From positions 124,001 to 188,000 of the forward strand of contig ONDM01000004.1 of NCBI GenBank assembly GCA_900316585.1: 64,000 nucleotides of DNA. The letters are read 5' to 3'. Made by a program: the position numbers and the translations under genes. The notes under the pieces are model-generated. The model saw only the letters and a program-made list of their open reading frames with translations, was not told where the DNA came from and made no database searches. The stretch is from an uncultured Prevotellaceae bacterium. GTDB lineage: Bacteria > Bacteroidota > Bacteroidia > Bacteroidales > Bacteroidaceae. Each line of letters opens with the position of its first letter. The stretch's first letter is position 1. Below are positions 1-64,000 of the stretch, one piece after another.

Positions 1-2938
1 CAATAGGAGCAGCAATAAACAATGAAGAACAAGTACCTACAATGACACCAAGAATCATAGCGAATGCGAAGCTACGGATGCTCTCACCACCTAGGATGAA
101 AATACACAGCAATACGATCAAAGTAGAAACTGATGTATTGATGGTACGAGCCAATGTAGTATTCAATGATTCATTGAAAATCAATTGGTGGTCACGTTTT
201 GGATAGAGGTGGAAGAACTCACGGATACGGTCGAAGATTACCACCTTATCGTTGATAGAGTAACCAATTGCTGTCAGAATTGCACCGATGAATGTCTGGT
301 CGATATCCAATGAGAAAGGAAGGATTCCGTACCAGATAGAGTACATACCTATAATAATAATGGTATCACAAGTCAGTGCAACAGTAGAACCGATAGAATA
401 TGCTATATTGCGGAAACGTAACAAAATATACAGGAAGATGGCAACCAATGCGATGAGCACTGAATAGATAGCTCCTGTAGTGATATCCTCTGCAATAGAT
501 GGACCTACTTTCTGTGAAGAAATGATAGAACCACCAGCGCGATTGTCACGGTCAATGAACTGATCTAAAGAAACATTAGCGTCTAAAAGGCCGGCAGACT
601 TCAAACTTTCGTATAGAAGTTGTTCGATCTCACCATCAATTTCAACTCCATCTTCAGCAATACGGTAGTTAGTAGAAATACGCACTGTCTTGCCATCATT
701 ACCTAAAGCAATACACTGAGCATTTGCTTCAGCTGCAGCCATAGGTGCTTCAAGTGCAGCACGAATCTGCTCTGGCTCAACTTGCTTTTCAAACTGAACG
801 GTATAGTTGCGACCACCGGTGAAATCGATAGACTTGCTAAGACCACGTACAGCGAAAGAGATCAGACAGATTGCGATGATTGCACCGAAGATGATGAAAG
901 ATCTTCTGGCATAACCCATGAAGTTGATTTTAGTGTTCTTCATAAGGTTACGGCTGAGGCTAGTAGTGAAGGTCAGATTCTGCCACTTGTCCTTATTCAA
1001 GAAATGCTCATAAACGATGCGAGTCAAGAATACAGCAGTGAAGAATGAACATACAATACCAATGAACAAGGTAGTAGCGAAACCACGGATAGGTCCTGTA
1101 CCAAAGTAGTACAGAATGATAGCTGTGATGATAGATGTAAAGTTAGAGTCGAAAATTGCAGAGAATGCATTGCTGTAACCAGCAGCTACTGCCTGCTTCA
1201 AACCCTTACCTGCAGCAAGCTCTTCCTTCGTACGTTCATAAATAAGCACGTTAGCATCTACTGCCATACCCAGAGACAATACCATACCGGCAATACCGCT
1301 CATGGTAAGAGCAGCCTGGAATGAAGTAAGGATACCTAAGGTAAAGAAGAAGTTTACAATAAGTGCGCAGTTTGCAATCATACCTGGAATCAAACCATAC
1401 ATTGCACACATGTAAATCATCAGAAGGATGAATGCTACAATGAATGAAGTGATACCCTGATTGATAGATTCCTGACCCAAAGATGGACCTACGATGTCCT
1501 CTTGAACAATCTTAGCAGGAGCTGGCATCTTACCAGACTTCAAAACGTTTGCCAAGTCCTTGGTATCTTCTACTGTGAAGTGACCAGAAATTTGTGAGTT
1601 ACCACCGGTAATCTCAGAGTTTACGTTTGGAGCACTGTAAACGTAGTTATCCAAAACAATGGCAATTGCACGGTTGATGTTATTCTTGGTAAGGTTAGCC
1701 CAGATACGAGCTCCTTCCTGATTCATACTCATGCTTACTACAGGGTTGCCATACTGGTCAAATTCATCCTTTGCATCAGTGACAACATCACCTTCCAGAG
1801 GAGCCTTACCATTACGCTCTGTAACCTTGATAGCATAAAGTTCAAAGTATTCATTCTTTGCATCAAAAGCTTTAACTCCCCATTTCAGACTCATATCTTT
1901 TGGAAGAATGGTTTCTGCAATGGCACTGTTGATAGCTTGGTTAACCTGTGCAGTATCACGATAGTGTGCAATACCGACAACACAACCATTGCCACCCAAC
2001 TGCAAAGCTGACAATAATGGGTGTGCAGCCTTCATTTCTTCTGAAATGTTAGAAGTTTCTGCTGCATTTGTTGAGTTGTTTGCAACAGCTTTTAGGCCTC
2101 CTAATACGTTTTTGGTTGTGTCTGCAGCTTCTGTAGCTTCTGCAACCTTTGTGGTATCAGCAACTGCAGTTGTCCTGCTTGCTGTATTAGCTAACTGAGC
2201 ATCCAAAGTCTGCAGGAAAGGAACAGCTTCTGCACTGTTGTATGTCTCCCAAAATTCCAAATTGGCAGAACCCTGCAACAATTTACGTACACGGGCTGGC
2301 TCCTTGATACCTGGCATTTCCACCATGATACGACCTAAGGAGCTTTCCAATTTCTGGATGTTAGGCTGAACGACTCCGAAACGGTCAATACGAGTACGTA
2401 GAACGTTGTAAGAGTTGTCAATAGCAGCATTAACTTCCTCACGAAGCACTTTTTCAACTTCAGAATCAGAGCTACGAGTGTTGACTTTATCTTTGAGCTG
2501 CTGAGTAGCGAAGATTTCAGCAAGTGCTGAACCAGGAGCTTGCTTGTGATATTCGTTAACAAACAGGGTGATAAAATCATCTTGACTTTGAGCAGCCTGC
2601 TTTGAAGCATTCTCTACAGCCTTTACAAATGGCTCGTCTGTTTTGTTGTCTGCTAAAGACTTGACAACATCAGGAACTGAAACTTCTAGAATGACATTCA
2701 TACCGCCCTTCAAGTCCAGACCTAAACCAATCTGCATTTCCTGACACTCTTTCAAGGTGTACACACCCATATAGACACGCTCGTTACGAAGAGAGTCTAG
2801 ATATTCTTGTCCCTTGACTTCTCCCATTGCTGCAGCCTTATTTTCATAATGGCGAGTAACAAAAGAGAAGGAGAGATAGAATATACAAACAAGGGTCAGC
2901 AATACAGCTAAAATCTTTACAAATCCTTTGTTTTGCAT
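1..2938 (-). CDS. secDF: Fused protein translocase subunit SecDF (3' end outside window)
   Basis: Inner-membrane accessory of the SecYEG translocon that uses the proton gradient to help pull exported proteins through. I read an open frame from ATG at 2936-2938 to the window edge, 979 codons. Residues 8-28 form the first membrane segment. The SecD signature DLKGG is at residues 75-79, a large periplasmic region follows, and the SecF half has the expected run of membrane segments before the edge. Fused Bacteroidetes SecDF proteins are about 1000 residues long, so only a short C-terminal piece should be missing. A TAnnTTTG promoter lies 56-63 bases upstream. The identification is firm; the stop codon is not visible. 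Confidence 0.95.
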   Translation of the reverse strand, partial: MQNKGFVKILAVLLTLVCIFYLSFSFVTRHYENKAAAMGEVKGQEYLDSLRNERVYMGVYTLKECQEMQIGLGLDLKGGMNVILEVSVPDVVKSLADNKTDEPFVKAVENASKQAAQSQDDFITLFVNEYHKQAPGSALAEIFATQQLKDKVNTRSSDSEVEKVLREEVNAAIDNSYNVLRTRIDRFGVVQPNIQKLESSLGRIMVEMPGIKEPARVRKLLQGSANLEFWETYNSAEAVPFLQTLDAQLANTASRTTAVADTTKVAEATEAADTTKNVLGGLKAVANNSTNAAETSNISEEMKAAHPLLSALQLGGNGCVVGIAHYRDTAQVNQAINSAIAETILPKDMSLKWGVKAFDAKNEYFELYAIKVTERNGKAPLEGDVVTDAKDEFDQYGNPVVSMSMNQEGARIWANLTKNNINRAIAIVLDNYVYSAPNVNSEITGGNSQISGHFTVEDTKDLANVLKSGKMPAPAKIVQEDIVGPSLGQESINQGITSFIVAFILLMIYMCAMYGLIPGMIANCALIVNFFFTLGILTSFQAALTMSGIAGMVLSLGMAVDANVLIYERTKEELAAGKGLKQAVAAGYSNAFSAIFDSNFTSIITAIILYYFGTGPIRGFATTLFIGIVCSFFTAVFLTRIVYEHFLNKDKWQNLTFTTSLSRNLMKNTKINFMGYARRSFIIFGAIIAICLISFAVRGLSKSIDFTGGRNYTVQFEKQVEPEQIRAALEAPMAAAEANAQCIALGNDGKTVRISTNYRIAEDGVEIDGEIEQLLYESLKSAGLLDANVSLDQFIDRDNRAGGSIISSQKVGPSIAEDITTGAIYSVLIALVAIFLYILLRFRNIAYSIGSTVALTCDTIIIIGMYSIWYGILPFSLDIDQTFIGAILTAIGYSINDKVVIFDRIREFFHLYPKRDHQLIFNESLNTTLARTINTSVSTLIVLLCIFILGGESIRSFAFAMILGVIVGTCSSLFIAAPI

Positions 2939-2993
2939 TTTACTTTTGTTGTTTTATTATTTATTTATTTGTTTTCACTTCGTTACAGGGGCG

Positions 2994-3001
2994 CAAAGTT
3001 A
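2994..3001 (-). promoter_or_regulatory. Bacteroidetes-type -7 element for secDF
   Basis: Read on the minus strand this is TAACTTTG, an exact match to TAnnTTTG, 56 bases before the secDF start. No clear -33 TTTG at the usual 19-21 base distance. Confidence 0.55.
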
Positions 3002-3096
3002 AGCATTTTTTTCACATTTCTTGGCCACTTCAGCCAAATATTTGCCCATTTTGCCCCCTATTTTTAGAGAAAATTATATTTTTAATGGAAAATAGT

Positions 3097-3981
3097 CTAT
3101 TTGTTGCTGGATTCGAACAACTTTTTCTTCTCATCCACGGTCAGACTTTCATAACCAGACTTACGGACTTTATCTAAAATTCTGTCAATTTCTTCTTGAT
3201 CTTCCTTCTTGCGTGCATTGTATTGATAATCGGCTTCTTTTTCTCCATAATGCACCTTCATTTTAGGCTTTCTTTTATTTTGGAACCAGTTTTTCAATTT
3301 CTCTAGATATCCTCCAGACATACTGTTCTGTTTAGTCCAGTAAAGTATAAGCAGGAAACCAATTACCATACCTCCAAGGTGTGCAAAATGGGCTACACCA
3401 TCATTACTACTAGACAATCCTGAAACAAGTTCAATGACAGCATATCCAATGACAAAGTATTTCGCTTTTATTGGAATAGGGATTGGAATGATGAATAACC
3501 GTTCCTCTGGATAGGAAAGGCCAAATGCTAAAAGAATACCATAGACAGCACCTGAAGCACCTACTGTAGTAAGCATGTTCAGATAGGTGTCCATTGGAAT
3601 AATTGCCGTTCCTATATTGACGCTATCATAGGCTGACATGCCACTTGCAGCATAGTCTATATATTGTGCTATTTCCTGAAACAGACCAGCTCCGATTCCA
3701 CAAATTAAGTAATAGATAAGAAACCGACGAGATCCCCAAGCCGATTCTACTATACGTCCGAACATCCATACAGCAAACATATTGAAAAGGATGTGCGCGA
3801 AGTTTCCGTGCATAAACATGTAGGTTATCAGCTGGTAAATCTTAAAATCAGATGCCAGGAAAAAGTGAAGCCCCATCATTTGTGTCAGGTCTATACCATA
3901 TCTTGGGGTCACGTACATGGCTAGAAAGAACAAAGCATTGATTATGATAATGTTCTTGGTTACAGGTGGCATGTTATACAT
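3097..3981 (-). CDS. Rhomboid-family intramembrane serine protease
   Basis: Membrane protein of 294 residues with six or more hydrophobic segments. Rhomboid hallmarks are present: the HGNFAHILFN segment (residues 59-68), the catalytic serine in GASG (Ser143) and the histidine in AHLGG (His201), giving a complete Ser-His dyad. Rhomboids cut transmembrane substrates within the lipid bilayer; the substrate here is unknown. The C-terminal 70 residues are a charged, Lys/Glu-rich cytoplasmic tail. The annotated ATG is 36 bases from a TAnnTTTG promoter; a second ATG three codons later (3970-3972) is also possible. It is a single-gene unit between secDF and the HU gene. Confidence 0.9.
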   Translation of the reverse strand: MYNMPPVTKNIIIINALFFLAMYVTPRYGIDLTQMMGLHFFLASDFKIYQLITYMFMHGNFAHILFNMFAVWMFGRIVESAWGSRRFLIYYLICGIGAGLFQEIAQYIDYAASGMSAYDSVNIGTAIIPMDTYLNMLTTVGASGAVYGILLAFGLSYPEERLFIIPIPIPIKAKYFVIGYAVIELVSGLSSSNDGVAHFAHLGGMVIGFLLILYWTKQNSMSGGYLEKLKNWFQNKRKPKMKVHYGEKEADYQYNARKKEDQEEIDRILDKVRKSGYESLTVDEKKKLFESSNK

Positions 3982-4016
3982 AGCGATTCTTTCCTAATAT
4001 TCTTGAATATGCGTGG

Positions 4017-4024
4017 CAAAAGTA
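4017..4024 (-). promoter_or_regulatory. -7 element for the rhomboid gene
   Basis: Minus-strand TACTTTTG, matching TAnnTTTG, 36 bases before the start codon. Confidence 0.5.
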
Positions 4025-4106
4025 CGAATTTATTCTGTTATATAACATGAAAAGGGTCTTTCAATTAGATTTTTTTTGAAATATGGGTATTTTTTCAGTT
4101 ATTTTG

Positions 4107-4137
4107 TTTGAATTTTAAAGAACTTCATTTATATTTG
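4107..4137 (+). promoter_or_regulatory. Complete Bacteroidetes sigma-70 promoter for the HU gene
   Basis: TTTG at 4107-4110 and TATATTTG at 4130-4137 are separated by 19 bases, the textbook -33/-7 arrangement of Bacteroidetes housekeeping promoters. The HU start codon follows 53 bases later. Confidence 0.75.
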
Positions 4138-4189
4138 TGCTTTGAAATGAAATAATCAATTTAATGTCTAAACTATAAACACATTTATT

Positions 4190-4462
4190 ATGAACAAAAG
4201 TGAATTAGTAGCAGCTATTGCTGAGAAATCAGGTCTGACTAAGGCTGATTCTAAGAAGGCTCTTGATGCTTTCATCGCTGCTGTGACCGAGGCTCTGAAG
4301 AATGGTGATAAGGTTGCATTGGTAGGTTTTGGCTCATTCTCTACAGCAGTTAGAGAGGCTAGAACAGGTATTAACCCATCTACTAAGACAGCTATTGAAA
4401 TTCCAGCAAAGAAAGTTGCAAAGTTCAAGGCAGGCGCTGAGTTAGCTGATGCTATTGCTTGA
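4190..4462 (+). CDS. HU-family nucleoid DNA-binding protein
   Basis: Small (90 residues) histone-like protein that binds and bends DNA as a dimer. The sequence begins MNKSELVAAIAEKSGLTKAD and has the HU core GFGSF followed by a basic arm (around residues 47-75). In the arm, the usual Gly-Arg-Asn-Pro tip is replaced by GINPST. The length is typical. It has its own strong promoter and its own intrinsic terminator, so it is a monocistronic unit. Whether it is the HUa or HUb type cannot be told from the sequence alone. Confidence 0.95.
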   Translation: MNKSELVAAIAEKSGLTKADSKKALDAFIAAVTEALKNGDKVALVGFGSFSTAVREARTGINPSTKTAIEIPAKKVAKFKAGAELADAIA

Positions 4463-4481
4463 TTACAAGTGTGAAAACTAA

Positions 4482-4514
4482 AAAAAAGAGGTGCTTATTG
4501 CATCTCTTTTTTTT
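4482..4514 (+). terminator. Intrinsic terminator after the HU gene
   Basis: GAGGTGC (4488-4494) pairs with GCATCTC (4500-4506) through one G-U pair. It is preceded by an A run and followed by eight T residues. Confidence 0.8.
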
Positions 4515-4545
4515 GTTTATGCTTTTTTCTTCCGTCAACTTGCAG

Positions 4546-4553
4546 TATCTTTG
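4546..4553 (+). promoter_or_regulatory. -7 element for argS
   Basis: TATCTTTG, exact TAnnTTTG, 24 bases before the argS ATG. Confidence 0.6.
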
Positions 4554-4577
4554 CAGTCAAATTAAGCAGAATATAGA

Positions 4578-6398
4578 ATGAATATAGAAAAAAGACTGAT
4601 TCCTGCAGTTGTGCGAGCTATTCAAACCTTATATGGACAAGAGGTTGCTGCAGATCAAATACAGTTGCAGAAAACGAAGAGAGAATTTGAAGGACATCTC
4701 ACACTGGTAGTGTTCCCATTTTTGCGTATATCTAAGAAGAAGCCGGAAGTTACAGCTCAAGAAATAGGCGAATACTTAGTTCAGAATGAAAGTGTAATAT
4801 CTAAGTTTAATGTTATAAAAGGATTTTTGAACCTGACCATTGCTTCTGGTGCTTGGATAGAATTGCTGAATATAATACAGTCGCAGAAGAATTATGGAAT
4901 AGTTTCTGCTACAGAGAATTCTCCTTTAGTAATGATTGAGTATTCATCCCCAAACACTAATAAACCTTTGCATTTAGGCCACGTACGTAACAATTTGCTA
5001 GGTGTGGCTTTAGCTAATATCATTCAGGCTAATGGAAATAAGGTGGTTAAAACAAATATCGTGAATGATAGGGGTATCCACATTTGTAAATCCATGTTGG
5101 CTTGGCTGAAGTGGGGTAATGGTGAAACACCTGAAAGTACAGGAAAGAAAGGTGATCACCTGATAGGTGATTATTATGTAGCTTTCGATAAGCATTATCG
5201 TGCAGAAGTAAAGGAACTGATGGTCCAGTATCAGGCTGAGGGCTTGAATGAAGAAGAAGCCAAGGCTAAAGCAGAGAAAGAGTCTCCATTGATGAAGGAA
5301 GCTCATGAGATGTTGGTAAAATGGGAACAGAATGACCCAGAAGTTCGTGGTCTTTGGGCAAAAATGAACAGTTGGGTTTATGCTGGTTTTGATGAGACCT
5401 ATAAGGCTTTAGGAGTTACTTTCGACAAGATTTATTATGAGTCAGATACTTACCTTGAGGGTAAGGAAAAGGTAGAAGAGGGCTTGAAAAAGGGTTTGTT
5501 CTTCAAGAAGGAGGATGGATCTGTTTGGGCAGATCTTACCCCTGAGGGCCTTGACCAGAAACTGCTTCTCCGTAGTGATGGAACATCCGTCTACATGACC
5601 CAGGATATTGGAACGGCAAAACTTCGTTTCCAGGATTATCCTATCAGTAAGATGATTTATGTTGTGGGAAATGAACAGAACTATCATTTTCAGGTCTTAT
5701 CAATTTTGCTGGATAAACTAGGTTTTGAATGGGGAAAGGACTTACTTCATTTCTCTTATGGTATGGTGGAGCTCCCAAATGGTAAGATGAAAAGTCGTGA
5801 GGGAACTGTAGTTGATGCTGATGACCTGATAGAGAAGATGGTTGAAGATGCAAAGCAGGTAAGTGCTGATAAGATCAACAAACTTACAGATATTACCGAA
5901 GAGGAAGCAAATGAAATAGCCCGTATTGTGGGTTTAGGAGCATTGAAATATTTCATACTTAAGGTTGATCCTCGTAAGAATATGCTGTTCAATCCGGAAG
6001 AAAGTATTGATTTCAATGGCAATACAGGTCCTTTTATTCAGTATACTTATGCTCGTATCCGCAGTGTGCTCCGTAAGGCTGCTGAGGCAGGTATTGTGGT
6101 GCCAGAGATACTGGAAACAGGGATAGAATTGAGTGAGAAAGAGGAAAGTCTGGTCCAATTACTTTCTGAATTTGCTGCGAATGTGAAAGCTGCAGGTAAG
6201 GATTATAGTCCAAGTACTATAGCAAATTATTGCTATGACTTGGTAAAGGAGTTCAATCAGTTCTATCACGATTATAGCATCTTGCATGAGGAGGATGAGA
6301 AGAAGATGGTATTCCGCCTTGTCTTGTCAGCGAATGTTGCTAAAGTGATACGCTTGGGCATGGGCTTGCTAGGTATCGAAGTTCCAGAAAGAATGTAA
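4578..6398 (+). CDS. argS: Arginyl-tRNA synthetase
   Basis: Class I aminoacyl-tRNA synthetase that charges tRNA-Arg in the cytoplasm; 606 residues, as usual for the family. An N-terminal Arg-tRNA-synthetase additional domain is followed by the catalytic core. The HIGH-type signature HLGHVRN is near residue 135. The second signature region, KMKSREGT, is near residue 403. The alpha-helical anticodon-binding domain occupies the last 130 residues and ends in the family-typical ERM. ATG 4578 lies just after a good promoter. The RNase H gene starts six bases after the stop, so the two are probably co-transcribed. Confidence 0.97.
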   Translation: MNIEKRLIPAVVRAIQTLYGQEVAADQIQLQKTKREFEGHLTLVVFPFLRISKKKPEVTAQEIGEYLVQNESVISKFNVIKGFLNLTIASGAWIELLNIIQSQKNYGIVSATENSPLVMIEYSSPNTNKPLHLGHVRNNLLGVALANIIQANGNKVVKTNIVNDRGIHICKSMLAWLKWGNGETPESTGKKGDHLIGDYYVAFDKHYRAEVKELMVQYQAEGLNEEEAKAKAEKESPLMKEAHEMLVKWEQNDPEVRGLWAKMNSWVYAGFDETYKALGVTFDKIYYESDTYLEGKEKVEEGLKKGLFFKKEDGSVWADLTPEGLDQKLLLRSDGTSVYMTQDIGTAKLRFQDYPISKMIYVVGNEQNYHFQVLSILLDKLGFEWGKDLLHFSYGMVELPNGKMKSREGTVVDADDLIEKMVEDAKQVSADKINKLTDITEEEANEIARIVGLGALKYFILKVDPRKNMLFNPEESIDFNGNTGPFIQYTYARIRSVLRKAAEAGIVVPEILETGIELSEKEESLVQLLSEFAANVKAAGKDYSPSTIANYCYDLVKEFNQFYHDYSILHEEDEKKMVFRLVLSANVAKVIRLGMGLLGIEVPERM

Positions 6399-6404
6399 TG
6401 CTGA

Positions 6405-6878
6405 ATGGCTAAAAAGGAGAAACTGCAGAATCCACCTGATTACCGTCATGACACGGTGTTACCTCTGCCTATGGAGGTAACGGCAGAAGCTATAGCTGTG
6501 GATGCGGCGTGCAGTGGAAATCCTGGCCCTATGGAATATAGAGGAGTGTATTTGAAGACTGGTGAGGAAGTTTTTCATTTCGGTCCTGTCTGGGGCACAA
6601 ATAATATAGGTGAGTTTTTGGCTATTGTACATGCTTTGGCTTTACTCCAGCAAAAAGGCTTGGAAATGACTGTCTATTCAGATAGTAAAACGGCTCAGTG
6701 CTGGGTTCGTCAAAAAAAGGTTAAGACAACCTTGAAGCGTTCGCAAGAGACAGAAAAACTTTTTCAGTTGATTGAACGTGCTGAAAAATGGTTGCGTACG
6801 CATAGCTATACTGTTCCTCTATTGAAATGGGAAACAGAAAAATGGGGAGAAGTCCCTGCAGATTTTGGACGTAAATAA
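6405..6878 (+). CDS. Ribonuclease H family protein (RNase HI type)
   Basis: Predicted endonuclease that cleaves the RNA strand of RNA-DNA hybrids (157 residues). The four acidic active-site residues of RNase H are visible: Asp33 in VDAACSGNPG, Glu70 in NNIGEF, Asp93 in YSDSK and Asp153 in PADFGRK near the C-terminus. The first 25 residues are a non-conserved extension. It differs from E. coli RNaseHI by a shorter handle region. It sits six bases behind argS. The function is sound at family level; the physiological substrate (Okazaki primers or R-loops) is inference. Confidence 0.85.
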   Translation: MAKKEKLQNPPDYRHDTVLPLPMEVTAEAIAVDAACSGNPGPMEYRGVYLKTGEEVFHFGPVWGTNNIGEFLAIVHALALLQQKGLEMTVYSDSKTAQCWVRQKKVKTTLKRSQETEKLFQLIERAEKWLRTHSYTVPLLKWETEKWGEVPADFGRK

Positions 6879-6909
6879 TTAACAATATAATCTTATTAAG
6901 GTATTAATT

Positions 6910-8406
6910 ATGGGAATTGCTCGTTTGACAGCAGCCGAAGCTGCTTCTTTAATTAAACATGGAATGAACATAGGCCTTAGTGGTTTTACTCCTGCTGGTA
7001 CTGCAAAGGCTGTTACTGCAGAAGTAGCTAAGATCGCAGCAGCGGAGCATGCTGCCGGCCGTCCTTTCCAGATTGGTATTTTCACTGGTGCATCTACTGG
7101 TATGTCTACTGACGGAGTGTTGTCTATGGAGAAAGCTATCAGTTATCGTGCACCTTACACTACTAATCCTGAGTTCCGCAAGCATGTAAATGCGGGTGAA
7201 ATTGCTTACAATGACTTGCATCTGTCTCAGATGGCCCAAGAACTTCGTTATGGTTTCATGGGTAAATGTGATATCGCTATTATTGAGTGCAGTGAGGTTA
7301 CTCCAGATGGTAAAGCATATCTGACTGCTGCTGGTGGTATCGTACCTACAATTGCTCGTCTGGCAGATAAGGTTATCATTGAGTTGAATCACTTCCACAG
7401 TCCAGACACTAAGTTTATCCATGATGTATATGAGCCATTGGATCCTCCTTATCGCAAGGTTATTCCTATTGAGAAACCAAGTGACCGTATAGGTGTTCCT
7501 TATGTTCAGCTTGATTTAAATAAGGTGGTAGGTATTGTTGAGTGTGACATTCCTGATGAAGCTCGTTCTTTCACTGCTCCAGATCCTATTACAGACAAGA
7601 TTGGCCAAAATGTAGCAGAGTTTTTGGCTGCAGATATGAAGCGTGGAATTATCCCTCCATCATTCTTACCTATCCAAAGTGGTGTGGGTAATATTGCTAA
7701 TGCTGTTCTTGGTGCTTTGGGAGAAGACAAGAGTATACCTGCATTTGAAATGTACACGGAGGTTCTTCAGGATTCTGTTGTTGGCTTGATGCGTGAGGGA
7801 CGTGTGAAGTTTGGTTCTGCTTGTTCTTTGACTGTAACAAATGATTGCCTGAAAGGCATCTATAGTGACATGGATTTCTTCAAGGACAAATTGGTTCTTC
7901 GTCAGTCTGAGATTTCCAACAGCCCCGAAATCATTCGTCGATTAGGTGTTATTGCTATGAACACTGCCATTGAGTGCGATTTGTACGGACATGTCAATTC
8001 TACTCAGATTTGTGGAACAAAGATGATGAATGGTATTGGAGGCTCTGGTGATTTTACTCGTAACGCTTACATCAGTATATTCTCTTGCCCATCAACAGCT
8101 AAGGGTGGGTTGATTAGTTCTATAGTGCCATTTGCTTCACATATTGACCATACTGAGCATGATGTTAACATTATTGCAACTGAACAAGGTGTTGCTGATT
8201 TACGTGGAAAGTCTCCAATTGAGCGTGCAAAGGCAATTATTGAAAATTGTGCTCATCCAGATTACAAGAATCTGTTATGGGATTATCTCAAGATCTCAAC
8301 GAAAAATCACACATGGCATAATATGGCTGCAGCTTTGTCTTTCCATGAGGCATTTATCCGTAAGGGTGACATGCATTTGGTTGATTATAGCGAGTATTTA
8401 AAATAA
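6910..8406 (+). CDS. Acetyl-CoA hydrolase/transferase family protein, probable succinate (propionate/acetate) CoA-transferase
   Basis: Class I CoA-transferase of 498 residues, the length of succinyl-CoA:acetate transferases such as AarC/Cat1. The sequence contains IGLSGFTPAG near residue 21, the glycine-rich ASTGMSTDG near residue 61 and the segment MYTEVLQDS, where Glu284 is in the position of the catalytic glutamate that forms the glutamyl-CoA intermediate. In Bacteroidales such an enzyme moves CoA between succinate and propionate or acetate in the succinate-propionate fermentation; the exact acceptor is inference. It starts 31 bases after the RNase H stop without an obvious promoter and ends in a strong terminator. 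Confidence 0.88.
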   Translation: MGIARLTAAEAASLIKHGMNIGLSGFTPAGTAKAVTAEVAKIAAAEHAAGRPFQIGIFTGASTGMSTDGVLSMEKAISYRAPYTTNPEFRKHVNAGEIAYNDLHLSQMAQELRYGFMGKCDIAIIECSEVTPDGKAYLTAAGGIVPTIARLADKVIIELNHFHSPDTKFIHDVYEPLDPPYRKVIPIEKPSDRIGVPYVQLDLNKVVGIVECDIPDEARSFTAPDPITDKIGQNVAEFLAADMKRGIIPPSFLPIQSGVGNIANAVLGALGEDKSIPAFEMYTEVLQDSVVGLMREGRVKFGSACSLTVTNDCLKGIYSDMDFFKDKLVLRQSEISNSPEIIRRLGVIAMNTAIECDLYGHVNSTQICGTKMMNGIGGSGDFTRNAYISIFSCPSTAKGGLISSIVPFASHIDHTEHDVNIIATEQGVADLRGKSPIERAKAIIENCAHPDYKNLLWDYLKISTKNHTWHNMAAALSFHEAFIRKGDMHLVDYSEYLK

Positions 8407-8427
8407 CGATTCTTTAGGTAAAGGAAT

Positions 8428-8466
8428 AAAGGCTATACCCAAAACAGGGCATAGCCTTTATTTTTT
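8428..8466 (+). terminator. Intrinsic terminator after the CoA-transferase gene
   Basis: AAAGGCTATACCC (8428-8440) pairs with GGGCATAGCCTTT (8447-8459) with one A/C mismatch; a run of T residues follows at 8461-8466. Confidence 0.85.
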
Positions 8467-8500
8467 GCTGAAAAACTTGTTGGATATGCAAAAAACTTCA

Positions 8501-8508
8501 TACCTTTG
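8501..8508 (+). promoter_or_regulatory. -7 element for metK
   Basis: TACCTTTG matches TAnnTTTG, with TTG at 8480-8482 at roughly the -33 distance. Transcription would begin about 8514, leaving a 140-base leader before metK. Confidence 0.65.
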
Positions 8509-8520
8509 CAGCGATTTTAA

Positions 8521-8575
8521 AAAATGTGGAAAGATTTGGGCAGCTTGCAACCACAGAAAAAAATGCTAAAAACAT
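8521..8575 (+). promoter_or_regulatory. Candidate SAM-II-type riboswitch in the metK leader
   Basis: The leader holds the conserved blocks of the SAM-II (metA motif, SAM_alpha) aptamer in the right order. A P1 stem TGTGG (8525-8529) pairs with CCACA (8551-8555). GATTT (8533-8537) is just inside P1. TTGCAA (8545-8550) is at the 3' side of the loop. An A-rich linker and then GCTAAA (8565-8570) follow as the pseudoknot tail. It begins about ten bases after the expected transcript start, and the next gene makes SAM, the ligand of this class. Recognition is by eye; no covariance search was run. Confidence 0.7.
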
Positions 8576-8657
8576 CCTTTTTTCTATTCCTCAGTGTGTA
8601 TTCTTCCCAAGCCATTCCTAATATTTATATAAATTAAGGAATAAAATTAAGTGTAAA

Positions 8658-9953
8658 ATGGGATATTTATTTACTTCTGAATCTGTTTCTGAAGGACATC
8701 CAGATAAGGTGGCTGATCAGATTTCCGATGCTGTATTGGATAAAATTCTTGCTTTTGATCCTGAATCAAAGGTTGCTTGTGAGACTCTGGTGACTACAGG
8801 CCAGGTGGTATTAGCAGGTGAAATTAAGACAAATGCATATGTAGATTTACAACGTATTGCCCGTGAGGTAATTAACCGTGTAGGTTATACTAAGGGTGAA
8901 TACATGTTTGAAGGAAATTCTTGTGGAGTGTTCAGTGCTATTCATGAGCAGAGTGCGGATATCAACAGAGGTGTAGATCGTGATAATCGTATGGATCAGG
9001 GAGCCGGTGACCAAGGTATGATGTTTGGTTATGCTACTAATGAGACTGACAGTTATATGCCATTATCATTGGCTTTGGCTCATAAACTGTTGATGGTTTT
9101 AGCAGACATCCGTCGTGAGGGTAAAGTTATGACTTATCTTCGTCCAGATTCAAAGAGTCAGGTTACTATTGAGTATGATGATAATAATAAGCCTGTCCGC
9201 ATAGATACTATCGTAATTTCTACACAACATGATGAGTTTGTCTTACCAAAGGATGATACATCTGAAGCACAGCTGAAGGCTGATGCTGAGATGTTGGACA
9301 AGATCCGTAAAGATGTGATTGAGATTCTGATACCTAGAGTTAAGGCTTCCATTAATAATGAAAAGGTATTGTCATTGTTCAATGATAAGATAAAATACTT
9401 TGTAAATCCTACAGGCAAGTTCGTTATTGGAGGTCCTCATGGGGATACAGGTTTGACTGGCCGTAAGATTATTGTGGATACTTATGGAGGTAAGGGTGCT
9501 CATGGTGGAGGTGCCTTTTCTGGGAAAGATCCAAGTAAGGTAGACCGAAGTGCTGCTTATGCTGCTCGTCATATTGCCAAGAATATGGTTGCAGCAGGCG
9601 TTGCCGATGAGATGTTGGTACAGATTAGCTATGCTATTGGTGTAGCTGAACCTATTAATATCTATGTAAACACTTATGGAACAAGTCATGTAAGTTTAAG
9701 TGATGGTGAAATAGCCAAAAAGGTGGGAAAATTATTTGACCTGCGTCCATATGCAATAGAGCAACGTTTAAAATTGCGTAATCCTATCTATGAAGAAACA
9801 GCTGCTTATGGTCATATGGGACGTGAACCAAAGGTGGTAACAAAAACTTTTGAATCTAAATATAATGACAAGATTAGGACAGTTCAAGTTGAATTGTTCA
9901 CTTGGGAGAAATTAGACTACGTAGATAAAGTAAAGGAGGCTTTTAATCTCTAA
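8658..9953 (+). CDS. metK: S-adenosylmethionine synthetase
   Basis: Makes S-adenosylmethionine from methionine and ATP in the cytoplasm; 431 residues. Family signatures are present: [12 protein letters not shown] near residue 14, the ATP-binding hexapeptide GAGDQG near residue 115 and [13 protein letters not shown] near residue 258. A candidate SAM-II riboswitch in its leader suggests feedback control by the product. The next gene begins directly after the stop codon. Confidence 0.98.
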
Positions 9954-10754
9954 ATGCCGGGAGCAGGGCATTTGAATCAGGATTCAATAAGTGCTCTTTT
10001 TGAAAAGGGCACTTATTTTGATGATTATTCAGCCTTTCATTTATCAGGGCATCCGGTTCCTGGTATGGAGGGTGAATGGATTCCCTATGCGTTGCAAGAT
10101 GATTTATGTGTTTTATCTATTTTAGTGTTCTCTTTTTTGCTGATGTGTTTTGTCTTGAATAGAGGACATTTGTTGATTCTTCATCAGATTAAGGACTTCT
10201 TTGTAGAACGTGAAAGGGGTAATTTGTTTGTCGAGACTGGTAATGAATTTCGTTATCAGCTGTTCCTAATATTAAATACTGCTCTTTTACTTGGGTTAAT
10301 ACTTTATGCGTTATTCCTCAATTCATCAGAAGTTTTTTCCCTTTATCCTACTTGGTTCCCTTTATCTATTAGCGTAGCAGCTTGTATAATAGCATATTTA
10401 CTTAAGATTTTGCTGTATTCTTTTGTGAATTGGGTCTTTTTTGATAAAGTTCAGAATGAACGGTGGATGGAGATATATTCTTTGGTTATTTCCATACAGG
10501 GAGTTTTGCTGTTTCTTTTGGCTTGCTTTATCATTTTTATTGATTTATCGGTGGAACAGGGCTTAATTGCACTCTCTATAATACTCTTAATTGCCAAATT
10601 GTTATTATTTTGTAAAAGTTTTAGTATCTTTTTTGCGAATTTACAAGGTTTTTTGTGCAATATTTTGTACTTTTGCACCCTCGAAATGATACCCTTGCTA
10701 TATTTGCTGAAAATCATTACAGAAGTAAACAAAAGTTGGACATTTAATTTTTAA
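9954..10754 (+). CDS. DUF4271 family membrane protein
   Basis: 266-residue protein with an N-terminal soluble part of about 45 residues, a first hydrophobic segment near residues 50-68 and four or five further membrane segments, as in the Bacteroidetes-specific DUF4271 family. Function unknown. In Bacteroides relatives it stands directly before the uroporphyrinogen-III synthase gene, as here. The ATG immediately follows the metK stop codon, so it is translationally adjacent to metK. The gene is more AT-rich than its neighbours, especially in the last 150 bases, where the next promoter is found. Confidence 0.8.
   Translation: MPGAGHLNQDSISALFEKGTYFDDYSAFHLSGHPVPGMEGEWIPYALQDDLCVLSILVFSFLLMCFVLNRGHLLILHQIKDFFVERERGNLFVETGNEFRYQLFLILNTALLLGLILYALFLNSSEVFSLYPTWFPLSISVAACIIAYLLKILLYSFVNWVFFDKVQNERWMEIYSLVISIQGVLLFLLACFIIFIDLSVEQGLIALSIILLIAKLLLFCKSFSIFFANLQGFLCNILYFCTLEMIPLLYLLKIITEVNKSWTFNF
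10668..10675 (+). promoter_or_regulatory. -7 element inside the DUF4271 gene, probably for hemD
   Basis: TACTTTTG matches TAnnTTTG and lies 83 bases before the hemD start; no well-spaced -33 element. Confidence 0.4.
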
Positions 10755-10758
10755 GCCA

Positions 10759-11505
10759 TTGAAACTCGCTAAAATATTAATTTCACAGCCTAAACCGGCG
10801 TCAGAGAAATCTCCATATTTTGCAATTGCAAAGAAATATGGTGTAGAAATTGTCTTTCGGCCTTTTATAAAGGTAGATGCAGTTTCTTCTAAAGAGTTCC
10901 GTGCTCAGAAGACAAACATATTGGATTATACAGCTGTTGTCTTTACTTCAAGACATGCTATTGATCATTTTTTTCATCTGGCACAGGAAATGCGTGTAAC
11001 TATTCCTGAAGATATGAAGTACTTCTGTGTTACAGAGACAGTGGCTTTGTATATACAGAAATATGTTCAATATCGTAAACGGAAAGTATTCTTTGGTAAT
11101 ACAGGAAAGATAGATTCTTTACTTCCTGCTATGCTAAAACGCAAGTCAGAAAAATATCTAATTCCGCAAAGTGATGTTCATACTAATGAAATTGCTCAGT
11201 TGATGGATAATAATAAACTCCAGCATAAGGAGGTTATAATGTATCGTACTGTAAGCAATGATTTTCAGAAAGATGAACCTTTTGATTATGATATGTTGAT
11301 TTTCTTTAGTCCTGCTGGTATTTCAGCTCTTCTGAAGAATTTCCCAAATTTTGATCAGGGTAATATCGCAATTGGATGTTTCGGGCCAACCACCGCTAAG
11401 GCTGTCATTGATGCTGGCTTGCGTTTGGATTTGCAAGCTCCTACAGCAACAGCTCCTTCCATGACAGCTGCTTTGGAGGAGTTTATCAAGGAGAATAAGG
11501 ATTGA
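10759..11505 (+). CDS. hemD: Uroporphyrinogen-III synthase, TTG start
   Basis: HemD-fold enzyme that would cyclise hydroxymethylbilane to uroporphyrinogen III (248 residues). The conserved N-terminal block (ISQPKPASEKSPYFAIAKKY), VVFTSRHAIDHFF and FFSPAGISALL are typical of the Bacteroidetes form. No ATG is available before the conserved region, and the frame opens with TTG at 10759-10761, four bases after the DUF4271 stop, so a TTG start is required. It overlaps rnpA by one base. HemD sequences are poorly conserved, so the family call rests mostly on these blocks and on gene order. Confidence 0.82.
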   Translation: MKLAKILISQPKPASEKSPYFAIAKKYGVEIVFRPFIKVDAVSSKEFRAQKTNILDYTAVVFTSRHAIDHFFHLAQEMRVTIPEDMKYFCVTETVALYIQKYVQYRKRKVFFGNTGKIDSLLPAMLKRKSEKYLIPQSDVHTNEIAQLMDNNKLQHKEVIMYRTVSNDFQKDEPFDYDMLIFFSPAGISALLKNFPNFDQGNIAIGCFGPTTAKAVIDAGLRLDLQAPTATAPSMTAALEEFIKENKD

Positions 11506-11939
11506 TGCCAGATGTGCAGAACTTTACATTCAAGAAGTCGGAAAGACTATGCAGTAAGATAGAGATTGACCGGCTCTTTGGCGGGGGAAGTAAATCCATG
11601 TCAGCTTTTCCTGTGAGAGTGGTTTTTCGTTTAGATGATGCGGAGAAATTGAATGTAGCAGTTCTGGTTTCTGTTTCTAAAAAACGTTTTCACCGTGCTG
11701 TAAAGCGTAATTTGGTAAAACGACAGATTCGGGAAGCTTATCGAAAAAATAAAAGTATGCTTTGGGATGCTCTTGAGGGTCATTCCAAAGCATTATCTTT
11801 AGCTTTCATTTGGTTGGATGATAAGATTTATGAATCAGCAGAAGTTGAAATAAAGGTGGCTAATCTTTTGCAACGTATAAGGGAAAAACTTCCGGAGTTG
11901 ATTTTAAGAAAGGGTAATAGAAATGAAGAAGGTGATTAA
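11505..11939 (+). CDS. rnpA: Ribonuclease P protein component
   Basis: Protein subunit of RNase P, which assists the catalytic RNA in trimming tRNA 5' ends. 144 residues from ATG 11505, which overlaps the hemD TGA as TGATG; a TTG one codon upstream is less likely. The family signature is clear: [20 protein letters not shown], with the RNxxKRxxRE helix around residues 68-78. The protein is basic. It overlaps the following yidD gene by 17 bases, the classical rnpA-yidD linkage. Confidence 0.95.
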
Positions 11940-12165
11940 ATTATTGTCCCATTTTTTTTCTCAGTGTTTGCTTTACCCAATTTATTTTTATCAGCACTGT
12001 ATTTCACCCCTTACTCCACCTTCTTGCAGGTTTACCCCTACTTGTTCTCAATATGCAGTGGAGGCAATTAAGAAATATGGTCCAATTAAAGGTTTTTATT
12101 TGGCAGTTAAAAGAATTCTCAGATGTCATCCTTGGGGAGGCTCTGGCTATGATCCTGTTCCATGA
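11923..12165 (+). CDS. yidD: Membrane protein insertion efficiency factor YidD
   Basis: 80-residue membrane-associated protein that helps the YidC insertion machinery. The diagnostic core [19 protein letters not shown] and the C-terminal [13 protein letters not shown] are both intact, with an amphipathic N-terminus. It overlaps rnpA upstream by 17 bases and tatD downstream by 4 bases, so the three genes are one translationally coupled unit. Confidence 0.97.
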
Positions 12166-12773
12166 TTCATATATTGGATATTCATTCTCATAAACCAGGT
12201 GAGGGTGCCATCTATAATTTGACAATAGAGGAATTGCGGGTGCCTCCACCTTATTTTAACCAGAAACAATGGCTCAGTGTGGGGCTTCATCCTTGGTCTC
12301 TTACAGAAGAATGGAGGAAAGATTTTCTGCATGTGCGTAAATGGGCTTTATTGTCTCAGGTAAAAGCTATTGGAGAGTCAGGATTGGATAAAATAATAAA
12401 ATCTCCTTATCAGCATGAAGCTTTTTTTGCTCATGTGAAACTATCAGAAGAAGTTGGGAAGCCTTTAGTGATACATTGTGTCAAAGCTGTCGATGAAATC
12501 ATAAAAATACATAAATTGTTTGGTCCTAAACAGCCTTGGATATTTCATGGTTTTCGTGGGAAACCACAGCAAGCGGAGCAGTTGCTAAAAGAAGGATTTT
12601 ATTTGAGTTTTGGAGAACATTTCAATTCGGATTCTGTTCAAATTTGTCCAGCCGATAAGTTATGTCTGGAAACAGATGAGTCTTGTCTTAGCATTAAGGA
12701 AATAGAAAATAGAATCAGAAAGGTTAGGAAATCTGAATCAGAAAGTTTCAGTAAAGATTTGTTATTTCAGTAA
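12162..12773 (+). CDS. TatD-family metal-dependent hydrolase (short form)
   Basis: Amidohydrolase-fold protein of 203 residues, shorter than standard TatD nucleases (about 255-265). Metal-site segments are present: DIHSH near residue 6, [26 protein letters not shown] and ETDES near residue 171. Deoxyribonuclease activity is known for TatD relatives; the substrate of this short Bacteroidetes form is unknown. ATG 12162 overlaps the yidD stop. The tyrS promoter lies in its 3' end. Confidence 0.85.
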
Positions 12774-12789
12774 AAGAGTAGTACCTTTG
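12758..12789 (+). promoter_or_regulatory. Complete promoter for tyrS
   Basis: TTTG at 12758-12761, 20-base spacer, TACCTTTG at 12782-12789. The -33 element lies inside the end of tatD. The element also shows that a TTG at 12787 cannot be the tyrS start, because it would lie upstream of the transcript. Confidence 0.75.
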
Positions 12790-12819
12790 CAGTCAAATTT
12801 TTTAATAATTAATCATTCG

Positions 12820-14112
12820 ATGAATTTTGTAGAAGAACTGAAATGGCGTGGCATGGTGCATTCCATGATGCCTGGTACAGAAGAGTTATTAGAGAAAGAA
12901 ATGGTAACAGCTTATGTAGGTATTGACCCTACTGCTGATTCACTTCATATTGGACACCTTTGTGGTATTATGATGTTGCGTCACCTTCAGCGTTGTGGAC
13001 ACAAACCATTGGCATTGCTTGGTGGTGCTACTGGTATGATAGGTGATCCTTCTGGTAAGAGTCAGGAGCGAAATCTGTTGGATGAAGACACTTTACGTCA
13101 TAATGTAGCTTGCATTAAAGAGCAGTTGAGCCATTTCCTTGATTTCGATAGTGATGCAGAAAACAAGGCTGAATTAGTGAACAACTATGATTGGATGAAG
13201 GATTTTACTTTCTTGGATTTTGCTCGTGATATTGGTAAGCATATTACTGTGAACTATATGATGGCGAAGGAATCTGTTCAAAAGCGATTGAACGGTGAAG
13301 CTCGTGATGGCCTTTCTTTTACAGAGTTCACGTATCAGCTTTTGCAGGGTTATGATTTCTTATACTTGAATCAGCATAAGAATTGTAAGTTGCAAATGGG
13401 TGGTTCTGACCAATGGGGCAACATAACTACAGGTACAGAACTTATACGACGCACTACTGGTGGTGAAGCATATGCGTTGGTTTGTCCATTAATTACAAAA
13501 GCTGATGGTGGAAAGTTTGGTAAGACTGAGAGTGGAAATGTTTGGTTGAGTTCAAGATATACATCTCCATATAAATTCTATCAGTTTTGGTTGAATGTAA
13601 GTGATGCTGATGCAGAACGTTATATTAAAATTTTCACATCTCTTCCAAAGGAGGAAATCGATGCTTTGATTGAAGAACATCGTATTGACCCAGGACAGCG
13701 AATCCTTCAGAAACGTTTGGCTAAGGAAGTAACAGTCATGGTTCATTCTGAGGAGGATTATAATGCAGCCGTTGAGGCTTCGGGAATCCTTTTTGGTAAG
13801 GCAACAAAAGATGCGTTATTGAAATTGGATGAGGCTACATTATTGGATGTGTTCAATGGTGTTCCTCAATTTGAGGTATCCAAGGATGATATAACAAAAG
13901 GTGTGAAAGCTGTGGATTTGTTTACTGAACAGGCCAAAGTGTTCCCATCGAAAGGCGAAATGCGTAAATTGGTACAAGGTGGTGGTGTCTCTTTAAATAA
14001 GGAAAAACTCACGGCATTTGACCAGCAGATAAATGCAGATGATCTTTTGGATGATAAATATCTTTTGGTTCAGAAAGGAAAGAAGAATTATTTCTTACTT
14101 ATAGCAAAATAA
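12820..14112 (+). CDS. tyrS: Tyrosyl-tRNA synthetase
   Basis: Class I synthetase that charges tRNA-Tyr; 430 residues from ATG 12820. An upstream in-frame TTG at 12787 falls within the promoter, and the family N-terminus [11 protein letters not shown] begins exactly at the chosen start. The sequence shows [16 protein letters not shown] with the HIGH motif near residue 44, the tyrosine pocket GGSDQWGN, and KFGKTESG in place of KMSKS. A C-terminal S4-type RNA-binding domain occupies about the last 75 residues. Confidence 0.97.
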
Positions 14113-14121
14113 AGATTAAAA

Positions 14122-14153
14122 TTTGGGTATTTCCTAATTTCGCTTTATCTTTG
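14122..14153 (+). promoter_or_regulatory. Complete promoter for the tRNA-Gln gene
   Basis: TTTG at 14122-14125, 20-base spacer, TATCTTTG at 14146-14153; the tRNA 5' end is 29 bases further on. Confidence 0.75.
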
Positions 14154-14181
14154 CACTGTCTTTGAAAAAAGGCCTTAGGAT

Positions 14182-14252
14182 TGGACTATGGTGTAATGGC
14201 AGCACAACAGGTTTTGGTTCTGTTTGTCCAAGTTCGAATCTTGGTAGTCCAA
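14182..14252 (+). tRNA. tRNA-Gln (anticodon TTG)
   Basis: Acceptor arms TGGACTA (14182-14188) and TAGTCCA (14245-14251) pair fully. The anticodon stem ACAGG/TCTGT encloses the loop TTTTGGT, with anticodon TTG reading CAA glutamine codons. The T-arm contains the GTTCGAATC signature. The discriminator is A14252; the CCA end is not encoded as such (CCCA follows). It has its own promoter and terminator. Confidence 0.93.
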
Positions 14253-14254
14253 CC

Positions 14255-14292
14255 CACAAAAAGCAGCATACAATTGTATGCTGCTTTTTGTG
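14255..14292. terminator. Perfect palindromic bidirectional terminator
   Basis: A 38-base perfect palindrome with 19-base arms: CACAAAAAGCAGCATACAA at 14255-14273 and its exact complement at 14274-14292. A and T runs inside the arms give a T tract on either strand. It lies between the convergent tRNA-Gln and queG genes and can end transcripts from both sides. Confidence 0.9.
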
Positions 14293-14293
14293 T

Positions 14294-15241
14294 TTATGTA
14301 TTTCTTTTCATTGCTTTAATGTTTCGCACTAATCCTTCAAATTTTGCTCTTTTTACAGCAGAATTTTTAAATAAAGTACGATATTTCTCTATAGTAAGCG
14401 AGTCCCAATCTTTTTGTGTCATTTGCAGAAGTTCTTCAGATGCCGCAAATTCTTTGTGTCTTGTAGGTTGTGCAAATTTGTTATGAGGACATGCCTTCTG
14501 GCATTTATCACAACCATAGATGTTAAGTCCCATGGCTTTCTGTATAATGGGACTGATGTCATTTTTATTTTCTATCGTTTGATAGGAAAGGCAAAGTTTG
14601 GCATTTAGTAAATGCAAACCCGTTTCTTCATCTGTATAAAGAGCATGGGTAGGGCACTGTTCCAGACAGGCATTACAGTTTCCACAGTGATTATCCATGG
14701 GTTTATCGTATTCTAGCTCAATGTTTAAGAATAACTCTCCCAAGAAAAATGATGTCCCTTGTTTAGGTATAATCAGTTGAGTGTTTTTTCCTCTCCATCC
14801 CAATCCTGCTCTCTCTGCCCAATAACGCTCTAGAACTGGAGCTGTGTCACAGAAATATCTTCCTTCAATTGCTGAATCTTGAGATTTTATGGATAAGAAT
14901 AGTTGCTGAAGATGCTCTTTCATCACTATGTGATAGTCTTTTCCGTAAGCATACCAGGCTAATTGATAGCCATCTTTGGGTAGGAATGTAGAAGGACGAT
15001 AATTCATAGCAACACAGACAATACTTTTGACATCCTCCACCAATAAGGTCGGGTCAAGTCTTTTTTCTATATTCTTGGACAGGTAGTCCATATCAGCTCC
15101 ATTCCCATCTGCTAGCCATTTTCTGTAACCTTTACATATTTTTCCTGCAACAGGCTCAGCATGGGTTATACCACAAACATCAAAGCCGAGGCGTTTTGCT
15201 TCGGCTTTGATATATTGGGTAAGGAAATGTTTGTTTTTCAT
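14294..15241 (-). CDS. queG: Epoxyqueuosine reductase QueG
   Basis: Cobalamin- and iron-sulfur-dependent enzyme for the last step of queuosine synthesis, reducing epoxyqueuosine in tRNA; 315 residues. Two ferredoxin-like clusters are visible: CGNCNACLEQCP near residue 180 and CDKCQKACPHN near residue 236. The N-terminal B12-binding domain begins with KAEAKRLGFDVCGI. The length is at the shorter end of the family, which often has C-terminal HEAT-like repeats missing here. Its start overlaps the stop of the deacetylase gene by one base, so they are an operon. Confidence 0.93.
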   Translation of the reverse strand: MKNKHFLTQYIKAEAKRLGFDVCGITHAEPVAGKICKGYRKWLADGNGADMDYLSKNIEKRLDPTLLVEDVKSIVCVAMNYRPSTFLPKDGYQLAWYAYGKDYHIVMKEHLQQLFLSIKSQDSAIEGRYFCDTAPVLERYWAERAGLGWRGKNTQLIIPKQGTSFFLGELFLNIELEYDKPMDNHCGNCNACLEQCPTHALYTDEETGLHLLNAKLCLSYQTIENKNDISPIIQKAMGLNIYGCDKCQKACPHNKFAQPTRHKEFAASEELLQMTQKDWDSLTIEKYRTLFKNSAVKRAKFEGLVRNIKAMKRNT

Positions 15242-15852
15242 CAGTCAAATACTTTGAAAGTATAGCCTTGCCCTATCAGCCATTCTAGAGCCTCTGGGAG
15301 TATTTTTTTTAGTTTGTCAATGCTCTTCAGAGAGTCGTGAAATGTGATAATGCTTCCATTCCTAGCGTAGTGTTTTACATTCCAAAGCACTTCTTCTGCT
15401 GTAAGATTCTTGCTATAATCTCGTGTTACAAGATCCCACATGACAATTGTATATTTCTTTTTCAACTGAATGTAATTACTCCATCGCATAAGTCCGTGGG
15501 GTGGCCTCATTAGATTAGTTTGAAGCAGTTTATTTGCCTCTTCGACATTATCTAAATATGTTTTGATAGAATGTTTAAAGGCTCCCAAATGATTATGAGT
15601 ATGGTTACCTATACGGTGGCCTTGACTTTTTACTTTTTCTAAAAGCTCTGGATATTTTGAAGCATTGTCACCTACCATGAAGAAGGTCGCTTTAATATTA
15701 TATCTGTTCAAAGTTTCTAGAATCCAAGGAGTGGCTTCTGGAATAGGTCCATCATCGAAAGTAAGATATAGTTCTTTCTTTGAAGGGTCCATTCTCCAGA
15801 GAGCACTTGGGAATAACCACCGTAGATAAATAGCCGGTTGTTCAATAATCAT
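15241..15852 (-). CDS. Polysaccharide deacetylase family protein (NodB domain)
   Basis: Carbohydrate esterase 4-type deacetylase, 203 residues, nearly all NodB domain. The catalytic and metal residues are in TFDDGP (Asp33, Asp34) and in NHTHNH (His84 and His88). RPPHG supplies the third motif around residue 118. No signal peptide is obvious. Substrates of this family include peptidoglycan and other N- or O-acetylated glycans; the one used here is unknown. It lies three bases after the DUF2723 gene and overlaps queG. Confidence 0.9.
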   Translation of the reverse strand: MIIEQPAIYLRWLFPSALWRMDPSKKELYLTFDDGPIPEATPWILETLNRYNIKATFFMVGDNASKYPELLEKVKSQGHRIGNHTHNHLGAFKHSIKTYLDNVEEANKLLQTNLMRPPHGLMRWSNYIQLKKKYTIVMWDLVTRDYSKNLTAEEVLWNVKHYARNGSIITFHDSLKSIDKLKKILPEALEWLIGQGYTFKVFD

Positions 15853-15855
15853 TTT

Positions 15856-18800
15856 CTATTCAGCTGTGTCTACTGCTACCGTTTCTTCTAAATTCTCGTT
15901 TCCCTCACTATCCCATGTAGTGGAGTTTGTTCCACCACTAGATCTGATTTGATAAGCATTGTAATAAGTGTCTACCAATTTTGAATACTCATCAGCTTTT
16001 GAGGAAGCTCCATATTTTAGGTTGTTTGCACATTGATGGAGAACGGATAGATAGAATTGAAAGTCTGATGCAGCCAAATGTGATGCATCTAACGATAGAA
16101 AATATCTACAATATTCAGATGCGTTCTTTCCTACTTCTTCCAAAATAGCATTTGCTTCATTCTTCTTGTCTACTAACAGCCATGCTTTGGCTAAATCCAC
16201 AGAACCACTTTGGTAACTATGAGGGATATTTTTCCCCGGAAGGACCGTTTCACAGTATTCCAAAGCTTTTAGGGCTTTGTCCTTTTTGCCTTCTTTCAGC
16301 AACTGAGTAATCAGTAGAGAGAACATTCTACGATGACTTGCACTCATACGAAGAACTGTTTCATCCAAATAAATGCCATCACTATCTACACCACCAAATT
16401 TGAACTTGGTCATCAGATTTGTATACATCTTATCTGAGTCTATGGCATATTCTCGTGAACCATTTGTAATATAACCAATTTCAGCAAAGTTAAATGGAGT
16501 CAGACGATAAGCCAGACCTTCCTGTAAGAAGAAATTATCTAACCCCAAATGATTCTCAGAACCTACAGTTATTGCCATGAATATCGGGCGTTCCCAATTT
16601 GCATTGGCTAGCATCTCCAACATCATGAGCTCATACTTATAAAGTCCTCTTTTATTTAGGCTGATAATCATCTTGTCTGGAATGGAATCTCCAGGAATCA
16701 TCATGCCTGAGCGGCGAATAGCATCTTTGTCAAGAGTGATTTCCAAAGTGTCTGTAGGAATGCAATGCAAGTCATTGTCTGTACTGCGAACCCAATATTT
16801 TAAAATATTCTTGACTTCAAAAGGATTTGTGCCAAAATTCTCTTTTGCTTCTTTAGGATGTTCTTTGTAAAGTTTACGTATTTCTTCCTTCATCTCTGGG
16901 CGTACTTGAACGTATTCGTTGGTTCCGGATACATATTCAATACGATTCCAACTAATAGGAAGGCTAGGAGAATCATAGCATGGACGGCGCATTTGGTCTA
17001 TATACCAGTCCGTTTGCAAATAACTAAGGTTGCATACTCGTGCATCATTACGGAATTCTTCAACATCTTGGTTGTACCAAAGAGGGAAAGTGTCATTGTC
17101 ACCATTTGTGAATATGATAGGATTACCTTTCTCTGGAAGTGTCATCAGGTAGTTCTGACCGAAGTCACGACAAGTATAACGACCACTTCTGTCATGGTCA
17201 TCCCAGGTTTGACTAGCCATCTGGATAGGTACTAGTAGGCAAACTACACTAACGATTGATGCAGCTAGAGTAGGATTGATTCTCTTTTGTAAAAATTGAA
17301 CTATTCCAGCTACACCTAAGCCAATCCAGATTGTGAATGCATAGAACGAAGCTGCGTAAGCATAGTCTCGTTCACGTGGTTGGTTTGGTGTCTGATTCAG
17401 ATAGAGGACTATTGCAATACCTGTCATGAAAAAAAGGAAGAAGGTTACCCAGAACTGTTGGATTCCTCGTTCTCCTTTGTATGCTTGCCAAAATAGGCCT
17501 ATAAGACCCAATAATAGTGGTAGACAATAGAAAACATTATGACCTTTGTTTTCCTTCAATGTTTCTGGCATCAGATCTTGGTCACCTAACATGGCATTGT
17601 CTAACCAAGAGAAGCCAGAAATCCAGTTTCCATGTTCTGGCTCACCGTAACCTTGGATATCGTTTTGGCGTCCTGCAAAATTCCACATGAAATAACGCCA
17701 GTACATGAAATTCAACTGATATTGGAAAAAGAAGCGGATATTGTCCCATTGGCTTGGCATCTTCACAAAAAGCATCTCACCGCATTGGTCATAAGGGACC
17801 TCTTCTCCATGGATGCCACCCATTATGCTTTCATAGGAACTTGCATGGTCTGCAGACCACATGCGAGGGAAAAGCATGTTCTGAGCATAAATATAATCTG
17901 ATCTGTGGCGTATCAGTTCATAGCTGTCTTTTTCATCTGAACTTACTTTTTCCTTCCGTTGGTAAACTGGTGCACCTTCTGTCTGCTTAGGAGAGCAGTA
18001 ACCATCTTTGGGTACGAACTCCACTTTTGAAGTATAGGCGGGGCCATAGAACAATGGTCGTGTTCCATACTGCTCTCGTCCCAGATAATCACCTAAAGTG
18101 AAGATATCTTCAGGCGAATTCTGGTCCATTGGAGTATTGGCTGTTGAACGGATTACAATAATTGCATAAGAAGAGTAGCCGATCATAATCATCAACAGAC
18201 AGAGTAAACTAGTGTTCATGACTCGTGCGGTAATATGGAATTTGCTATCTGCCTTTCTCCAAAGTAGGAACCCAATGGCAGCCAAAACCACAATTCCAAT
18301 TAATATGCTATACTGATGTCCGTAGAAAGGTATACCAAGCAAGGCAATACTCAGTAAAAATGAAATGTTCATGCGAAGTCTGTTTTTCTCCTGAAAGCTT
18401 TCGTAGATTGCCCAGATTACAACTGCTGTCAACAGTATAATGTAAATATACAAACCTGTATTAAAGGAGAAACTTAGGGTGTTGACAAAGAACAATTCAA
18501 ACCATCCTCCAACTTTTACTACACCAGGAACGATGCCATAAAGTACAACTACAATCAATAATGCAGAAATAATGAGAGCAAATATAGAGCCCTTTAAATC
18601 AGCTTTTGGATTCTTTTTGTAATAGAAAACCAATACTATCGCAGGAATACATAACAAGTTCAAAAGGTGTACACCTATTGATAATCCAATAAGATATGCT
18701 ATCAAAATCAGCCACCGGTCACTGTGTGGTTCCTCTGCATGATTTTCCCATTTTAAGATAAGCCAGAAAACTGCTGCAGTGAAAAGTGAAGAATAGGCAT

Positions 18801-19239
18801 AGACTTCACCTTCCACAGCAGAGAACCAAAAGGTGTCGCTGAATGTATATGCTAGTGAACCTACCAGACCAGACCCCATGATAGCTATCAATTTTGACAA
18901 GTTTGGCTCTTCACCATCCTTGCAGAGAAGTTTACGGGTTAGGTGGGTTATTGTCCAAAATAGGAATAGAATACAAGCCGCACTGAGTAAGGCAGACATT
19001 GTATTCACCATTTTGGCAACATTTGCAGGGTCACTTACAAATTGAGAAAACAAGTTGGCGGTCAACATAAAAAATGGTGCACCAGGTGGATGTCCCACCT
19101 CCAGCTTGTATGCTGTGGTAATAAATTCCGGACAGTCCCAGAAACTGGCTGTCGGCTCTATGGTTGAGCAATACACAAATGCTGCAATGGCAAAGGTCAC
19201 CCATCCTAAGAGGTTGTTTACGAAATTGTACTTTTTCAT
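15856..19239 (-). CDS. DUF2723 multi-pass membrane protein (GT117-type, putative protein glycosyltransferase)
   Basis: Large (1127 residues) membrane protein. Its N-terminal half has about a dozen hydrophobic segments and begins with YCSTIEPTASFWDCPEFITT, the luminal/periplasmic loop typical of DUF2723 and reminiscent of protein O-mannosyltransferases. The C-terminal third is soluble with TPR-like helical repeats. Bacteroidetes are known to O-glycosylate periplasmic proteins, but a role for this protein in that is inference. I use ATG 19239 rather than the in-frame TTG at 19272, because that TTG lies inside the -7 promoter element. First gene of the unit with the deacetylase and queG. Confidence 0.85.
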   Translation of the reverse strand: MKKYNFVNNLLGWVTFAIAAFVYCSTIEPTASFWDCPEFITTAYKLEVGHPPGAPFFMLTANLFSQFVSDPANVAKMVNTMSALLSAACILFLFWTITHLTRKLLCKDGEEPNLSKLIAIMGSGLVGSLAYTFSDTFWFSAVEGEVYAYSSLFTAAVFWLILKWENHAEEPHSDRWLILIAYLIGLSIGVHLLNLLCIPAIVLVFYYKKNPKADLKGSIFALIISALLIVVVLYGIVPGVVKVGGWFELFFVNTLSFSFNTGLYIYIILLTAVVIWAIYESFQEKNRLRMNISFLLSIALLGIPFYGHQYSILIGIVVLAAIGFLLWRKADSKFHITARVMNTSLLCLLMIMIGYSSYAIIVIRSTANTPMDQNSPEDIFTLGDYLGREQYGTRPLFYGPAYTSKVEFVPKDGYCSPKQTEGAPVYQRKEKVSSDEKDSYELIRHRSDYIYAQNMLFPRMWSADHASSYESIMGGIHGEEVPYDQCGEMLFVKMPSQWDNIRFFFQYQLNFMYWRYFMWNFAGRQNDIQGYGEPEHGNWISGFSWLDNAMLGDQDLMPETLKENKGHNVFYCLPLLLGLIGLFWQAYKGERGIQQFWVTFFLFFMTGIAIVLYLNQTPNQPRERDYAYAASFYAFTIWIGLGVAGIVQFLQKRINPTLAASIVSVVCLLVPIQMASQTWDDHDRSGRYTCRDFGQNYLMTLPEKGNPIIFTNGDNDTFPLWYNQDVEEFRNDARVCNLSYLQTDWYIDQMRRPCYDSPSLPISWNRIEYVSGTNEYVQVRPEMKEEIRKLYKEHPKEAKENFGTNPFEVKNILKYWVRSTDNDLHCIPTDTLEITLDKDAIRRSGMMIPGDSIPDKMIISLNKRGLYKYELMMLEMLANANWERPIFMAITVGSENHLGLDNFFLQEGLAYRLTPFNFAEIGYITNGSREYAIDSDKMYTNLMTKFKFGGVDSDGIYLDETVLRMSASHRRMFSLLITQLLKEGKKDKALKALEYCETVLPGKNIPHSYQSGSVDLAKAWLLVDKKNEANAILEEVGKNASEYCRYFLSLDASHLAASDFQFYLSVLHQCANNLKYGASSKADEYSKLVDTYYNAYQIRSSGGTNSTTWDSEGNENLEETVAVDTAE

Positions 19240-19269
19240 TCTATCGTTATGATTCTTAATTTTGACTTG

Positions 19270-19277
19270 CAAAGATA
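19270..19277 (-). promoter_or_regulatory. -7 element for the DUF2723-deacetylase-queG unit
   Basis: Minus-strand TATCTTTG, exact TAnnTTTG, 31 bases before ATG 19239. Confidence 0.6.
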
Positions 19278-19309
19278 GTAAATATATTAATAGTCTTTGG
19301 TATTTATAC

Positions 19310-19975
19310 TTATTCTTTCGTTTTATTTATCATTTCCAGTGAAGTATCTACTAAGGCGATTCGTTTGGCATAGTGTTCAATGGAACTTAGGTCATGGCTT
19401 ACTAGAATGATGGCGCTTTCTCTATTGATTTGTTCCAGTGAGTCGTACAGGCGCTCTTCTCCTTCACGGTCAAGGTAGGTATTTGGCTCATCTAATATCA
19501 GTAGTTGTGGATGGGCCACAATAGCTCTGCCCAAGAGAACACGTTGGAGCTGTCCTCCACTGAGCTGTCCTATTTGACAGTCTTTTATTTCATCTAACCC
19601 CAACTGATTAATTATTTCGCCCACACGCTGGAAGTCTTCAGAGTTATATTTGCTGAAGAAAGATTTCTTATGTGCCAGCCCTGAAAGAATAACTTCTTTG
19701 ACTGAGATGGGAAATTTTTTGTCTATTTGGCTGAATTGTGGTAGATAGCCGATAGTCATCTTGTCAACGGGATGTCCATCTTGAAAGAATTTGATAGTTC
19801 CTTTTTCAGGTTCTAATAGTCCTAGCAAGACTTTCATAAGTGTGGTCTTGCCTCCCCCATTTGGGCCAATGATACCTAGAAAATCATGTTCCTCAATGGT
19901 TAAAGATACATTTTGGAGGACATCACGTTTTCCATAATTAGCCCAAATATTTTTGATTTCGATAATAGGTTTCAT
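19310..19975 (-). CDS. znuC: Metal ABC transporter ATP-binding protein (ZnuC-like)
   Basis: ATPase subunit, 221 residues, of a zinc/manganese-type ABC importer. Walker A is GPNGGGKTT near residue 38, the ABC signature LSGGQLQR near residue 138, Walker B LLILDEP, and the H-loop VSHD near residue 193. Sequence features place it with metal-ion (ZnuC/MntB) ATPases. It overlaps the substrate-binding protein gene by four bases. No permease gene follows; the next gene on this strand is the DUF2723 gene with its own promoter. Confidence 0.88.
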   Translation of the reverse strand: MKPIIEIKNIWANYGKRDVLQNVSLTIEEHDFLGIIGPNGGGKTTLMKVLLGLLEPEKGTIKFFQDGHPVDKMTIGYLPQFSQIDKKFPISVKEVILSGLAHKKSFFSKYNSEDFQRVGEIINQLGLDEIKDCQIGQLSGGQLQRVLLGRAIVAHPQLLILDEPNTYLDREGEERLYDSLEQINRESAIILVSHDLSSIEHYAKRIALVDTSLEMINKTKE

Positions 19976-20835
19976 TTTTTTAGATTTCTGGCTATTTTTA
20001 TTATTTCTTCCTGCCAGTTATAGTTCAAAGGATTGATGGTTACTAATTTTGCTTTTATCTCTTTGGCTATTATTTTAGCATTATGGGTGTTAAACTCCTG
20101 TTGTACAAAAACTACTTTGACTTGTTTGTTTCTGCAACGCTGAATGAGTGTTTTTAAATATATAGGTGAAGGTTCCTTCCCGTCATTTTCAATGCAGAGT
20201 TGTTCTATCCCGTAGTCACAAGCAAAATAGGTTAGGGAAGGATGATAAATGGCAAAAGTTTCCTGGATGCCATCAGCAACTATTTTCCTGACCTCTGCAT
20301 CAGTTTGTTGTATCATAGTCAGCAGTTGCGTCTGGTTCTTTACATACTCTTCCTGATGTTCTGGGTCGAGTTCGCAAAAGAGGCTGCATATATTTTTGAC
20401 AATAATAGTGGCGTTGGAAGGAGTGGTCCAGGTATGGGGATCAAATTCATCTTTTTCACCATGATGGTGGGAACTTTCCAGGTATTTTATTCCTATAGAT
20501 GTGTCACAGAAGCTTACATTTGGAGCATTTTCTTTTAGCTTTGGAATCCACTGTTTCTCAAAACCAAGATTACCAACGGCAAGATAGGCTTTACTATCTG
20601 CTAAAGCCATGAGCTGACGAGGTGTAGGGTCATATGTTTCTGGATTGCTTCCTTTAGGAACCATAGACTCTACGTCAAAATAATTGCCAACTATCTGTTC
20701 TGCGAAATATCGTAAAGGTTCTATTGTCACAAAGACCTTCGATTTGTCGGAAATAGCTTTTGACTTGCAGGATGTGATGAGAACTCCTGCAAGTAGAGTT
20801 AAGCATGTTAGAAATAATAGGTTTCTATTTCTCAT
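19972..20835 (-). CDS. znuA: Zinc ABC transporter substrate-binding lipoprotein (ZnuA-like)
   Basis: Cluster A-I metal-binding protein, 287 residues. A signal peptide ends in the lipobox ITSC (Cys23), so it is probably anchored to a membrane from the periplasmic side. Expected zinc ligands are visible: His in DPHTW near residue 133 and His in YHPSLTYFA near residue 197. A short His cluster (SHHHGEKDEFDPH) near residue 121 resembles the flexible zinc-capturing loop of ZnuA. It delivers zinc (or manganese) to a permease that is not encoded in this window. Confidence 0.88.
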   Translation of the reverse strand: MRNRNLLFLTCLTLLAGVLITSCKSKAISDKSKVFVTIEPLRYFAEQIVGNYFDVESMVPKGSNPETYDPTPRQLMALADSKAYLAVGNLGFEKQWIPKLKENAPNVSFCDTSIGIKYLESSHHHGEKDEFDPHTWTTPSNATIIVKNICSLFCELDPEHQEEYVKNQTQLLTMIQQTDAEVRKIVADGIQETFAIYHPSLTYFACDYGIEQLCIENDGKEPSPIYLKTLIQRCRNKQVKVVFVQQEFNTHNAKIIAKEIKAKLVTINPLNYNWQEEIIKIARNLKK

Positions 20836-20848
20836 AACTATATATCAT

Positions 20849-21298
20849 TCAAAATAATTCTGGTGCAAATGCAAACAGAATATATCGTATACCTTTTCCT
20901 GAAACCATGGCTAAAAGGGTAAGCCAGGGATTAGCTCTCAGCATACCTAAAGCAATGCAGATTACACTTCCAAATGCAGGAAGAAAAGAGAATATAGCCA
21001 TCCAAGGGCCATATTTATTTACAAATCCTTGCATCTTTTCCAATCTATCTTTTTTTATATGGAAATATTTGACAAGCCATTCCGCTTTCCCTAAAAGACC
21101 AATTGCGTAATTCGTCATTCCGCCAGCTGTATTTCCTATTGTTCCCCAAATAATAAGTTTCCATGGGTCTAAACCTGTTGCTGCCAATCCCATCATAATC
21201 AGTTCAGAATTGAAAGGAAAAACAGTACCGGCCATGAATGCAGAAATCATCATGCCTACGTATCCATAGCTTAGAAGAAATTCGTAAAGAGCATCCAT
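20849..21298 (-). CDS. VTT/DedA-like small membrane protein (YqaA type)
   Basis: 149-residue membrane protein with four hydrophobic stretches and the VTT (SNARE-associated) family features: a re-entrant loop around GTVFPFNSE (residues 24-32), GNTAGGMTNYAIG near residue 55 and FLPAFGSVICIALG near residue 104. DedA relatives flip or move lipids or ions across the membrane; this short YqaA-like form is uncharacterised. It overlaps the upstream DUF6427 gene by 28 bases and precedes znuA by 13 bases. Confidence 0.8.
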   Translation of the reverse strand: MDALYEFLLSYGYVGMMISAFMAGTVFPFNSELIMMGLAATGLDPWKLIIWGTIGNTAGGMTNYAIGLLGKAEWLVKYFHIKKDRLEKMQGFVNKYGPWMAIFSFLPAFGSVICIALGMLRANPWLTLLAMVSGKGIRYILFAFAPELF

Positions 21299-22215
21299 CG
21301 GTCGTAAACAGAGAAAACAATTATCAACAGCAAAGTTATTTTAAATAGGATATTGGTTGCTTTATGGCGCGTCAGAGTAAAGAAATGAGCTATCAATGGG
21401 CTACTATTCATGGCAAGTAATAGGTATAATTCTGAAAATAGGTTTGGTAGAATTAAAATACCTAGAGCCAGAAATAATTCCATCCAGAGAATAAAATAGT
21501 AAAACATTCGTATTCGAATTTTATCTTGGTAATTATTCTGTATGAAATGGATTATAGATGGAATGACAATAACTGATAGCAATGCAAGGGGTATTAGCTG
21601 ATGTATGTTCAACTTTTCATATTGAAAAGGAATAAATTGGCTTTGGTCAATTATGTAATTGAAAGCCAAATCTAGCCTGTCAGTCAAGAAACATATAGAA
21701 AACAAAATCCAAAATGGAAGTATGAATCCTATTAGTCCTGCAAAAAATGATTTAAATGTGAGTGATCTAAAATAACTGAGTGTAAAGAAGAAAACAGGGA
21801 CAAGGAAACATAGTGGTTTGACTATCATGCTAGCTATCCCTAAACAGGTAAAAATCAAGAATGTGAATCCTGTGGAATGTTGCTGTTGATATAGGTAAAA
21901 TAATGCATGATAGCAAATAATGATGCATAAGACCACAATGTGTCCGGCTTGAAATGGTTGCAGAAAGCTACAGTAACTCCATAAAACCATTAATGTCGTT
22001 CCTACCATATAGGTTCGAATGCGGACTAGCATATATGCCTTATTTAATTCCACCATTAAAATAGTACATATAGCACAGAAAACAAGCCCAATCCAGTTGG
22101 AGTATTGGTTAGTGGGATTACCAAGAATCCAAAGGATAAGGCATAATGCAGCAGCAACGGGCAGTAAAAGACTGCTCGATGTTACTGCATTTTGAAATGT
22201 CTTAGGCTGTTGCAT
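21271..22215 (-). CDS. DUF6427-like polytopic membrane protein
   Basis: 314-residue protein with eight or more hydrophobic segments, no signal peptide and no catalytic motif I recognise. It matches the Bacteroidetes-specific DUF6427-type proteins found next to purD; function unknown. Its start lies directly after the purD stop and its end overlaps the VTT-domain gene, indicating co-transcription. Its AT content is high and it has many Ile/Leu/Phe codons, which is expected for a membrane protein and not a sign of transfer. Confidence 0.65.
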   Translation of the reverse strand: MQQPKTFQNAVTSSSLLLPVAAALCLILWILGNPTNQYSNWIGLVFCAICTILMVELNKAYMLVRIRTYMVGTTLMVLWSYCSFLQPFQAGHIVVLCIIICYHALFYLYQQQHSTGFTFLIFTCLGIASMIVKPLCFLVPVFFFTLSYFRSLTFKSFFAGLIGFILPFWILFSICFLTDRLDLAFNYIIDQSQFIPFQYEKLNIHQLIPLALLSVIVIPSIIHFIQNNYQDKIRIRMFYYFILWMELFLALGILILPNLFSELYLLLAMNSSPLIAHFFTLTRHKATNILFKITLLLIIVFSVYDRWMLFTNFF

Positions 22216-23484
22216 TTATAAGTCAGCTCCAATATCTGAACGGAAATACTTGTCAGTAAAAGAAATCTTTTGTGCCTGCGAGAAAGATTGTGCTAAAGCC
22301 TCTGCTTTATTATTTCCATACGAACTTACAGCTATAACACGGCCACCATTGGTTACTATTTCATTATCCTTAAAAGCGGTACCTGCATGGAAGACTATAC
22401 TGTTCTCCACTTGGTCCAGTCCATGAATAGGATAGCCTTTCTTGTATGTTTGTGGGTATCCACCAGATACTAGCATTACACATACAGCAGAGCGTTTGTC
22501 TATTTCTATTCTTTTCTCATTCAGGTTACCAGCAGCTACTCCTTCAAATAATTCTACTAAATCGCTTTTTATCCGTAACATGACGGTTTCAGTCTCAGGG
22601 TCACCCATACGGACATTGTATTCTATAACCATAGGGTTACCATTCACATTGATAAGGCCAAAGAAGATGAATCCTTTATAATCAATTCCTTCGGAAGCAA
22701 GTCCTTCCACGGTAGGACGAATGATACGGTCTTCAACCTTTTTCATCCATTCTTCATCTGCAAAAGGCACAGGACTTACAGAACCCATGCCACCTGTATT
22801 AAGTCCAGTGTCGCCTTCACCAATACGTTTGTAGTCTTTAGCTTCAGGGAGAATAGTATAGTGCTTACCATCGGTTAGTATGAAAACAGAACACTCAATG
22901 CCGCTAAGATATTCTTCAATGACTACTTGAGCGGAGGCATTACCAAACATTCCGTTCAGCATTTCTTTAAGTTCTTTCTTAGCTTCTTCTAAGGTTGGCA
23001 ATATCAGCACTCCCTTTCCAGCACAGAGTCCATCAGCCTTTAATACATATGGGGCTTTCAAAGTTTCCAGAAATTTCAGTCCTTCTTCCAATGTAGTGCC
23101 ATCAAAGGTGCGATAAGCAGCTGTAGGAATATTATGGCGTTGCATAAAACCTTTGGCAAAATCCTTTGAACCTTCTAGTACTGCACCTTTCTTTGATGGA
23201 CCAAGAACTGGTATGGTTGAAAGTAATGTATCATTCTTGAAGAAATCATATATTCCTTTAACTAATGGATCTTCTGGCCCAACAACGACCATATTTATGC
23301 CATTGGCTAGCACAAACTTTTTGATGCCTTCGAAGTCATCAACTTTCAGGGCTACATTTTCACCTACATTGGCAGTACCTGCATTGCCTGGAGCTATATA
23401 TAACTTCTCAACTTTTGGACTTTGGCTGATTTTCCAAGCCAGGGCGTGTTCACGACCGCCAGAACCTAATAATAAGATTTTCAT
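22216..23484 (-). CDS. purD: Phosphoribosylamine-glycine ligase
   Basis: GAR synthetase of purine biosynthesis, joining glycine to phosphoribosylamine with ATP; 422 residues. It opens with [18 protein letters not shown], the PurD N-terminus. The ATP-grasp part contains [15 protein letters not shown] near residue 144, [12 protein letters not shown] near residue 228 and [12 protein letters not shown] near residue 288. It lies 18 bases after the DPP-IV-like gene and abuts the DUF6427 gene. The purine gene stands alone here, with no other pur gene. Confidence 0.97.
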
Positions 23485-23502
23485 TTGTTTATGCTTGTTT
23501 GT

Positions 23503-25704
23503 TTATTTCAAATAATCTTCAAAGTACTGAGTGATACGGGTGTAAAGGTGTACCCTATCTCTTCCACGCATATTATGTTCGTCACCTGGATAAGTGAAGA
23601 AGTCTGGTTGAGTGCCAGCATCAATGCACGCTCGAAGGAAAGACATAGTGTGTTGTGGAACACAGACCGGATCGTTGGCTCCAATGATAATCTGAAGTTT
23701 TCCTTTTAGGTCTCCCGCACGTAAAGTCAGGTTGTTGCCTTTATATCCTTCTGGATTGCTTTCGGGGGTATCCATATAACGTTCACCGTACATTACTTCA
23801 TAAAGTGCCCAGTTGATGACAGGACCTCCTGCAACGCCAACTTTAAATATGTCATTATAAGTCAGCATTAGGTTTGTAGTCATAAAGCCACCAAAACTCC
23901 ATCCATGGACTCCAATACGATCTGGATCAACAAAACCTGTAGATTTTAGGAATTCAACACCCTTCATTTGGTCTTTCATTTCTTCAGTACCTAAATTGCG
24001 GAATGTGCAATTCTCAAACAACAAACCACGATTTGAACTTCCTCTGTTGTCTAATGTGAAGACCACATATCCATGGTTAGCCATGTAAATGTCCCAACCA
24101 CTGGCACCATAATTGCGAGTATTGGTAATCATTTGTGCATGAGGTCCTCCATAGACATAAATTACAGCAGGATATTTTTTGTTTGGATCAAAATCGGATG
24201 GTTTTGTAATTCTATAATATAAATCAGTGACACCATCTGCCGCCTTGATTGTTCCAATTTCTGGTTTTGGAAGATTGTATTGATCCATTGGGTTTGAGGC
24301 TGTGAGCAGATTCATTGTTTTGCCTTTACCATTCGTAGAAACAATATCAATATTACGGGCAATATTTGCAGATGTATAATTATCAATGATGTATTTACCA
24401 CTTTCTGAAAGAGAAATACTATGGTTTGCATTTAGGAAACCTATCAACCGATGTTTGCCATTAGTAAGATTCAGCGCAAAAGGATTGCTTTGAAGAGGTG
24501 AAACTTCTGTACTTGTTCCTATCAGTTCTTTGGTTGAAGAATTGAAGCCGACAATTTCTTTGACTAACCAGTTCCCTTTGGTAAGTTGAGTAGTCTTCAG
24601 TTTTTCTAAGCACTTGCCACCTGCAGAGCAATCTTTCCAGATTCCTTGTTGAGGCTGATTTAAGTCCATTAAGAAAAGGTGGTTGTACCCCTCACGTTGA
24701 GTTTGATAAATGAATTTACTATCATCCCACGGCAAGAAGGTTAATGGATACTCTGGCTCTACATATTTGGGATGAGTTTCTTCATAAAGTGTTGCTATTT
24801 TCTCGCCTGTTTCACTATTATATTGAATTAATTCTGCATGATTTTGGTCACGGTTCAGTTCAATGATGAAAATATTCTTTTCATCAGGGCTCCAACTTAT
24901 ATTTGTAAAATAGCGGTCTGTAGGATCTGCTGTTTTAAGATAAATGGTTTTCTGTGTGGCAGGATTATGGATACCTACATAAACTTTGTGGCTAGTCATA
25001 CCAGCCATGGGATATTTATCAGGCACCAGTGTTGAAATACGAGTGGAAGTGTTTACTTGTGGATAGTCAGTCACCATTGACTGGTCCATGCGGTAAAAAG
25101 CTACCAGATTACCTTTGGGGCTCCAGAAAATACCATTGTTTATTCCAAATTCATTTCGGTGGACACTTTGACCACAGAGCCACCCTTCTGGATCATTTGT
25201 CACTTGATGTTCCTTACCATCCCACATCACATATAAATTGTTACCTTTGGTGTAGGCTGAATTGTAACCATTAGGTTGAGGAGTTCTGTTTTGAACGCCA
25301 AGGACTAAAGGATAGGACTCAGTAATATTTTTCTTGTCTAAATCATAAATTACAGTATGTGTGTTTGTCTGAAGAATAGCTTTGTTCTGCCCTTTAACAA
25401 ACTCAACAGACATTAGATGACTTAAATTACCTAATCCCTCATCCTTAATTAGTTTTTTTAGAGGTTCCAATGTTAAAATTGTTGTCTGTTCCCCATTTTT
25501 CAGGTTGATGACAGATGCAGATTCCACATCGGTAATTACAGGCTTGTCTCCCCACCAAGTTGTGAACACATATTCAGGTTGCAAACTGAAATTCCTGTTT
25601 CCACCTAGAATTAGTTCTTCAAGCGTAAGTGTCTTTTTTTCTTGTGCCATAGCAGGTAGGGCCATCATGCAGATAGTTCCTAAAATTATACTTAACTTTT
25701 TCAT
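23503..25704 (-). CDS. S9-family prolyl peptidase, dipeptidyl peptidase IV-like
   Basis: Exported serine peptidase of 733 residues. Residues 1-20 are a signal peptide ending in AMAQ. Residues about 40-460 form the DPPIV_N beta-propeller and the last 250 residues the alpha/beta-hydrolase domain. Catalytic Ser is in GVHGWSFGG near residue 600, Asp in IGANDPV and His in GDEHNM near residue 709. DPP-IV relatives release Xaa-Pro dipeptides in the periplasm and support growth on peptides. Thirteen bases separate it from the upstream methyltransferase gene. Confidence 0.9.
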   Translation of the reverse strand: MKKLSIILGTICMMALPAMAQEKKTLTLEELILGGNRNFSLQPEYVFTTWWGDKPVITDVESASVINLKNGEQTTILTLEPLKKLIKDEGLGNLSHLMSVEFVKGQNKAILQTNTHTVIYDLDKKNITESYPLVLGVQNRTPQPNGYNSAYTKGNNLYVMWDGKEHQVTNDPEGWLCGQSVHRNEFGINNGIFWSPKGNLVAFYRMDQSMVTDYPQVNTSTRISTLVPDKYPMAGMTSHKVYVGIHNPATQKTIYLKTADPTDRYFTNISWSPDEKNIFIIELNRDQNHAELIQYNSETGEKIATLYEETHPKYVEPEYPLTFLPWDDSKFIYQTQREGYNHLFLMDLNQPQQGIWKDCSAGGKCLEKLKTTQLTKGNWLVKEIVGFNSSTKELIGTSTEVSPLQSNPFALNLTNGKHRLIGFLNANHSISLSESGKYIIDNYTSANIARNIDIVSTNGKGKTMNLLTASNPMDQYNLPKPEIGTIKAADGVTDLYYRITKPSDFDPNKKYPAVIYVYGGPHAQMITNTRNYGASGWDIYMANHGYVVFTLDNRGSSNRGLLFENCTFRNLGTEEMKDQMKGVEFLKSTGFVDPDRIGVHGWSFGGFMTTNLMLTYNDIFKVGVAGGPVINWALYEVMYGERYMDTPESNPEGYKGNNLTLRAGDLKGKLQIIIGANDPVCVPQHTMSFLRACIDAGTQPDFFTYPGDEHNMRGRDRVHLYTRITQYFEDYLK

Positions 25705-25717
25705 TTCATTCTAACTT

Positions 25718-27406
25718 TTAATCCTCTTTGTGGAAATTCTTTTTCCCTCCGAAGATTTTTCTGCGTTCTTCTTGGCGGGATTTCCGGTCAGTGCCTTTTC
25801 TCTCTAGTTTTCCATCTCTGCGGAAAGGCTTACGCTCATTCCTGTCTTCTTTATGGAAAACATCTCGTTTCGTTTTATGAAAAGATCTCTCTTCACCGTC
25901 TTTTTTGAAAGATTTTTTTTCTCCCTCTTTACGATAAGATTTTCTGTCTCCATCTTTTTTATAAAATGGTTTCTTTTCATCACCCTTCCTGTCAGATGCT
26001 TTCCTCTCTATTTTTTCCAAATGTTCTTCTTCCTTTTTTTGGCGTTGGAATTCATGACGTTCTTTTTGGATGTATCTTTTTTTCGCTAAGAGTTGTTTAT
26101 AACGTTCATTTTTTTCTTCATCGCCAAAATCTTTATCATTCCAAAAAGAAGTGTCTCTTTCTGCCTGACTCTCTTTGTGGCCTTTGCGACCTTCTTCTTT
26201 CAATGGCTTGTGGAATTTGGCGTGAGTAGGGCGGTCTGTTTTTTCCAGGTGCTCACCTTCTGACCTGAATTCACTATATTTACCTTCAAAAAGTTCATAT
26301 TTGCGGAATTCACATTCCAGTGCACCGTTAAATAAAGGAATGCGGGCACTTGGTTTCAATCCAATATGTGCAAAACATTCTTCACGATAACTAAGTACCC
26401 AGGCTTCATTGCCCTTGAACTCATGTTTTAATTTTGCACCAATCATTTCATATAAACCTAGTAGGTCATCGGTAGAGATGCGTTCACCATAGGGTGGATT
26501 AGTAATAATCAAGGATTTCTCTGCAGGTTGAGTAAAATCAGCAAAATCTCTGATGTCCAGAGTTATGTCTTGGCTTAGACCTGCTGCTTTTACGTTTTTA
26601 GCAGCAATGGCATTTGCCTCACGTAAGATATCATAACCATAGATGTGGTGTTCAAACTCACGTTCTTCAGAGTCATCATTGAATATGCCTTCGAATAACT
26701 CAGCATCAAAATCCTTCCATTTTTCGAAGGCAAATTCCTTACGGAATACACCTGGAGCAATATTACGGGCGATTAAGCCAGCTTCTATAGGGATAGTACC
26801 TGAACCGCACATTGGGTCTATCAAGTCGCATTCTCCATGCCAACCAGTCATAAGAATCATACCAGCTGCAAGCACTTCATTCAAAGGTGCCTCAACCGCT
26901 TCCTGACGATACCCGCGTCGGTGCAAGGATTCACCAGAACTATCCAGAGAAAGGGTGCATGTGTTTTCAGCTATATGAATGTTGATGTATATATCTGGAT
27001 TGGTTAGCTTAACACTTGGACGTTTTCCTGTTTTCTCTCGGAAATGGTCGGCAATAGCATCTTTTACACGATAAGCCACGAATTGGGAATGACGGAACTC
27101 GGTGCTGAACACTACGGCATCTACGCTAAAGCTTGTATTTTCATCCATTACGTTTTCCCAGTCATAGGATTTGACAGCCTCGTATACTTCATCAGCATCC
27201 TTGGCATCGAAGTGCTTGATTGGTTTGAGGACCCGAACAGCAGTGCGTAAGGCAAAATTAGCTTTATACATCATGGCCTTGTCTCCAGTGAAAGAAACCA
27301 TGCGACGACCAATCTCTACATTGTTGGCTCCTAGTTGAGTTAATTCTTGTGCCAGCACATCTTCCAATCCTTGAAATGTCTTGGCTATAAGTTCAAATTC
27401 TTGCAT
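25718..27406 (-). CDS. THUMP-domain 23S rRNA N2-guanine methyltransferase (RlmL-type) with a long basic-acidic tail
   Basis: SAM-dependent RNA methyltransferase. Residues 1-160 carry the THUMP domain and residues 160-375 the Rossmann-type core. The core has DPMCGSGTIPIEAG near residue 197 and the catalytic NPPYGERIS near residue 305, typical of m2G methylation as in RlmL. Residues about 375-562 are an extra tail made almost only of Lys, Arg, Glu, Asp, Gly and Phe, with short repeats such as KKSFKKDGEE. The tail is probably disordered and RNA- or ribosome-binding (inference). The neighbours are peptidase genes in the same direction. Confidence 0.88.
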   Translation of the reverse strand: MQEFELIAKTFQGLEDVLAQELTQLGANNVEIGRRMVSFTGDKAMMYKANFALRTAVRVLKPIKHFDAKDADEVYEAVKSYDWENVMDENTSFSVDAVVFSTEFRHSQFVAYRVKDAIADHFREKTGKRPSVKLTNPDIYINIHIAENTCTLSLDSSGESLHRRGYRQEAVEAPLNEVLAAGMILMTGWHGECDLIDPMCGSGTIPIEAGLIARNIAPGVFRKEFAFEKWKDFDAELFEGIFNDDSEEREFEHHIYGYDILREANAIAAKNVKAAGLSQDITLDIRDFADFTQPAEKSLIITNPPYGERISTDDLLGLYEMIGAKLKHEFKGNEAWVLSYREECFAHIGLKPSARIPLFNGALECEFRKYELFEGKYSEFRSEGEHLEKTDRPTHAKFHKPLKEEGRKGHKESQAERDTSFWNDKDFGDEEKNERYKQLLAKKRYIQKERHEFQRQKKEEEHLEKIERKASDRKGDEKKPFYKKDGDRKSYRKEGEKKSFKKDGEERSFHKTKRDVFHKEDRNERKPFRRDGKLERKGTDRKSRQEERRKIFGGKKNFHKED

Positions 27407-27428
27407 ATATTGGTATTGAATACTTTTT

Positions 27429-28733
27429 TTATTGTTTCTGTTTCTCAGAAAGGATTACAAATGGTTGACGTTTGATGCGTTCTAGCTGTAACTCTTCTGA
27501 GTCTCTCATGATATAAAGTTTGTCACTTGGACGGATCTTGTCTGGAACTTTAAAGGACACATGAGTTCCTTTTTTTACTGTTTTCACAGGTTTTAGATCT
27601 ACACGAGCTTCCTCCAGTGTAAGGTACATGGCTCCAGTAGTAGGACCAGTAATGAGTAATTTATCCCCGACTTTGATTTCTGCTGCTTCAATTAGGAATT
27701 CTGCAACCCCTAATTTAGAAAAATACTTGATGCCTTTGCCTGCATAGACTTTCTTCTCGGTTGCTTCACTGCCGTATCTTTCACTCCATTCACCTAAGGT
27801 CTGACCTAGGTAATATCCATCCCAGAAGCCTCTGTTGAATACAGTCTTGAGTCGGTCATCCCATGATTTACTAATTTCTTCATTCCACCTTCCGTCCAAT
27901 ACTGCCTGAATGGCTTCGTTATAGCATTGTACCACAGTGTGGACATATTCTGGACCACGGGCTCTTCCTTCTATCTTGAAGACACGTACACCGGCCTCCA
28001 TCATTTTATCCATGAAACCAATAGTTTTCAAGTCTTTTGGTGACATGATATATTTGTTGTCGACCTCTAATTCCAAATCGCTTTCTTTGTCTTTTACGAT
28101 ATAGCTTCTCCGGCAGAGTTGCATGCATTCCCCACGATTGGCACTTCTGCCCAAATTGTTCAGGCTTAAATAGCACTTACCACTTACTGCCATGCAAAGA
28201 GCACCATGGCAGAACATTTCAATGCGGATTAATTCTCCCTTGGGGCCTTTTATTTGTTCTTCCTGAATGCCTCGGTAAATCTCTGCTACTTGGTCTAGGT
28301 TCAGTTCACGGGCTAAAACCACAACATCGGCAAATTGAGCATAAAATTTCAATGCTTCTAAGTTGGAAATGTTGAGCTGAGTAGACAAATGAACCTCTTG
28401 TCCTATTTTGTTGCAGTAGGTCATGACAGCTACGTCACTAGCTATGACAGCAGAGATATTTGCTTTTTTTGCTGCATCAATGATTGTGTGCATTAGTTCA
28501 ATATCCTCACCGTAAATGATGGTATTGACCGTAAGGTAGCTTTTTACTCCATGTTCGGAACATGTCGCTGCCATCTCTTTTAAATCATTGATTGTGAAGG
28601 TGCTGGCAGAGTGAGCACGCATGTTCAGATTCTCTATGCCAAAATATATGGAATTAGCACCTGAATTAAGGGCAGCCGCAAAAGATTCGCGGGAACCAAC
28701 AGGAGCCATAATTTCAAAATCTTCTCTTTTCAT
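27429..28733 (-). CDS. U32-family protein, probable tRNA or rRNA hydroxylation factor (TrhP/RlhA type)
   Basis: 434-residue member of the family once called peptidase U32. The N-terminal TIM-barrel segment starts with EIMAPVGSRESFAAALNSGA. A cysteine-rich block CHGALCMAVSGKC (near residue 168) with CMQLCRR further on supplies the iron-sulfur ligands of this family. E. coli relatives TrhP (tRNA U34 hydroxylation) and RlhA (23S rRNA C2501 hydroxylation) use prephenate; which role applies here is not decidable by eye. It is the first gene of a long same-strand run, 22 bases before the methyltransferase. Confidence 0.85.
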   Translation of the reverse strand: MKREDFEIMAPVGSRESFAAALNSGANSIYFGIENLNMRAHSASTFTINDLKEMAATCSEHGVKSYLTVNTIIYGEDIELMHTIIDAAKKANISAVIASDVAVMTYCNKIGQEVHLSTQLNISNLEALKFYAQFADVVVLARELNLDQVAEIYRGIQEEQIKGPKGELIRIEMFCHGALCMAVSGKCYLSLNNLGRSANRGECMQLCRRSYIVKDKESDLELEVDNKYIMSPKDLKTIGFMDKMMEAGVRVFKIEGRARGPEYVHTVVQCYNEAIQAVLDGRWNEEISKSWDDRLKTVFNRGFWDGYYLGQTLGEWSERYGSEATEKKVYAGKGIKYFSKLGVAEFLIEAAEIKVGDKLLITGPTTGAMYLTLEEARVDLKPVKTVKKGTHVSFKVPDKIRPSDKLYIMRDSEELQLERIKRQPFVILSEKQKQ

Positions 28734-28896
28734 TTACTTCGATTGAATTCATGATTTGCCAAGCAGTTGAGCGTCGACATTGAATATGTCATTTTTTCGC
28801 ATGTAAGTGTATGCTAAAATGGATTGGCCAATGACAGATTTTGCTGTTAGGGAATCCTTTATTGCAAGCGACTTCCGAACTCTTGGAATTCGGATG

Positions 28897-28904
28897 CAAA
28901 GGTA
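28897..28904 (-). promoter_or_regulatory. -7 element for the U32-rlmL-DPP run
   Basis: Minus-strand TACCTTTG, exact TAnnTTTG, 164 bases before the U32 start codon. Confidence 0.55.
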
Positions 28905-29130
28905 CAATAAAAATGGCAAATAACTTTGGCTTAAAGCCACAAAATCACTGCTATTGCGTGAAAAGAAAGCCTTGATTTCAAGTTCAAGAGAATATTGACC
29001 TCTATTATACTCTTTTTGTCTTGTTTTTTCTTTATTGGTAAGCAACTGGAATTATATGGTAAATATTACCTTAATCCTTGAAAAACAAATCAAACGGATT
29101 ACAGTTTTTGTTGTGTTATAAATGAAAGAA

Positions 29131-29149
29131 GGGAGCTCTTAAAGCTCCC
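29131..29149 (-). terminator. Intrinsic terminator after the MBL-fold gene
   Basis: GGGAGCT (29131-29137) and AGCTCCC (29143-29149) form a 7-bp GC-rich stem with a 5-base loop. On the minus strand it is followed by a T-rich stretch, 33 bases after the stop codon. Confidence 0.65.
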
Positions 29150-29181
29150 CTCTATTGCAATTTTCCTTGATTCCATCAGAA

Positions 29182-30081
29182 TTATCTTACCCCTTCATCG
29201 TTATAATTCAGGCGGACTCCACGCTCTGACAGAACATTCTTAAGCATGCCACCTTCTTGTGGTTGTCCTTTTTTTGTTCCAGCGCGTAATTCAAGACAAA
29301 GTTCACCAATATCTTTCACACGCTGAGGAGTTTCCAGATTAGATCCCATGTAGTGACCAGGGTACATGTATTTGATGCCGTATTTTTCCATAAAATAGGA
29401 CATTTTCTCGCAAGTTGTAATTTGAGTGGTTAGATTTGTTGTGATAAGCAGATTACCAGAGCCAAATGCATCACCACTGAATCCATAATGTTTGTCTCTG
29501 TCTAAAAAGGTTACGGAACCAGGAGTATGACCTGGTGTGAAAATGCTTTCAATTTTGCGTCCACCCAAATCGAATACTTGCCCGTCGGTAAGGTATTTCT
29601 TCTCTCCTGGGTATCCCTTCATGAACATTGGAGTGTTGACTTCATCTGCAGCATTAATCCAAATACTTTCCCAGTCATTGATAGCATCACCAGTATGGTC
29701 AGGATGAACGTGGGTCGCAATTAAAGTCACAGGCTTGGATGTTATACCTTCTACAATTTTACGAAGCCCTGGAATATGGGTTCCAGCATCAATAAGGATA
29801 GATTCTTTTTCACCCTCAATTAAGTAAATAGATTCGTTTGCCATAAGATGTCCGTTTCCCTCCCAAGTATGCTCATCAATTTGGCGGATAATAACATCTG
29901 GTCCTTCATAAACTACCTTTTCTTTGTAATTAGGCTTGAACTGGGTTATATTCCAATCCATAGCTTCAATTTCATTTTCGGTAATACCTGGCTTTGGAAG
30001 AACAATGCCAAGCATCTTGTCAGGAACCATTAGTGCAATGCCTGCAAGTCCTAAATCCTTCAGAAATGTACGTCTTTTCAT
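29182..30081 (-). CDS. MBL-fold metallo-hydrolase with Tat-type N-terminus
   Basis: Predicted exported zinc hydrolase, 299 residues from ATG 30081. I reject the upstream TTG at 30108, which lies in the promoter. The N-terminus MKRRTFLKDLGLAGIALM carries a twin-arginine motif followed by a hydrophobic stretch. The metallo-beta-lactamase signature HVHPDHTGD is near residue 122, with GHTPGS near residue 180 and a late GHYMGS histidine. The fold includes lactamases, glyoxalases and esterases; the substrate cannot be inferred. It is monocistronic and divergent from the phosphodiester glycosidase gene. Confidence 0.85.
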   Translation of the reverse strand: MKRRTFLKDLGLAGIALMVPDKMLGIVLPKPGITENEIEAMDWNITQFKPNYKEKVVYEGPDVIIRQIDEHTWEGNGHLMANESIYLIEGEKESILIDAGTHIPGLRKIVEGITSKPVTLIATHVHPDHTGDAINDWESIWINAADEVNTPMFMKGYPGEKKYLTDGQVFDLGGRKIESIFTPGHTPGSVTFLDRDKHYGFSGDAFGSGNLLITTNLTTQITTCEKMSYFMEKYGIKYMYPGHYMGSNLETPQRVKDIGELCLELRAGTKKGQPQEGGMLKNVLSERGVRLNYNDEGVR

Positions 30082-30105
30082 TATAGTTTGTTTAAGTATT
30101 TGTTG

Positions 30106-30113
30106 CAAAAATA
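30106..30113 (-). promoter_or_regulatory. -7 element for the MBL-fold gene
   Basis: Minus-strand TATTTTTG matches TAnnTTTG, 25 bases before ATG 30081. Confidence 0.5.
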
Positions 30114-30190
30114 TATAAATATATTTGTAAGAACAATATTTAGTAAAGGGATTTAGTAAACATTGTAGTTCGTAATTTGCAGAAAATTAC

Positions 30191-30198
30191 TATCTTTG
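30191..30198 (+). promoter_or_regulatory. -7 element for the phosphodiester glycosidase gene
   Basis: TATCTTTG, exact TAnnTTTG, 21 bases before ATG 30219. It shows that the in-frame TTG at 30177 is upstream of the transcript. Confidence 0.6.
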
Positions 30199-30218
30199 CG
30201 TTCAAACTTAGTAATATT

Positions 30219-31052
30219 ATGAAACGATTTTTCTCATGTCTTGTAACCCTTTTTGCCACATCTTTTTTATGGGCTCAGTCTGGAATATCCAATTTGGATT
30301 CTCTTTGGATAGCTCGAGCCGATTGGCATGAGGTTAAATTAGATAAAGGTTTGGTCTATCGTCATGCTTCTTTTAAAGACTTATATGGCGGTCCTCAGCA
30401 AGTTTATGTTTTTCAGATAAACCCTAAGAGACATCCTTTGCAAGTCTTGGTCCATGAAGGAAGAGAGCTGGTTTCAGAAAAAGCAGCGGCTGGTGGTGCT
30501 GTTGCTGCTATAAATGGAACGTATTTTGATATGGGAAAGACTGCTCGTTCTGTGTGTTATACAGCAGTAGAGGGTAAAGTAACAGATTACACAAAGAATG
30601 ATTTAGGATTACTATCTAATGGAGCAGTGTTTATTCAGAAGAAAAAAGTGCAGATTGTTCCTTGGGAAGTTCAGGAGGAAAAGCAGTATTATGCAGGAAA
30701 GAAAGATATCATGGTTTCAGGTCCACTCATGCTGGTAAATGGAAAGGAAGTGGATTTTGGTAGTAATCCTGGTTCACACATCCCCACACCTAATCCTAGA
30801 AGCGGAATAGTAGTGAAAGACAAGAAAACTATTTTTCTTATTGTTGTCGATGGACGACAGCCTGGAAGGGCAAGTGGTGTGACAATTCCACAATTTGCTC
30901 ATTTGTCTCGTATTTTGGGGGGCAGGGAAGCCTTAAATCTGGATGGTGGAGGCTCTAGTTCGCTATGGTCTGTTTTTTTGGAAAGAGGAGTTGCTAACAA
31001 ACCAAGTGATGGCAGAGAGCGTACGGTTTCTAATTCAATTTTAGTTAAATAA
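30219..31052 (+). CDS. Exported phosphodiester glycosidase family protein (NAGPA-like)
   Basis: 277-residue protein with a signal peptide (residues 1-20, ending WAQ). Family motifs are present: AAINGTYFDMG near residue 91, a central PNPRSGIVV, GRQPGRASGVTIPQFA near residue 213 and LNLDGGGSSSLW near residue 243, which resembles the active-site region of the human GlcNAc-1-phosphodiester alpha-N-acetylglucosaminidase (NAGPA) family. Relatives cleave phosphodiester-linked sugars, as in teichoic or capsular polymers; the substrate here is unknown. The anSME-like gene follows 82 bases later. Confidence 0.85.
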   Translation: MKRFFSCLVTLFATSFLWAQSGISNLDSLWIARADWHEVKLDKGLVYRHASFKDLYGGPQQVYVFQINPKRHPLQVLVHEGRELVSEKAAAGGAVAAINGTYFDMGKTARSVCYTAVEGKVTDYTKNDLGLLSNGAVFIQKKKVQIVPWEVQEEKQYYAGKKDIMVSGPLMLVNGKEVDFGSNPGSHIPTPNPRSGIVVKDKKTIFLIVVDGRQPGRASGVTIPQFAHLSRILGGREALNLDGGGSSSLWSVFLERGVANKPSDGRERTVSNSILVK

Positions 31053-31134
31053 ATATTTGTATTCTCTTGAGGTAATGCATGAATGTTTGGCAATAGGAGT
31101 AAGACCTATTTGTTAACTTGTTGATATTTTGAAT

Positions 31135-32346
31135 ATGGCAATCATTTCTCCATTTAGTAAACCGATGTATATCATGCTCAAGCCAGCAGGTTCGCTTTGC
31201 AACTTGAGATGTAAGTACTGTTACTATTTGGAGAAAAGCCAACTTTATCAGCAGGATAAGAATCATGTCATTACAGATGCTTTACTCGAAAAATTCATTA
31301 AGGATTACATAGAGGCTCAGGTTTCTCCCGAGGTTCTGTTCACTTGGCATGGTGGTGAGACACTGATGCGTCCTATTGCATTCTATGAGAAAGCTTTGGA
31401 ATTGCAGAAGTTTTATGGAAGAGGCAGACACATAGAGAATTGCATACAGACTAATGGCACCTTAATTACCGAAGAATGGTGTAAATTTTTTAAGAAAAAT
31501 GCGTTTTTAGTTGGAGTTTCCATCGATGGTCCTCAGGAATTTCATGATGAATATAGGAAGACAGCGGGTGGAGGTCCTTCATTCCAGAAGGTAATGAAAG
31601 GCATCAGACTGCTCAATAAACACGGAGTAGAATGGAATGCATTGGCAGTTGTCAATGATTTCAATGTGGATTATCCGTTGGATTTCTATCATTTCTTTAA
31701 GGAAATTGGTTGCCATTATATTCAGTTCACTCCTATAGTGGAGAGGATTGTGACTCGGAGCGATGGGTTAACTTTAGCACCAGGTATGACAGAAGGAGGT
31801 GAGATTACCGACTTTTCTGTTACGCCAGAGCAATGGGGTGATTTCCTATGTACTATATTCGATGAATGGGTTCGGAATGATGTAGGTAATTATTATGTTC
31901 AACTTTTCGATGCTACTCTTGCAAATTGGGTCGGGGTTACTCCTGGTATTTGCAGTATGTCTGAAAATTGTGGTCATGCAGGTGTCATGGAGTATAATGG
32001 AGATGTCTATTCATGTGACCACTTTGTCTATCCTGAATATAAATTGGGTAACTTGAAAGAGAAAACTCTATATGAGATGATGAATTCAGCTAAACAGATG
32101 GAGTTTGCCAAAAATAAGAAACAGCGTTTGCCACAGCAGTGCAAGGAGTGTAAGTTCCTGTTTGCCTGTCATGGTGAATGTCCTAAGAACCGTTTCCTTC
32201 GTGACCGTTATGGAATACCGGGCTTAAATTATCTTTGTAAGGGGTATTATAAATTCTTTGAACATGTAGCTCCTTACATGGATTTCATGAAGAAGGAATA
32301 TGAAGCTCAACGTCCCCCTTCAAATGTAATGAAACATAGATTTTAA
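31135..32346 (+). CDS. Anaerobic sulfatase-maturase-like radical SAM/SPASM enzyme
   Basis: Radical SAM protein, 403 residues from ATG 31135. The SAM cluster motif is CNLRCKYC (Cys22, Cys26, Cys29). Further cysteines, including CSMSENCGHAG and CKECKFLFACHGEC, form the two extra iron-sulfur sites of the SPASM region. This is the architecture of anSME, which turns an active-site Cys or Ser of sulfatases into formylglycine. No sulfatase gene is in the window, so the targets must be elsewhere. The TTG two codons upstream is a less likely start. Confidence 0.88.
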   Translation: MAIISPFSKPMYIMLKPAGSLCNLRCKYCYYLEKSQLYQQDKNHVITDALLEKFIKDYIEAQVSPEVLFTWHGGETLMRPIAFYEKALELQKFYGRGRHIENCIQTNGTLITEEWCKFFKKNAFLVGVSIDGPQEFHDEYRKTAGGGPSFQKVMKGIRLLNKHGVEWNALAVVNDFNVDYPLDFYHFFKEIGCHYIQFTPIVERIVTRSDGLTLAPGMTEGGEITDFSVTPEQWGDFLCTIFDEWVRNDVGNYYVQLFDATLANWVGVTPGICSMSENCGHAGVMEYNGDVYSCDHFVYPEYKLGNLKEKTLYEMMNSAKQMEFAKNKKQRLPQQCKECKFLFACHGECPKNRFLRDRYGIPGLNYLCKGYYKFFEHVAPYMDFMKKEYEAQRPPSNVMKHRF

Positions 32347-32403
32347 ATTAAATTTCTATAAAACAATAAAAACATCGTTTTTGATGATAATAGTATTGTC
32401 TGA

Positions 32404-32496
32404 ACGAACATCCTTGCAAATCTATTGCGTATAGGTGAATTTACTGCAGAAATACAGAAAATTCTCGATGAATACAGGGAAAATATTGATGAATAG
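32404..32496 (+). pseudogene. Possible 3' remnant of an unidentified gene
   Basis: A 30-codon open stretch bounded by stops reads as a natural-looking helical C-terminus (LLRIGEFTAEIQKILDEY is part of it) with no start codon and no upstream coding sequence. It could be what remains of a deleted gene between the anSME-like gene and the copper module, or chance. I cannot name the family. Confidence 0.2.
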
Positions 32497-32506
32497 TAAT
32501 GTAGAG

Positions 32507-34423
32507 TTATTTAAATTTTAATCTCAAACTGTTCAGGATAACACTTACACTGGAGCATGCCATCAAGGCACTGGCCCACATAGGTGTGAGTTGAAAGTCT
32601 ATCCCAAAGATATGCAGTACTCCAGCTGCCAAGGGAATGCAAACTATGTTGTATATAAATGCCCAGAATAGGTTTTGGTGTATCATACTTACAGTGCTTC
32701 GACTTAACTTGATAGCCTCGGGGATTCGGGTAAGGTCATCACCCATAAGAGTCATTTGTGCTACATCCATCGCTACATCTGTACCTTTGCCTATGGCTAT
32801 GCTGACATCAGCTAGTGCCAAGGCTTGAGTATCATTGATTCCATCGCCTACCATCGCTACTTTATGACCTTCACTTTGGAGTTTTTTTACTAAATTCTCT
32901 TTGTCTGCAGGAAGCACTTTGCTTTGGTAGTGTTTAATGCCAGCCTTTTCAGCCCAGTATTTTGCAGCTTCTTCTTTGTCACCACTCATCATGTAGACCT
33001 CTACATCGCTTTCTTGCAGTTCTTTCATGGCTTCTTGAGCCTTTGGTTTAAGGGTTTCCCGTTGTTCCAAAGGAAGATTGTCGGCTTTAGTGAAGTCGAT
33101 GTTCTGGTTAGGTATAGTCAGTGTACCAGTCTTGTCAATCACTAGGGTATCGATGTTACGAATGTTCTCCAAAGCCGCAGCGTCTTTTATCAGAATATTG
33201 TTTTCTGCTGCTTTTCCTATGCCTACCATTAGGGCTGTTGGTGTAGCTAGTCCCATGGCACAAGGGCAGGCTACCACTAGTACGGCAACAGCCGAAATAA
33301 TAGCTTGAGGAAGCATGGCATTTCCACCAATGGCCCACCATACAAGGAATGTGAGAAGTGCTATGGCACCTACTACAGGTACAAAAATACGTGCCATTTT
33401 ATCAACAACCCGCTGAACCGGAGCCTTGGAACCCTGTGCTTCCTGTACCATGCGGATGATATGTGCCAAGGCTGTATTTTCTCCGATTTCTCTGGCACGG
33501 AATCTCAGTTTCCCTTGTTGGATCACGGTTCCAGCCAGCACTTTTCCACCTTTTTGCTTCAGTGCAGGGGTGGGTTCACCACTAATCATGGATTCATCCA
33601 CATAGGCACCATCTTCTAGCATGAAACTGTTTGCCCAGGCTACAACTCCATCTACAGGGATTTTCTCGCCAGCTCTTACTTCTAGCATGTCTCCTACTTG
33701 TATGGTGCTGATTGGCACTTCCTCCACTTGACTGCCTTTCACGATGTGTGCAGTCTTGGGAGCCAGTCCCATGAGTTTTCTGATGCTTTGTGCAGTGCCG
33801 TTTTTGGCTTTTTCTTCAAGCAGACGACCGGTAAGTACGAAGGTGATGATCATGGCAGGAGCATCATAATATGTATGCCATTCCATGCCTTTGGAATTCC
33901 AGATTTGTTCCCCCCAGAAAGTGTTGAATACACTGAATAGGAAGGTTATCCCCGTACTGAGTGCCACTAAAGTGTCCATATTGCTCATTCCATGCAAAGC
34001 TTGTTTCCATGCACTTGTATAGAATTGCCTTCCACAATAAATCATAACCACCAGCACTAGAAGCATCTGGGTTTGCATAGCTATGCTATCGGAACCAATG
34101 TTGATCCATTTCATGCTGATGCCCATGGTCAATGCAGAGAGAATCCATGCCAAGATGGTTTTGCGTGTCAGCAGTGTCATTTCACGACGCTCAATCTCTT
34201 CCACACTCCTGTCTGGCTCAATGACAAGATCAAACCCGATACTACGGATTTCCTCTTTCATCTTTTCCAGTGAAATGATGCTTTCATCGTATTCCACAAG
34301 GGCAGAACGACCAGGCAATGAGACAGAAGCCTCTTTTACACCTTGCAGTTCTTTCAATTTCTTTTCTACATTAGCAGAACAGGCAGAACATGCCATGCCA
34401 ATGACGGGGATTGTTTTTTTCAT
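32507..34423 (-). CDS. Copper-type P1B ATPase with a drastically short nucleotide-binding domain
   Basis: CopA-like heavy-metal efflux ATPase, 638 residues. One N-terminal HMA domain has GMACSAC (Cys12, Cys15). Eight expected membrane segments include the ion-binding ACPCAMG. The actuator motif is SGEP, the phosphorylated Asp is Asp430 in DKTGTLT, and the hinge is MVGDGIND. From Asp430 to the Asp of SGDKEE (Asp482) there are only 52 residues, where ordinary CopA proteins have about 190. The HP motif and glycine-rich ATP site of the N-domain are absent, with no frameshift. Its ATG overlaps the CopZ stop. Confidence 0.88.
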   Translation of the reverse strand: MKKTIPVIGMACSACSANVEKKLKELQGVKEASVSLPGRSALVEYDESIISLEKMKEEIRSIGFDLVIEPDRSVEEIERREMTLLTRKTILAWILSALTMGISMKWINIGSDSIAMQTQMLLVLVVMIYCGRQFYTSAWKQALHGMSNMDTLVALSTGITFLFSVFNTFWGEQIWNSKGMEWHTYYDAPAMIITFVLTGRLLEEKAKNGTAQSIRKLMGLAPKTAHIVKGSQVEEVPISTIQVGDMLEVRAGEKIPVDGVVAWANSFMLEDGAYVDESMISGEPTPALKQKGGKVLAGTVIQQGKLRFRAREIGENTALAHIIRMVQEAQGSKAPVQRVVDKMARIFVPVVGAIALLTFLVWWAIGGNAMLPQAIISAVAVLVVACPCAMGLATPTALMVGIGKAAENNILIKDAAALENIRNIDTLVIDKTGTLTIPNQNIDFTKADNLPLEQRETLKPKAQEAMKELQESDVEVYMMSGDKEEAAKYWAEKAGIKHYQSKVLPADKENLVKKLQSEGHKVAMVGDGINDTQALALADVSIAIGKGTDVAMDVAQMTLMGDDLTRIPEAIKLSRSTVSMIHQNLFWAFIYNIVCIPLAAGVLHIFGIDFQLTPMWASALMACSSVSVILNSLRLKFK

Positions 34424-34632
34424 CAGCCTACAAATTCATAGCCGGCATCTTCTACAGCCTGCTGGAAATCAGCATCAGACAGTTTGCTGGAATCAAAACT
34501 GACCGTTACATTCTTAGCATTCAAGTCAGCCTCTACACTGACTACACCATCAAGTGCCTTTATCGCATTCTCCACTCTGGCCTTACAGTGAATGCAAGCC
34601 ATACCGTTTACCTTGTAAGATTTCGTTTCCAT
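34423..34632 (-). CDS. CopZ-like copper chaperone (HMA domain)
   Basis: 69-residue single heavy-metal-associated domain with the metal-binding GMACIHC (Cys13, Cys16) and the usual beta-alpha-beta-beta-alpha-beta length. It should carry Cu(I) to the HMA domain of the neighbouring ATPase. Its stop overlaps the ATPase start (ATGA), so the pair is translationally coupled. A TAnnTTTG promoter lies 29 bases upstream. Confidence 0.92.
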   Translation of the reverse strand: METKSYKVNGMACIHCKARVENAIKALDGVVSVEADLNAKNVTVSFDSSKLSDADFQQAVEDAGYEFVG

Positions 34633-34660
34633 GTTTTTGTTTGTTTATGATTTGCAGATG

Positions 34661-34668
34661 CAAAGGTA
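34661..34668 (-). promoter_or_regulatory. -7 element for the copZ-copA-like operon
   Basis: Minus-strand TACCTTTG, exact TAnnTTTG, 29 bases before the chaperone start. Confidence 0.6.
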
Positions 34669-34742
34669 CGACAAATTTGCCATAGTTCATTTACAGAATT
34701 ATGGAAACGATTTATGATTTTCTGGGAAGAAGTTTGGTAATG

Positions 34743-35306
34743 TTATCCTATCTCGTCTAGTTTGCGCCGTCCGGATTCCAGTAATTTGAACTGGGAAGGA
34801 GTCATGCCTGTTACCTGCTTAAACTGACTGCTCAAATAGGCCATGCTGGAATAATGCATCTTCAGGGCTATCTGAGTCATGGAGAGTTCGTCGTAGGAAA
34901 TCAGTTCTTTTACTCGTTCTACTTTCTGAAGTACAAAATAACGCTCAATAGTTATGCCTGTCACTTCACTGAACAGTTTGCTTAATTGACTATAATCCTG
35001 ATTCATTTCATTAGCCAAATAAGTGCTAAGCTTGACAATCTTATTGTCATCGTCTTGGTGTATCAGAGTAACAATCAGGTTCTTAATCCTTTCTATTGTT
35101 TTCTGACGCTTGTCATCCAAGAGCTCAAAGCCTAGATTCTTAAGTTCCGAAGCTACTATCTTCTTCTTTTCTTCGGTCAAATCTTCCAGAATCACGGCTT
35201 TGCCTAACTCAATGCTGGCCACCTGTAGACTGTTCTTTCTCAGACAGTTCTCTACAGCTGTGATGCAACGTGGACAAACCATGTTTTTAATTGATAGTTC
35301 AGTCAT
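34743..35306 (-). CDS. HMA-AraC fusion: probable copper-responsive transcription regulator
   Basis: 187 residues. Residues 1-66 have the size and CxxC motif of an HMA domain (MVCPRC, Cys11 and Cys14). Residues about 85-185 are an AraC-type double helix-turn-helix, including LSMTQIALKMHYSSMAYLSS and the closing QFKQVTGMTPSQFK. A metal-binding domain joined to a DNA-binding domain, next to a copper chaperone and copper ATPase, points to a one-protein copper sensor; this function is inference. It reads in the same direction as the operon but is separated by 110 bases containing the operon promoter. Confidence 0.85.
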   Translation of the reverse strand: MTELSIKNMVCPRCITAVENCLRKNSLQVASIELGKAVILEDLTEEKKKIVASELKNLGFELLDDKRQKTIERIKNLIVTLIHQDDDNKIVKLSTYLANEMNQDYSQLSKLFSEVTGITIERYFVLQKVERVKELISYDELSMTQIALKMHYSSMAYLSSQFKQVTGMTPSQFKLLESGRRKLDEIG

Positions 35307-35418
35307 TTCTCTTAATAGTGTTTAGGTTTTCTCTTATATATGAATATAAGATAGAAATAAAAATAAAAGGTTTATTTCTATCTTAAACAGATACTTTCTT
35401 TTTGTTTTCAGTTTTTCC

Positions 35419-35426
35419 TATCTTTG
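35419..35426 (+). promoter_or_regulatory. -7 element for the TauE/SafE gene
   Basis: TATCTTTG, exact TAnnTTTG, 20 bases before the start codon at 35446. Confidence 0.6.
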
Positions 35427-35445
35427 CAGTAGAATTTGGAATGCA

Positions 35446-36174
35446 ATGACCACGACAAGCATTATCATTTTATTGTTGTTTGCTATTGGCGCCAGTTTCG
35501 TTCAGCGTGTAAGTGGATTTGGCTTTGGTATATTTATCATGACGGTCTTGCCCTATCTCATGCCATCGTATGGTGAAAGTACCACACTTTCTGGCTTGTT
35601 GGCAAGTGTAACATCCTTGATTATCGTCATTCGTATGCATAAGTATATTCATTGGCATAGGCTTTTACCTATCCTGATGACGTTTTTGGTAGTGTCTTAC
35701 TTTGCGGTGAAATCAATAGAAATTGTAGGTGATGGCACTCTAAGACGTGTCTTGGGAGTGGTTCTTATTCTGGTTAGTCTTTATTTTTATTTCCTAAGTA
35801 ATAAAATAGAAGTGAAACCTACCTATCCCATTCAGATTGGCATGGGAACTATCTCAGGTGCCATGGGCGGTTTTTTCGGTATGCAAGGTCCACCAGCTGT
35901 TCTTTATTTCCTGGCATCGAACAAGACCAAGGAGGAATATATAGCCAATACACAATGTTATTTTTTACTTGGGAACCTAGCCATGACACTTTATAGGGCT
36001 GATAGTGGCTATCTGACTGCCACTGTAGGAGAGGCATGGTGCTATGGTCTGCTTGGTGTGGTTATAGGTACCTCTTTAGGTACAAGGGTTTTTAATAAAC
36101 TTCCGGTACAGATGCTTCGGAAGGTCATCTATATCTTTATAGGAATAAGTGGTTTGGTGGCTCTGTTGGTTTAA
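35446..36174 (+). CDS. TauE/SafE family sulfite-exporter-like membrane protein
   Basis: 242-residue polytopic protein with about seven or eight membrane segments and the internal duplication of the TauE/SafE family: SGFGFGIFIM near residue 23 and GGFFGMQGPPAVLYF near residue 145. Family members export or import sulfur-containing or small organic anions. Position next to the copper module is suggestive but not proof of a link; it is divergently transcribed from the HMA-AraC gene. A palindromic terminator lies 24 bases after the stop. Confidence 0.85.
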   Translation: MTTTSIIILLLFAIGASFVQRVSGFGFGIFIMTVLPYLMPSYGESTTLSGLLASVTSLIIVIRMHKYIHWHRLLPILMTFLVVSYFAVKSIEIVGDGTLRRVLGVVLILVSLYFYFLSNKIEVKPTYPIQIGMGTISGAMGGFFGMQGPPAVLYFLASNKTKEEYIANTQCYFLLGNLAMTLYRADSGYLTATVGEAWCYGLLGVVIGTSLGTRVFNKLPVQMLRKVIYIFIGISGLVALLV

Positions 36175-36197
36175 TCCTTTACACCTGTCATTTTTTC

Positions 36198-36233
36198 TCT
36201 CCCGAAGGAGAAAAATTTTTCTCCTTCGGGAGA
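36198..36233. terminator. Perfect palindromic terminator after the TauE/SafE gene
   Basis: TCTCCCGAAGGAGAAAAA (36198-36215) is followed directly by its exact complement (36216-36233): an 18-bp stem with A/T runs at its tip. Position just after the stop supports a terminator. Confidence 0.6.
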
Positions 36234-36272
36234 AAGGAATTTTGTGCTTTAATTTTATAAGGCATTGGGCTG

Positions 36273-36450
36273 AAGTTTAGATAAACTTAGGTGCTTAGGT
36301 TTATAAGCTTCGGGGTATAAGTTTATAGGACGTTTTCTTTATTATATTATTAAAGTGTCTGAATTAGGATTAGTAATCTTCGTTGCGTAAGATTACTAAT
36401 CTTAGGGAGTGAGGATTACTAATCTTAGTGGCTGAAGATTACTAATCTTA
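36273..36450. repeat. 23-bp-periodic array of short palindromes
   Basis: Four copies of the palindromic core GATTASTAATCTT start at 36368, 36391, 36414 and 36437, exactly 23 bases apart, with variable 10-base linkers. Just before them, three related units with a GTTTA core start at 36275, 36299 and 36321 (24 and 22 bases apart), the first reading AAGTTTAGATAAACTT. The first two GATTA-type copies also form a 13-bp inverted repeat around an 8-base loop. This lies in the 627-base gap before the GH32 gene. The remaining 350 bases of the gap hold only two possible promoters. Confidence 0.8.
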
Positions 36451-36626
36451 TTCTTGGTGAAATATAATCTTGTAAGATATATGAAAAACAGTTATATCTC
36501 AAATAACATGATGGATAATGGGGTTACCGATTGTAAGAATTGTTCATTTTCGTGTAAAAATCCTTCAATGAAATAAATGTTGAATAAATTGAACAATTGT
36601 ATATGGGTTTTGTATTTCTCCTCTTT

Positions 36627-36634
36627 TATATTTG
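36627..36634 (+). promoter_or_regulatory. Distal possible -7 element upstream of the GH32 gene
   Basis: TATATTTG matches TAnnTTTG, 168 bases before the GH32 start; no well-spaced -33. Confidence 0.35.
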
Positions 36635-36764
36635 CAGTACGAAAAACATTCGAAAATCAAGGCCAGTGATTGGTTCAGGTTTTTTGGTTATATAATAGGC
36701 GGAGTTGGAAAAACGTTTTTTAGGAAAAAGATTGTTTTAGGATAACTATTTAAAAGGAATTTAC

Positions 36765-36772
36765 TATATTTG
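36765..36772 (+). promoter_or_regulatory. Proximal -7 element for the GH32 operon
   Basis: TATATTTG matches TAnnTTTG, 30 bases before the GH32 start codon. Lack of a clear -33 fits an activator-dependent promoter, such as one controlled by the hybrid two-component regulator downstream (inference). Confidence 0.5.
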
Positions 36773-36801
36773 TAAAAGTAAACCATATAAATACATAAAC
36801 C

Positions 36802-38598
36802 ATGAAATTAAAATCGTTATTCATTGCTTTTCTAGTGGGCCTTCCATGTATGGCTCAGCAGTCAGGATTGGACATTCAGCATTTGAGTGAGACTCACAGC
36901 TTAGTCCGGGTACAAGAGGCAAAGAAGTATCTGCTTCTGCCTATCGAGGAAAAGGCTCCAGAGGCAACTGTAAATGTTCTGAAGAACATGAAACCAGACC
37001 AGACATTTACTGCTCGTTTGGCAATTAACAAAATAGATTATTATGTTCCTTTTGAGCTGGATGCATACAAAGGGCATAGTGTCATTTTGGATATCCATAA
37101 CATTGCAGACCGTGCACAGACCCGTACGGCTCAGACTGATGTCTGCTGGAATGAGATTAAGCTGACTAATGAGTTTGACACAACAAACCGTGAAACTTAT
37201 CGTCCCCGTTACCATTTCACTCCACTTTATGGATGGATGAATGACCCTAACGGCATGGTATACAAGGATGGTGAGTGGCATTTGTTCTATCAGTATAATC
37301 CATATGCTTCAGTATGGGGAAACATGAATTGGGGACATGCGGTAACTAAGGATTTGGTTCATTGGGAGCATCTTCCAGTAGCTATTGCTCCTGATGGCTT
37401 AGGCACTGTTTTCAGCGGGAGTTGTGTAGTTGATAAAGATAACACTGCTGGGTTCGGTAAAAATGCAATTATTGCAATTTACACTTCTGCAGGAAGAAGT
37501 CAGACGCAGAGTTTGGCTTACAGTACAGACAATGGACGTACGTTTACTAAGTATGCAGGTAATCCAATTCTGACATCTGATGTGATGGATTTCCGTGATC
37601 CAAATATGTTTTGGAATGAAAGAATCCAGAAATGGAATCTTATTTTGGCAGCAGGTCAGGAAATGCGTATCTATTCATCTCCAAACCTAAAAGACTGGAA
37701 AGAGGAAAGCCGTTTCGGATTGGGCTATGGTGCTCATGGTGGCGTTTGGGAATGTCCCGATTTGTTTGAGCTTCCTGTAGAAGGAACGTCAGAAAAGAAG
37801 TGGGTATTGGTTTGTAACTTAAATCCTGGAGGACCTTTTGGTGGTTCTGCAACTCAGTATTTTGTGGGTGATTTCGATGGATATAAATTTACTTGTGAAT
37901 CCAAGCCTTCTACCTGCAAGTGGATGGATTATGGTAAAGACCATTATGCGACTGTTTCATTCAGCAATGCACCAGATAACCGACGTGTGGTCTTGGCGTG
38001 GATGAGCAACTGGGAATATGCAACTTCAGTTCCTACCCAACAGTATAGAAGTTCTAACAGCGTGCCTCGTGATTTGGCTCTTTATATGAAAGACGGTGAG
38101 CACTATCTTACAGTAAAACCTTCTGTTGAAATGCTTTCAGTTCGTGGAGCTGCAGTTAGTAAAAAGGTTGGTAATCTTGCTGGGAGTAAATTGTTAAAGA
38201 ATATATTGGTAGGCAAGGATGACGCAGCAGAGCTGACATTATCTTTTGAACCATCTACAGCCAAATTATTTGGGGTGGAACTGAGCAATGATCGTGGTGA
38301 AAAGGTCGTTCTCACCTATGATTTGGCTAAGCTTCAGGTTTCCGTAGATAGAATGCAAAGTGGGCAGTCCAATTTCTCAGCTAGTTTTGCTACAGTGACT
38401 TCTGCCCCTATTGAAAAGCAGGATGTATATCAACTTCGTCTTTTCCTAGACCGCTGTAGTTTGGAGGCGTTTGATGGTGAAGGACATTTCGTAATGACCA
38501 ATCTGCTTTTCCCAAATGAACCTTATCAGCATGTACGTGTATTCAGCCAGAATGGCAAGACCAAGGTGGGTGCCGTGACAGTTTATGAAATCAAATAA
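36802..38598 (+). CDS. Secreted glycoside hydrolase family 32 (fructan/sucrose-cleaving)
   Basis: 598 residues with a signal peptide (1-19, ending CMAQ) and no lipobox, so probably periplasmic. Residues 25-125 form an extra N-terminal domain of DUF4980 type. The GH32 five-blade propeller follows, with all three catalytic acids: Asp148 in WMNDPNG (nucleophile), Asp266 in FRDP, and Glu317 in ECPD (acid/base). A C-terminal beta-sandwich ends at residue 598. It releases fructose from sucrose, inulin or levan; which linkage is preferred is unknown. The sugar transporter gene follows after 12 bases. Confidence 0.95.
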   Translation: MKLKSLFIAFLVGLPCMAQQSGLDIQHLSETHSLVRVQEAKKYLLLPIEEKAPEATVNVLKNMKPDQTFTARLAINKIDYYVPFELDAYKGHSVILDIHNIADRAQTRTAQTDVCWNEIKLTNEFDTTNRETYRPRYHFTPLYGWMNDPNGMVYKDGEWHLFYQYNPYASVWGNMNWGHAVTKDLVHWEHLPVAIAPDGLGTVFSGSCVVDKDNTAGFGKNAIIAIYTSAGRSQTQSLAYSTDNGRTFTKYAGNPILTSDVMDFRDPNMFWNERIQKWNLILAAGQEMRIYSSPNLKDWKEESRFGLGYGAHGGVWECPDLFELPVEGTSEKKWVLVCNLNPGGPFGGSATQYFVGDFDGYKFTCESKPSTCKWMDYGKDHYATVSFSNAPDNRRVVLAWMSNWEYATSVPTQQYRSSNSVPRDLALYMKDGEHYLTVKPSVEMLSVRGAAVSKKVGNLAGSKLLKNILVGKDDAAELTLSFEPSTAKLFGVELSNDRGEKVVLTYDLAKLQVSVDRMQSGQSNFSASFATVTSAPIEKQDVYQLRLFLDRCSLEAFDGEGHFVMTNLLFPNEPYQHVRVFSQNGKTKVGAVTVYEIK

Positions 38599-38610
38599 CA
38601 CACAATAACC

Positions 38611-39777
38611 ATGAGCAACAATAAAAAAATCTTTTTAATGTCCATGATCCCAGTCATGCTATGTTTTTTTGCAATGGGATTTGTAGATTTGGTGGGCATT
38701 GCGTCGAATTATGTAAAGAAAGATTTGGGCTTGAGCGATTCACAAGCTAATCTTTTCCCGTCACTGGTTTTCTTCTGGTTCCTGATCTTCAGTGTGCCGA
38801 CAGGTATGCTGATGAACAAGATTGGACGTAAAAAGACCGTATTGCTAAGCCTTGTAGTTACAGCATTCTCTCTGCTTCTTCCAATTTTTGGCGAGAACTA
38901 TACTATCATGTTATTGTCATTCTCTTTGTTGGGAATTGGCAATGCCTTGATGCAAACTTCCTTAAATCCTTTGCTTTCTAGTATTATCACTGGTGATAAG
39001 CTAGCTAGTAGCCTTACCTTTGGTCAGTTTATTAAAGCTATTGCTTCTTTCCTGGCTCCTTACATAGCCTCTTGGGGTGCTGCACAGGTAATTCCATCTT
39101 TTGGGTTGGATTGGAGAGTTCTTTTCCCTATATATCTCATCGTGGGCATCTTGGCTATTATTTGGTTAGGTGTTACTCCTATTGAGGAAGAAAAGATAGA
39201 AGGCAAGGCTTCTACCTTTGGGGAGTGTTTCTCCTTACTGGGTAAACCTTTTGTGCTGATTTGCTTCCTGGCTATTATGTGCCATGTAGGTATTGATGTA
39301 GGTACAAACACTACTGCTCCTAAGTTGCTGATGGAACGTGTAGGACTTTCTTTAAATGATGCGGCATTTGCCACTAGCTTGTACTTCATTTTCCGTACAC
39401 TAGGCTGTTTCTCCGGGTCATTTATTCTGAGCCGTATGTCCAATAAGATTTTCTTTGGTATCAGTGCTTGTCTGATTGCCGTATCTATGATTATCATGGG
39501 TGTATCTTCTAGCCAGATGATGCTTTATGTTGCAATAGCTATGGTAGGTTATGGTAACTCAAATATCTTCTCTATAGCTTTTGCTAATGCGTTGAAGGCT
39601 GAGCCTACTAAGAAAAATGAGGTTTCCGGTCTGATGATTATGGGTCTGTTCGGTGGAACCATTTTCCCATTGGCTATGGGAGTGGCAAGTGATGCTATGG
39701 GTCAGCTAGGAGCTGTTTTAGTTATGGCAGTAGGTGCTGTTTATCTATTGTTCTGTACATCAAAAATCAAAAAATAA
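38611..39777 (+). CDS. MFS sugar permease, probable fructose importer
   Basis: 388-residue inner-membrane protein with twelve hydrophobic segments and the MFS loop motif GMLMNKIGRKK after segment 2. It is of the FucP/GlcP-like group used by Bacteroides to import fructose and other hexoses. Position between the GH32 enzyme and the fructokinase supports fructose as the substrate; this is inference from context. It is co-directional, 12 bases from GH32 and 26 bases from the kinase gene. Confidence 0.9.
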   Translation: MSNNKKIFLMSMIPVMLCFFAMGFVDLVGIASNYVKKDLGLSDSQANLFPSLVFFWFLIFSVPTGMLMNKIGRKKTVLLSLVVTAFSLLLPIFGENYTIMLLSFSLLGIGNALMQTSLNPLLSSIITGDKLASSLTFGQFIKAIASFLAPYIASWGAAQVIPSFGLDWRVLFPIYLIVGILAIIWLGVTPIEEEKIEGKASTFGECFSLLGKPFVLICFLAIMCHVGIDVGTNTTAPKLLMERVGLSLNDAAFATSLYFIFRTLGCFSGSFILSRMSNKIFFGISACLIAVSMIIMGVSSSQMMLYVAIAMVGYGNSNIFSIAFANALKAEPTKKNEVSGLMIMGLFGGTIFPLAMGVASDAMGQLGAVLVMAVGAVYLLFCTSKIKK

Positions 39778-39803
39778 TATCACCTTAATAAATTGTATCA
39801 ATC

Positions 39804-40682
39804 ATGAAAAATTATATAGTAGGTTTGGGAGAGATATTGTTTGACGTACTCCCAGAAGGTAAGAAATTAGGTGGTGCACCTGCAAATTTTGCTTATCACG
39901 CAACTCAATTTGGTTTGAATGGCTGTGCAGTCAGTGCTATTGGTGAAGACAAGTGGGGTGAGGAGATATTGGAGCAGCTGGCAGACAAAAAGATGAAGGT
40001 TCATTTGGAAAAGACTCAGTATCCAACAGGTCGTGTAATGGTAGAGTTGGATAGTGCTGGCGTTCCTACATATGATATTAAGGAAGGTGTAGCATACGAC
40101 AACATCCCTTGGACTCCAGCTATCGAGGAAATAGCCAAAAATACGAAAGCTGTTTGTTTTGGCTCTTTGGCACAGCGAAGTCCAGTTTCCCGTGCTACAA
40201 TCAGGAAATTCCTTGAAACTATGCCTCAGAAGGACACATTGAGAATCTTTGACATTAATCTGCGTCAAGAGTTTTATTCCAAAGAGGTTATTCAGGAATC
40301 CATGCGTCATTGTAATATATTGAAGATAAATGATGAAGAGCTGGTTACAATTAGCCGTATGTTTGGCTATCCTGGTATAGATTTGGAGAACAAGTGCTGG
40401 ATCATGTTGGCTAAATATAATTTGCAGATGCTGATTCTGACCTGTGGTGTAAATGGAAGTTATGTGTTTACTCCAGGTGTGGTTTCATTCCAAGAGACTC
40501 CTAAAGTAGAAGTGGCTGATACTGTTGGTGCAGGTGATTCATTTACTTCTGCATTCTGTAGCGCTATTTTAAAAGGGAAGTCTGTTCCAGAAGCTCACAA
40601 ATTGGCTGTCAGTGTTTCTGCTTTTGTGTGTACCCAAAAAGGTGCTATGCCTACATTGCCCGATGAGTTGAAAGATATTTAA
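39804..40682 (+). CDS. PfkB-family fructokinase
   Basis: Ribokinase-fold sugar kinase of 292 residues. It begins VGLGEILFDVLPEGKKLGGA, the fructokinase N-terminus. The C-terminal signature DTVGAGDSF carries the catalytic base Asp245. It would phosphorylate fructose taken up by the preceding permease and feed it to glycolysis. A strong terminator after it closes the GH32-permease-kinase operon. Confidence 0.93.
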   Translation: MKNYIVGLGEILFDVLPEGKKLGGAPANFAYHATQFGLNGCAVSAIGEDKWGEEILEQLADKKMKVHLEKTQYPTGRVMVELDSAGVPTYDIKEGVAYDNIPWTPAIEEIAKNTKAVCFGSLAQRSPVSRATIRKFLETMPQKDTLRIFDINLRQEFYSKEVIQESMRHCNILKINDEELVTISRMFGYPGIDLENKCWIMLAKYNLQMLILTCGVNGSYVFTPGVVSFQETPKVEVADTVGAGDSFTSAFCSAILKGKSVPEAHKLAVSVSAFVCTQKGAMPTLPDELKDI

Positions 40683-40716
40683 AATATACCTTCATGGGTA
40701 TTTTGGTTTATGTATT

Positions 40717-40756
40717 GGCCCTGTGTTCTCTTTTTGGAGAGAATACGGGGCTGTTT
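40717..40756 (+). terminator. Intrinsic terminator after the fructokinase gene
   Basis: GCCCTGTGTTCTCT (40718-40731) pairs with AGAGAATACGGGGC (40738-40751) over 14 bp including two G-U pairs; a short T run follows at 40753-40756. Confidence 0.75.
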
Positions 40757-40788
40757 TACCTTAGTATGAATAAAGCAATTGATAGTTT

Positions 40789-43536
40789 ATGAAGAATAGA
40801 ATTCTTTTTTTGTTGCTTTCAATTGGTCTATTATGGTCATGTTCTCCACTAGAAAAGAAGTATCTGATAGGTATTTCTCAGTGTAGTCAGGATGAATGGC
40901 GAAACAAGCAGAATGAGGAAATGCTTCGTCAGGCAACGGTGGAGCGTAACATAGAGTTGGAAATTCGTTCCGTGAAGGATGACAGTGAGAAGCAGATAGA
41001 AGACATTCGTTATTTTTTGGATAAGAAGGTAGATTTGCTGATTGTCTCTCCAAATGAGGCTGATGTCATCACACCTGTTGTAGAGGAGGTATATGATTCA
41101 GGGATACCAGTTGTTGTCATAGACCGGAAAATGAATTCCAATAAATATACAGCATTCATTGGTGCAGATAATGTACAGATTGGAGAAGAACTGGGTGGAT
41201 ATATAGCTGCGTTGTGTAAGAACCGACCTGAAATTATTTTCAATCTGACAGGACTTCCAAGTTCTTCTTCAGAGATAGAACGAAACAGGGGTTTCATGAA
41301 GGTAGTGAAGCCATTGGAAAATGCTGTAATTGTAGGGAGTGCACCTGCCGATTGGTTGATGGAAACTGCAGAGCATGTCATGGATAGTGTCTTTCAAGTT
41401 CATCCAGACATTACGTTGGTGGCTGCTCATAATGACAGGATGGCTATAGGTGCCTCAAAAGCAGCAGAAAAGCATAATCTTCAGGGCAAGGTGAAATTTA
41501 TTGGTGTGGATGCCTTGACAAATCCTGGATGGGGTGTTGAGCAAGTACTGAAAAGGAATATGCTTGCAACTGTTATTTACCCTACAGGTGGTGAACGTGT
41601 CATTGAGGTAGCTTCTGATATTCTGCATCATCGCCAGTTTGAAAGAGAAATTACCTTGAACACAGCAGTAGTGGATTCTACGAATGCACATATTATGATG
41701 ATGCAGGCAGAACTGATTCATGAAGAGACTGTCAAGGTCAATGATTTGTCAAGCCGCGTGGATACATATTTCCATCAATTGAATACACAAAGGCTTCTTT
41801 TAATAGCCGTTGTAATAATACTAACTCTTTTGGTGGGATTGTTTGGAATAGCTGTACATGCTTATTGGACAAAGAATAAAATCAATAAACTCCTACAGAA
41901 ACGTAATGAGGAAATAGGGCAACAGCGCGACCAGTTGGTAGAACTCTCCAAACAGTTGGAAGATGCCACTCGCGCCAAATTGGCTTTCTTTACGAATGTC
42001 TCTCATGATTTCCGTACTCCTTTGACATTGATAGCCGACCCTGTTAATCAATTGAAAGAAAGCAAGAATCTGAATGAGAATGAACAGATTCTTATGAACA
42101 TCATTCAGAAGAATGTGACAGTTCTATTGCGTCTTGTTAACCAGACTTTGGATTTTCGTAAGTTCGAAAGTGGAAAGTTGGTACTGCATTTGTCTCAATT
42201 CGATATTGCTGAAAAGGTTAGGAGTTGGTCTGAAGCTTTCAATAAGCTGGCAGAACGAAAGCATATTAATTTCACGGTAGATGTGGAAGATAGTGATAAT
42301 TCCTATCTGATGGTGGCTGACTCAGAAAAGATGGAACGTTCTCTCTATAATTTGCTTTCCAATGCTTTTAAATTTACTCCAGAAAATGGCAAAATACAGG
42401 TATTGTTGTCGAATTATCTTAAAGCAGGCCAGCCTTGGATGAAACTTGTAGTAAAGGATACAGGTGTAGGAATGTCCAGCGAACATGTGAACCATATCTT
42501 TGAGAATTTTTATCAAGTGGATGTTCATCATGCTGGTTCAGGCATTGGTTTAGCTTTGGTTAAAGCATTTGCGGAGATGCACAAGGGTAATGTCCTAGTA
42601 GAAAGTCGTCAGTCTGTTGGAACTACATTTACTATACAGATGCCTATGCATCAGGAGGGTGAACTGGAAGAAGACTTGCAGCGTAATTTTGCGATGGACA
42701 CCTTGAAAGAAGGAGCTGTGATGGAAGCTGACCAGCAAAGCTTGAGAACTTATTTACCTGAGTTGGAGAAAACAGATAAGGAGGTTGTGCTGATTATAGA
42801 CGATAACCAGGACGTTCGTGACTATGTTAAAATGCTGTTGGGTGAAGAATATCTGGTCATAGAGGCTGCAAATGGGCAGGAAGGGTTGAAAATGGCCTTA
42901 AAGTATGTGCCTGATGCAATTATTTGTGATGTAATGATGCCAATAATGGATGGAATGCAGTGTTGCCGACATTTGAAAAGTGAACCTCAGACCTCTCATA
43001 TTCCAGTTATGATGCTGACAGCCTATGCTATGGATGAACAGAAGATACAAGGTTATGAATGTGGTGCAGATTCATATATCTCTAAGCCTTTCAGTGCCCA
43101 GTTGCTTAAAGTCCGCTTGCGCAACTTGCTAGATAACCATCTTCGTTTGAAGAATTTCTTTACCGATGACTCATCTGCTGGGGAGAAAGAGGTAATAGGT
43201 TCCATGGAACAAGATTTTGTAGATAAGTTGCGTTCCCTGATAAATAGCAATTTGCGGAATTCCAAACTGAATATCGATGACCTAAGTGATCAAATGGGTT
43301 TCAGCCGGGTTCAATTCTATCGTAAGACGAAATCACTTACGGGGTATGCACCCAATGAATTGGTTCGTATAACAAGGCTAAAACTCTCACATAAGTTATT
43401 GACTACAACAGATAAGAATGTATCTGAGATTGCATATGAGGTAGGTTTCAGTTCTCCTTCATATTTCAGTAAATGTTATAAGGAACATTTCGGTGAGAGC
43501 CCTTTGGATATTCAGAAGAAATTGGGGAAAAAATAA
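40789..43536 (+). CDS. Hybrid two-component sensor-regulator (fructose-type HTCS)
   Basis: 915-residue one-polypeptide signalling protein. A signal sequence (with WSC at residues 15-17) precedes a periplasmic sugar-binding-protein-like domain (about 25-310, starting YLIGISQCSQDEW). A membrane segment (about 336-358), a coiled coil, HisKA with His406 in NVSHDFRTP, the ATPase domain (DTGVGM, GSGIGLAL), a receiver with Asp714 in CDVMMP, and a C-terminal AraC-type helix-turn-helix follow. The periplasmic domain type resembles the B. thetaiotaomicron fructose sensor BT1754. It probably detects fructose and activates the operon upstream (inference from family and position). Confidence 0.93.
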   Translation: MKNRILFLLLSIGLLWSCSPLEKKYLIGISQCSQDEWRNKQNEEMLRQATVERNIELEIRSVKDDSEKQIEDIRYFLDKKVDLLIVSPNEADVITPVVEEVYDSGIPVVVIDRKMNSNKYTAFIGADNVQIGEELGGYIAALCKNRPEIIFNLTGLPSSSSEIERNRGFMKVVKPLENAVIVGSAPADWLMETAEHVMDSVFQVHPDITLVAAHNDRMAIGASKAAEKHNLQGKVKFIGVDALTNPGWGVEQVLKRNMLATVIYPTGGERVIEVASDILHHRQFEREITLNTAVVDSTNAHIMMMQAELIHEETVKVNDLSSRVDTYFHQLNTQRLLLIAVVIILTLLVGLFGIAVHAYWTKNKINKLLQKRNEEIGQQRDQLVELSKQLEDATRAKLAFFTNVSHDFRTPLTLIADPVNQLKESKNLNENEQILMNIIQKNVTVLLRLVNQTLDFRKFESGKLVLHLSQFDIAEKVRSWSEAFNKLAERKHINFTVDVEDSDNSYLMVADSEKMERSLYNLLSNAFKFTPENGKIQVLLSNYLKAGQPWMKLVVKDTGVGMSSEHVNHIFENFYQVDVHHAGSGIGLALVKAFAEMHKGNVLVESRQSVGTTFTIQMPMHQEGELEEDLQRNFAMDTLKEGAVMEADQQSLRTYLPELEKTDKEVVLIIDDNQDVRDYVKMLLGEEYLVIEAANGQEGLKMALKYVPDAIICDVMMPIMDGMQCCRHLKSEPQTSHIPVMMLTAYAMDEQKIQGYECGADSYISKPFSAQLLKVRLRNLLDNHLRLKNFFTDDSSAGEKEVIGSMEQDFVDKLRSLINSNLRNSKLNIDDLSDQMGFSRVQFYRKTKSLTGYAPNELVRITRLKLSHKLLTTTDKNVSEIAYEVGFSSPSYFSKCYKEHFGESPLDIQKKLGKK

Positions 43537-43680
43537 TTGTAGGGTTAACAGATAAATCCTTCTATAGGGAGCGCCGGAATAGAATTTTACAGTTTAGGAG
43601 GAAAGGCGATTGTAAAGTCCGTTGATTATTATCCTATAACAGGTAGTATAATGTGATAGGCTCTTTTTCTGGTTATTTTT

Positions 43681-43724
43681 TTAAGGCTTTGTGCAAAATT
43701 TACTATATTTGCACAAAGCCTTAA
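43681..43724. promoter_or_regulatory. 17-bp inverted repeat overlapping a promoter
   Basis: TTAAGGCTTTGTGCAAA (43681-43697) and its exact complement (43708-43724) are separated by 10 bases. The right arm contains the end of the -7 element TATATTTG (43704-43711) of the following gene, and the structure is followed by ATTTTT. It could be an operator at the phosphatase promoter, a terminator for the regulator gene upstream, or both. Confidence 0.7.
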
Positions 43725-43733
43725 ATTTTTGCT

Positions 43734-45473
43734 ATGACATTATTCCAGAAACTGAAGCGAATCTATACGTCCTTGGCATTTCGCATCATCCTGATTCTTT
43801 TAGTGGTGATGCTTGGATTGGGCTATCTTTTCAGTACAGGAATAGTACTTGCCATTCAAGGGGTAAGTAATGCACAGGATGGAATTAGGGAAGAGCGTGT
43901 TGTATCCGAAAAAATCAGTAATCAGATTTTTCGCGTAGAAAATGCGTTACGCATTGCTTCTTTGGTTGTTCAGGGAAGGGAATTATCTTTGGCTCAGCAG
44001 CGAAGTTTCATAGATAGTCTTAAGGTTAAGAGTAATTTAAATGACGTTTATATTCTTCCTTCAAAAAACCTCCCGATTGAATTGGTTGATTGTCGCAGGT
44101 TAATAGAGGAGGGTAAGCTGATGGCTTGGAGCCAAGCTTACATGAAATCAATACAAGGGAATAAATCTCGTCCTACCATTACTTGTATGGTTCCTTTGAT
44201 TAATTTCCAAAAGAAAGTGTATGCTATTTTGTGCAGTGACTATCAGTTTTCTTCAGGTCAAGAAAAGGATATGCTAAGTGACCTTACCTTTTATTATAAT
44301 ATAAAAGACTCAAACGGGCTTTATCTTTGTCATTGGGATAGCACCTTGGTTATGACTTATGCCACACAAGACATGAAAGAAAGTAACATTCAGGGTTCCG
44401 TTTCTTCGAATTCCAAGATAGGTGATATGGGCTGGACTATTAATGGGAGGGTCAGGTTTGACGAAGATAGTCAGGTTACTAGAATATTGAAATTGATAGT
44501 CTATATCACCACCGGTTTTCTTTTCCTATGGTTATCCTTGGCTGTTATTTTCATAGTACGTTGGCATATCAAGCCTTTACAGAAAATTACAGATGCAGCC
44601 AATGCGGTTGCTAATGGAGATTTCCGTGCGGAATTGCCTAAAGTGTGGGCAAATACAGAAATCAAACACTTGAGGAACAGTTTCCGTAGGATGCAGATAA
44701 AACTGGTTGACTATATAGATGACTTGAAGACTTCTACCGAGAAGAATGCCTCTATGGAAAGGGATTTGACCATTGCATCAGAAATACAGCAAGGGTTGCT
44801 TTCCAAGGTTTTCCCGGACAGGGAGGACGTGGACATCTATGGGATGCAGAAACCTGCCAGAATTGTTGGCGGAGATTTATATGACTTCTTTATATTTGAC
44901 AATCATCTGTTTTTTTGTATAGGTGACGTTTCTGGCAAAGGTGTTCCTGCAGCGCTTTTCATGACGGTTGTATGCCATCTGTTTCGCCATATAGGTCGTC
45001 ATACTAAGGATCCAGCCCTTATTACCAAGTCTATTAATTTGGAATTGGCAGATGGAAATAAGAAAAGTATGTTTTGCACACTATTCCTGGGTATTTTGGA
45101 CTTGAAAACACTCAAGTTGGAGTTCTGTAATGCGGGTCACAATTACCCCGTGTGGTTGCAGAAGGATAAGACTGACTATATTGTGGCAGCAGCTGATGTC
45201 CCGACGGGTGCATTCGGTGAGGCAGAATATCGTATTCAAGAGATGCAGTTAAAACCAGGAGATGCACTTTTCCTCTATACTGATGGTGTGACTGAGGCCC
45301 AGAACCATCAGCAGGATTATTGGGGTGAAGATTCTCTATTGAATACTCTAAGAAATGCTCCTTCGGGAGTTTCTATGCATGAGCTGACAGATCTTGTGCT
45401 TAAATCTGTAAATGATTTCACAGAGGGTGCCGTTCAAAACGATGATATCACCATATTATGTTTACGTGTTTAG
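43734..45473 (+). CDS. RsbU/SpoIIE-type membrane protein phosphatase with HAMP domain
   Basis: 579 residues. Two membrane segments (about 17-39 and 253-275) enclose a periplasmic sensor region. A HAMP linker (about 276-330), a coiled coil and a PP2C-type phosphatase domain (about 366-579) follow. Metal-site motifs are intact: GGDLYDFF, GDVSGKGVPAALF, CNAGHN, YTDGVTEA and DDIT. Relatives dephosphorylate anti-anti-sigma factors, but no such partner gene is nearby. It is the only gene between the fructose regulator and the apiose-type operon; its target is unknown. Confidence 0.9.
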   Translation: MTLFQKLKRIYTSLAFRIILILLVVMLGLGYLFSTGIVLAIQGVSNAQDGIREERVVSEKISNQIFRVENALRIASLVVQGRELSLAQQRSFIDSLKVKSNLNDVYILPSKNLPIELVDCRRLIEEGKLMAWSQAYMKSIQGNKSRPTITCMVPLINFQKKVYAILCSDYQFSSGQEKDMLSDLTFYYNIKDSNGLYLCHWDSTLVMTYATQDMKESNIQGSVSSNSKIGDMGWTINGRVRFDEDSQVTRILKLIVYITTGFLFLWLSLAVIFIVRWHIKPLQKITDAANAVANGDFRAELPKVWANTEIKHLRNSFRRMQIKLVDYIDDLKTSTEKNASMERDLTIASEIQQGLLSKVFPDREDVDIYGMQKPARIVGGDLYDFFIFDNHLFFCIGDVSGKGVPAALFMTVVCHLFRHIGRHTKDPALITKSINLELADGNKKSMFCTLFLGILDLKTLKLEFCNAGHNYPVWLQKDKTDYIVAAADVPTGAFGEAEYRIQEMQLKPGDALFLYTDGVTEAQNHQQDYWGEDSLLNTLRNAPSGVSMHELTDLVLKSVNDFTEGAVQNDDITILCLRV

Positions 45474-45637
45474 TCCTTGTGATTCACACATAAGAATACT
45501 TTCGTTTTCTTTCGTTTCTTTCTTGTTTTTCTTTAAAACCACTCTTTTGTTGTAAATGAATGTTAATCTATGCGCCTGAAATGAGGTGGATTTCTTAATA
45601 GTTGTTAATAGGTGTATTTTTTTTGCTTTCGAAAAAC

Positions 45638-45687
45638 TGTATTTCGATTTCTTTTGTTTTATTTGCAAAACGAAAAATCGAAATACA
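45638..45687. promoter_or_regulatory. 13-bp inverted repeat straddling the presumed promoter of the split-transketolase operon
   Basis: TGTATTTCGATTT (45638-45650) and AAATCGAAATACA (45675-45687) flank a 24-base spacer. The spacer holds TTTATTTG, one base off TAnnTTTG. The right arm ends five bases before the ATG. This fits an operator for a dimeric regulator or a leader hairpin; no regulator gene is adjacent. Confidence 0.6.
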
Positions 45688-45692
45688 TAAAT

Positions 45693-46529
45693 ATGGAAAC
45701 GAAAGACCTTGTTATTAAGACCGAAAAAAACCGTAAAAGGTTAATAGAGGTTGTTTATAAAGCAAAGGCAGGCCACATTGGTGGTGATTTGTCTTGTTTG
45801 AATGTGTTAACAGCTCTTTATGCAAAACAAATGAATGTTTCTCCTGCCCTTAAGGATAATCCTCAACGTGATCGTTTTATTTTGAGTAAAGGTCATTGTG
45901 TTGAGGCTCTATATGTTGTTTTGGAGGATGCAGGTTTCCTGAAGTCTGAAGTTTTGGATACTTTAGGTCAGTTCGGTAGTATTCTTGCAGGACATCCAAC
46001 AGTTGAAGTCGATGGTATAGAGGTGAACTCTGGTGCATTGGGTCATGGACTTGGTATCGGTGTTGGTATTGCTATCGCAGCTAAGATGAACAAAGAAAGT
46101 TGGAAAACATACGTTCTGATGGGTGATGGTGAGCAGGGTGAAGGCTCTATTTATGAGGCTGCAATGGCAGCTCATCAATATAAATTGGATAATCTGGTTG
46201 CTATCATTGACCGTAATCATCTTCAAATTAGTGGAAATACTGAAGATGTGATGGGTATTGATAACATTCATGATCGTTGGACTGCTTTTGGCTGGGATGT
46301 GGTTAGCATGAATGGTGATGATATGCAGAGTATTTTGGACACTTTTGCAGGCATTGACTTCACAAATGGGAAGCCACACCTTATCGTGAGTGAGACAACA
46401 AAGGGCAAGGGTGTAAGTTTCATGGAGAATGTTGCTTCCTGGCATCATGGAGTTCCATCTGAGGAACAGTACCAGCAAGCAATTAAGGAAATTAACGACC
46501 ATATAGCTGCGTTGGAAAAGAATGTTTAA
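45693..46529 (+). CDS. aptA: Split transketolase, N-terminal (thiamine-diphosphate-binding) subunit; apulose-4-phosphate transketolase-like
   Basis: 279 residues from ATG 45693; in-frame codons further upstream lie within the inverted repeat and are unlikely starts. KAGHIGGDLSC near the N-terminus and the ThDP motif GDGEQGEG near residue 147, followed by Asn in IIDRNHLQ, mark the first half of a transketolase. Next to an FGGY kinase and a fucose-isomerase-like gene it fits AptA, which with AptB turns apulose 4-phosphate plus glyceraldehyde 3-phosphate into dihydroxyacetone phosphate and xylulose 5-phosphate. Function at family level is certain; the apulose role is inferred from gene set. Confidence 0.8.
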   Translation: METKDLVIKTEKNRKRLIEVVYKAKAGHIGGDLSCLNVLTALYAKQMNVSPALKDNPQRDRFILSKGHCVEALYVVLEDAGFLKSEVLDTLGQFGSILAGHPTVEVDGIEVNSGALGHGLGIGVGIAIAAKMNKESWKTYVLMGDGEQGEGSIYEAAMAAHQYKLDNLVAIIDRNHLQISGNTEDVMGIDNIHDRWTAFGWDVVSMNGDDMQSILDTFAGIDFTNGKPHLIVSETTKGKGVSFMENVASWHHGVPSEEQYQQAIKEINDHIAALEKNV

Positions 46530-46540
46530 TCAGTAAAGGG

Positions 46541-47473
46541 ATGAAGAATATGAAAGCTTGTAGAAAGAGTTTTACTGAGACACTTTTAGAGTTGGCCAAG
46601 AAAGATGATCAGATTGTAGCAGTTACTACTGATGCTCGTGGTTCTGTGACATTAGGTGATTTTGCCAAGGAACTTCCGAAACAGTTTGTAGAGTGTGGAA
46701 TTGCAGAGCAGAATGCTGTAGGCATTTCAGCTGGTTTAGCTCATTCCGGAAAGAAAACATTTGTCTGTGGTCCTGCATGTTTCTATGTAGCTCGTAGTTT
46801 GGAACAGGTTAAGGTTGATGTGGCTTATAGTAAGAATCCGGTTAAGATATTAGGAGTGTCAGGTGGTGTGGCATATGGTGCTTTGGGTGCTACTCACCAC
46901 AGTTTACATGATATTGCTGCTTTGCGCTGTTTCCCAGGTATGAACATTTGTCTGCCTTGTGATGCTCGCCAGACGGTGAAACTTGTAAAGTTCTTGGTTG
47001 GCTTTCCAAAACCTTGTTATGTTCGTGTAGGTAGGGCAGCAGTTCCAGATGTATATGAAAATGATGATTTTGAATTCGAGATTGGCAAGGCTGTAACTCT
47101 GCTAGAAGGAAATGACCTTACTATCATTGGTGCAGGTGAGACTGTTTATCATGCATTGGAGGCAGGCAAGCTGCTGTCAGCAAAGGGTATCAAAGCCCGT
47201 GTCTTGGACATGTCTTGGATTAAGCCATGTGACGAAGAGGCTGTGAAGAAAGCTGCAGCAGAAACTGGCAGAATCATTACAGTAGAAGAGCACAGCAAGT
47301 TTGGTGGCTTAGGTGCAATGGTTTGTGAGATAATCTCGGAAAATCCTGTTCCTGTGCGCATCATCGGTATTCCTGATGAAAATGTGGTACATGGAACGAA
47401 CAAGGAGATTTTCCATTATTATGGGATGGATGCAGAAGGAATTGTAAAAGCTGCAGAATCATTTTTGAAATAA
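46541..47473 (+). CDS. aptB: Split transketolase, C-terminal (pyrimidine-binding) subunit; apulose-4-phosphate transketolase-like
   Basis: 310 residues, eleven bases after the first subunit. It contains CGIAEQNAVGISAGLA near residue 51, with the conserved glutamate that activates the thiamine cofactor, and a C-terminal domain of transketolase type (VLDMSWIKPCDEEAVKKA, then EEHSKFGGLGAMV). The two halves together replace one full-length transketolase. Split transketolases also occur as ordinary pentose-phosphate enzymes, so the apulose assignment depends on the kinase and isomerase genes beside it. Confidence 0.8.
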   Translation: MKNMKACRKSFTETLLELAKKDDQIVAVTTDARGSVTLGDFAKELPKQFVECGIAEQNAVGISAGLAHSGKKTFVCGPACFYVARSLEQVKVDVAYSKNPVKILGVSGGVAYGALGATHHSLHDIAALRCFPGMNICLPCDARQTVKLVKFLVGFPKPCYVRVGRAAVPDVYENDDFEFEIGKAVTLLEGNDLTIIGAGETVYHALEAGKLLSAKGIKARVLDMSWIKPCDEEAVKKAAAETGRIITVEEHSKFGGLGAMVCEIISENPVPVRIIGIPDENVVHGTNKEIFHYYGMDAEGIVKAAESFLK

Positions 47474-47531
47474 GTAATTTTGGTTTAAGGTTAATAAATT
47501 AGTTTCTTTTAAGTAACACTGGTTATTTAGG

Positions 47532-47582
47532 TTTAGGTTGAAGGCCGGGGGTATTTCGCTCGCCCCCGAGCCTGAACCTAAA
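47532..47582 (+). other. GC-rich hairpin between transketolase and kinase genes
   Basis: TTTAGGTT, AGGC and CGGGGG (47532-47551) pair with CCCCCG, GCCT and AACCTAAA (47563-47582), an 18-bp stem with two small interruptions and an 11-base loop. No T run follows, so it is not a classical terminator; it may be an mRNA processing or stability element within the operon. Confidence 0.6.
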
Positions 47583-47608
47583 AAGACGCAGAAAAGCCTT
47601 TCTAAATC

Positions 47609-49102
47609 ATGAAGAAGATACATAAAATAATAGCAATAGATCAGAGTACAAGTGCTACTAAAGCCATGCTTTTCACTGAGCAACTGGAAATGGTCAAGCG
47701 TGTTAACAAGCCTCATCAGCAATACTATCCAAAACCAGGATGGGTGGAGCATGATGCGGAAGAGATATATAATAATGTCATAGCTGGTGTGCAGGAATTG
47801 CTAATGGATCAGTCTACTGATGGCACCGTTGAGTATTCATTGGCCATTACCAATCAGCGTGAAACTGTGGTAGTCTGGAATAAGAATACTGGCAAACCTA
47901 TAGCTCATGCAGTAGTTTGGCAGTGTTTGCGTGGTGAGGAGTTTTGTAATCAGCTTAAAGCAGAAGGCTATAGCGAAATGGTTCAGGAAAAAAGCGGTTT
48001 GCTTATAGACCCTTATTTTGCTGGAAGTGGTGCAAAATGGCTCATTGATAATGTTGAAGGTGCACGTGAGGATGCAGAAAAGGGTAATCTACTCATGGGA
48101 ACTATTGACTGTTGGTTGGTTTGGAAACTGACTGAGGGGAAGAGCCATGCAACTGATGTGACCAATGCTTCCCGTACTCTTCTCATGAATATTCATACTC
48201 TGCAGTGGGATGAGGAATTGTTGAAGCTTTTCACTATTCCAGCTAGTATGATGCCTGAGATTCTGCCTTGTGATAGTGTATATGGTACTACTACATTTGA
48301 AGGAACCCTTCCTGAACCTATAGAAATTGCAGGTGTCCTAGGAGATAGTCATGGTGCCCTTGCAGGTCAAATGTGTTTTGAGGAAGGTTTGGGAAAAGCT
48401 ACTTACGGGACGGGTTCTAGTGTTATGGTAAACATTGGTGAGCAGTTTAGTAAGGCACCTCAAGGCTTAGTAACTAGTATGGCATTCAGTGCATTAGGTC
48501 ATAATTTCTATGCATTCGAAGGTAATATCCATTGTACAGGTGCTACTTTGAAATGGTTGCAAGAGCAGTTGAAACTTATTGAGTCTCCAGCTGAAGTTGA
48601 GGCTCAGGCTCGTAGTGTAGAAGATAATGGTGGTGTATATTTCGTCCCTGCATTTGCAGGTCTAGGTGCTCCATGGTGGAACAGTGAGGCTCGAGCAGCA
48701 ATCTTAGGTATGAGTTTGGCTACTACACGTGCTCACGTACTTCGGGCAGCATTGGAAAGCATAACTTATCAAGTAAATGACTTGATTAAGGCCATGACGG
48801 AACAGGCGGGTGTATCTCTGAAGGAAATCCGTGTAGATGGAGGTCCTACTAAAAACGCGTTCCTGATGCAGCTTCAGGCTGATTGTCTGGGAGTATCTGT
48901 AAATTGCAGTGATGTAGAAGAGGCTAGTGCTTTGGGTGCTGTGGTGATGAATGGCCTGGCACGTGGTGTTTGGACTAGTTTTGAGGAAGTAGCAGCATTA
49001 CGTCGTAGTCGTTGGACTCGTACTCCACAGGCAGACCCAGAGCTTATAGCTAATTGGGTGGCAGGTTGGAAGGCTGCAGTACATAAGGTGATTGGAAAAT
49101 AA
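47609..49102 (+). CDS. aplK: FGGY-family carbohydrate kinase; candidate apulose kinase
   Basis: 497 residues with the sugar-kinase fold. The N-terminal phosphate loop is AIDQSTSATKAM, followed by VEHDAEEIYNNV, the substrate/catalytic region GVLGDSHGALAGQM near residue 246 and GTGSSVMVNIG near residue 271. The C-terminal signature is RVDGGPTKNAFLMQ near residue 411. It is closer to glycerol kinase-like FGGY proteins than to xylulokinases. In the D-apiose pathway a kinase of this family phosphorylates apulose before the transketolase step. Apulose is inferred from neighbours; other ketoses are possible. Confidence 0.75.
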   Translation: MKKIHKIIAIDQSTSATKAMLFTEQLEMVKRVNKPHQQYYPKPGWVEHDAEEIYNNVIAGVQELLMDQSTDGTVEYSLAITNQRETVVVWNKNTGKPIAHAVVWQCLRGEEFCNQLKAEGYSEMVQEKSGLLIDPYFAGSGAKWLIDNVEGAREDAEKGNLLMGTIDCWLVWKLTEGKSHATDVTNASRTLLMNIHTLQWDEELLKLFTIPASMMPEILPCDSVYGTTTFEGTLPEPIEIAGVLGDSHGALAGQMCFEEGLGKATYGTGSSVMVNIGEQFSKAPQGLVTSMAFSALGHNFYAFEGNIHCTGATLKWLQEQLKLIESPAEVEAQARSVEDNGGVYFVPAFAGLGAPWWNSEARAAILGMSLATTRAHVLRAALESITYQVNDLIKAMTEQAGVSLKEIRVDGGPTKNAFLMQLQADCLGVSVNCSDVEEASALGAVVMNGLARGVWTSFEEVAALRRSRWTRTPQADPELIANWVAGWKAAVHKVIGK

Positions 49103-49136
49103 GATAAATTAAACTAATAACTAAAGAATCAGTATT

Positions 49137-50567
49137 ATGAACAAAGTGACAAAGAAACAGTGCTTCGGTGTTATCATTGGTACCCGTGCATATTTTAATT
49201 CAGAATTGGCAAAGGACGTTCGCAAGGAGATACTTCGTGTTCTTGATGAATGTGGTTACGAGTATGTAATTCTTCCTGAAGATGCAACTGTGACAGGAAG
49301 CAGTTCCATTGAGACTTTGGAAGATGGTTTGTTGGTGGCAGAGCAGTTTAAGGCAAATCGTGAGAAGATTGACGGCATATTGGTATGTCTGCCTAACTTC
49401 GGTTACGAGATTGGTATTATCAATGCTATCAATGAAGCTAATCTTAACGTTCCTGTAATGGTACAAGCTTATGATGACTATAATGACAAGGTAGATTTGG
49501 ATAGCCGTCGTGATGCGTTCTGTGGAAAGATTTCTGTTTGCAACAACTTGTATCAGTATGGTATTCCATTCTCTGACACAGCTCTTCATACATATGATAT
49601 TTATAGCCCACAAGTTAAGCAGGATATTGAGAAGTTTGCAGGAATCTGCCGTGTCGTTAATGGCCTTCGTCATTGCCGTTTGGGCCAGATTGGTACTCGT
49701 CCTTTAGGTTTTAACACCTGCCGTGCATCTGAAAAATTACTACAACGTTCAGGCATCACTACTGTTCCTGTAGACTTGAGTGAGATTCTGTTCGCAGCTG
49801 AAAAGATTTCCGAGTCTGATCCTAAATATATTGAGAAGATTGCACAGGTTTCCGCTTATGCTAAGGTTCCAGAGTCTTATAGTGAGAAACTGAAGGTTCA
49901 GGTTAAGTTTGGTGTAGCAGTTGAGAACTGGATTGAGCGTGAGAAGATCGATGCTGTTGCTATTCAGTGCTGGGATAGTTTGGAATTAAACTATGGTTGT
50001 GCACCTTGTATCACAATGTCTATGCTTAGCGATAAGCTGCTGCCTGCAGCATGTGAGACTGACCTTGCTGGTGCCATCTCTATGTATGCATTGACTTTGG
50101 CAAGTAAGGAGCCTGCAGTTTTGGCTGACTGGAATAACAACTTTGCGGATGATCGTAATAAATGCGTTTGCACTCACTGTGGTAACTTTGCAAAAGGCTT
50201 CGTTGGAAACAATGATTTGAAACTTGGTCCTCTTGGTGTGTTAGGCCGTACTTTGGGTAAGACCAGAACTTTCGGTGCTGTCTATGCTAAGGTTTCTGCT
50301 GGCGATTTCAGCTTCTTCCGTATTTCTACAGATGATCCTAAGGGCAAGATCAAGGCTTACCTGGGTAAGGGTGAGATTACTGATGAGCCATATGGAATGG
50401 ATGGCTGTATTGCAGTAACTAAGGTTGACAACTTGCAGAAACTGATGAAGCACATCTGCCACAATGGTTTTGAGCATCATGTAGCATTGGTTCGCACCGA
50501 TGTCGTTGAAATTGTACAGGATGCCATTGAGAATTATCTTGGTTGGGATCTTTACGTTCACGAATAA
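49137..50567 (+). CDS. L-fucose/L-arabinose-isomerase-fold enzyme; candidate D-apiose isomerase
   Basis: 476 residues belonging to the fucose/arabinose isomerase-like superfamily. It opens with a Rossmann-type FGVIIGTRAYF, has VAIQCWDSLE near residue 276 and ACETDLAGAI near residue 305, which holds a candidate metal-binding glutamate, and CTHCGN near residue 345. It lacks the full length of FucI (about 590). As the only aldose isomerase in the operon, it most likely converts the incoming sugar to the ketose used by the FGGY kinase. The sugar could be D-apiose; this is inference. Confidence 0.7.
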   Translation: MNKVTKKQCFGVIIGTRAYFNSELAKDVRKEILRVLDECGYEYVILPEDATVTGSSSIETLEDGLLVAEQFKANREKIDGILVCLPNFGYEIGIINAINEANLNVPVMVQAYDDYNDKVDLDSRRDAFCGKISVCNNLYQYGIPFSDTALHTYDIYSPQVKQDIEKFAGICRVVNGLRHCRLGQIGTRPLGFNTCRASEKLLQRSGITTVPVDLSEILFAAEKISESDPKYIEKIAQVSAYAKVPESYSEKLKVQVKFGVAVENWIEREKIDAVAIQCWDSLELNYGCAPCITMSMLSDKLLPAACETDLAGAISMYALTLASKEPAVLADWNNNFADDRNKCVCTHCGNFAKGFVGNNDLKLGPLGVLGRTLGKTRTFGAVYAKVSAGDFSFFRISTDDPKGKIKAYLGKGEITDEPYGMDGCIAVTKVDNLQKLMKHICHNGFEHHVALVRTDVVEIVQDAIENYLGWDLYVHE

Positions 50568-50585
50568 GCATTTATGATAAATAAA

Positions 50586-50620
50586 AATACCATTCTGGAT
50601 GAATTGTCCAGAATGGTATT
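50586..50620 (+). terminator. Perfect 14-bp hairpin after the isomerase gene
   Basis: AATACCATTCTGGA (50586-50599) pairs fully with TCCAGAATGGTATT (50607-50620) around a 7-base loop. The weak T content afterwards suggests partial termination or processing before the transporter gene rather than a full stop. Confidence 0.5.
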
Positions 50621-50657
50621 CTCCCTAAGCTAAATAAAAACAACTAATAAATTAATT

Positions 50658-51632
50658 ATGGTACTAGTAACAAATATTACCATTGCGATGATTTGCTGCA
50701 TTTACTGCTGCTTATGCTGGGGTTCTTGGGGCAATACGCAGAAATTGGTTCAAAAGAAAGAATGGAAGTCAGCTCTTTTCTATTGGGATTATATCGCTGG
50801 TTTCTTCCTGACATCTCTTCTAGGACTTCTCCTTTTTAACGGTGGTAATTTCTTTGCAAACCTCACTTGGGAAAGTGTAGCTTGGGCTGCTTTAGGTGGT
50901 TTGGTCTGGAATTTCGCAAACATTTTCCTTACCGCAGCCAATGGTATCGCGGGTTTGTCTGTTGCCTTTCCTATAGGTGGTGGTCTAGGATGGGTTGGTG
51001 GAATCGTATTCAACTATTTCGCATCTGGCTTTACTGGCAACAAAACCATGCTTTGGATTGGCGTAGTTTTGGCTATTGCAGCTATGCTCCTCTGTGCAGT
51101 ATCTTATAACAAGTTGACCACAAGCCAGAAGAAGAGCCCTGCTGCTGGTATTATTTTTGCTATCATTTCAGGTTTCGGATTCGCATTCTTCTATGGTCTT
51201 GTTGTTAAGGCAATGGATCCATCCTTTGGTGGTGAAGGTGCTCTGACTCCTTATCAAGCTGTATTTTTCTTTGCTGTAGCTGTCTTGATTTCAACCTTCT
51301 TCTTGAATCCATTTATGATGAGGTATTCTGTAGAAGGAAAGTCAACGATGGCAGACTATTTCAAGAATGGTGATACCCGTACTCATTTGATTGGTATGCT
51401 TGGTGGTTTCATCTGGATGAGTGGTATGGTCATCAGCTTCATGACTTCCAAGGCAGAGGTTAACAAGGCTGTAGCGTATGCCTTGAGTAATGCATCTCCA
51501 CTGGTAGCCATGCTTTGGGGTGTACTGATTTGGAAAGAGTTCAAGGCAGCTCCGAAGGGTACGAACAAGTATGTATATGCCATGTTCTTCTGCTTCCTTG
51601 CAGCTTTGATCCTGATAGCCCTATCCAACTAA
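50658..51632 (+). CDS. DMT/GRP-type sugar transporter
   Basis: 324-residue inner-membrane protein with about ten hydrophobic segments. It resembles the glucose/ribose porter and RhaT-like families of the drug/metabolite transporter clan, with WGSWGNTQKLVQK near the N-terminus and a conserved FPIGGGLGWVGGI near residue 104. It should move the monosaccharide freed in the periplasm into the cytoplasm for the isomerase and kinase upstream. The substrate is inferred from context only. It precedes the susC gene by 44 bases. Confidence 0.8.
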   Translation: MVLVTNITIAMICCIYCCLCWGSWGNTQKLVQKKEWKSALFYWDYIAGFFLTSLLGLLLFNGGNFFANLTWESVAWAALGGLVWNFANIFLTAANGIAGLSVAFPIGGGLGWVGGIVFNYFASGFTGNKTMLWIGVVLAIAAMLLCAVSYNKLTTSQKKSPAAGIIFAIISGFGFAFFYGLVVKAMDPSFGGEGALTPYQAVFFFAVAVLISTFFLNPFMMRYSVEGKSTMADYFKNGDTRTHLIGMLGGFIWMSGMVISFMTSKAEVNKAVAYALSNASPLVAMLWGVLIWKEFKAAPKGTNKYVYAMFFCFLAALILIALSN

Positions 51633-51676
51633 AACTTGATATTTTTATAAAACCAAAATCATAAAACTTTTAATCT

Positions 51677-54600
51677 ATGAAACATTTCAATCAAGTTTCA
51701 AAGAAAATGTCGGTATTTCTGGCATTTCTTCTGATTGGAGTCACTACTGCTTTAGCACAGATAACTGTGAAAGGTACAGTGACTGATGAAGCTGGTGAGC
51801 CTATTATAGGTGCCAGCATTCTTGAGAAGGGTACTACCAATGGTACGATTACTGATTTTGATGGTAATTTTGAACTCCGTACCAGGAATGGCGCCACATT
51901 GGAAATATCTTATGTGGGTTATGTTACCCAGGAAGTTAAGGCCGCAGCATCTTTGAAGGTTATCTTGAAGGAAGATACTGAGGTCCTTGATGAATTGATC
52001 GTGGTAGGTTACGGTGTACAGAGAAAGAGTTCTGTTACAGGTGCTATCAGTTCTGTTAAGTCAGAAGATATGCAGAATCGTACCATCACTACCGCTCAGC
52101 AGGCATTGCAGGGTAAGACTGCAGGTGTTCAGTTGCTTACCAATTCAGGAGCTCCAGGTCAGAGTGGTGCCATCCGTGTAAGAGGTTTCTCTTCAAATGA
52201 CACTTCTGATCCTCTTTATGTTGTAGATGGCCTGCGTACTACTGACATCTCCAATCTTGATCCTAATGACATCGAAAGTATGGAGGTATTAAAAGATGCT
52301 GCATCTGCTGCAATCTATGGTGCTGAAGCTGGTAATGGTGTTATTTTGATTACTACCCGTAAGGCATCTAAGGGAATCCGACGGATTTCTTATGATTTCC
52401 AGTACACTTCACAGAAAATGGATCATATTCCTGATGCTTTGAATGCTAGTCAGTATATTGATTGGATGTGTTCAGGCAACTCTCCATTCATCAATCAAAG
52501 TACATTGGATACATATTATGTACAAGGAACTGATACAAAATGGAAGGATGTAGCATTTGAAACTGGAGTCATGCAGAAACATAACGTAGGTTTCCAAGGT
52601 GCTAATGACTTGGGTTCAATCTATGCATCCATGACTTATACAAAGAATGATGGTCCAGTTGTAGGGAATAAGGATACATTTGATCGTATAACAGGTACTT
52701 TGAATGCTGATTATAAGATTAAAGATTGGTTGAAAATTTCTACTAATAATTCCATCAGCCGCCATCATCAATCTACAGTTGCTGAAGGTTCAAATATCGG
52801 AGGATCATTAATGTTCTCTGCTTTAAAGATGGATCCTTTGACTCCAGTAGTTTTTACAGATCAGTATTTAGCTAATCCAGGTATCGCTAGTTTTATAAAC
52901 AGCTATTTGAACTCAGGTCATACTTTATTGACAGATGAGGATGGACACTATTATGGATTCTCTTTGTTTACCAACACTAACTCTGTGAACCCACATGTGA
53001 TGTTGAATCGTCGCTATAATGACGTGGATGGTTTCAGCTTCTCTGGTTCTACTTCTTTGGAACTTACTCCAATTAAGCATTTTGTATTTACTTCTCGTTT
53101 AGGTTATCGTTATATGTACAATAACAGTTATACTTATACGTCACCAAACGTAACAAATACAGATACCTTCCAGGATTACATGAGTGTAACTAATACCACA
53201 AACACCTTAGGTTATTGGCAATGGGAGAACTTCTTGAACTACAATCAGACTTTTGCAGATAAGCACAATGTAAGTGCCATGATTGGTATGTCATATTCTG
53301 ATACAAGCAACTATTTTAATACAGGTGTGGTTTCAGGTTCTGGTAGTGGAAATGCAGCTGAACTCGGTTTCTTGAAGAATGATCCAAATTATGCATTCCC
53401 TGCTTATAAGAGTGGTTCTGCTGTACAAACAGTTACTGGAGGTGAAAAACTTCATGTATTGAAGTATTCATACTATGGTCGTATTGGCTATGACTTTGCA
53501 AATCGTTATTATGCTCAGTTCTCTCTACGTGCTGATGCTGCGGATACTTCTATTCTTCCTACTAATCAGCGCTGGGGCTACTTCCCATCAGTGTCTGTAG
53601 GTTGGAATATAACCAACGAAAACTGGATGAAAAATCAGAATGTATTCAATCAACTGAAGCTTCGTGCTAGCTGGGGACAGAACGGTTCTACTGCAGGTTT
53701 GAATAACTACCGTTATGCAGCAGTAATTGCTAAGGGTTATGTATATAACTTTGATAATAGCGGCACTTATCATACAGGTAACAAACCATCATCAACTGGT
53801 AACTACAATTTGAAGTGGGAGACTTCTGAACAAATAGACCTTGGTGTTGATATGCGTTTCTTGAATGACCGTTTGGCATTTGGCATTGACTGGTATAAGA
53901 AAAAGACTAAGGATTTGATTATTACTAACACAAGTCCATCATTGACTATCGGTAATACTGTATCTCCTGTAAATGCTGGAAATGTTGAAAACACTGGTTT
54001 TGAATTTGAACTTTCATGGAAAGACCGTATTGGTGATTTCTCATATGGTATCAGTGGCAATATCGCAACCTTGAAGAATAAGGTAACTTTCATTGATGAG
54101 TCTTTAACTCGAGTAGCAGGTACCACTCATGAATCTATGGGATTCTATTTTGAGAAGGATCATCCATTGTGGTATATGCGTGGCTATAAATTTGATCATA
54201 TTGATGCACAGACTGGTAATCCTATTTTCTTGACAGCAAATGGTGAAGAGACACTTACACCTGGTACAGCTGATCAGACAGAAATAGGATCCGCTATTCC
54301 AAACTTCACTTATGGTGTCACATTGACAGCGGCATATAAGGGCTTTGATCTTGTTGTATTTGGTACAGGATCTCATGGAAATGATGCATTCATGGGCTTC
54401 CAAAGAAATGTACGTGCAACAGATAACGTTCCTGTATATTGGTATGATAATCGTTGGAAGGGTGCTGGTGATTCTGGCGCACTTTACCCAGCTCGTGAAC
54501 AGACTGTAAACTGGTCAGCATACTATTCTTCAAGTGCAATGGTTGAAGATGCCAGCTACTTCAAGATTAAGCAAGTTCAGTTAGGCTATACTTTCCCTAA

Positions 54601-54787
54601 GACACTGATTGGTAAAATTGGTCTTGAGCATGTTCGTGCCTATGTTTCTCTTGATGACTTCTTTACTTTCACAAGCTATCCTGGCTATGACCCAGAGATT
54701 CAGCTTACAGGTAATGCTCTTGGATTGGATTATGGTTCATATCCAACCACAAAGAAAGTCGTATTAGGTGTTAGCTTGTCATTCTAA
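51677..54787 (+). CDS. SusC-family TonB-dependent outer-membrane transporter
   Basis: 1036 residues. A signal peptide (ending ALAQ, about residue 28) is followed by a carboxypeptidase-like domain (about 30-100, GTVTDEAGEPIIGAS). Then come the TonB box region ELIVVGYG, the plug domain (about 115-230, with LQGKTAGVQ, SGAIRVRG and YVVDG) and a 22-strand barrel ending in the outer-membrane signature VVLGVSLSF. Paired with the SusD-like lipoprotein, it imports oligosaccharides or glycosides across the outer membrane. It lies after the catabolic genes rather than before them, an unusual order. Confidence 0.96.
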   Translation: MKHFNQVSKKMSVFLAFLLIGVTTALAQITVKGTVTDEAGEPIIGASILEKGTTNGTITDFDGNFELRTRNGATLEISYVGYVTQEVKAAASLKVILKEDTEVLDELIVVGYGVQRKSSVTGAISSVKSEDMQNRTITTAQQALQGKTAGVQLLTNSGAPGQSGAIRVRGFSSNDTSDPLYVVDGLRTTDISNLDPNDIESMEVLKDAASAAIYGAEAGNGVILITTRKASKGIRRISYDFQYTSQKMDHIPDALNASQYIDWMCSGNSPFINQSTLDTYYVQGTDTKWKDVAFETGVMQKHNVGFQGANDLGSIYASMTYTKNDGPVVGNKDTFDRITGTLNADYKIKDWLKISTNNSISRHHQSTVAEGSNIGGSLMFSALKMDPLTPVVFTDQYLANPGIASFINSYLNSGHTLLTDEDGHYYGFSLFTNTNSVNPHVMLNRRYNDVDGFSFSGSTSLELTPIKHFVFTSRLGYRYMYNNSYTYTSPNVTNTDTFQDYMSVTNTTNTLGYWQWENFLNYNQTFADKHNVSAMIGMSYSDTSNYFNTGVVSGSGSGNAAELGFLKNDPNYAFPAYKSGSAVQTVTGGEKLHVLKYSYYGRIGYDFANRYYAQFSLRADAADTSILPTNQRWGYFPSVSVGWNITNENWMKNQNVFNQLKLRASWGQNGSTAGLNNYRYAAVIAKGYVYNFDNSGTYHTGNKPSSTGNYNLKWETSEQIDLGVDMRFLNDRLAFGIDWYKKKTKDLIITNTSPSLTIGNTVSPVNAGNVENTGFEFELSWKDRIGDFSYGISGNIATLKNKVTFIDESLTRVAGTTHESMGFYFEKDHPLWYMRGYKFDHIDAQTGNPIFLTANGEETLTPGTADQTEIGSAIPNFTYGVTLTAAYKGFDLVVFGTGSHGNDAFMGFQRNVRATDNVPVYWYDNRWKGAGDSGALYPAREQTVNWSAYYSSSAMVEDASYFKIKQVQLGYTFPKTLIGKIGLEHVRAYVSLDDFFTFTSYPGYDPEIQLTGNALGLDYGSYPTTKKVVLGVSLSF

Positions 54788-54811
54788 TAACCTTAAAAAT
54801 AAATTGCAATT

Positions 54812-56419
54812 ATGAAAATACAATATATATTATCTAGTATCCTTTTGGCAGGAGCTGTACTTCTGACCTCATGTGAGGATAAACTGGATCAGACACAGCA
54901 TGGCGTAGATTCAATTGATTCCTTTTATAAGACTGATGCAGATGCTGAGTCCGCACTGAGTTCTATCTATGGTGCCGTGCTTCATGTCTACGGCTATCAG
55001 TACACAGTAAAAATGGCTTTGGGTGATGACAGCTGGACAGGAGGTGGTGGTCACAATGATGGTACATATCTGTTAGGTGACCTTACTTATGATGAGGCTG
55101 AGTCCAATTTAACAGGCCTTTATGAGTATCTATATAAAGTAGTGTATGCTGCCAACATTATGTTAGCAAACGTAGAAGAAGATACTCCAGCAAAGAAACA
55201 ATATTGCGCAGAGGCTCGCGTTTTGCGTGCATATACCTACTTTGATTTGGTGACACTTTGGGGTACTCCTCCATTAATAACAGAGCCATTGGAAGCTGGT
55301 AACTATCAACAGCCAAACTCTACTTCTGCTGAAATCTGGGCACAGATTGAGGCTGATTTGACAAGTGCTATTAATAGCAATGCTTTAGTAGAAAAGAATT
55401 CTGTTAATCAGGAGAATGGTTCTTACCGTGTGACTAAGCAATTCGCTCAGGCTCTGTTAGGTAAAGCTTATCTTTGGCAGAAAAAATACACTGAGGCTGC
55501 TACGATGTTGGATAATGTAATAAACTCCGGTAAATATAAGTTGTATGCCCTTCCTGGTTCAGGTGAGGAACTCGAGAATCTTTGTCAGGAAATAGGTGAG
55601 GACAATTGTGAAAGTATCTTTGAAATTAACTGGTTCCGTGATATTACACAACCTAGAATTTACAATGCTCCAATGGTAACTTGGGCATGGGGTGTATTCC
55701 TTGGATGGAGAACTTCAGATCGTCTCAATTGTAGTGCTTTGAATCCTTCATGGGACATTCATACTGCAACTTGGGGACGTTGGAATCCTCGTAAAGATCT
55801 TTACAATGCATTCGTCTCAGAAGAAGGTGAGAATGGATATCGTTTACGTGCAACAATCATTACTTTGAATGAATTGTTGGATAATGGTGCTACTTATTTC
55901 AATGACTTGAATGATAATGAGGGTTATTTCCAGTGGAAATATAGATTCCAGACGAAGTCAGCTATGAGTTCTTTCTGGTGTTCTAACAATTTCCGTGTTA
56001 TGCGTCTTGGTGAGGTTTACTTGCTTGCTGCTGAGGCTTATATCCAGTCAGGCAATACAGCTAAAGGTGCTGAGTATATCAATGCAGTACGAGATCGTGC
56101 TCGTGTAGCAGCTCGTGCTACAGGTACTATGGATGAATTGAAATTGGAAAAGAGACTGGAGATGGCATATGATGCTACTCGTTTCCAAGATTTACAGCGT
56201 TGGGGTCTTCAGGAAGCTTTAGGTTCTTGGAAGGGGAAGCAGTATCCTACTGTACGTCAGGAATATGATGCAAATAACAAACCTATATTCAAAGGTGATA
56301 GTCAAATCTATTGGACTCAAACTGCAGGTTCTTATTCCGCTAAGGTGGATTTGCTTCCATTCCCACAGTCAGAAATGAATACTAATCCTAATTGTGTTCA
56401 GCAGTCTGCTTGGCAGTAA
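54812..56419 (+). CDS. SusD-family outer-membrane substrate-binding lipoprotein
   Basis: 535 residues with a lipoprotein signal peptide (LLTSC, Cys21) and the alpha-helical TPR-rich SusD fold: an N-terminal KLDQTQHGVDSIDSFYKTDA segment, ARVLRAYTYFDLVTLWG near residue 136 and the conserved EVYLLAAEAYIQSGN near residue 403. It forms the lid of the SusC transporter and selects the glycan or glycoside. The ligand cannot be read from sequence. It lies 24 bases behind susC, with a strong terminator 38 bases after its stop. Confidence 0.96.
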   Translation: MKIQYILSSILLAGAVLLTSCEDKLDQTQHGVDSIDSFYKTDADAESALSSIYGAVLHVYGYQYTVKMALGDDSWTGGGGHNDGTYLLGDLTYDEAESNLTGLYEYLYKVVYAANIMLANVEEDTPAKKQYCAEARVLRAYTYFDLVTLWGTPPLITEPLEAGNYQQPNSTSAEIWAQIEADLTSAINSNALVEKNSVNQENGSYRVTKQFAQALLGKAYLWQKKYTEAATMLDNVINSGKYKLYALPGSGEELENLCQEIGEDNCESIFEINWFRDITQPRIYNAPMVTWAWGVFLGWRTSDRLNCSALNPSWDIHTATWGRWNPRKDLYNAFVSEEGENGYRLRATIITLNELLDNGATYFNDLNDNEGYFQWKYRFQTKSAMSSFWCSNNFRVMRLGEVYLLAAEAYIQSGNTAKGAEYINAVRDRARVAARATGTMDELKLEKRLEMAYDATRFQDLQRWGLQEALGSWKGKQYPTVRQEYDANNKPIFKGDSQIYWTQTAGSYSAKVDLLPFPQSEMNTNPNCVQQSAWQ

Positions 56420-56457
56420 TTAAAGTGAATGTTGCTTATAGCATAATGTAAGTTGTA

Positions 56458-56510
56458 AGGAGCTAGAGCTGCTTAACGCACTCGCGTTACTCCTCTAGCT
56501 CCTCTTTTAT
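56458..56510 (+). terminator. Intrinsic terminator after susD
   Basis: AGGAGCTAGAG (56458-56468) pairs with CTCTAGCTCCT (56493-56503). An inner stem TAACGC/GCGTTA sits between the arms, and a T-rich tract follows. It would cut susCD off from the downstream esterases unless read-through occurs. Confidence 0.85.
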
Positions 56511-56531
56511 TTATTTAAATTCTGAACAAAA

Positions 56532-56762
56532 ATGGATTTAGCAGCAAGATTGAAGTTACTTTTGTTATCTTTTGCATTAATTCCGTTATTGGTTTTTGCT
56601 CAGAAAACATATAGTCAGATTGACCCTGCACCGGCAAAGCCACCTGTAATAGTTACTTGTGATGCAGAATCAGGTGATTAGATTCATTTAATTTTGGAGA
56701 CGACAGATAATGCGGAACTTCTTTTGACAAAATATCATCGTCTTATTATATATGTAAAATAA
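56532..56762 (+). pseudogene. Internally deleted remnant of a DUF1593 gene
   Basis: From ATG 56532 an intact signal peptide leads to KPPVIVTCDAE, which matches the start of the mature DUF1593 protein at 59264 (KPRVIITADAE). It then jumps to SGD, a TAG stop (56679-56681), and IHLILETTDNAELLL...HRLII, which matches the last residues of the same protein (SGDEIHLVLEATDNGNLPL...NRLII). About 430 codons are missing between the two ends, and a codon matching Glu (GAA) in the intact copy is TAG here. The junction lies at a GATGC-type sequence found at both places in the intact gene. Non-functional. Confidence 0.85.
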
Positions 56763-56776
56763 AATTTGGAATACAG

Positions 56777-57955
56777 ATGAAAAAAATATTGATTGTAGGT
56801 GCGTTACTTGCATGTGTGGTGCCTGCTTGTGCACAGCAGAACCTGTGGAAGTCGCAGGACATAGAATCCGCTGTGGTCAATCTGGACCATACGGTAACTT
56901 TCCGCTTCCAAGCTCCTAATGCTCAAAAAGTACAAATTGCAGGTGACTTCGCTGAGATTAAGGAAGATAATCCTGTAGGTGGTCTGGTAGGAACTGGACT
57001 GATTGATATGAAGAAGGAAAATGACAGCATTTGGGTATATACTTCTGCTCCATTGAAGAGTGAATTATATAGCTATATGTTTGTGGTCGATGGCACGGTG
57101 ACTGTGGATCCTAATCATCCATACATTTTCCGTGATTTTGGTACAGTAAGCAACTATTTTATAGTAGGGGATGGATTGGCAGACTTATTCCGAGTTCAAC
57201 AGGTACCTCATGGCACTCTTCAGAGTATTTGGTACACTAGTGAGCGTTTTAAGATGAATCGCAGACTGAATGTCTATACTCCTGCTGAATATGAGAAGAA
57301 CCCTAATAAAAAATATCCTGTGCTTTACTTGCTTCATGGGGCAGGAGGTGATGAGGATGAATGGGTAAATTATGGAAGAACTTGCCAGATTATTGATAAT
57401 TTGACTGCTAAGGGACTATGCGAGCCAATGATTGTTGTCATGCCGAATGGACATGTATCTTTTGAGGCTGCTCCAGGTGAAAGCAGTCTGGGTCTCTACA
57501 AGCCTTTCCATCCTGCCATGATGAATGGTGAGTTTGAGCAGGGTTTCCCAGAAATAATCAATTTCGTGGAGAGTAACTATCGTGTACAGGCAGACAAGGC
57601 TCATCGTGCTATTGCTGGACTGTCTATGGGTGGTTTCCATAGTTTCCACATTTCTCGCTTATATGAGAATACTTTCGACTATGTGGGTTTGTTCTCTGCA
57701 GCGGTTGGCCTGACCAGACAAGAAGGTATTTATAAGAATGCAGAAGAAACCTTGAAGAAACAGATTGCTAATGGTGTGAAGTTGTATTGGGTTGGCTGTG
57801 GTACAGAAGATTTCCTTTACAAGAATAATGCGGATATGCGTGCCATGTTTGACCGTTTGGGATTAAAGTACATTTATCGGGAAAGTGGTGATGGTCATGT
57901 TTGGAAGAACTGGCGTCTGTATCTCGCAGAGTTTGCTCCATTGCTTTTTAAATAA
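56777..57955 (+). CDS. Exported CE1-like esterase with N-terminal CBM48-like domain (copy 1)
   Basis: 392 residues. A signal peptide (1-19, ending ACAQ) is followed by an immunoglobulin-like E-set/CBM48 domain (about 25-125, [19 protein letters not shown]) and an esterase-D-like alpha/beta hydrolase. The hydrolase has YLLHGAGGDEDEW near residue 182, the nucleophile Ser283 in GLSMGG, and His in [10 protein letters not shown] near residue 372. This layout is that of feruloyl and acetyl xylan esterases of Bacteroidetes. It removes an acyl group from a plant glycoside; which group is unknown. A close paralogue follows 27 bases later. Confidence 0.92.
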   Translation: MKKILIVGALLACVVPACAQQNLWKSQDIESAVVNLDHTVTFRFQAPNAQKVQIAGDFAEIKEDNPVGGLVGTGLIDMKKENDSIWVYTSAPLKSELYSYMFVVDGTVTVDPNHPYIFRDFGTVSNYFIVGDGLADLFRVQQVPHGTLQSIWYTSERFKMNRRLNVYTPAEYEKNPNKKYPVLYLLHGAGGDEDEWVNYGRTCQIIDNLTAKGLCEPMIVVMPNGHVSFEAAPGESSLGLYKPFHPAMMNGEFEQGFPEIINFVESNYRVQADKAHRAIAGLSMGGFHSFHISRLYENTFDYVGLFSAAVGLTRQEGIYKNAEETLKKQIANGVKLYWVGCGTEDFLYKNNADMRAMFDRLGLKYIYRESGDGHVWKNWRLYLAEFAPLLFK

Positions 57956-57970
57956 TTGTTTAACCTCTAA

Positions 57971-59179
<1,209 letters not shown>

Positions 59180-59198
59180 TAGATTGTGATAAGTAGAG

Positions 59199-59240
59199 AG
59201 CTGGATGGTTCTTTGGACCATTCCAGCTTTACTCGTTTTT
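59199..59240 (+). terminator. Intrinsic terminator after the second esterase
   Basis: AGCTGGATGGT (59199-59209) pairs with ACCATTCCAGCT (59217-59228) with one bulged base; TTTTT at 59236-59240. Confidence 0.65.
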
Positions 59241-59263
59241 AGAAATTTAACCTGATCATAAAC

Positions 59264-60841
59264 ATGAAGAGATTTTTAGTTTCAGTATTGATGGGTATGG
59301 CATTTTTGCCAATGTACGTCTTTGCTCAGTCATTATCAGCCCAAGGACTGAATTATGCTGATGGATGGGCCGTGAAAGCTCCTGTGGAGAAACCTCGTGT
59401 GATTATCACAGCCGATGCTGAATTGGACGACAGCAATTCTTTAATCCGTTTTCTGCTTTTTTCAACCGACTATAAAGTTGAGGGCTTGATTTATACCAGT
59501 AGCCAGTTTCACTGGAAAGGTGATGGTAAAGGGACTAAGTATTGGGTGTCAGGCAGGGAGTACGACCGTCCGGGACTTGGCTTTGAACCGATGACTCATT
59601 ATCGTTGGGATGAAGATAATCGTTTTATTGACGATGTGGTGGATGCTTATGAGAAGGCTTATCCTAATTTGAAAATACATAATCCAAATTATCCTACTCC
59701 AGAGTACATCCGTTCAAAGGTGGCTTGGGGAAATGTCTATTTCGATGGTGAGTTTGAACGTGATACTCCAGGTTCCGAATTGATCAAGAACGTACTCCTT
59801 GACGATGAACCAGGTCCTGTCTTTGTAGAAGCTTGGGGTGGTTGTTCTACTATTGCTCGTGCCTTGAAGAGTATTGAGGATATTTATTCCCAACAGCCTG
59901 GATATGATAAGATAAAGGAAAAAGTCAGTGAAAAGCTTGTTCTTTACCTGAGTGGTGACCAAGATAATTTATATGATAAATATATCAGACCTTATTGGCC
60001 AGCAGTAAAGCAGCAGCCCACAGGTCATGGTGCGCCAGGTCTAAGTTTCATGTCTCCTGCCATGGCAAAGAATGATCTTCAGAAAATGCTTTATGGCCCA
60101 GAATGGATTAAGGAAAACATTTTATCTAGGGGTGATATAGGTGCTCTTTATCGTGTTTGGGGAGATGGCAAACAGTTTGCCAAGGGTGATATATATGACC
60201 CATTTGGTTTCGATAAATCAGCTGATGAGTTGAGGGCTATGGGTTATGTTTTGTGGTGTCCACTTCAACCCAAGGGAACTTTCATCAGTGAAGGTGATAC
60301 GTTCTGCTTCCTGAACTTGATTGACAATGGTTTGAAGGGATATGTCCAGAATTGGGGAGGCTGGGGAGGCTACCAGTTGCCAGTGAAACCAGATCAGCAG
60401 AACGTGGGTCGTCGTCAAGGTGGTTCAAATGCTCGTCCTGCAATACCCGAAGCAAAGACTCCAGATTTTTTGCCTCCAGTAATGTATGGTTTCGCAGAAC
60501 GATTGAAATGGGGTGTTACTCCTAATTATGCAGATGCAAATCACGAGCCTCAGATTGTGGGTCCTACAGCTATTACAGCCAAGGCTGGTGAAACATTGAA
60601 GTTGAAGTATACCGTGACAGACCCAGATAAAGGTCAAAAGGTGAATGTCTCTTGGTGGAAGCATCCAAGTTGCTCTTATGAGGCAGACTGTAATGTGGCT
60701 GATCCATCTTCAGCTAACACAACTTTTACTGTTCCTGCAGATGCTAAGAGTGGAGATGAAATACATTTAGTATTGGAGGCAACAGATAATGGGAACTTAC
60801 CATTGACTCATTATAACAGATTGATTATTACTATTAAGTAA
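59264..60841 (+). CDS. DUF1593 protein with nucleoside-hydrolase-like fold; possible furanosidase
   Basis: 525 residues. A signal peptide (1-22, ending FAQ) is followed by a DUF1593 domain (about 40-350), which starts with PRVIITADAELDDSNS. Asp51, Glu53, Asp55 and Asp56 resemble the calcium/substrate aspartates of inosine-uridine nucleoside hydrolases. A C-terminal beta-rich domain (about 420-525, ends RLIITIK) is also found in the relic near 56700. Nucleoside hydrolases cleave bonds to furanose sugars, so a furanosidase role is plausible; no DUF1593 activity is known to me. It lies six bases before the carboxylesterase gene. Confidence 0.85.
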   Translation: MKRFLVSVLMGMAFLPMYVFAQSLSAQGLNYADGWAVKAPVEKPRVIITADAELDDSNSLIRFLLFSTDYKVEGLIYTSSQFHWKGDGKGTKYWVSGREYDRPGLGFEPMTHYRWDEDNRFIDDVVDAYEKAYPNLKIHNPNYPTPEYIRSKVAWGNVYFDGEFERDTPGSELIKNVLLDDEPGPVFVEAWGGCSTIARALKSIEDIYSQQPGYDKIKEKVSEKLVLYLSGDQDNLYDKYIRPYWPAVKQQPTGHGAPGLSFMSPAMAKNDLQKMLYGPEWIKENILSRGDIGALYRVWGDGKQFAKGDIYDPFGFDKSADELRAMGYVLWCPLQPKGTFISEGDTFCFLNLIDNGLKGYVQNWGGWGGYQLPVKPDQQNVGRRQGGSNARPAIPEAKTPDFLPPVMYGFAERLKWGVTPNYADANHEPQIVGPTAITAKAGETLKLKYTVTDPDKGQKVNVSWWKHPSCSYEADCNVADPSSANTTFTVPADAKSGDEIHLVLEATDNGNLPLTHYNRLIITIK

Positions 60842-60847
60842 AATACC

Positions 60848-62464
60848 ATGAAATTAAGAAATATATTGCTGTTGTTGGTCGTTACTGCAAGTTCTGTAGT
60901 TATGGCTCAGCAGCCTATCACCCGTACTACTACAGCACAAGGTGAGATAGAAGGTCTTATAGAGAATGATTTAGGAACCTTTAAGGGTGTTCCTTTTGCT
61001 CAACCACCTGTAGGTGATTTGCGTTGGAAGGCTCCAAAAGAACCACTTCCATATAACGGTGTTTATCAGGCAAAGAAAGTTACAGCTCGTGCTATCCAAA
61101 GAATCAGTGGTGGTATTTCTACTGGTTCAGCTGCAGAACCTATCAGTGAGGATTGCTTGTATCTGAATATCCTGACACCAGCTACCCGGAAGGATGCCAA
61201 ACTGCCTGTTATGGTATGGATTCATGGTGGTGGATTCCAGGATGGTAAAAGCTATGACCAGTGGGGAGATAATCTGGCACGTCAGGGATTGGTGTTTGTC
61301 AGCATTACCTATCGTATGAATGCCATGGGGTATCTGGCATTGCCTGAACTGACTGCAGAGAGTGAGAAGGAAACAGGTCATGCTACTTCTGGAAACTATG
61401 GCATGCTTGACCAAATTCAGGCTATCAAGTGGGTTAAGGAAAATATCGCTAATTTCGGAGGTGACCCTGAAAAGATTACCATACAGGGAGAAAGTGCTGG
61501 TGGCATTTCCGTTAGCATCCTTTGTGCTTCTCCTTTGACGAAGGGCTTGTTCCGTGCAGCTATCTGTGAGAGCGGTGGTTCTTTCAGTCCTGTAGGAGAA
61601 AAGGCTATAGTAGGTCTAGGTTGTACTTCTTTAAAAAATGCTGAGCAGCAGGGTAAGGATTTCTTAAAGAAATTAGGATTGGATAAGAAGAAACTGAAGG
61701 ACTTGCGTAAGATCCCAGCAGAGAAATTTTTGGAAGAGGGTGCTGGGAACTGCTGGCCTAATGCAGATGGTTATGTAATTACAGGCGACCAGTATTTGCT
61801 CTATGAACAAGGATTATATAATGATGTGAATCTTCTTATTGGTACTAATTCACGTGAAGGTGATATGTTCTCTCGTCCAGGTACTTTAGCTGAATATGAG
61901 CAGGAAATGAATGCTCGATTCGGTGAGTGGGCTCCAAAGTTTAAGGCTATGTATCCAGCTAAAACCGATGAGGATGTGCTGGATGCTCGTAGTAATATCT
62001 TCCGGGAATCGGCTTTTGCATGGCCTTCCTATGCATGGGTGAATCTCCAGCAGAAGACAGGTAAGGGAAATATCTGGATGTATTATCTGGATCAACCACA
62101 AAAGAATACCATTCGTCCGAATGCTGTTTCCAAGGGTACCAATCATGCTTGTGACATGGCCTTCATCTTTGGTCATCCTTTCTCTTTCATGCCTTTTACA
62201 GAACAGGATTGGGGTATAAGCAAGATGATGACGACTTATTTTGCTAATTTTGTGAAGACTGGAAATCCAAACGACAATGGTGAAAAGGTAGATGACAATC
62301 CTGCTCATGGGGCAGCTTTGCCTTATTGGCCTATTTACAGTCGTGATGAAGAAACTGTCATGAGATTCCACAATGGTGCCATTTTGATTTCTCAGCCAAA
62401 TCGTGCAGAGGTGGATTTGTGGGAAGAGTACTATAAAGATATGCGAGCTAAATTGTATAAGTAA
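60848..62464 (+). CDS. Exported type-B carboxylesterase
   Basis: 538 residues with signal peptide (1-20, ending MAQ). The family signature EDCLYLNILTP is near residue 100. The oxyanion hole is VMVWIHGGGFQDG, and the nucleophile is Ser216 in GESAGG. Glu of the triad is likely in TNSREGD near residue 336 and His in GTNHACDMAF near residue 433. Type-B esterases are broad; in plant-glycan loci they deacetylate or demethylate side groups. It starts six bases after the DUF1593 gene, so the two should be co-transcribed. A terminator follows directly. Confidence 0.92.
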   Translation: MKLRNILLLLVVTASSVVMAQQPITRTTTAQGEIEGLIENDLGTFKGVPFAQPPVGDLRWKAPKEPLPYNGVYQAKKVTARAIQRISGGISTGSAAEPISEDCLYLNILTPATRKDAKLPVMVWIHGGGFQDGKSYDQWGDNLARQGLVFVSITYRMNAMGYLALPELTAESEKETGHATSGNYGMLDQIQAIKWVKENIANFGGDPEKITIQGESAGGISVSILCASPLTKGLFRAAICESGGSFSPVGEKAIVGLGCTSLKNAEQQGKDFLKKLGLDKKKLKDLRKIPAEKFLEEGAGNCWPNADGYVITGDQYLLYEQGLYNDVNLLIGTNSREGDMFSRPGTLAEYEQEMNARFGEWAPKFKAMYPAKTDEDVLDARSNIFRESAFAWPSYAWVNLQQKTGKGNIWMYYLDQPQKNTIRPNAVSKGTNHACDMAFIFGHPFSFMPFTEQDWGISKMMTTYFANFVKTGNPNDNGEKVDDNPAHGAALPYWPIYSRDEETVMRFHNGAILISQPNRAEVDLWEEYYKDMRAKLYK

Positions 62465-62471
62465 AGCTGGA

Positions 62472-62507
62472 AAATCCCGTAGCTAGGTGTAAAGCTATGG
62501 GGTTTTT
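62472..62507 (+). terminator. Intrinsic terminator after the carboxylesterase gene
   Basis: AAATCCCGTAGCT pairs with AGCTATGGGGTTT over 13 bp including two G-U pairs, with T residues at the end. It leads directly into the next promoter element at 62509. Confidence 0.75.
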
Positions 62508-62508
62508 C

Positions 62509-62516
62509 TATCTTTG
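62509..62516 (+). promoter_or_regulatory. -7 element for the GH3 gene
   Basis: TATCTTTG, exact TAnnTTTG, 21 bases before the GH3 start and immediately after the terminator of the previous unit. Confidence 0.6.
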
Positions 62517-62537
62517 CATCGTTAATCGTATTGGAAC

Positions 62538-64000
62538 ATGAGGAAAATCTATTCTTTTATAGCAGGATTATTGTTTGTGTCCTGTTCAACTGTACCTCAG
62601 TTGGAGTCATCATCTATAGATGAGGTGATTTCCCATATGACAAATGAGGAAAAAGTGAAATTATTGGTTGGAACCGGTATGGCAGGTAGAGAGGAAAATA
62701 CAGACGAGGCTATCGTGGGTGAGGCTCGTGGTATAGTTCCTGGTGCTGGTGCAGTGACTTACCCTATTGAGCGATTGGGCATTTCCACGATGGTGTTAGG
62801 AGATGGACCTGCAGGACTCCGTATCAGTCCCACCCGTGAGAATGATAGTGCTACCTATTATTGCACGCATTTCCCCATAGGTACTACGTTAGCTAGTACC
62901 TGGAATCAGGAACTGGTGGAGCAGGTGGGTGAATGTATTGGAAATGAGGTGCTGGAATATGGAGTGGATGTCTTGTTGGCTCCTGCTCTTAATATCCACC
63001 GAAATCCGTTGTGTGGACGTAATTTCGAGTACTATTCAGAAGACCCTCTGGTATCCGGGAAAATAGCTTCGGCCTACGTAAAAGGTGTGCAAAGTAACGG
63101 AGTAGGAACCAGCATTAAGCATTTTGCAGCGAATAGTCAGGAGACAAACCGGAAGAATAATAATGCCATCATCAGTGAACGGGCTCTCAGAGAGATTTAT
63201 CTAAAGGGATTCGAGATTGCAGTGAAAGAAGCTAAACCTTGGACGGTGATGTCTTCCTATAATTATATCAATGGTGTCTATGCCAGTGAAAACAAGTGGC
63301 TGCTTACAGATGTTCTTCGTGATGAATGGGGATTTGATGGTGCCGTAATGACCGATTGGTTCGGAGGCTTGGATGTAGTTGCTCAGATGGATGCAGGCAA
63401 TGATATGATAGAACCTGGAAGTAATAAACAACTTCGTGAACTTGCTGCTGCCGTGGATAGTGGTAAGGTTAGCATGGATATTATAGACCGGAATGTGAAA
63501 CGGGTTTTGGAATTAATAATGAAGACTCCTCGTTTCAATGGGTACAAATATAGCAATAAACCCGACTTGAAAGCACATGCAGCTGTTACTAGGCAAAGTG
63601 CTACAGAAGGTATGGTGCTCTTAAAGAATGACAAGGGGGTTCTCCCATTGGCTGCAGGCATCAAGAATGTCGCTCTGTTTGGTTGTACTTCTTATGATTT
63701 CATCGCAGGTGGCACTGGTTCTGGTGATGTTCACCATGCCTACGTGGTTTCTCTCTTGGAGGGATTGAAAAATGCTGGTTATTCGGTAGATGCTTCTATG
63801 GAAAAGAAATATGAAGCCTATCTGAAAGCAGAGAAAGCTCGTTTGGATTCTTTGAAGCAATCCAGTACTGACCCCATGGCAGCCTATTTGCCTGTAGAAC
63901 GTCCGGGTGAAATGCTGTTCTCCCTAGTTGAGCTTCAGTCTATGGTAGCATCCAATGATGTAGCCCTGATTACACTGGGACGTTCATCTGGAGAATTTGC
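62538..64000 (+). CDS. Glycoside hydrolase family 3 lipoprotein (3' end outside window)
   Basis: Open from ATG 62538 to the window edge, 487 codons. A lipoprotein signal peptide (LFVSC, Cys16) precedes the GH3 N-domain, which starts ISHMTNEEKVKLLVG. The catalytic nucleophile Asp273 is in VMTDWFGG, and the sugar-binding KHFAAN is near residue 194. The C-domain begins near residue 340 with SATEGMVLLKNDKGVLPL. Family members are mostly beta-glucosidases or xylosidases acting from the non-reducing end. Its own promoter separates it from the upstream esterase, but it is the same strand and same theme. Confidence 0.93.
   Translation, partial: MRKIYSFIAGLLFVSCSTVPQLESSSIDEVISHMTNEEKVKLLVGTGMAGREENTDEAIVGEARGIVPGAGAVTYPIERLGISTMVLGDGPAGLRISPTRENDSATYYCTHFPIGTTLASTWNQELVEQVGECIGNEVLEYGVDVLLAPALNIHRNPLCGRNFEYYSEDPLVSGKIASAYVKGVQSNGVGTSIKHFAANSQETNRKNNNAIISERALREIYLKGFEIAVKEAKPWTVMSSYNYINGVYASENKWLLTDVLRDEWGFDGAVMTDWFGGLDVVAQMDAGNDMIEPGSNKQLRELAAAVDSGKVSMDIIDRNVKRVLELIMKTPRFNGYKYSNKPDLKAHAAVTRQSATEGMVLLKNDKGVLPLAAGIKNVALFGCTSYDFIAGGTGSGDVHHAYVVSLLEGLKNAGYSVDASMEKKYEAYLKAEKARLDSLKQSSTDPMAAYLPVERPGEMLFSLVELQSMVASNDVALITLGRSSGEF

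Follow-up and report, generated by a model that had tools for sequence, protein, structure and literature searches.

The susC/susD locus considered here, a sugar-use gene cluster of an uncultured Prevotellaceae bacterium, carries between susD and the first of two esterase genes a short reading frame that recalls both ends of a DUF1593 gene, which raises the question of whether this frame is the relic of a second such gene or something else. The frame (56532-56762, + strand) was analyzed within the window, i.e., the whole 64,000-nucleotide stretch (contig ONDM01000004.1, positions 124,001 to 188,000), and compared with five congeners (six genomes with the source genome, G000). Among the genomes searched, the closest relative was G002, deposited as the MAG Bacteroidales bacterium UBA4293. 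We conclude that the frame is almost certainly a pseudogene, derived from a DUF1593 gene (copy A) that was intact in the ancestor shared with G002 and then underwent a single 1338-bp in-frame deletion, acquired a TAG and took on further changes.

A truncated DUF1593 frame between susD and esterase 1

Translation of 56532-56762 gave an open reading frame of 49 residues that is closed at codon 50 by a TAG (56679-56681, + strand) and followed by 26 further in-frame codons and a TAA. Its N-terminus resembles a signal peptide and continues into ...KPPVIVTCDAESGD. The 5' part of the remnant (56532-56666, + strand) consists of this start and the first ~45 codons, ends at the Asp-Ala of the DAELDD motif and is 72% identical in nucleotides to codons 1-45 of G002 copy A; the 3' part (56667-56762, + strand) holds the last 31 codons of copy A plus the TAA and is 87% identical to the end of the G002 gene. 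An earlier note, made from the window sequence, had described the first ~45 and last ~30 codons of a DUF1593 gene joined in frame with one TAG, and both translation and the G002 alignment bore this out. No Pfam family matched the 49-residue product up to an E-value of 0.1, and as the remnant is without the Sde182_NH-like domain (PF07632, which we take to be the former DUF1593) it does not qualify as a functional gene of this family.

Directly upstream lies susD (54812-56419, + strand), the product of which is 94% identical to its G002 counterpart. Esterase 1 (56777-57955, + strand) starts 14 bp past the remnant stop, the same spacing as after intact copy A in G002, and is followed by esterase 2 (57983-59179, + strand; 67% identical to esterase 1) and an intact DUF1593/Sde182 gene, copy B (59264-60841, + strand; PF07632, E 5.6e-58; PF21027, Sde0182_C, E 1e-15). 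At least three further DUF1593-type genes are present in G000, two of them side by side ~11 kb downstream of copy B; these genes map to L042:7752-10765 (G000:C14, past the window end) and L041:5082-6674 (G000:C9).

A terminator-like hairpin (56458-56504, + strand; MFE z-score of -4.96 for 56450-56520) separates susD from the remnant and is common to G002, where its counterpart falls within L039:11575-11690 on the minus strand. G000 and G002 each have a single occurrence of its 21-base core, which is absent from the four other congeners, and the stems of the two species differ by a paired, i.e., compensatory, change from G-C to A-U. A simple terminator scan did not include 56458-56504 among its calls. 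The hairpin is probably a terminator or attenuator that reduces expression of the genes past susD; it lies outside the remnant and was untouched by the deletion.

An intact orthologue in the sister species

In G002 the locus contig (public as DGVD01000015.1) has, at precisely this place between susD and esterase 1, an intact DUF1593 gene of 522 codons, copy A. The gene order there is susC, susD, copy A, esterase 1, esterase 2, copy B, a carboxylesterase gene and a presumably GH3-like gene, and the window is otherwise the same. Pfam places a nucleoside-hydrolase-like domain at residues 38-368 and a C-terminal domain at residues 449-521 of the 522 residues of G002 copy A. A relative with a full-length gene at this place, aligning to both ends of the remnant, was what the earlier note had named as the check on its reading of a second DUF1593 gene, and G002 provides one; its further proposal that the locus once held two such genes is also supported by G002, which has copy A ahead of the esterases and copy B behind them. 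Relative to G002, the start codon of the remnant, the bases just before it and the frame up to the TAG are preserved.

The locus with a close esterase 1 was found in two of the five congeners, G002 (94% identical) and G005 (86%), and no further close esterase 1 was found at E 1e-150 in a family-wide sample of 301 genomes. An intact orthologue occupied the syntenic place in one of these two loci (G002 yes, G005 no). In a DNA search with the remnant region, G002 was the one match among the five congeners, and phage records gave none. An order-wide search for relatives of copy A (393 genomes, own genome included) gave one match outside the genus at E 1e-100, with 47% identity, and a scan of genome contigs for copy A returned only the G002 record itself, with no second intact orthologue or remnant. 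As one intact-gene genome and one remnant genome were compared, the deletion can be placed no more precisely than later than the divergence from G002.

Alignment scores assign both halves of the remnant to copy A. Against G002 copy A, the 5' half reached a local score of 106 and the 3' half 135, with 33 as the best of 1000 shuffles in either case. Against the copy B of the window, only the 3' half stood out at the DNA level (42 vs. a maximum of 29 in 300 shuffles); the 5' half, at 24 vs. 27 for shuffles, could not be told from chance, so the case made in the earlier note could not have been proven by DNA alignment within the window alone. Searching the whole genome at the protein level with copy B did find window positions 56619-56759 (E 2.3e-8), with one TAG inside. 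The same scores bear on the idea that two DUF1593 copies were collapsed or fused into a chimera during assembly, for which the presence of several such copies in the genome might speak. However, copy B of either species reached only 24-25 (5' half) and 50 (3' half) compared to the 106 and 135 of copy A, the remnant carries substitutions of its own relative to G002 copy A, the TAG among them, and no full copy A was found elsewhere in G000, where the best match of the G002 gene is copy B at 52%. We therefore regard an artefact as barely conceivable.

Alternatively, the G000 lineage may never have possessed a full copy A and instead received a short inserted fragment, and the lack of copy A at this place in G005 would fit such a history. 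Against this, both flanks run colinearly into the intact G002 gene, the upstream hairpin and the 14-bp downstream spacer are shared, and the flanking SusD and esterase 1 are each 94% identical to the G002 protein, which makes insertion of a fragment highly improbable.

A single in-frame deletion with a GATGC at both ends

Compared to G002 copy A, the remnant is missing 1338 bp, equal to 446 codons and thus a multiple of three that keeps the frame. Residues 1 to about 45 and 492-522 of copy A are retained, and nearly the whole nucleoside-hydrolase-like domain is lost together with about residues 449-491 of the C-terminal domain; because later changes blur the junction, the join can be placed only to within about ten bases. 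A 5-bp direct repeat, GATGC, stands at both breakpoints in G002 copy A, encoding Asp-Ala at residues 44-45 (DAE) and 490-491 (DAK), and one copy is kept in the remnant (56661-56665, + strand). In copy B, GATGC occurs at 59414 and 60740, the joined sites pointed out in the earlier note, and also at 59642 and 60533. Since copy B has the motif at matching places, the parental copy A of the G000 lineage very probably had it too.

Among 200,000 random deletions in G002 copy A, junction homology of at least 5 bp had a probability of 0.007, while the gene contains 1222 pairs of five-base repeats at least 300 bp apart (544 of them in frame), so that the GATGC pair is not special in itself. Deletion between short repeats, which had been suggested as the simple explanation on the basis of copy B, gains support from the GATGC at both ends in the intact copy A, and replication slippage or another short-homology deletion would account for the junction.

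On this reading, the ancestor shared with G002 had an intact DUF1593 (Sde182 nucleoside-hydrolase-like) gene, copy A, at this place between susD and esterase 1, its product probably being secreted. One 1338-bp in-frame deletion in the G000 lineage, arising most likely from misalignment between two 5-bp GATGC sequences, then took out almost the entire nucleoside-hydrolase-like domain and over half of the C-terminal one, presumably with loss of function, and the leftover frame later gained its TAG and other changes.

Sequence decay of the remnant

Besides the lost 1338 bp and domains, the remnant bears a premature stop at 56679, where the TAG faces a CAA (Gln) codon in G002; at least two changes separate the two sequences at this codon. 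Changes at first and second codon positions relative to G002 were counted in the remnant and in the matching ends of five intact neighbors (SusD, esterase 1, esterase 2, copy B and the carboxylesterase). Such changes were almost three times as frequent in the remnant (23/152) as at the pooled neighbor ends (43/760; Fisher p = 1.5e-4), an excess that rests on 76 codons and on a pairwise comparison in which changes are not assignable to a branch; against copy B alone the same count was weaker (23/152 vs. 11/152, p = 0.022). Nucleotide identity to G002 was 0.719 for the 5' part and 0.871 for the 3' part of the remnant, compared to 0.844 and 0.849 for copy B. The 5' part thus accounts for the excess, a good share of which lies in the signal peptide, a fast-evolving segment in any case, and the 3' part is at least as well conserved as the copy B end. 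The counts point to relaxed constraint, but copy A, which lies on a long branch, may simply evolve faster than its neighbors.

These counts are likewise relevant to whether the remnant works as a small gene, either encoding a secreted peptide (~26 residues once the signal is cleaved) or acting as a leader that serves translation or transcription of esterase 1. Such a role would make sense of the 49-codon open frame with its signal-peptide-like start, of the conservation of this start and the preceding bases in G002 and of the retained 14-bp spacing to esterase 1, yet all conserved features are accounted for by common descent with copy A. Moreover, first and second codon positions change at a raised rate, the peptide is without a Pfam match and the TAG severs the 3' part. 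A working small gene is therefore very unlikely, and decay of copy A remains the preferred reading.

Copy A, copy B and exchange of the susC/susD pair

The earlier note had also drawn a parallel between the two DUF1593 genes and the esterase duplication, which was not supported. Copies A and B are 49-52% identical and the two esterases 67%, and G005 has both esterases and copy B without copy A, its susD being followed directly by esterase 1; the split between A and B therefore matches the esterase split neither in divergence nor in co-occurrence. In a 14-row tree, which was midpoint-rooted and has long branches, with the long rows L053 and G005_x2 meeting near the drawn root, G002 copy A fell outside the B copies of G000, G002, G005, G003 and G004 (support 97/95), and copy A grouped with all B copies (support 100/99). 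This was the second of two trees; the first had included G000_c14c, which was then left out because of its long branch, and had lacked G545, G003_C42 and G004_C34. Given the tree, the identities and G005, copies A and B look like older paralogues and not like products of one block duplication together with the esterases. The absence of copy A from G005 would reflect either a loss there or the arrival of copy A with the susC/susD pair of G000 and G002.

In G005 (L040:181-2915, compared to window positions 51677-56419), a different susC/susD pair stands before the same esterase to copy B block. SusD is 41% identical between G005 and the window and a SusC fragment 57%, compared to 86% for esterase 1, and such divergence beside a well-conserved esterase suggests that the susC/susD pair has been exchanged. 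A search with SusD in 349 genomes at E 1e-110 gave four matches, G000, G002 and, outside the genus, G007 and G008 (44-45%). The latter two (L070 and L071) have no PF07632 gene anywhere in the genome and so give no information on the source of copy A. As a tentative and somewhat doubtful extension, the upstream part of the locus might swap as a unit, with a susC-susD-copy A cassette fronting the esterase to copy B block in G000 and G002; the remnant would then be the trailing edge of this cassette, its DUF1593 gene having been dispensable given copy B.

Comparison with known systems

Sde_0182 of Saccharophagus degradans (PDB 2yhg, named there a cellulose-binding protein) carries Pfam domains PF07632 and PF21027, and copies A and B resemble it in combining a nucleoside-hydrolase-like domain with a C-terminal domain. 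Sde_0182 is described as having no activity towards nucleosides, as possibly acting as a furanose-binding module and as also having carbohydrate-binding domains (PMC8910321). Copies A and B differ from it in giving no Pfam hit for carbohydrate-binding domains of the Sde_0182 type, and the remnant keeps neither domain of copies A and B. A search for papers naming DUF1593 found none in the collection searched.

Gene loss from a carbohydrate-use locus is cleanly illustrated here, with an intact gene in a neighboring species, near-exact breakpoints and a short repeat, and one of two DUF1593 genes could go while the remaining locus stayed intact; about mechanism, the remnant adds little that is new. 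Bacterial pseudogenes can arise by internal deletion between short direct repeats, and the remnant resembles known cases of this kind in that two gene ends meet at a short sequence common to both, the frame carries a stop as well as point changes and a relative has the intact orthologue. With no notable difference from these cases, apart from a deletion that here happens to be in frame, the remnant is a real but ordinary deletion pseudogene and a product of ordinary gene decay.
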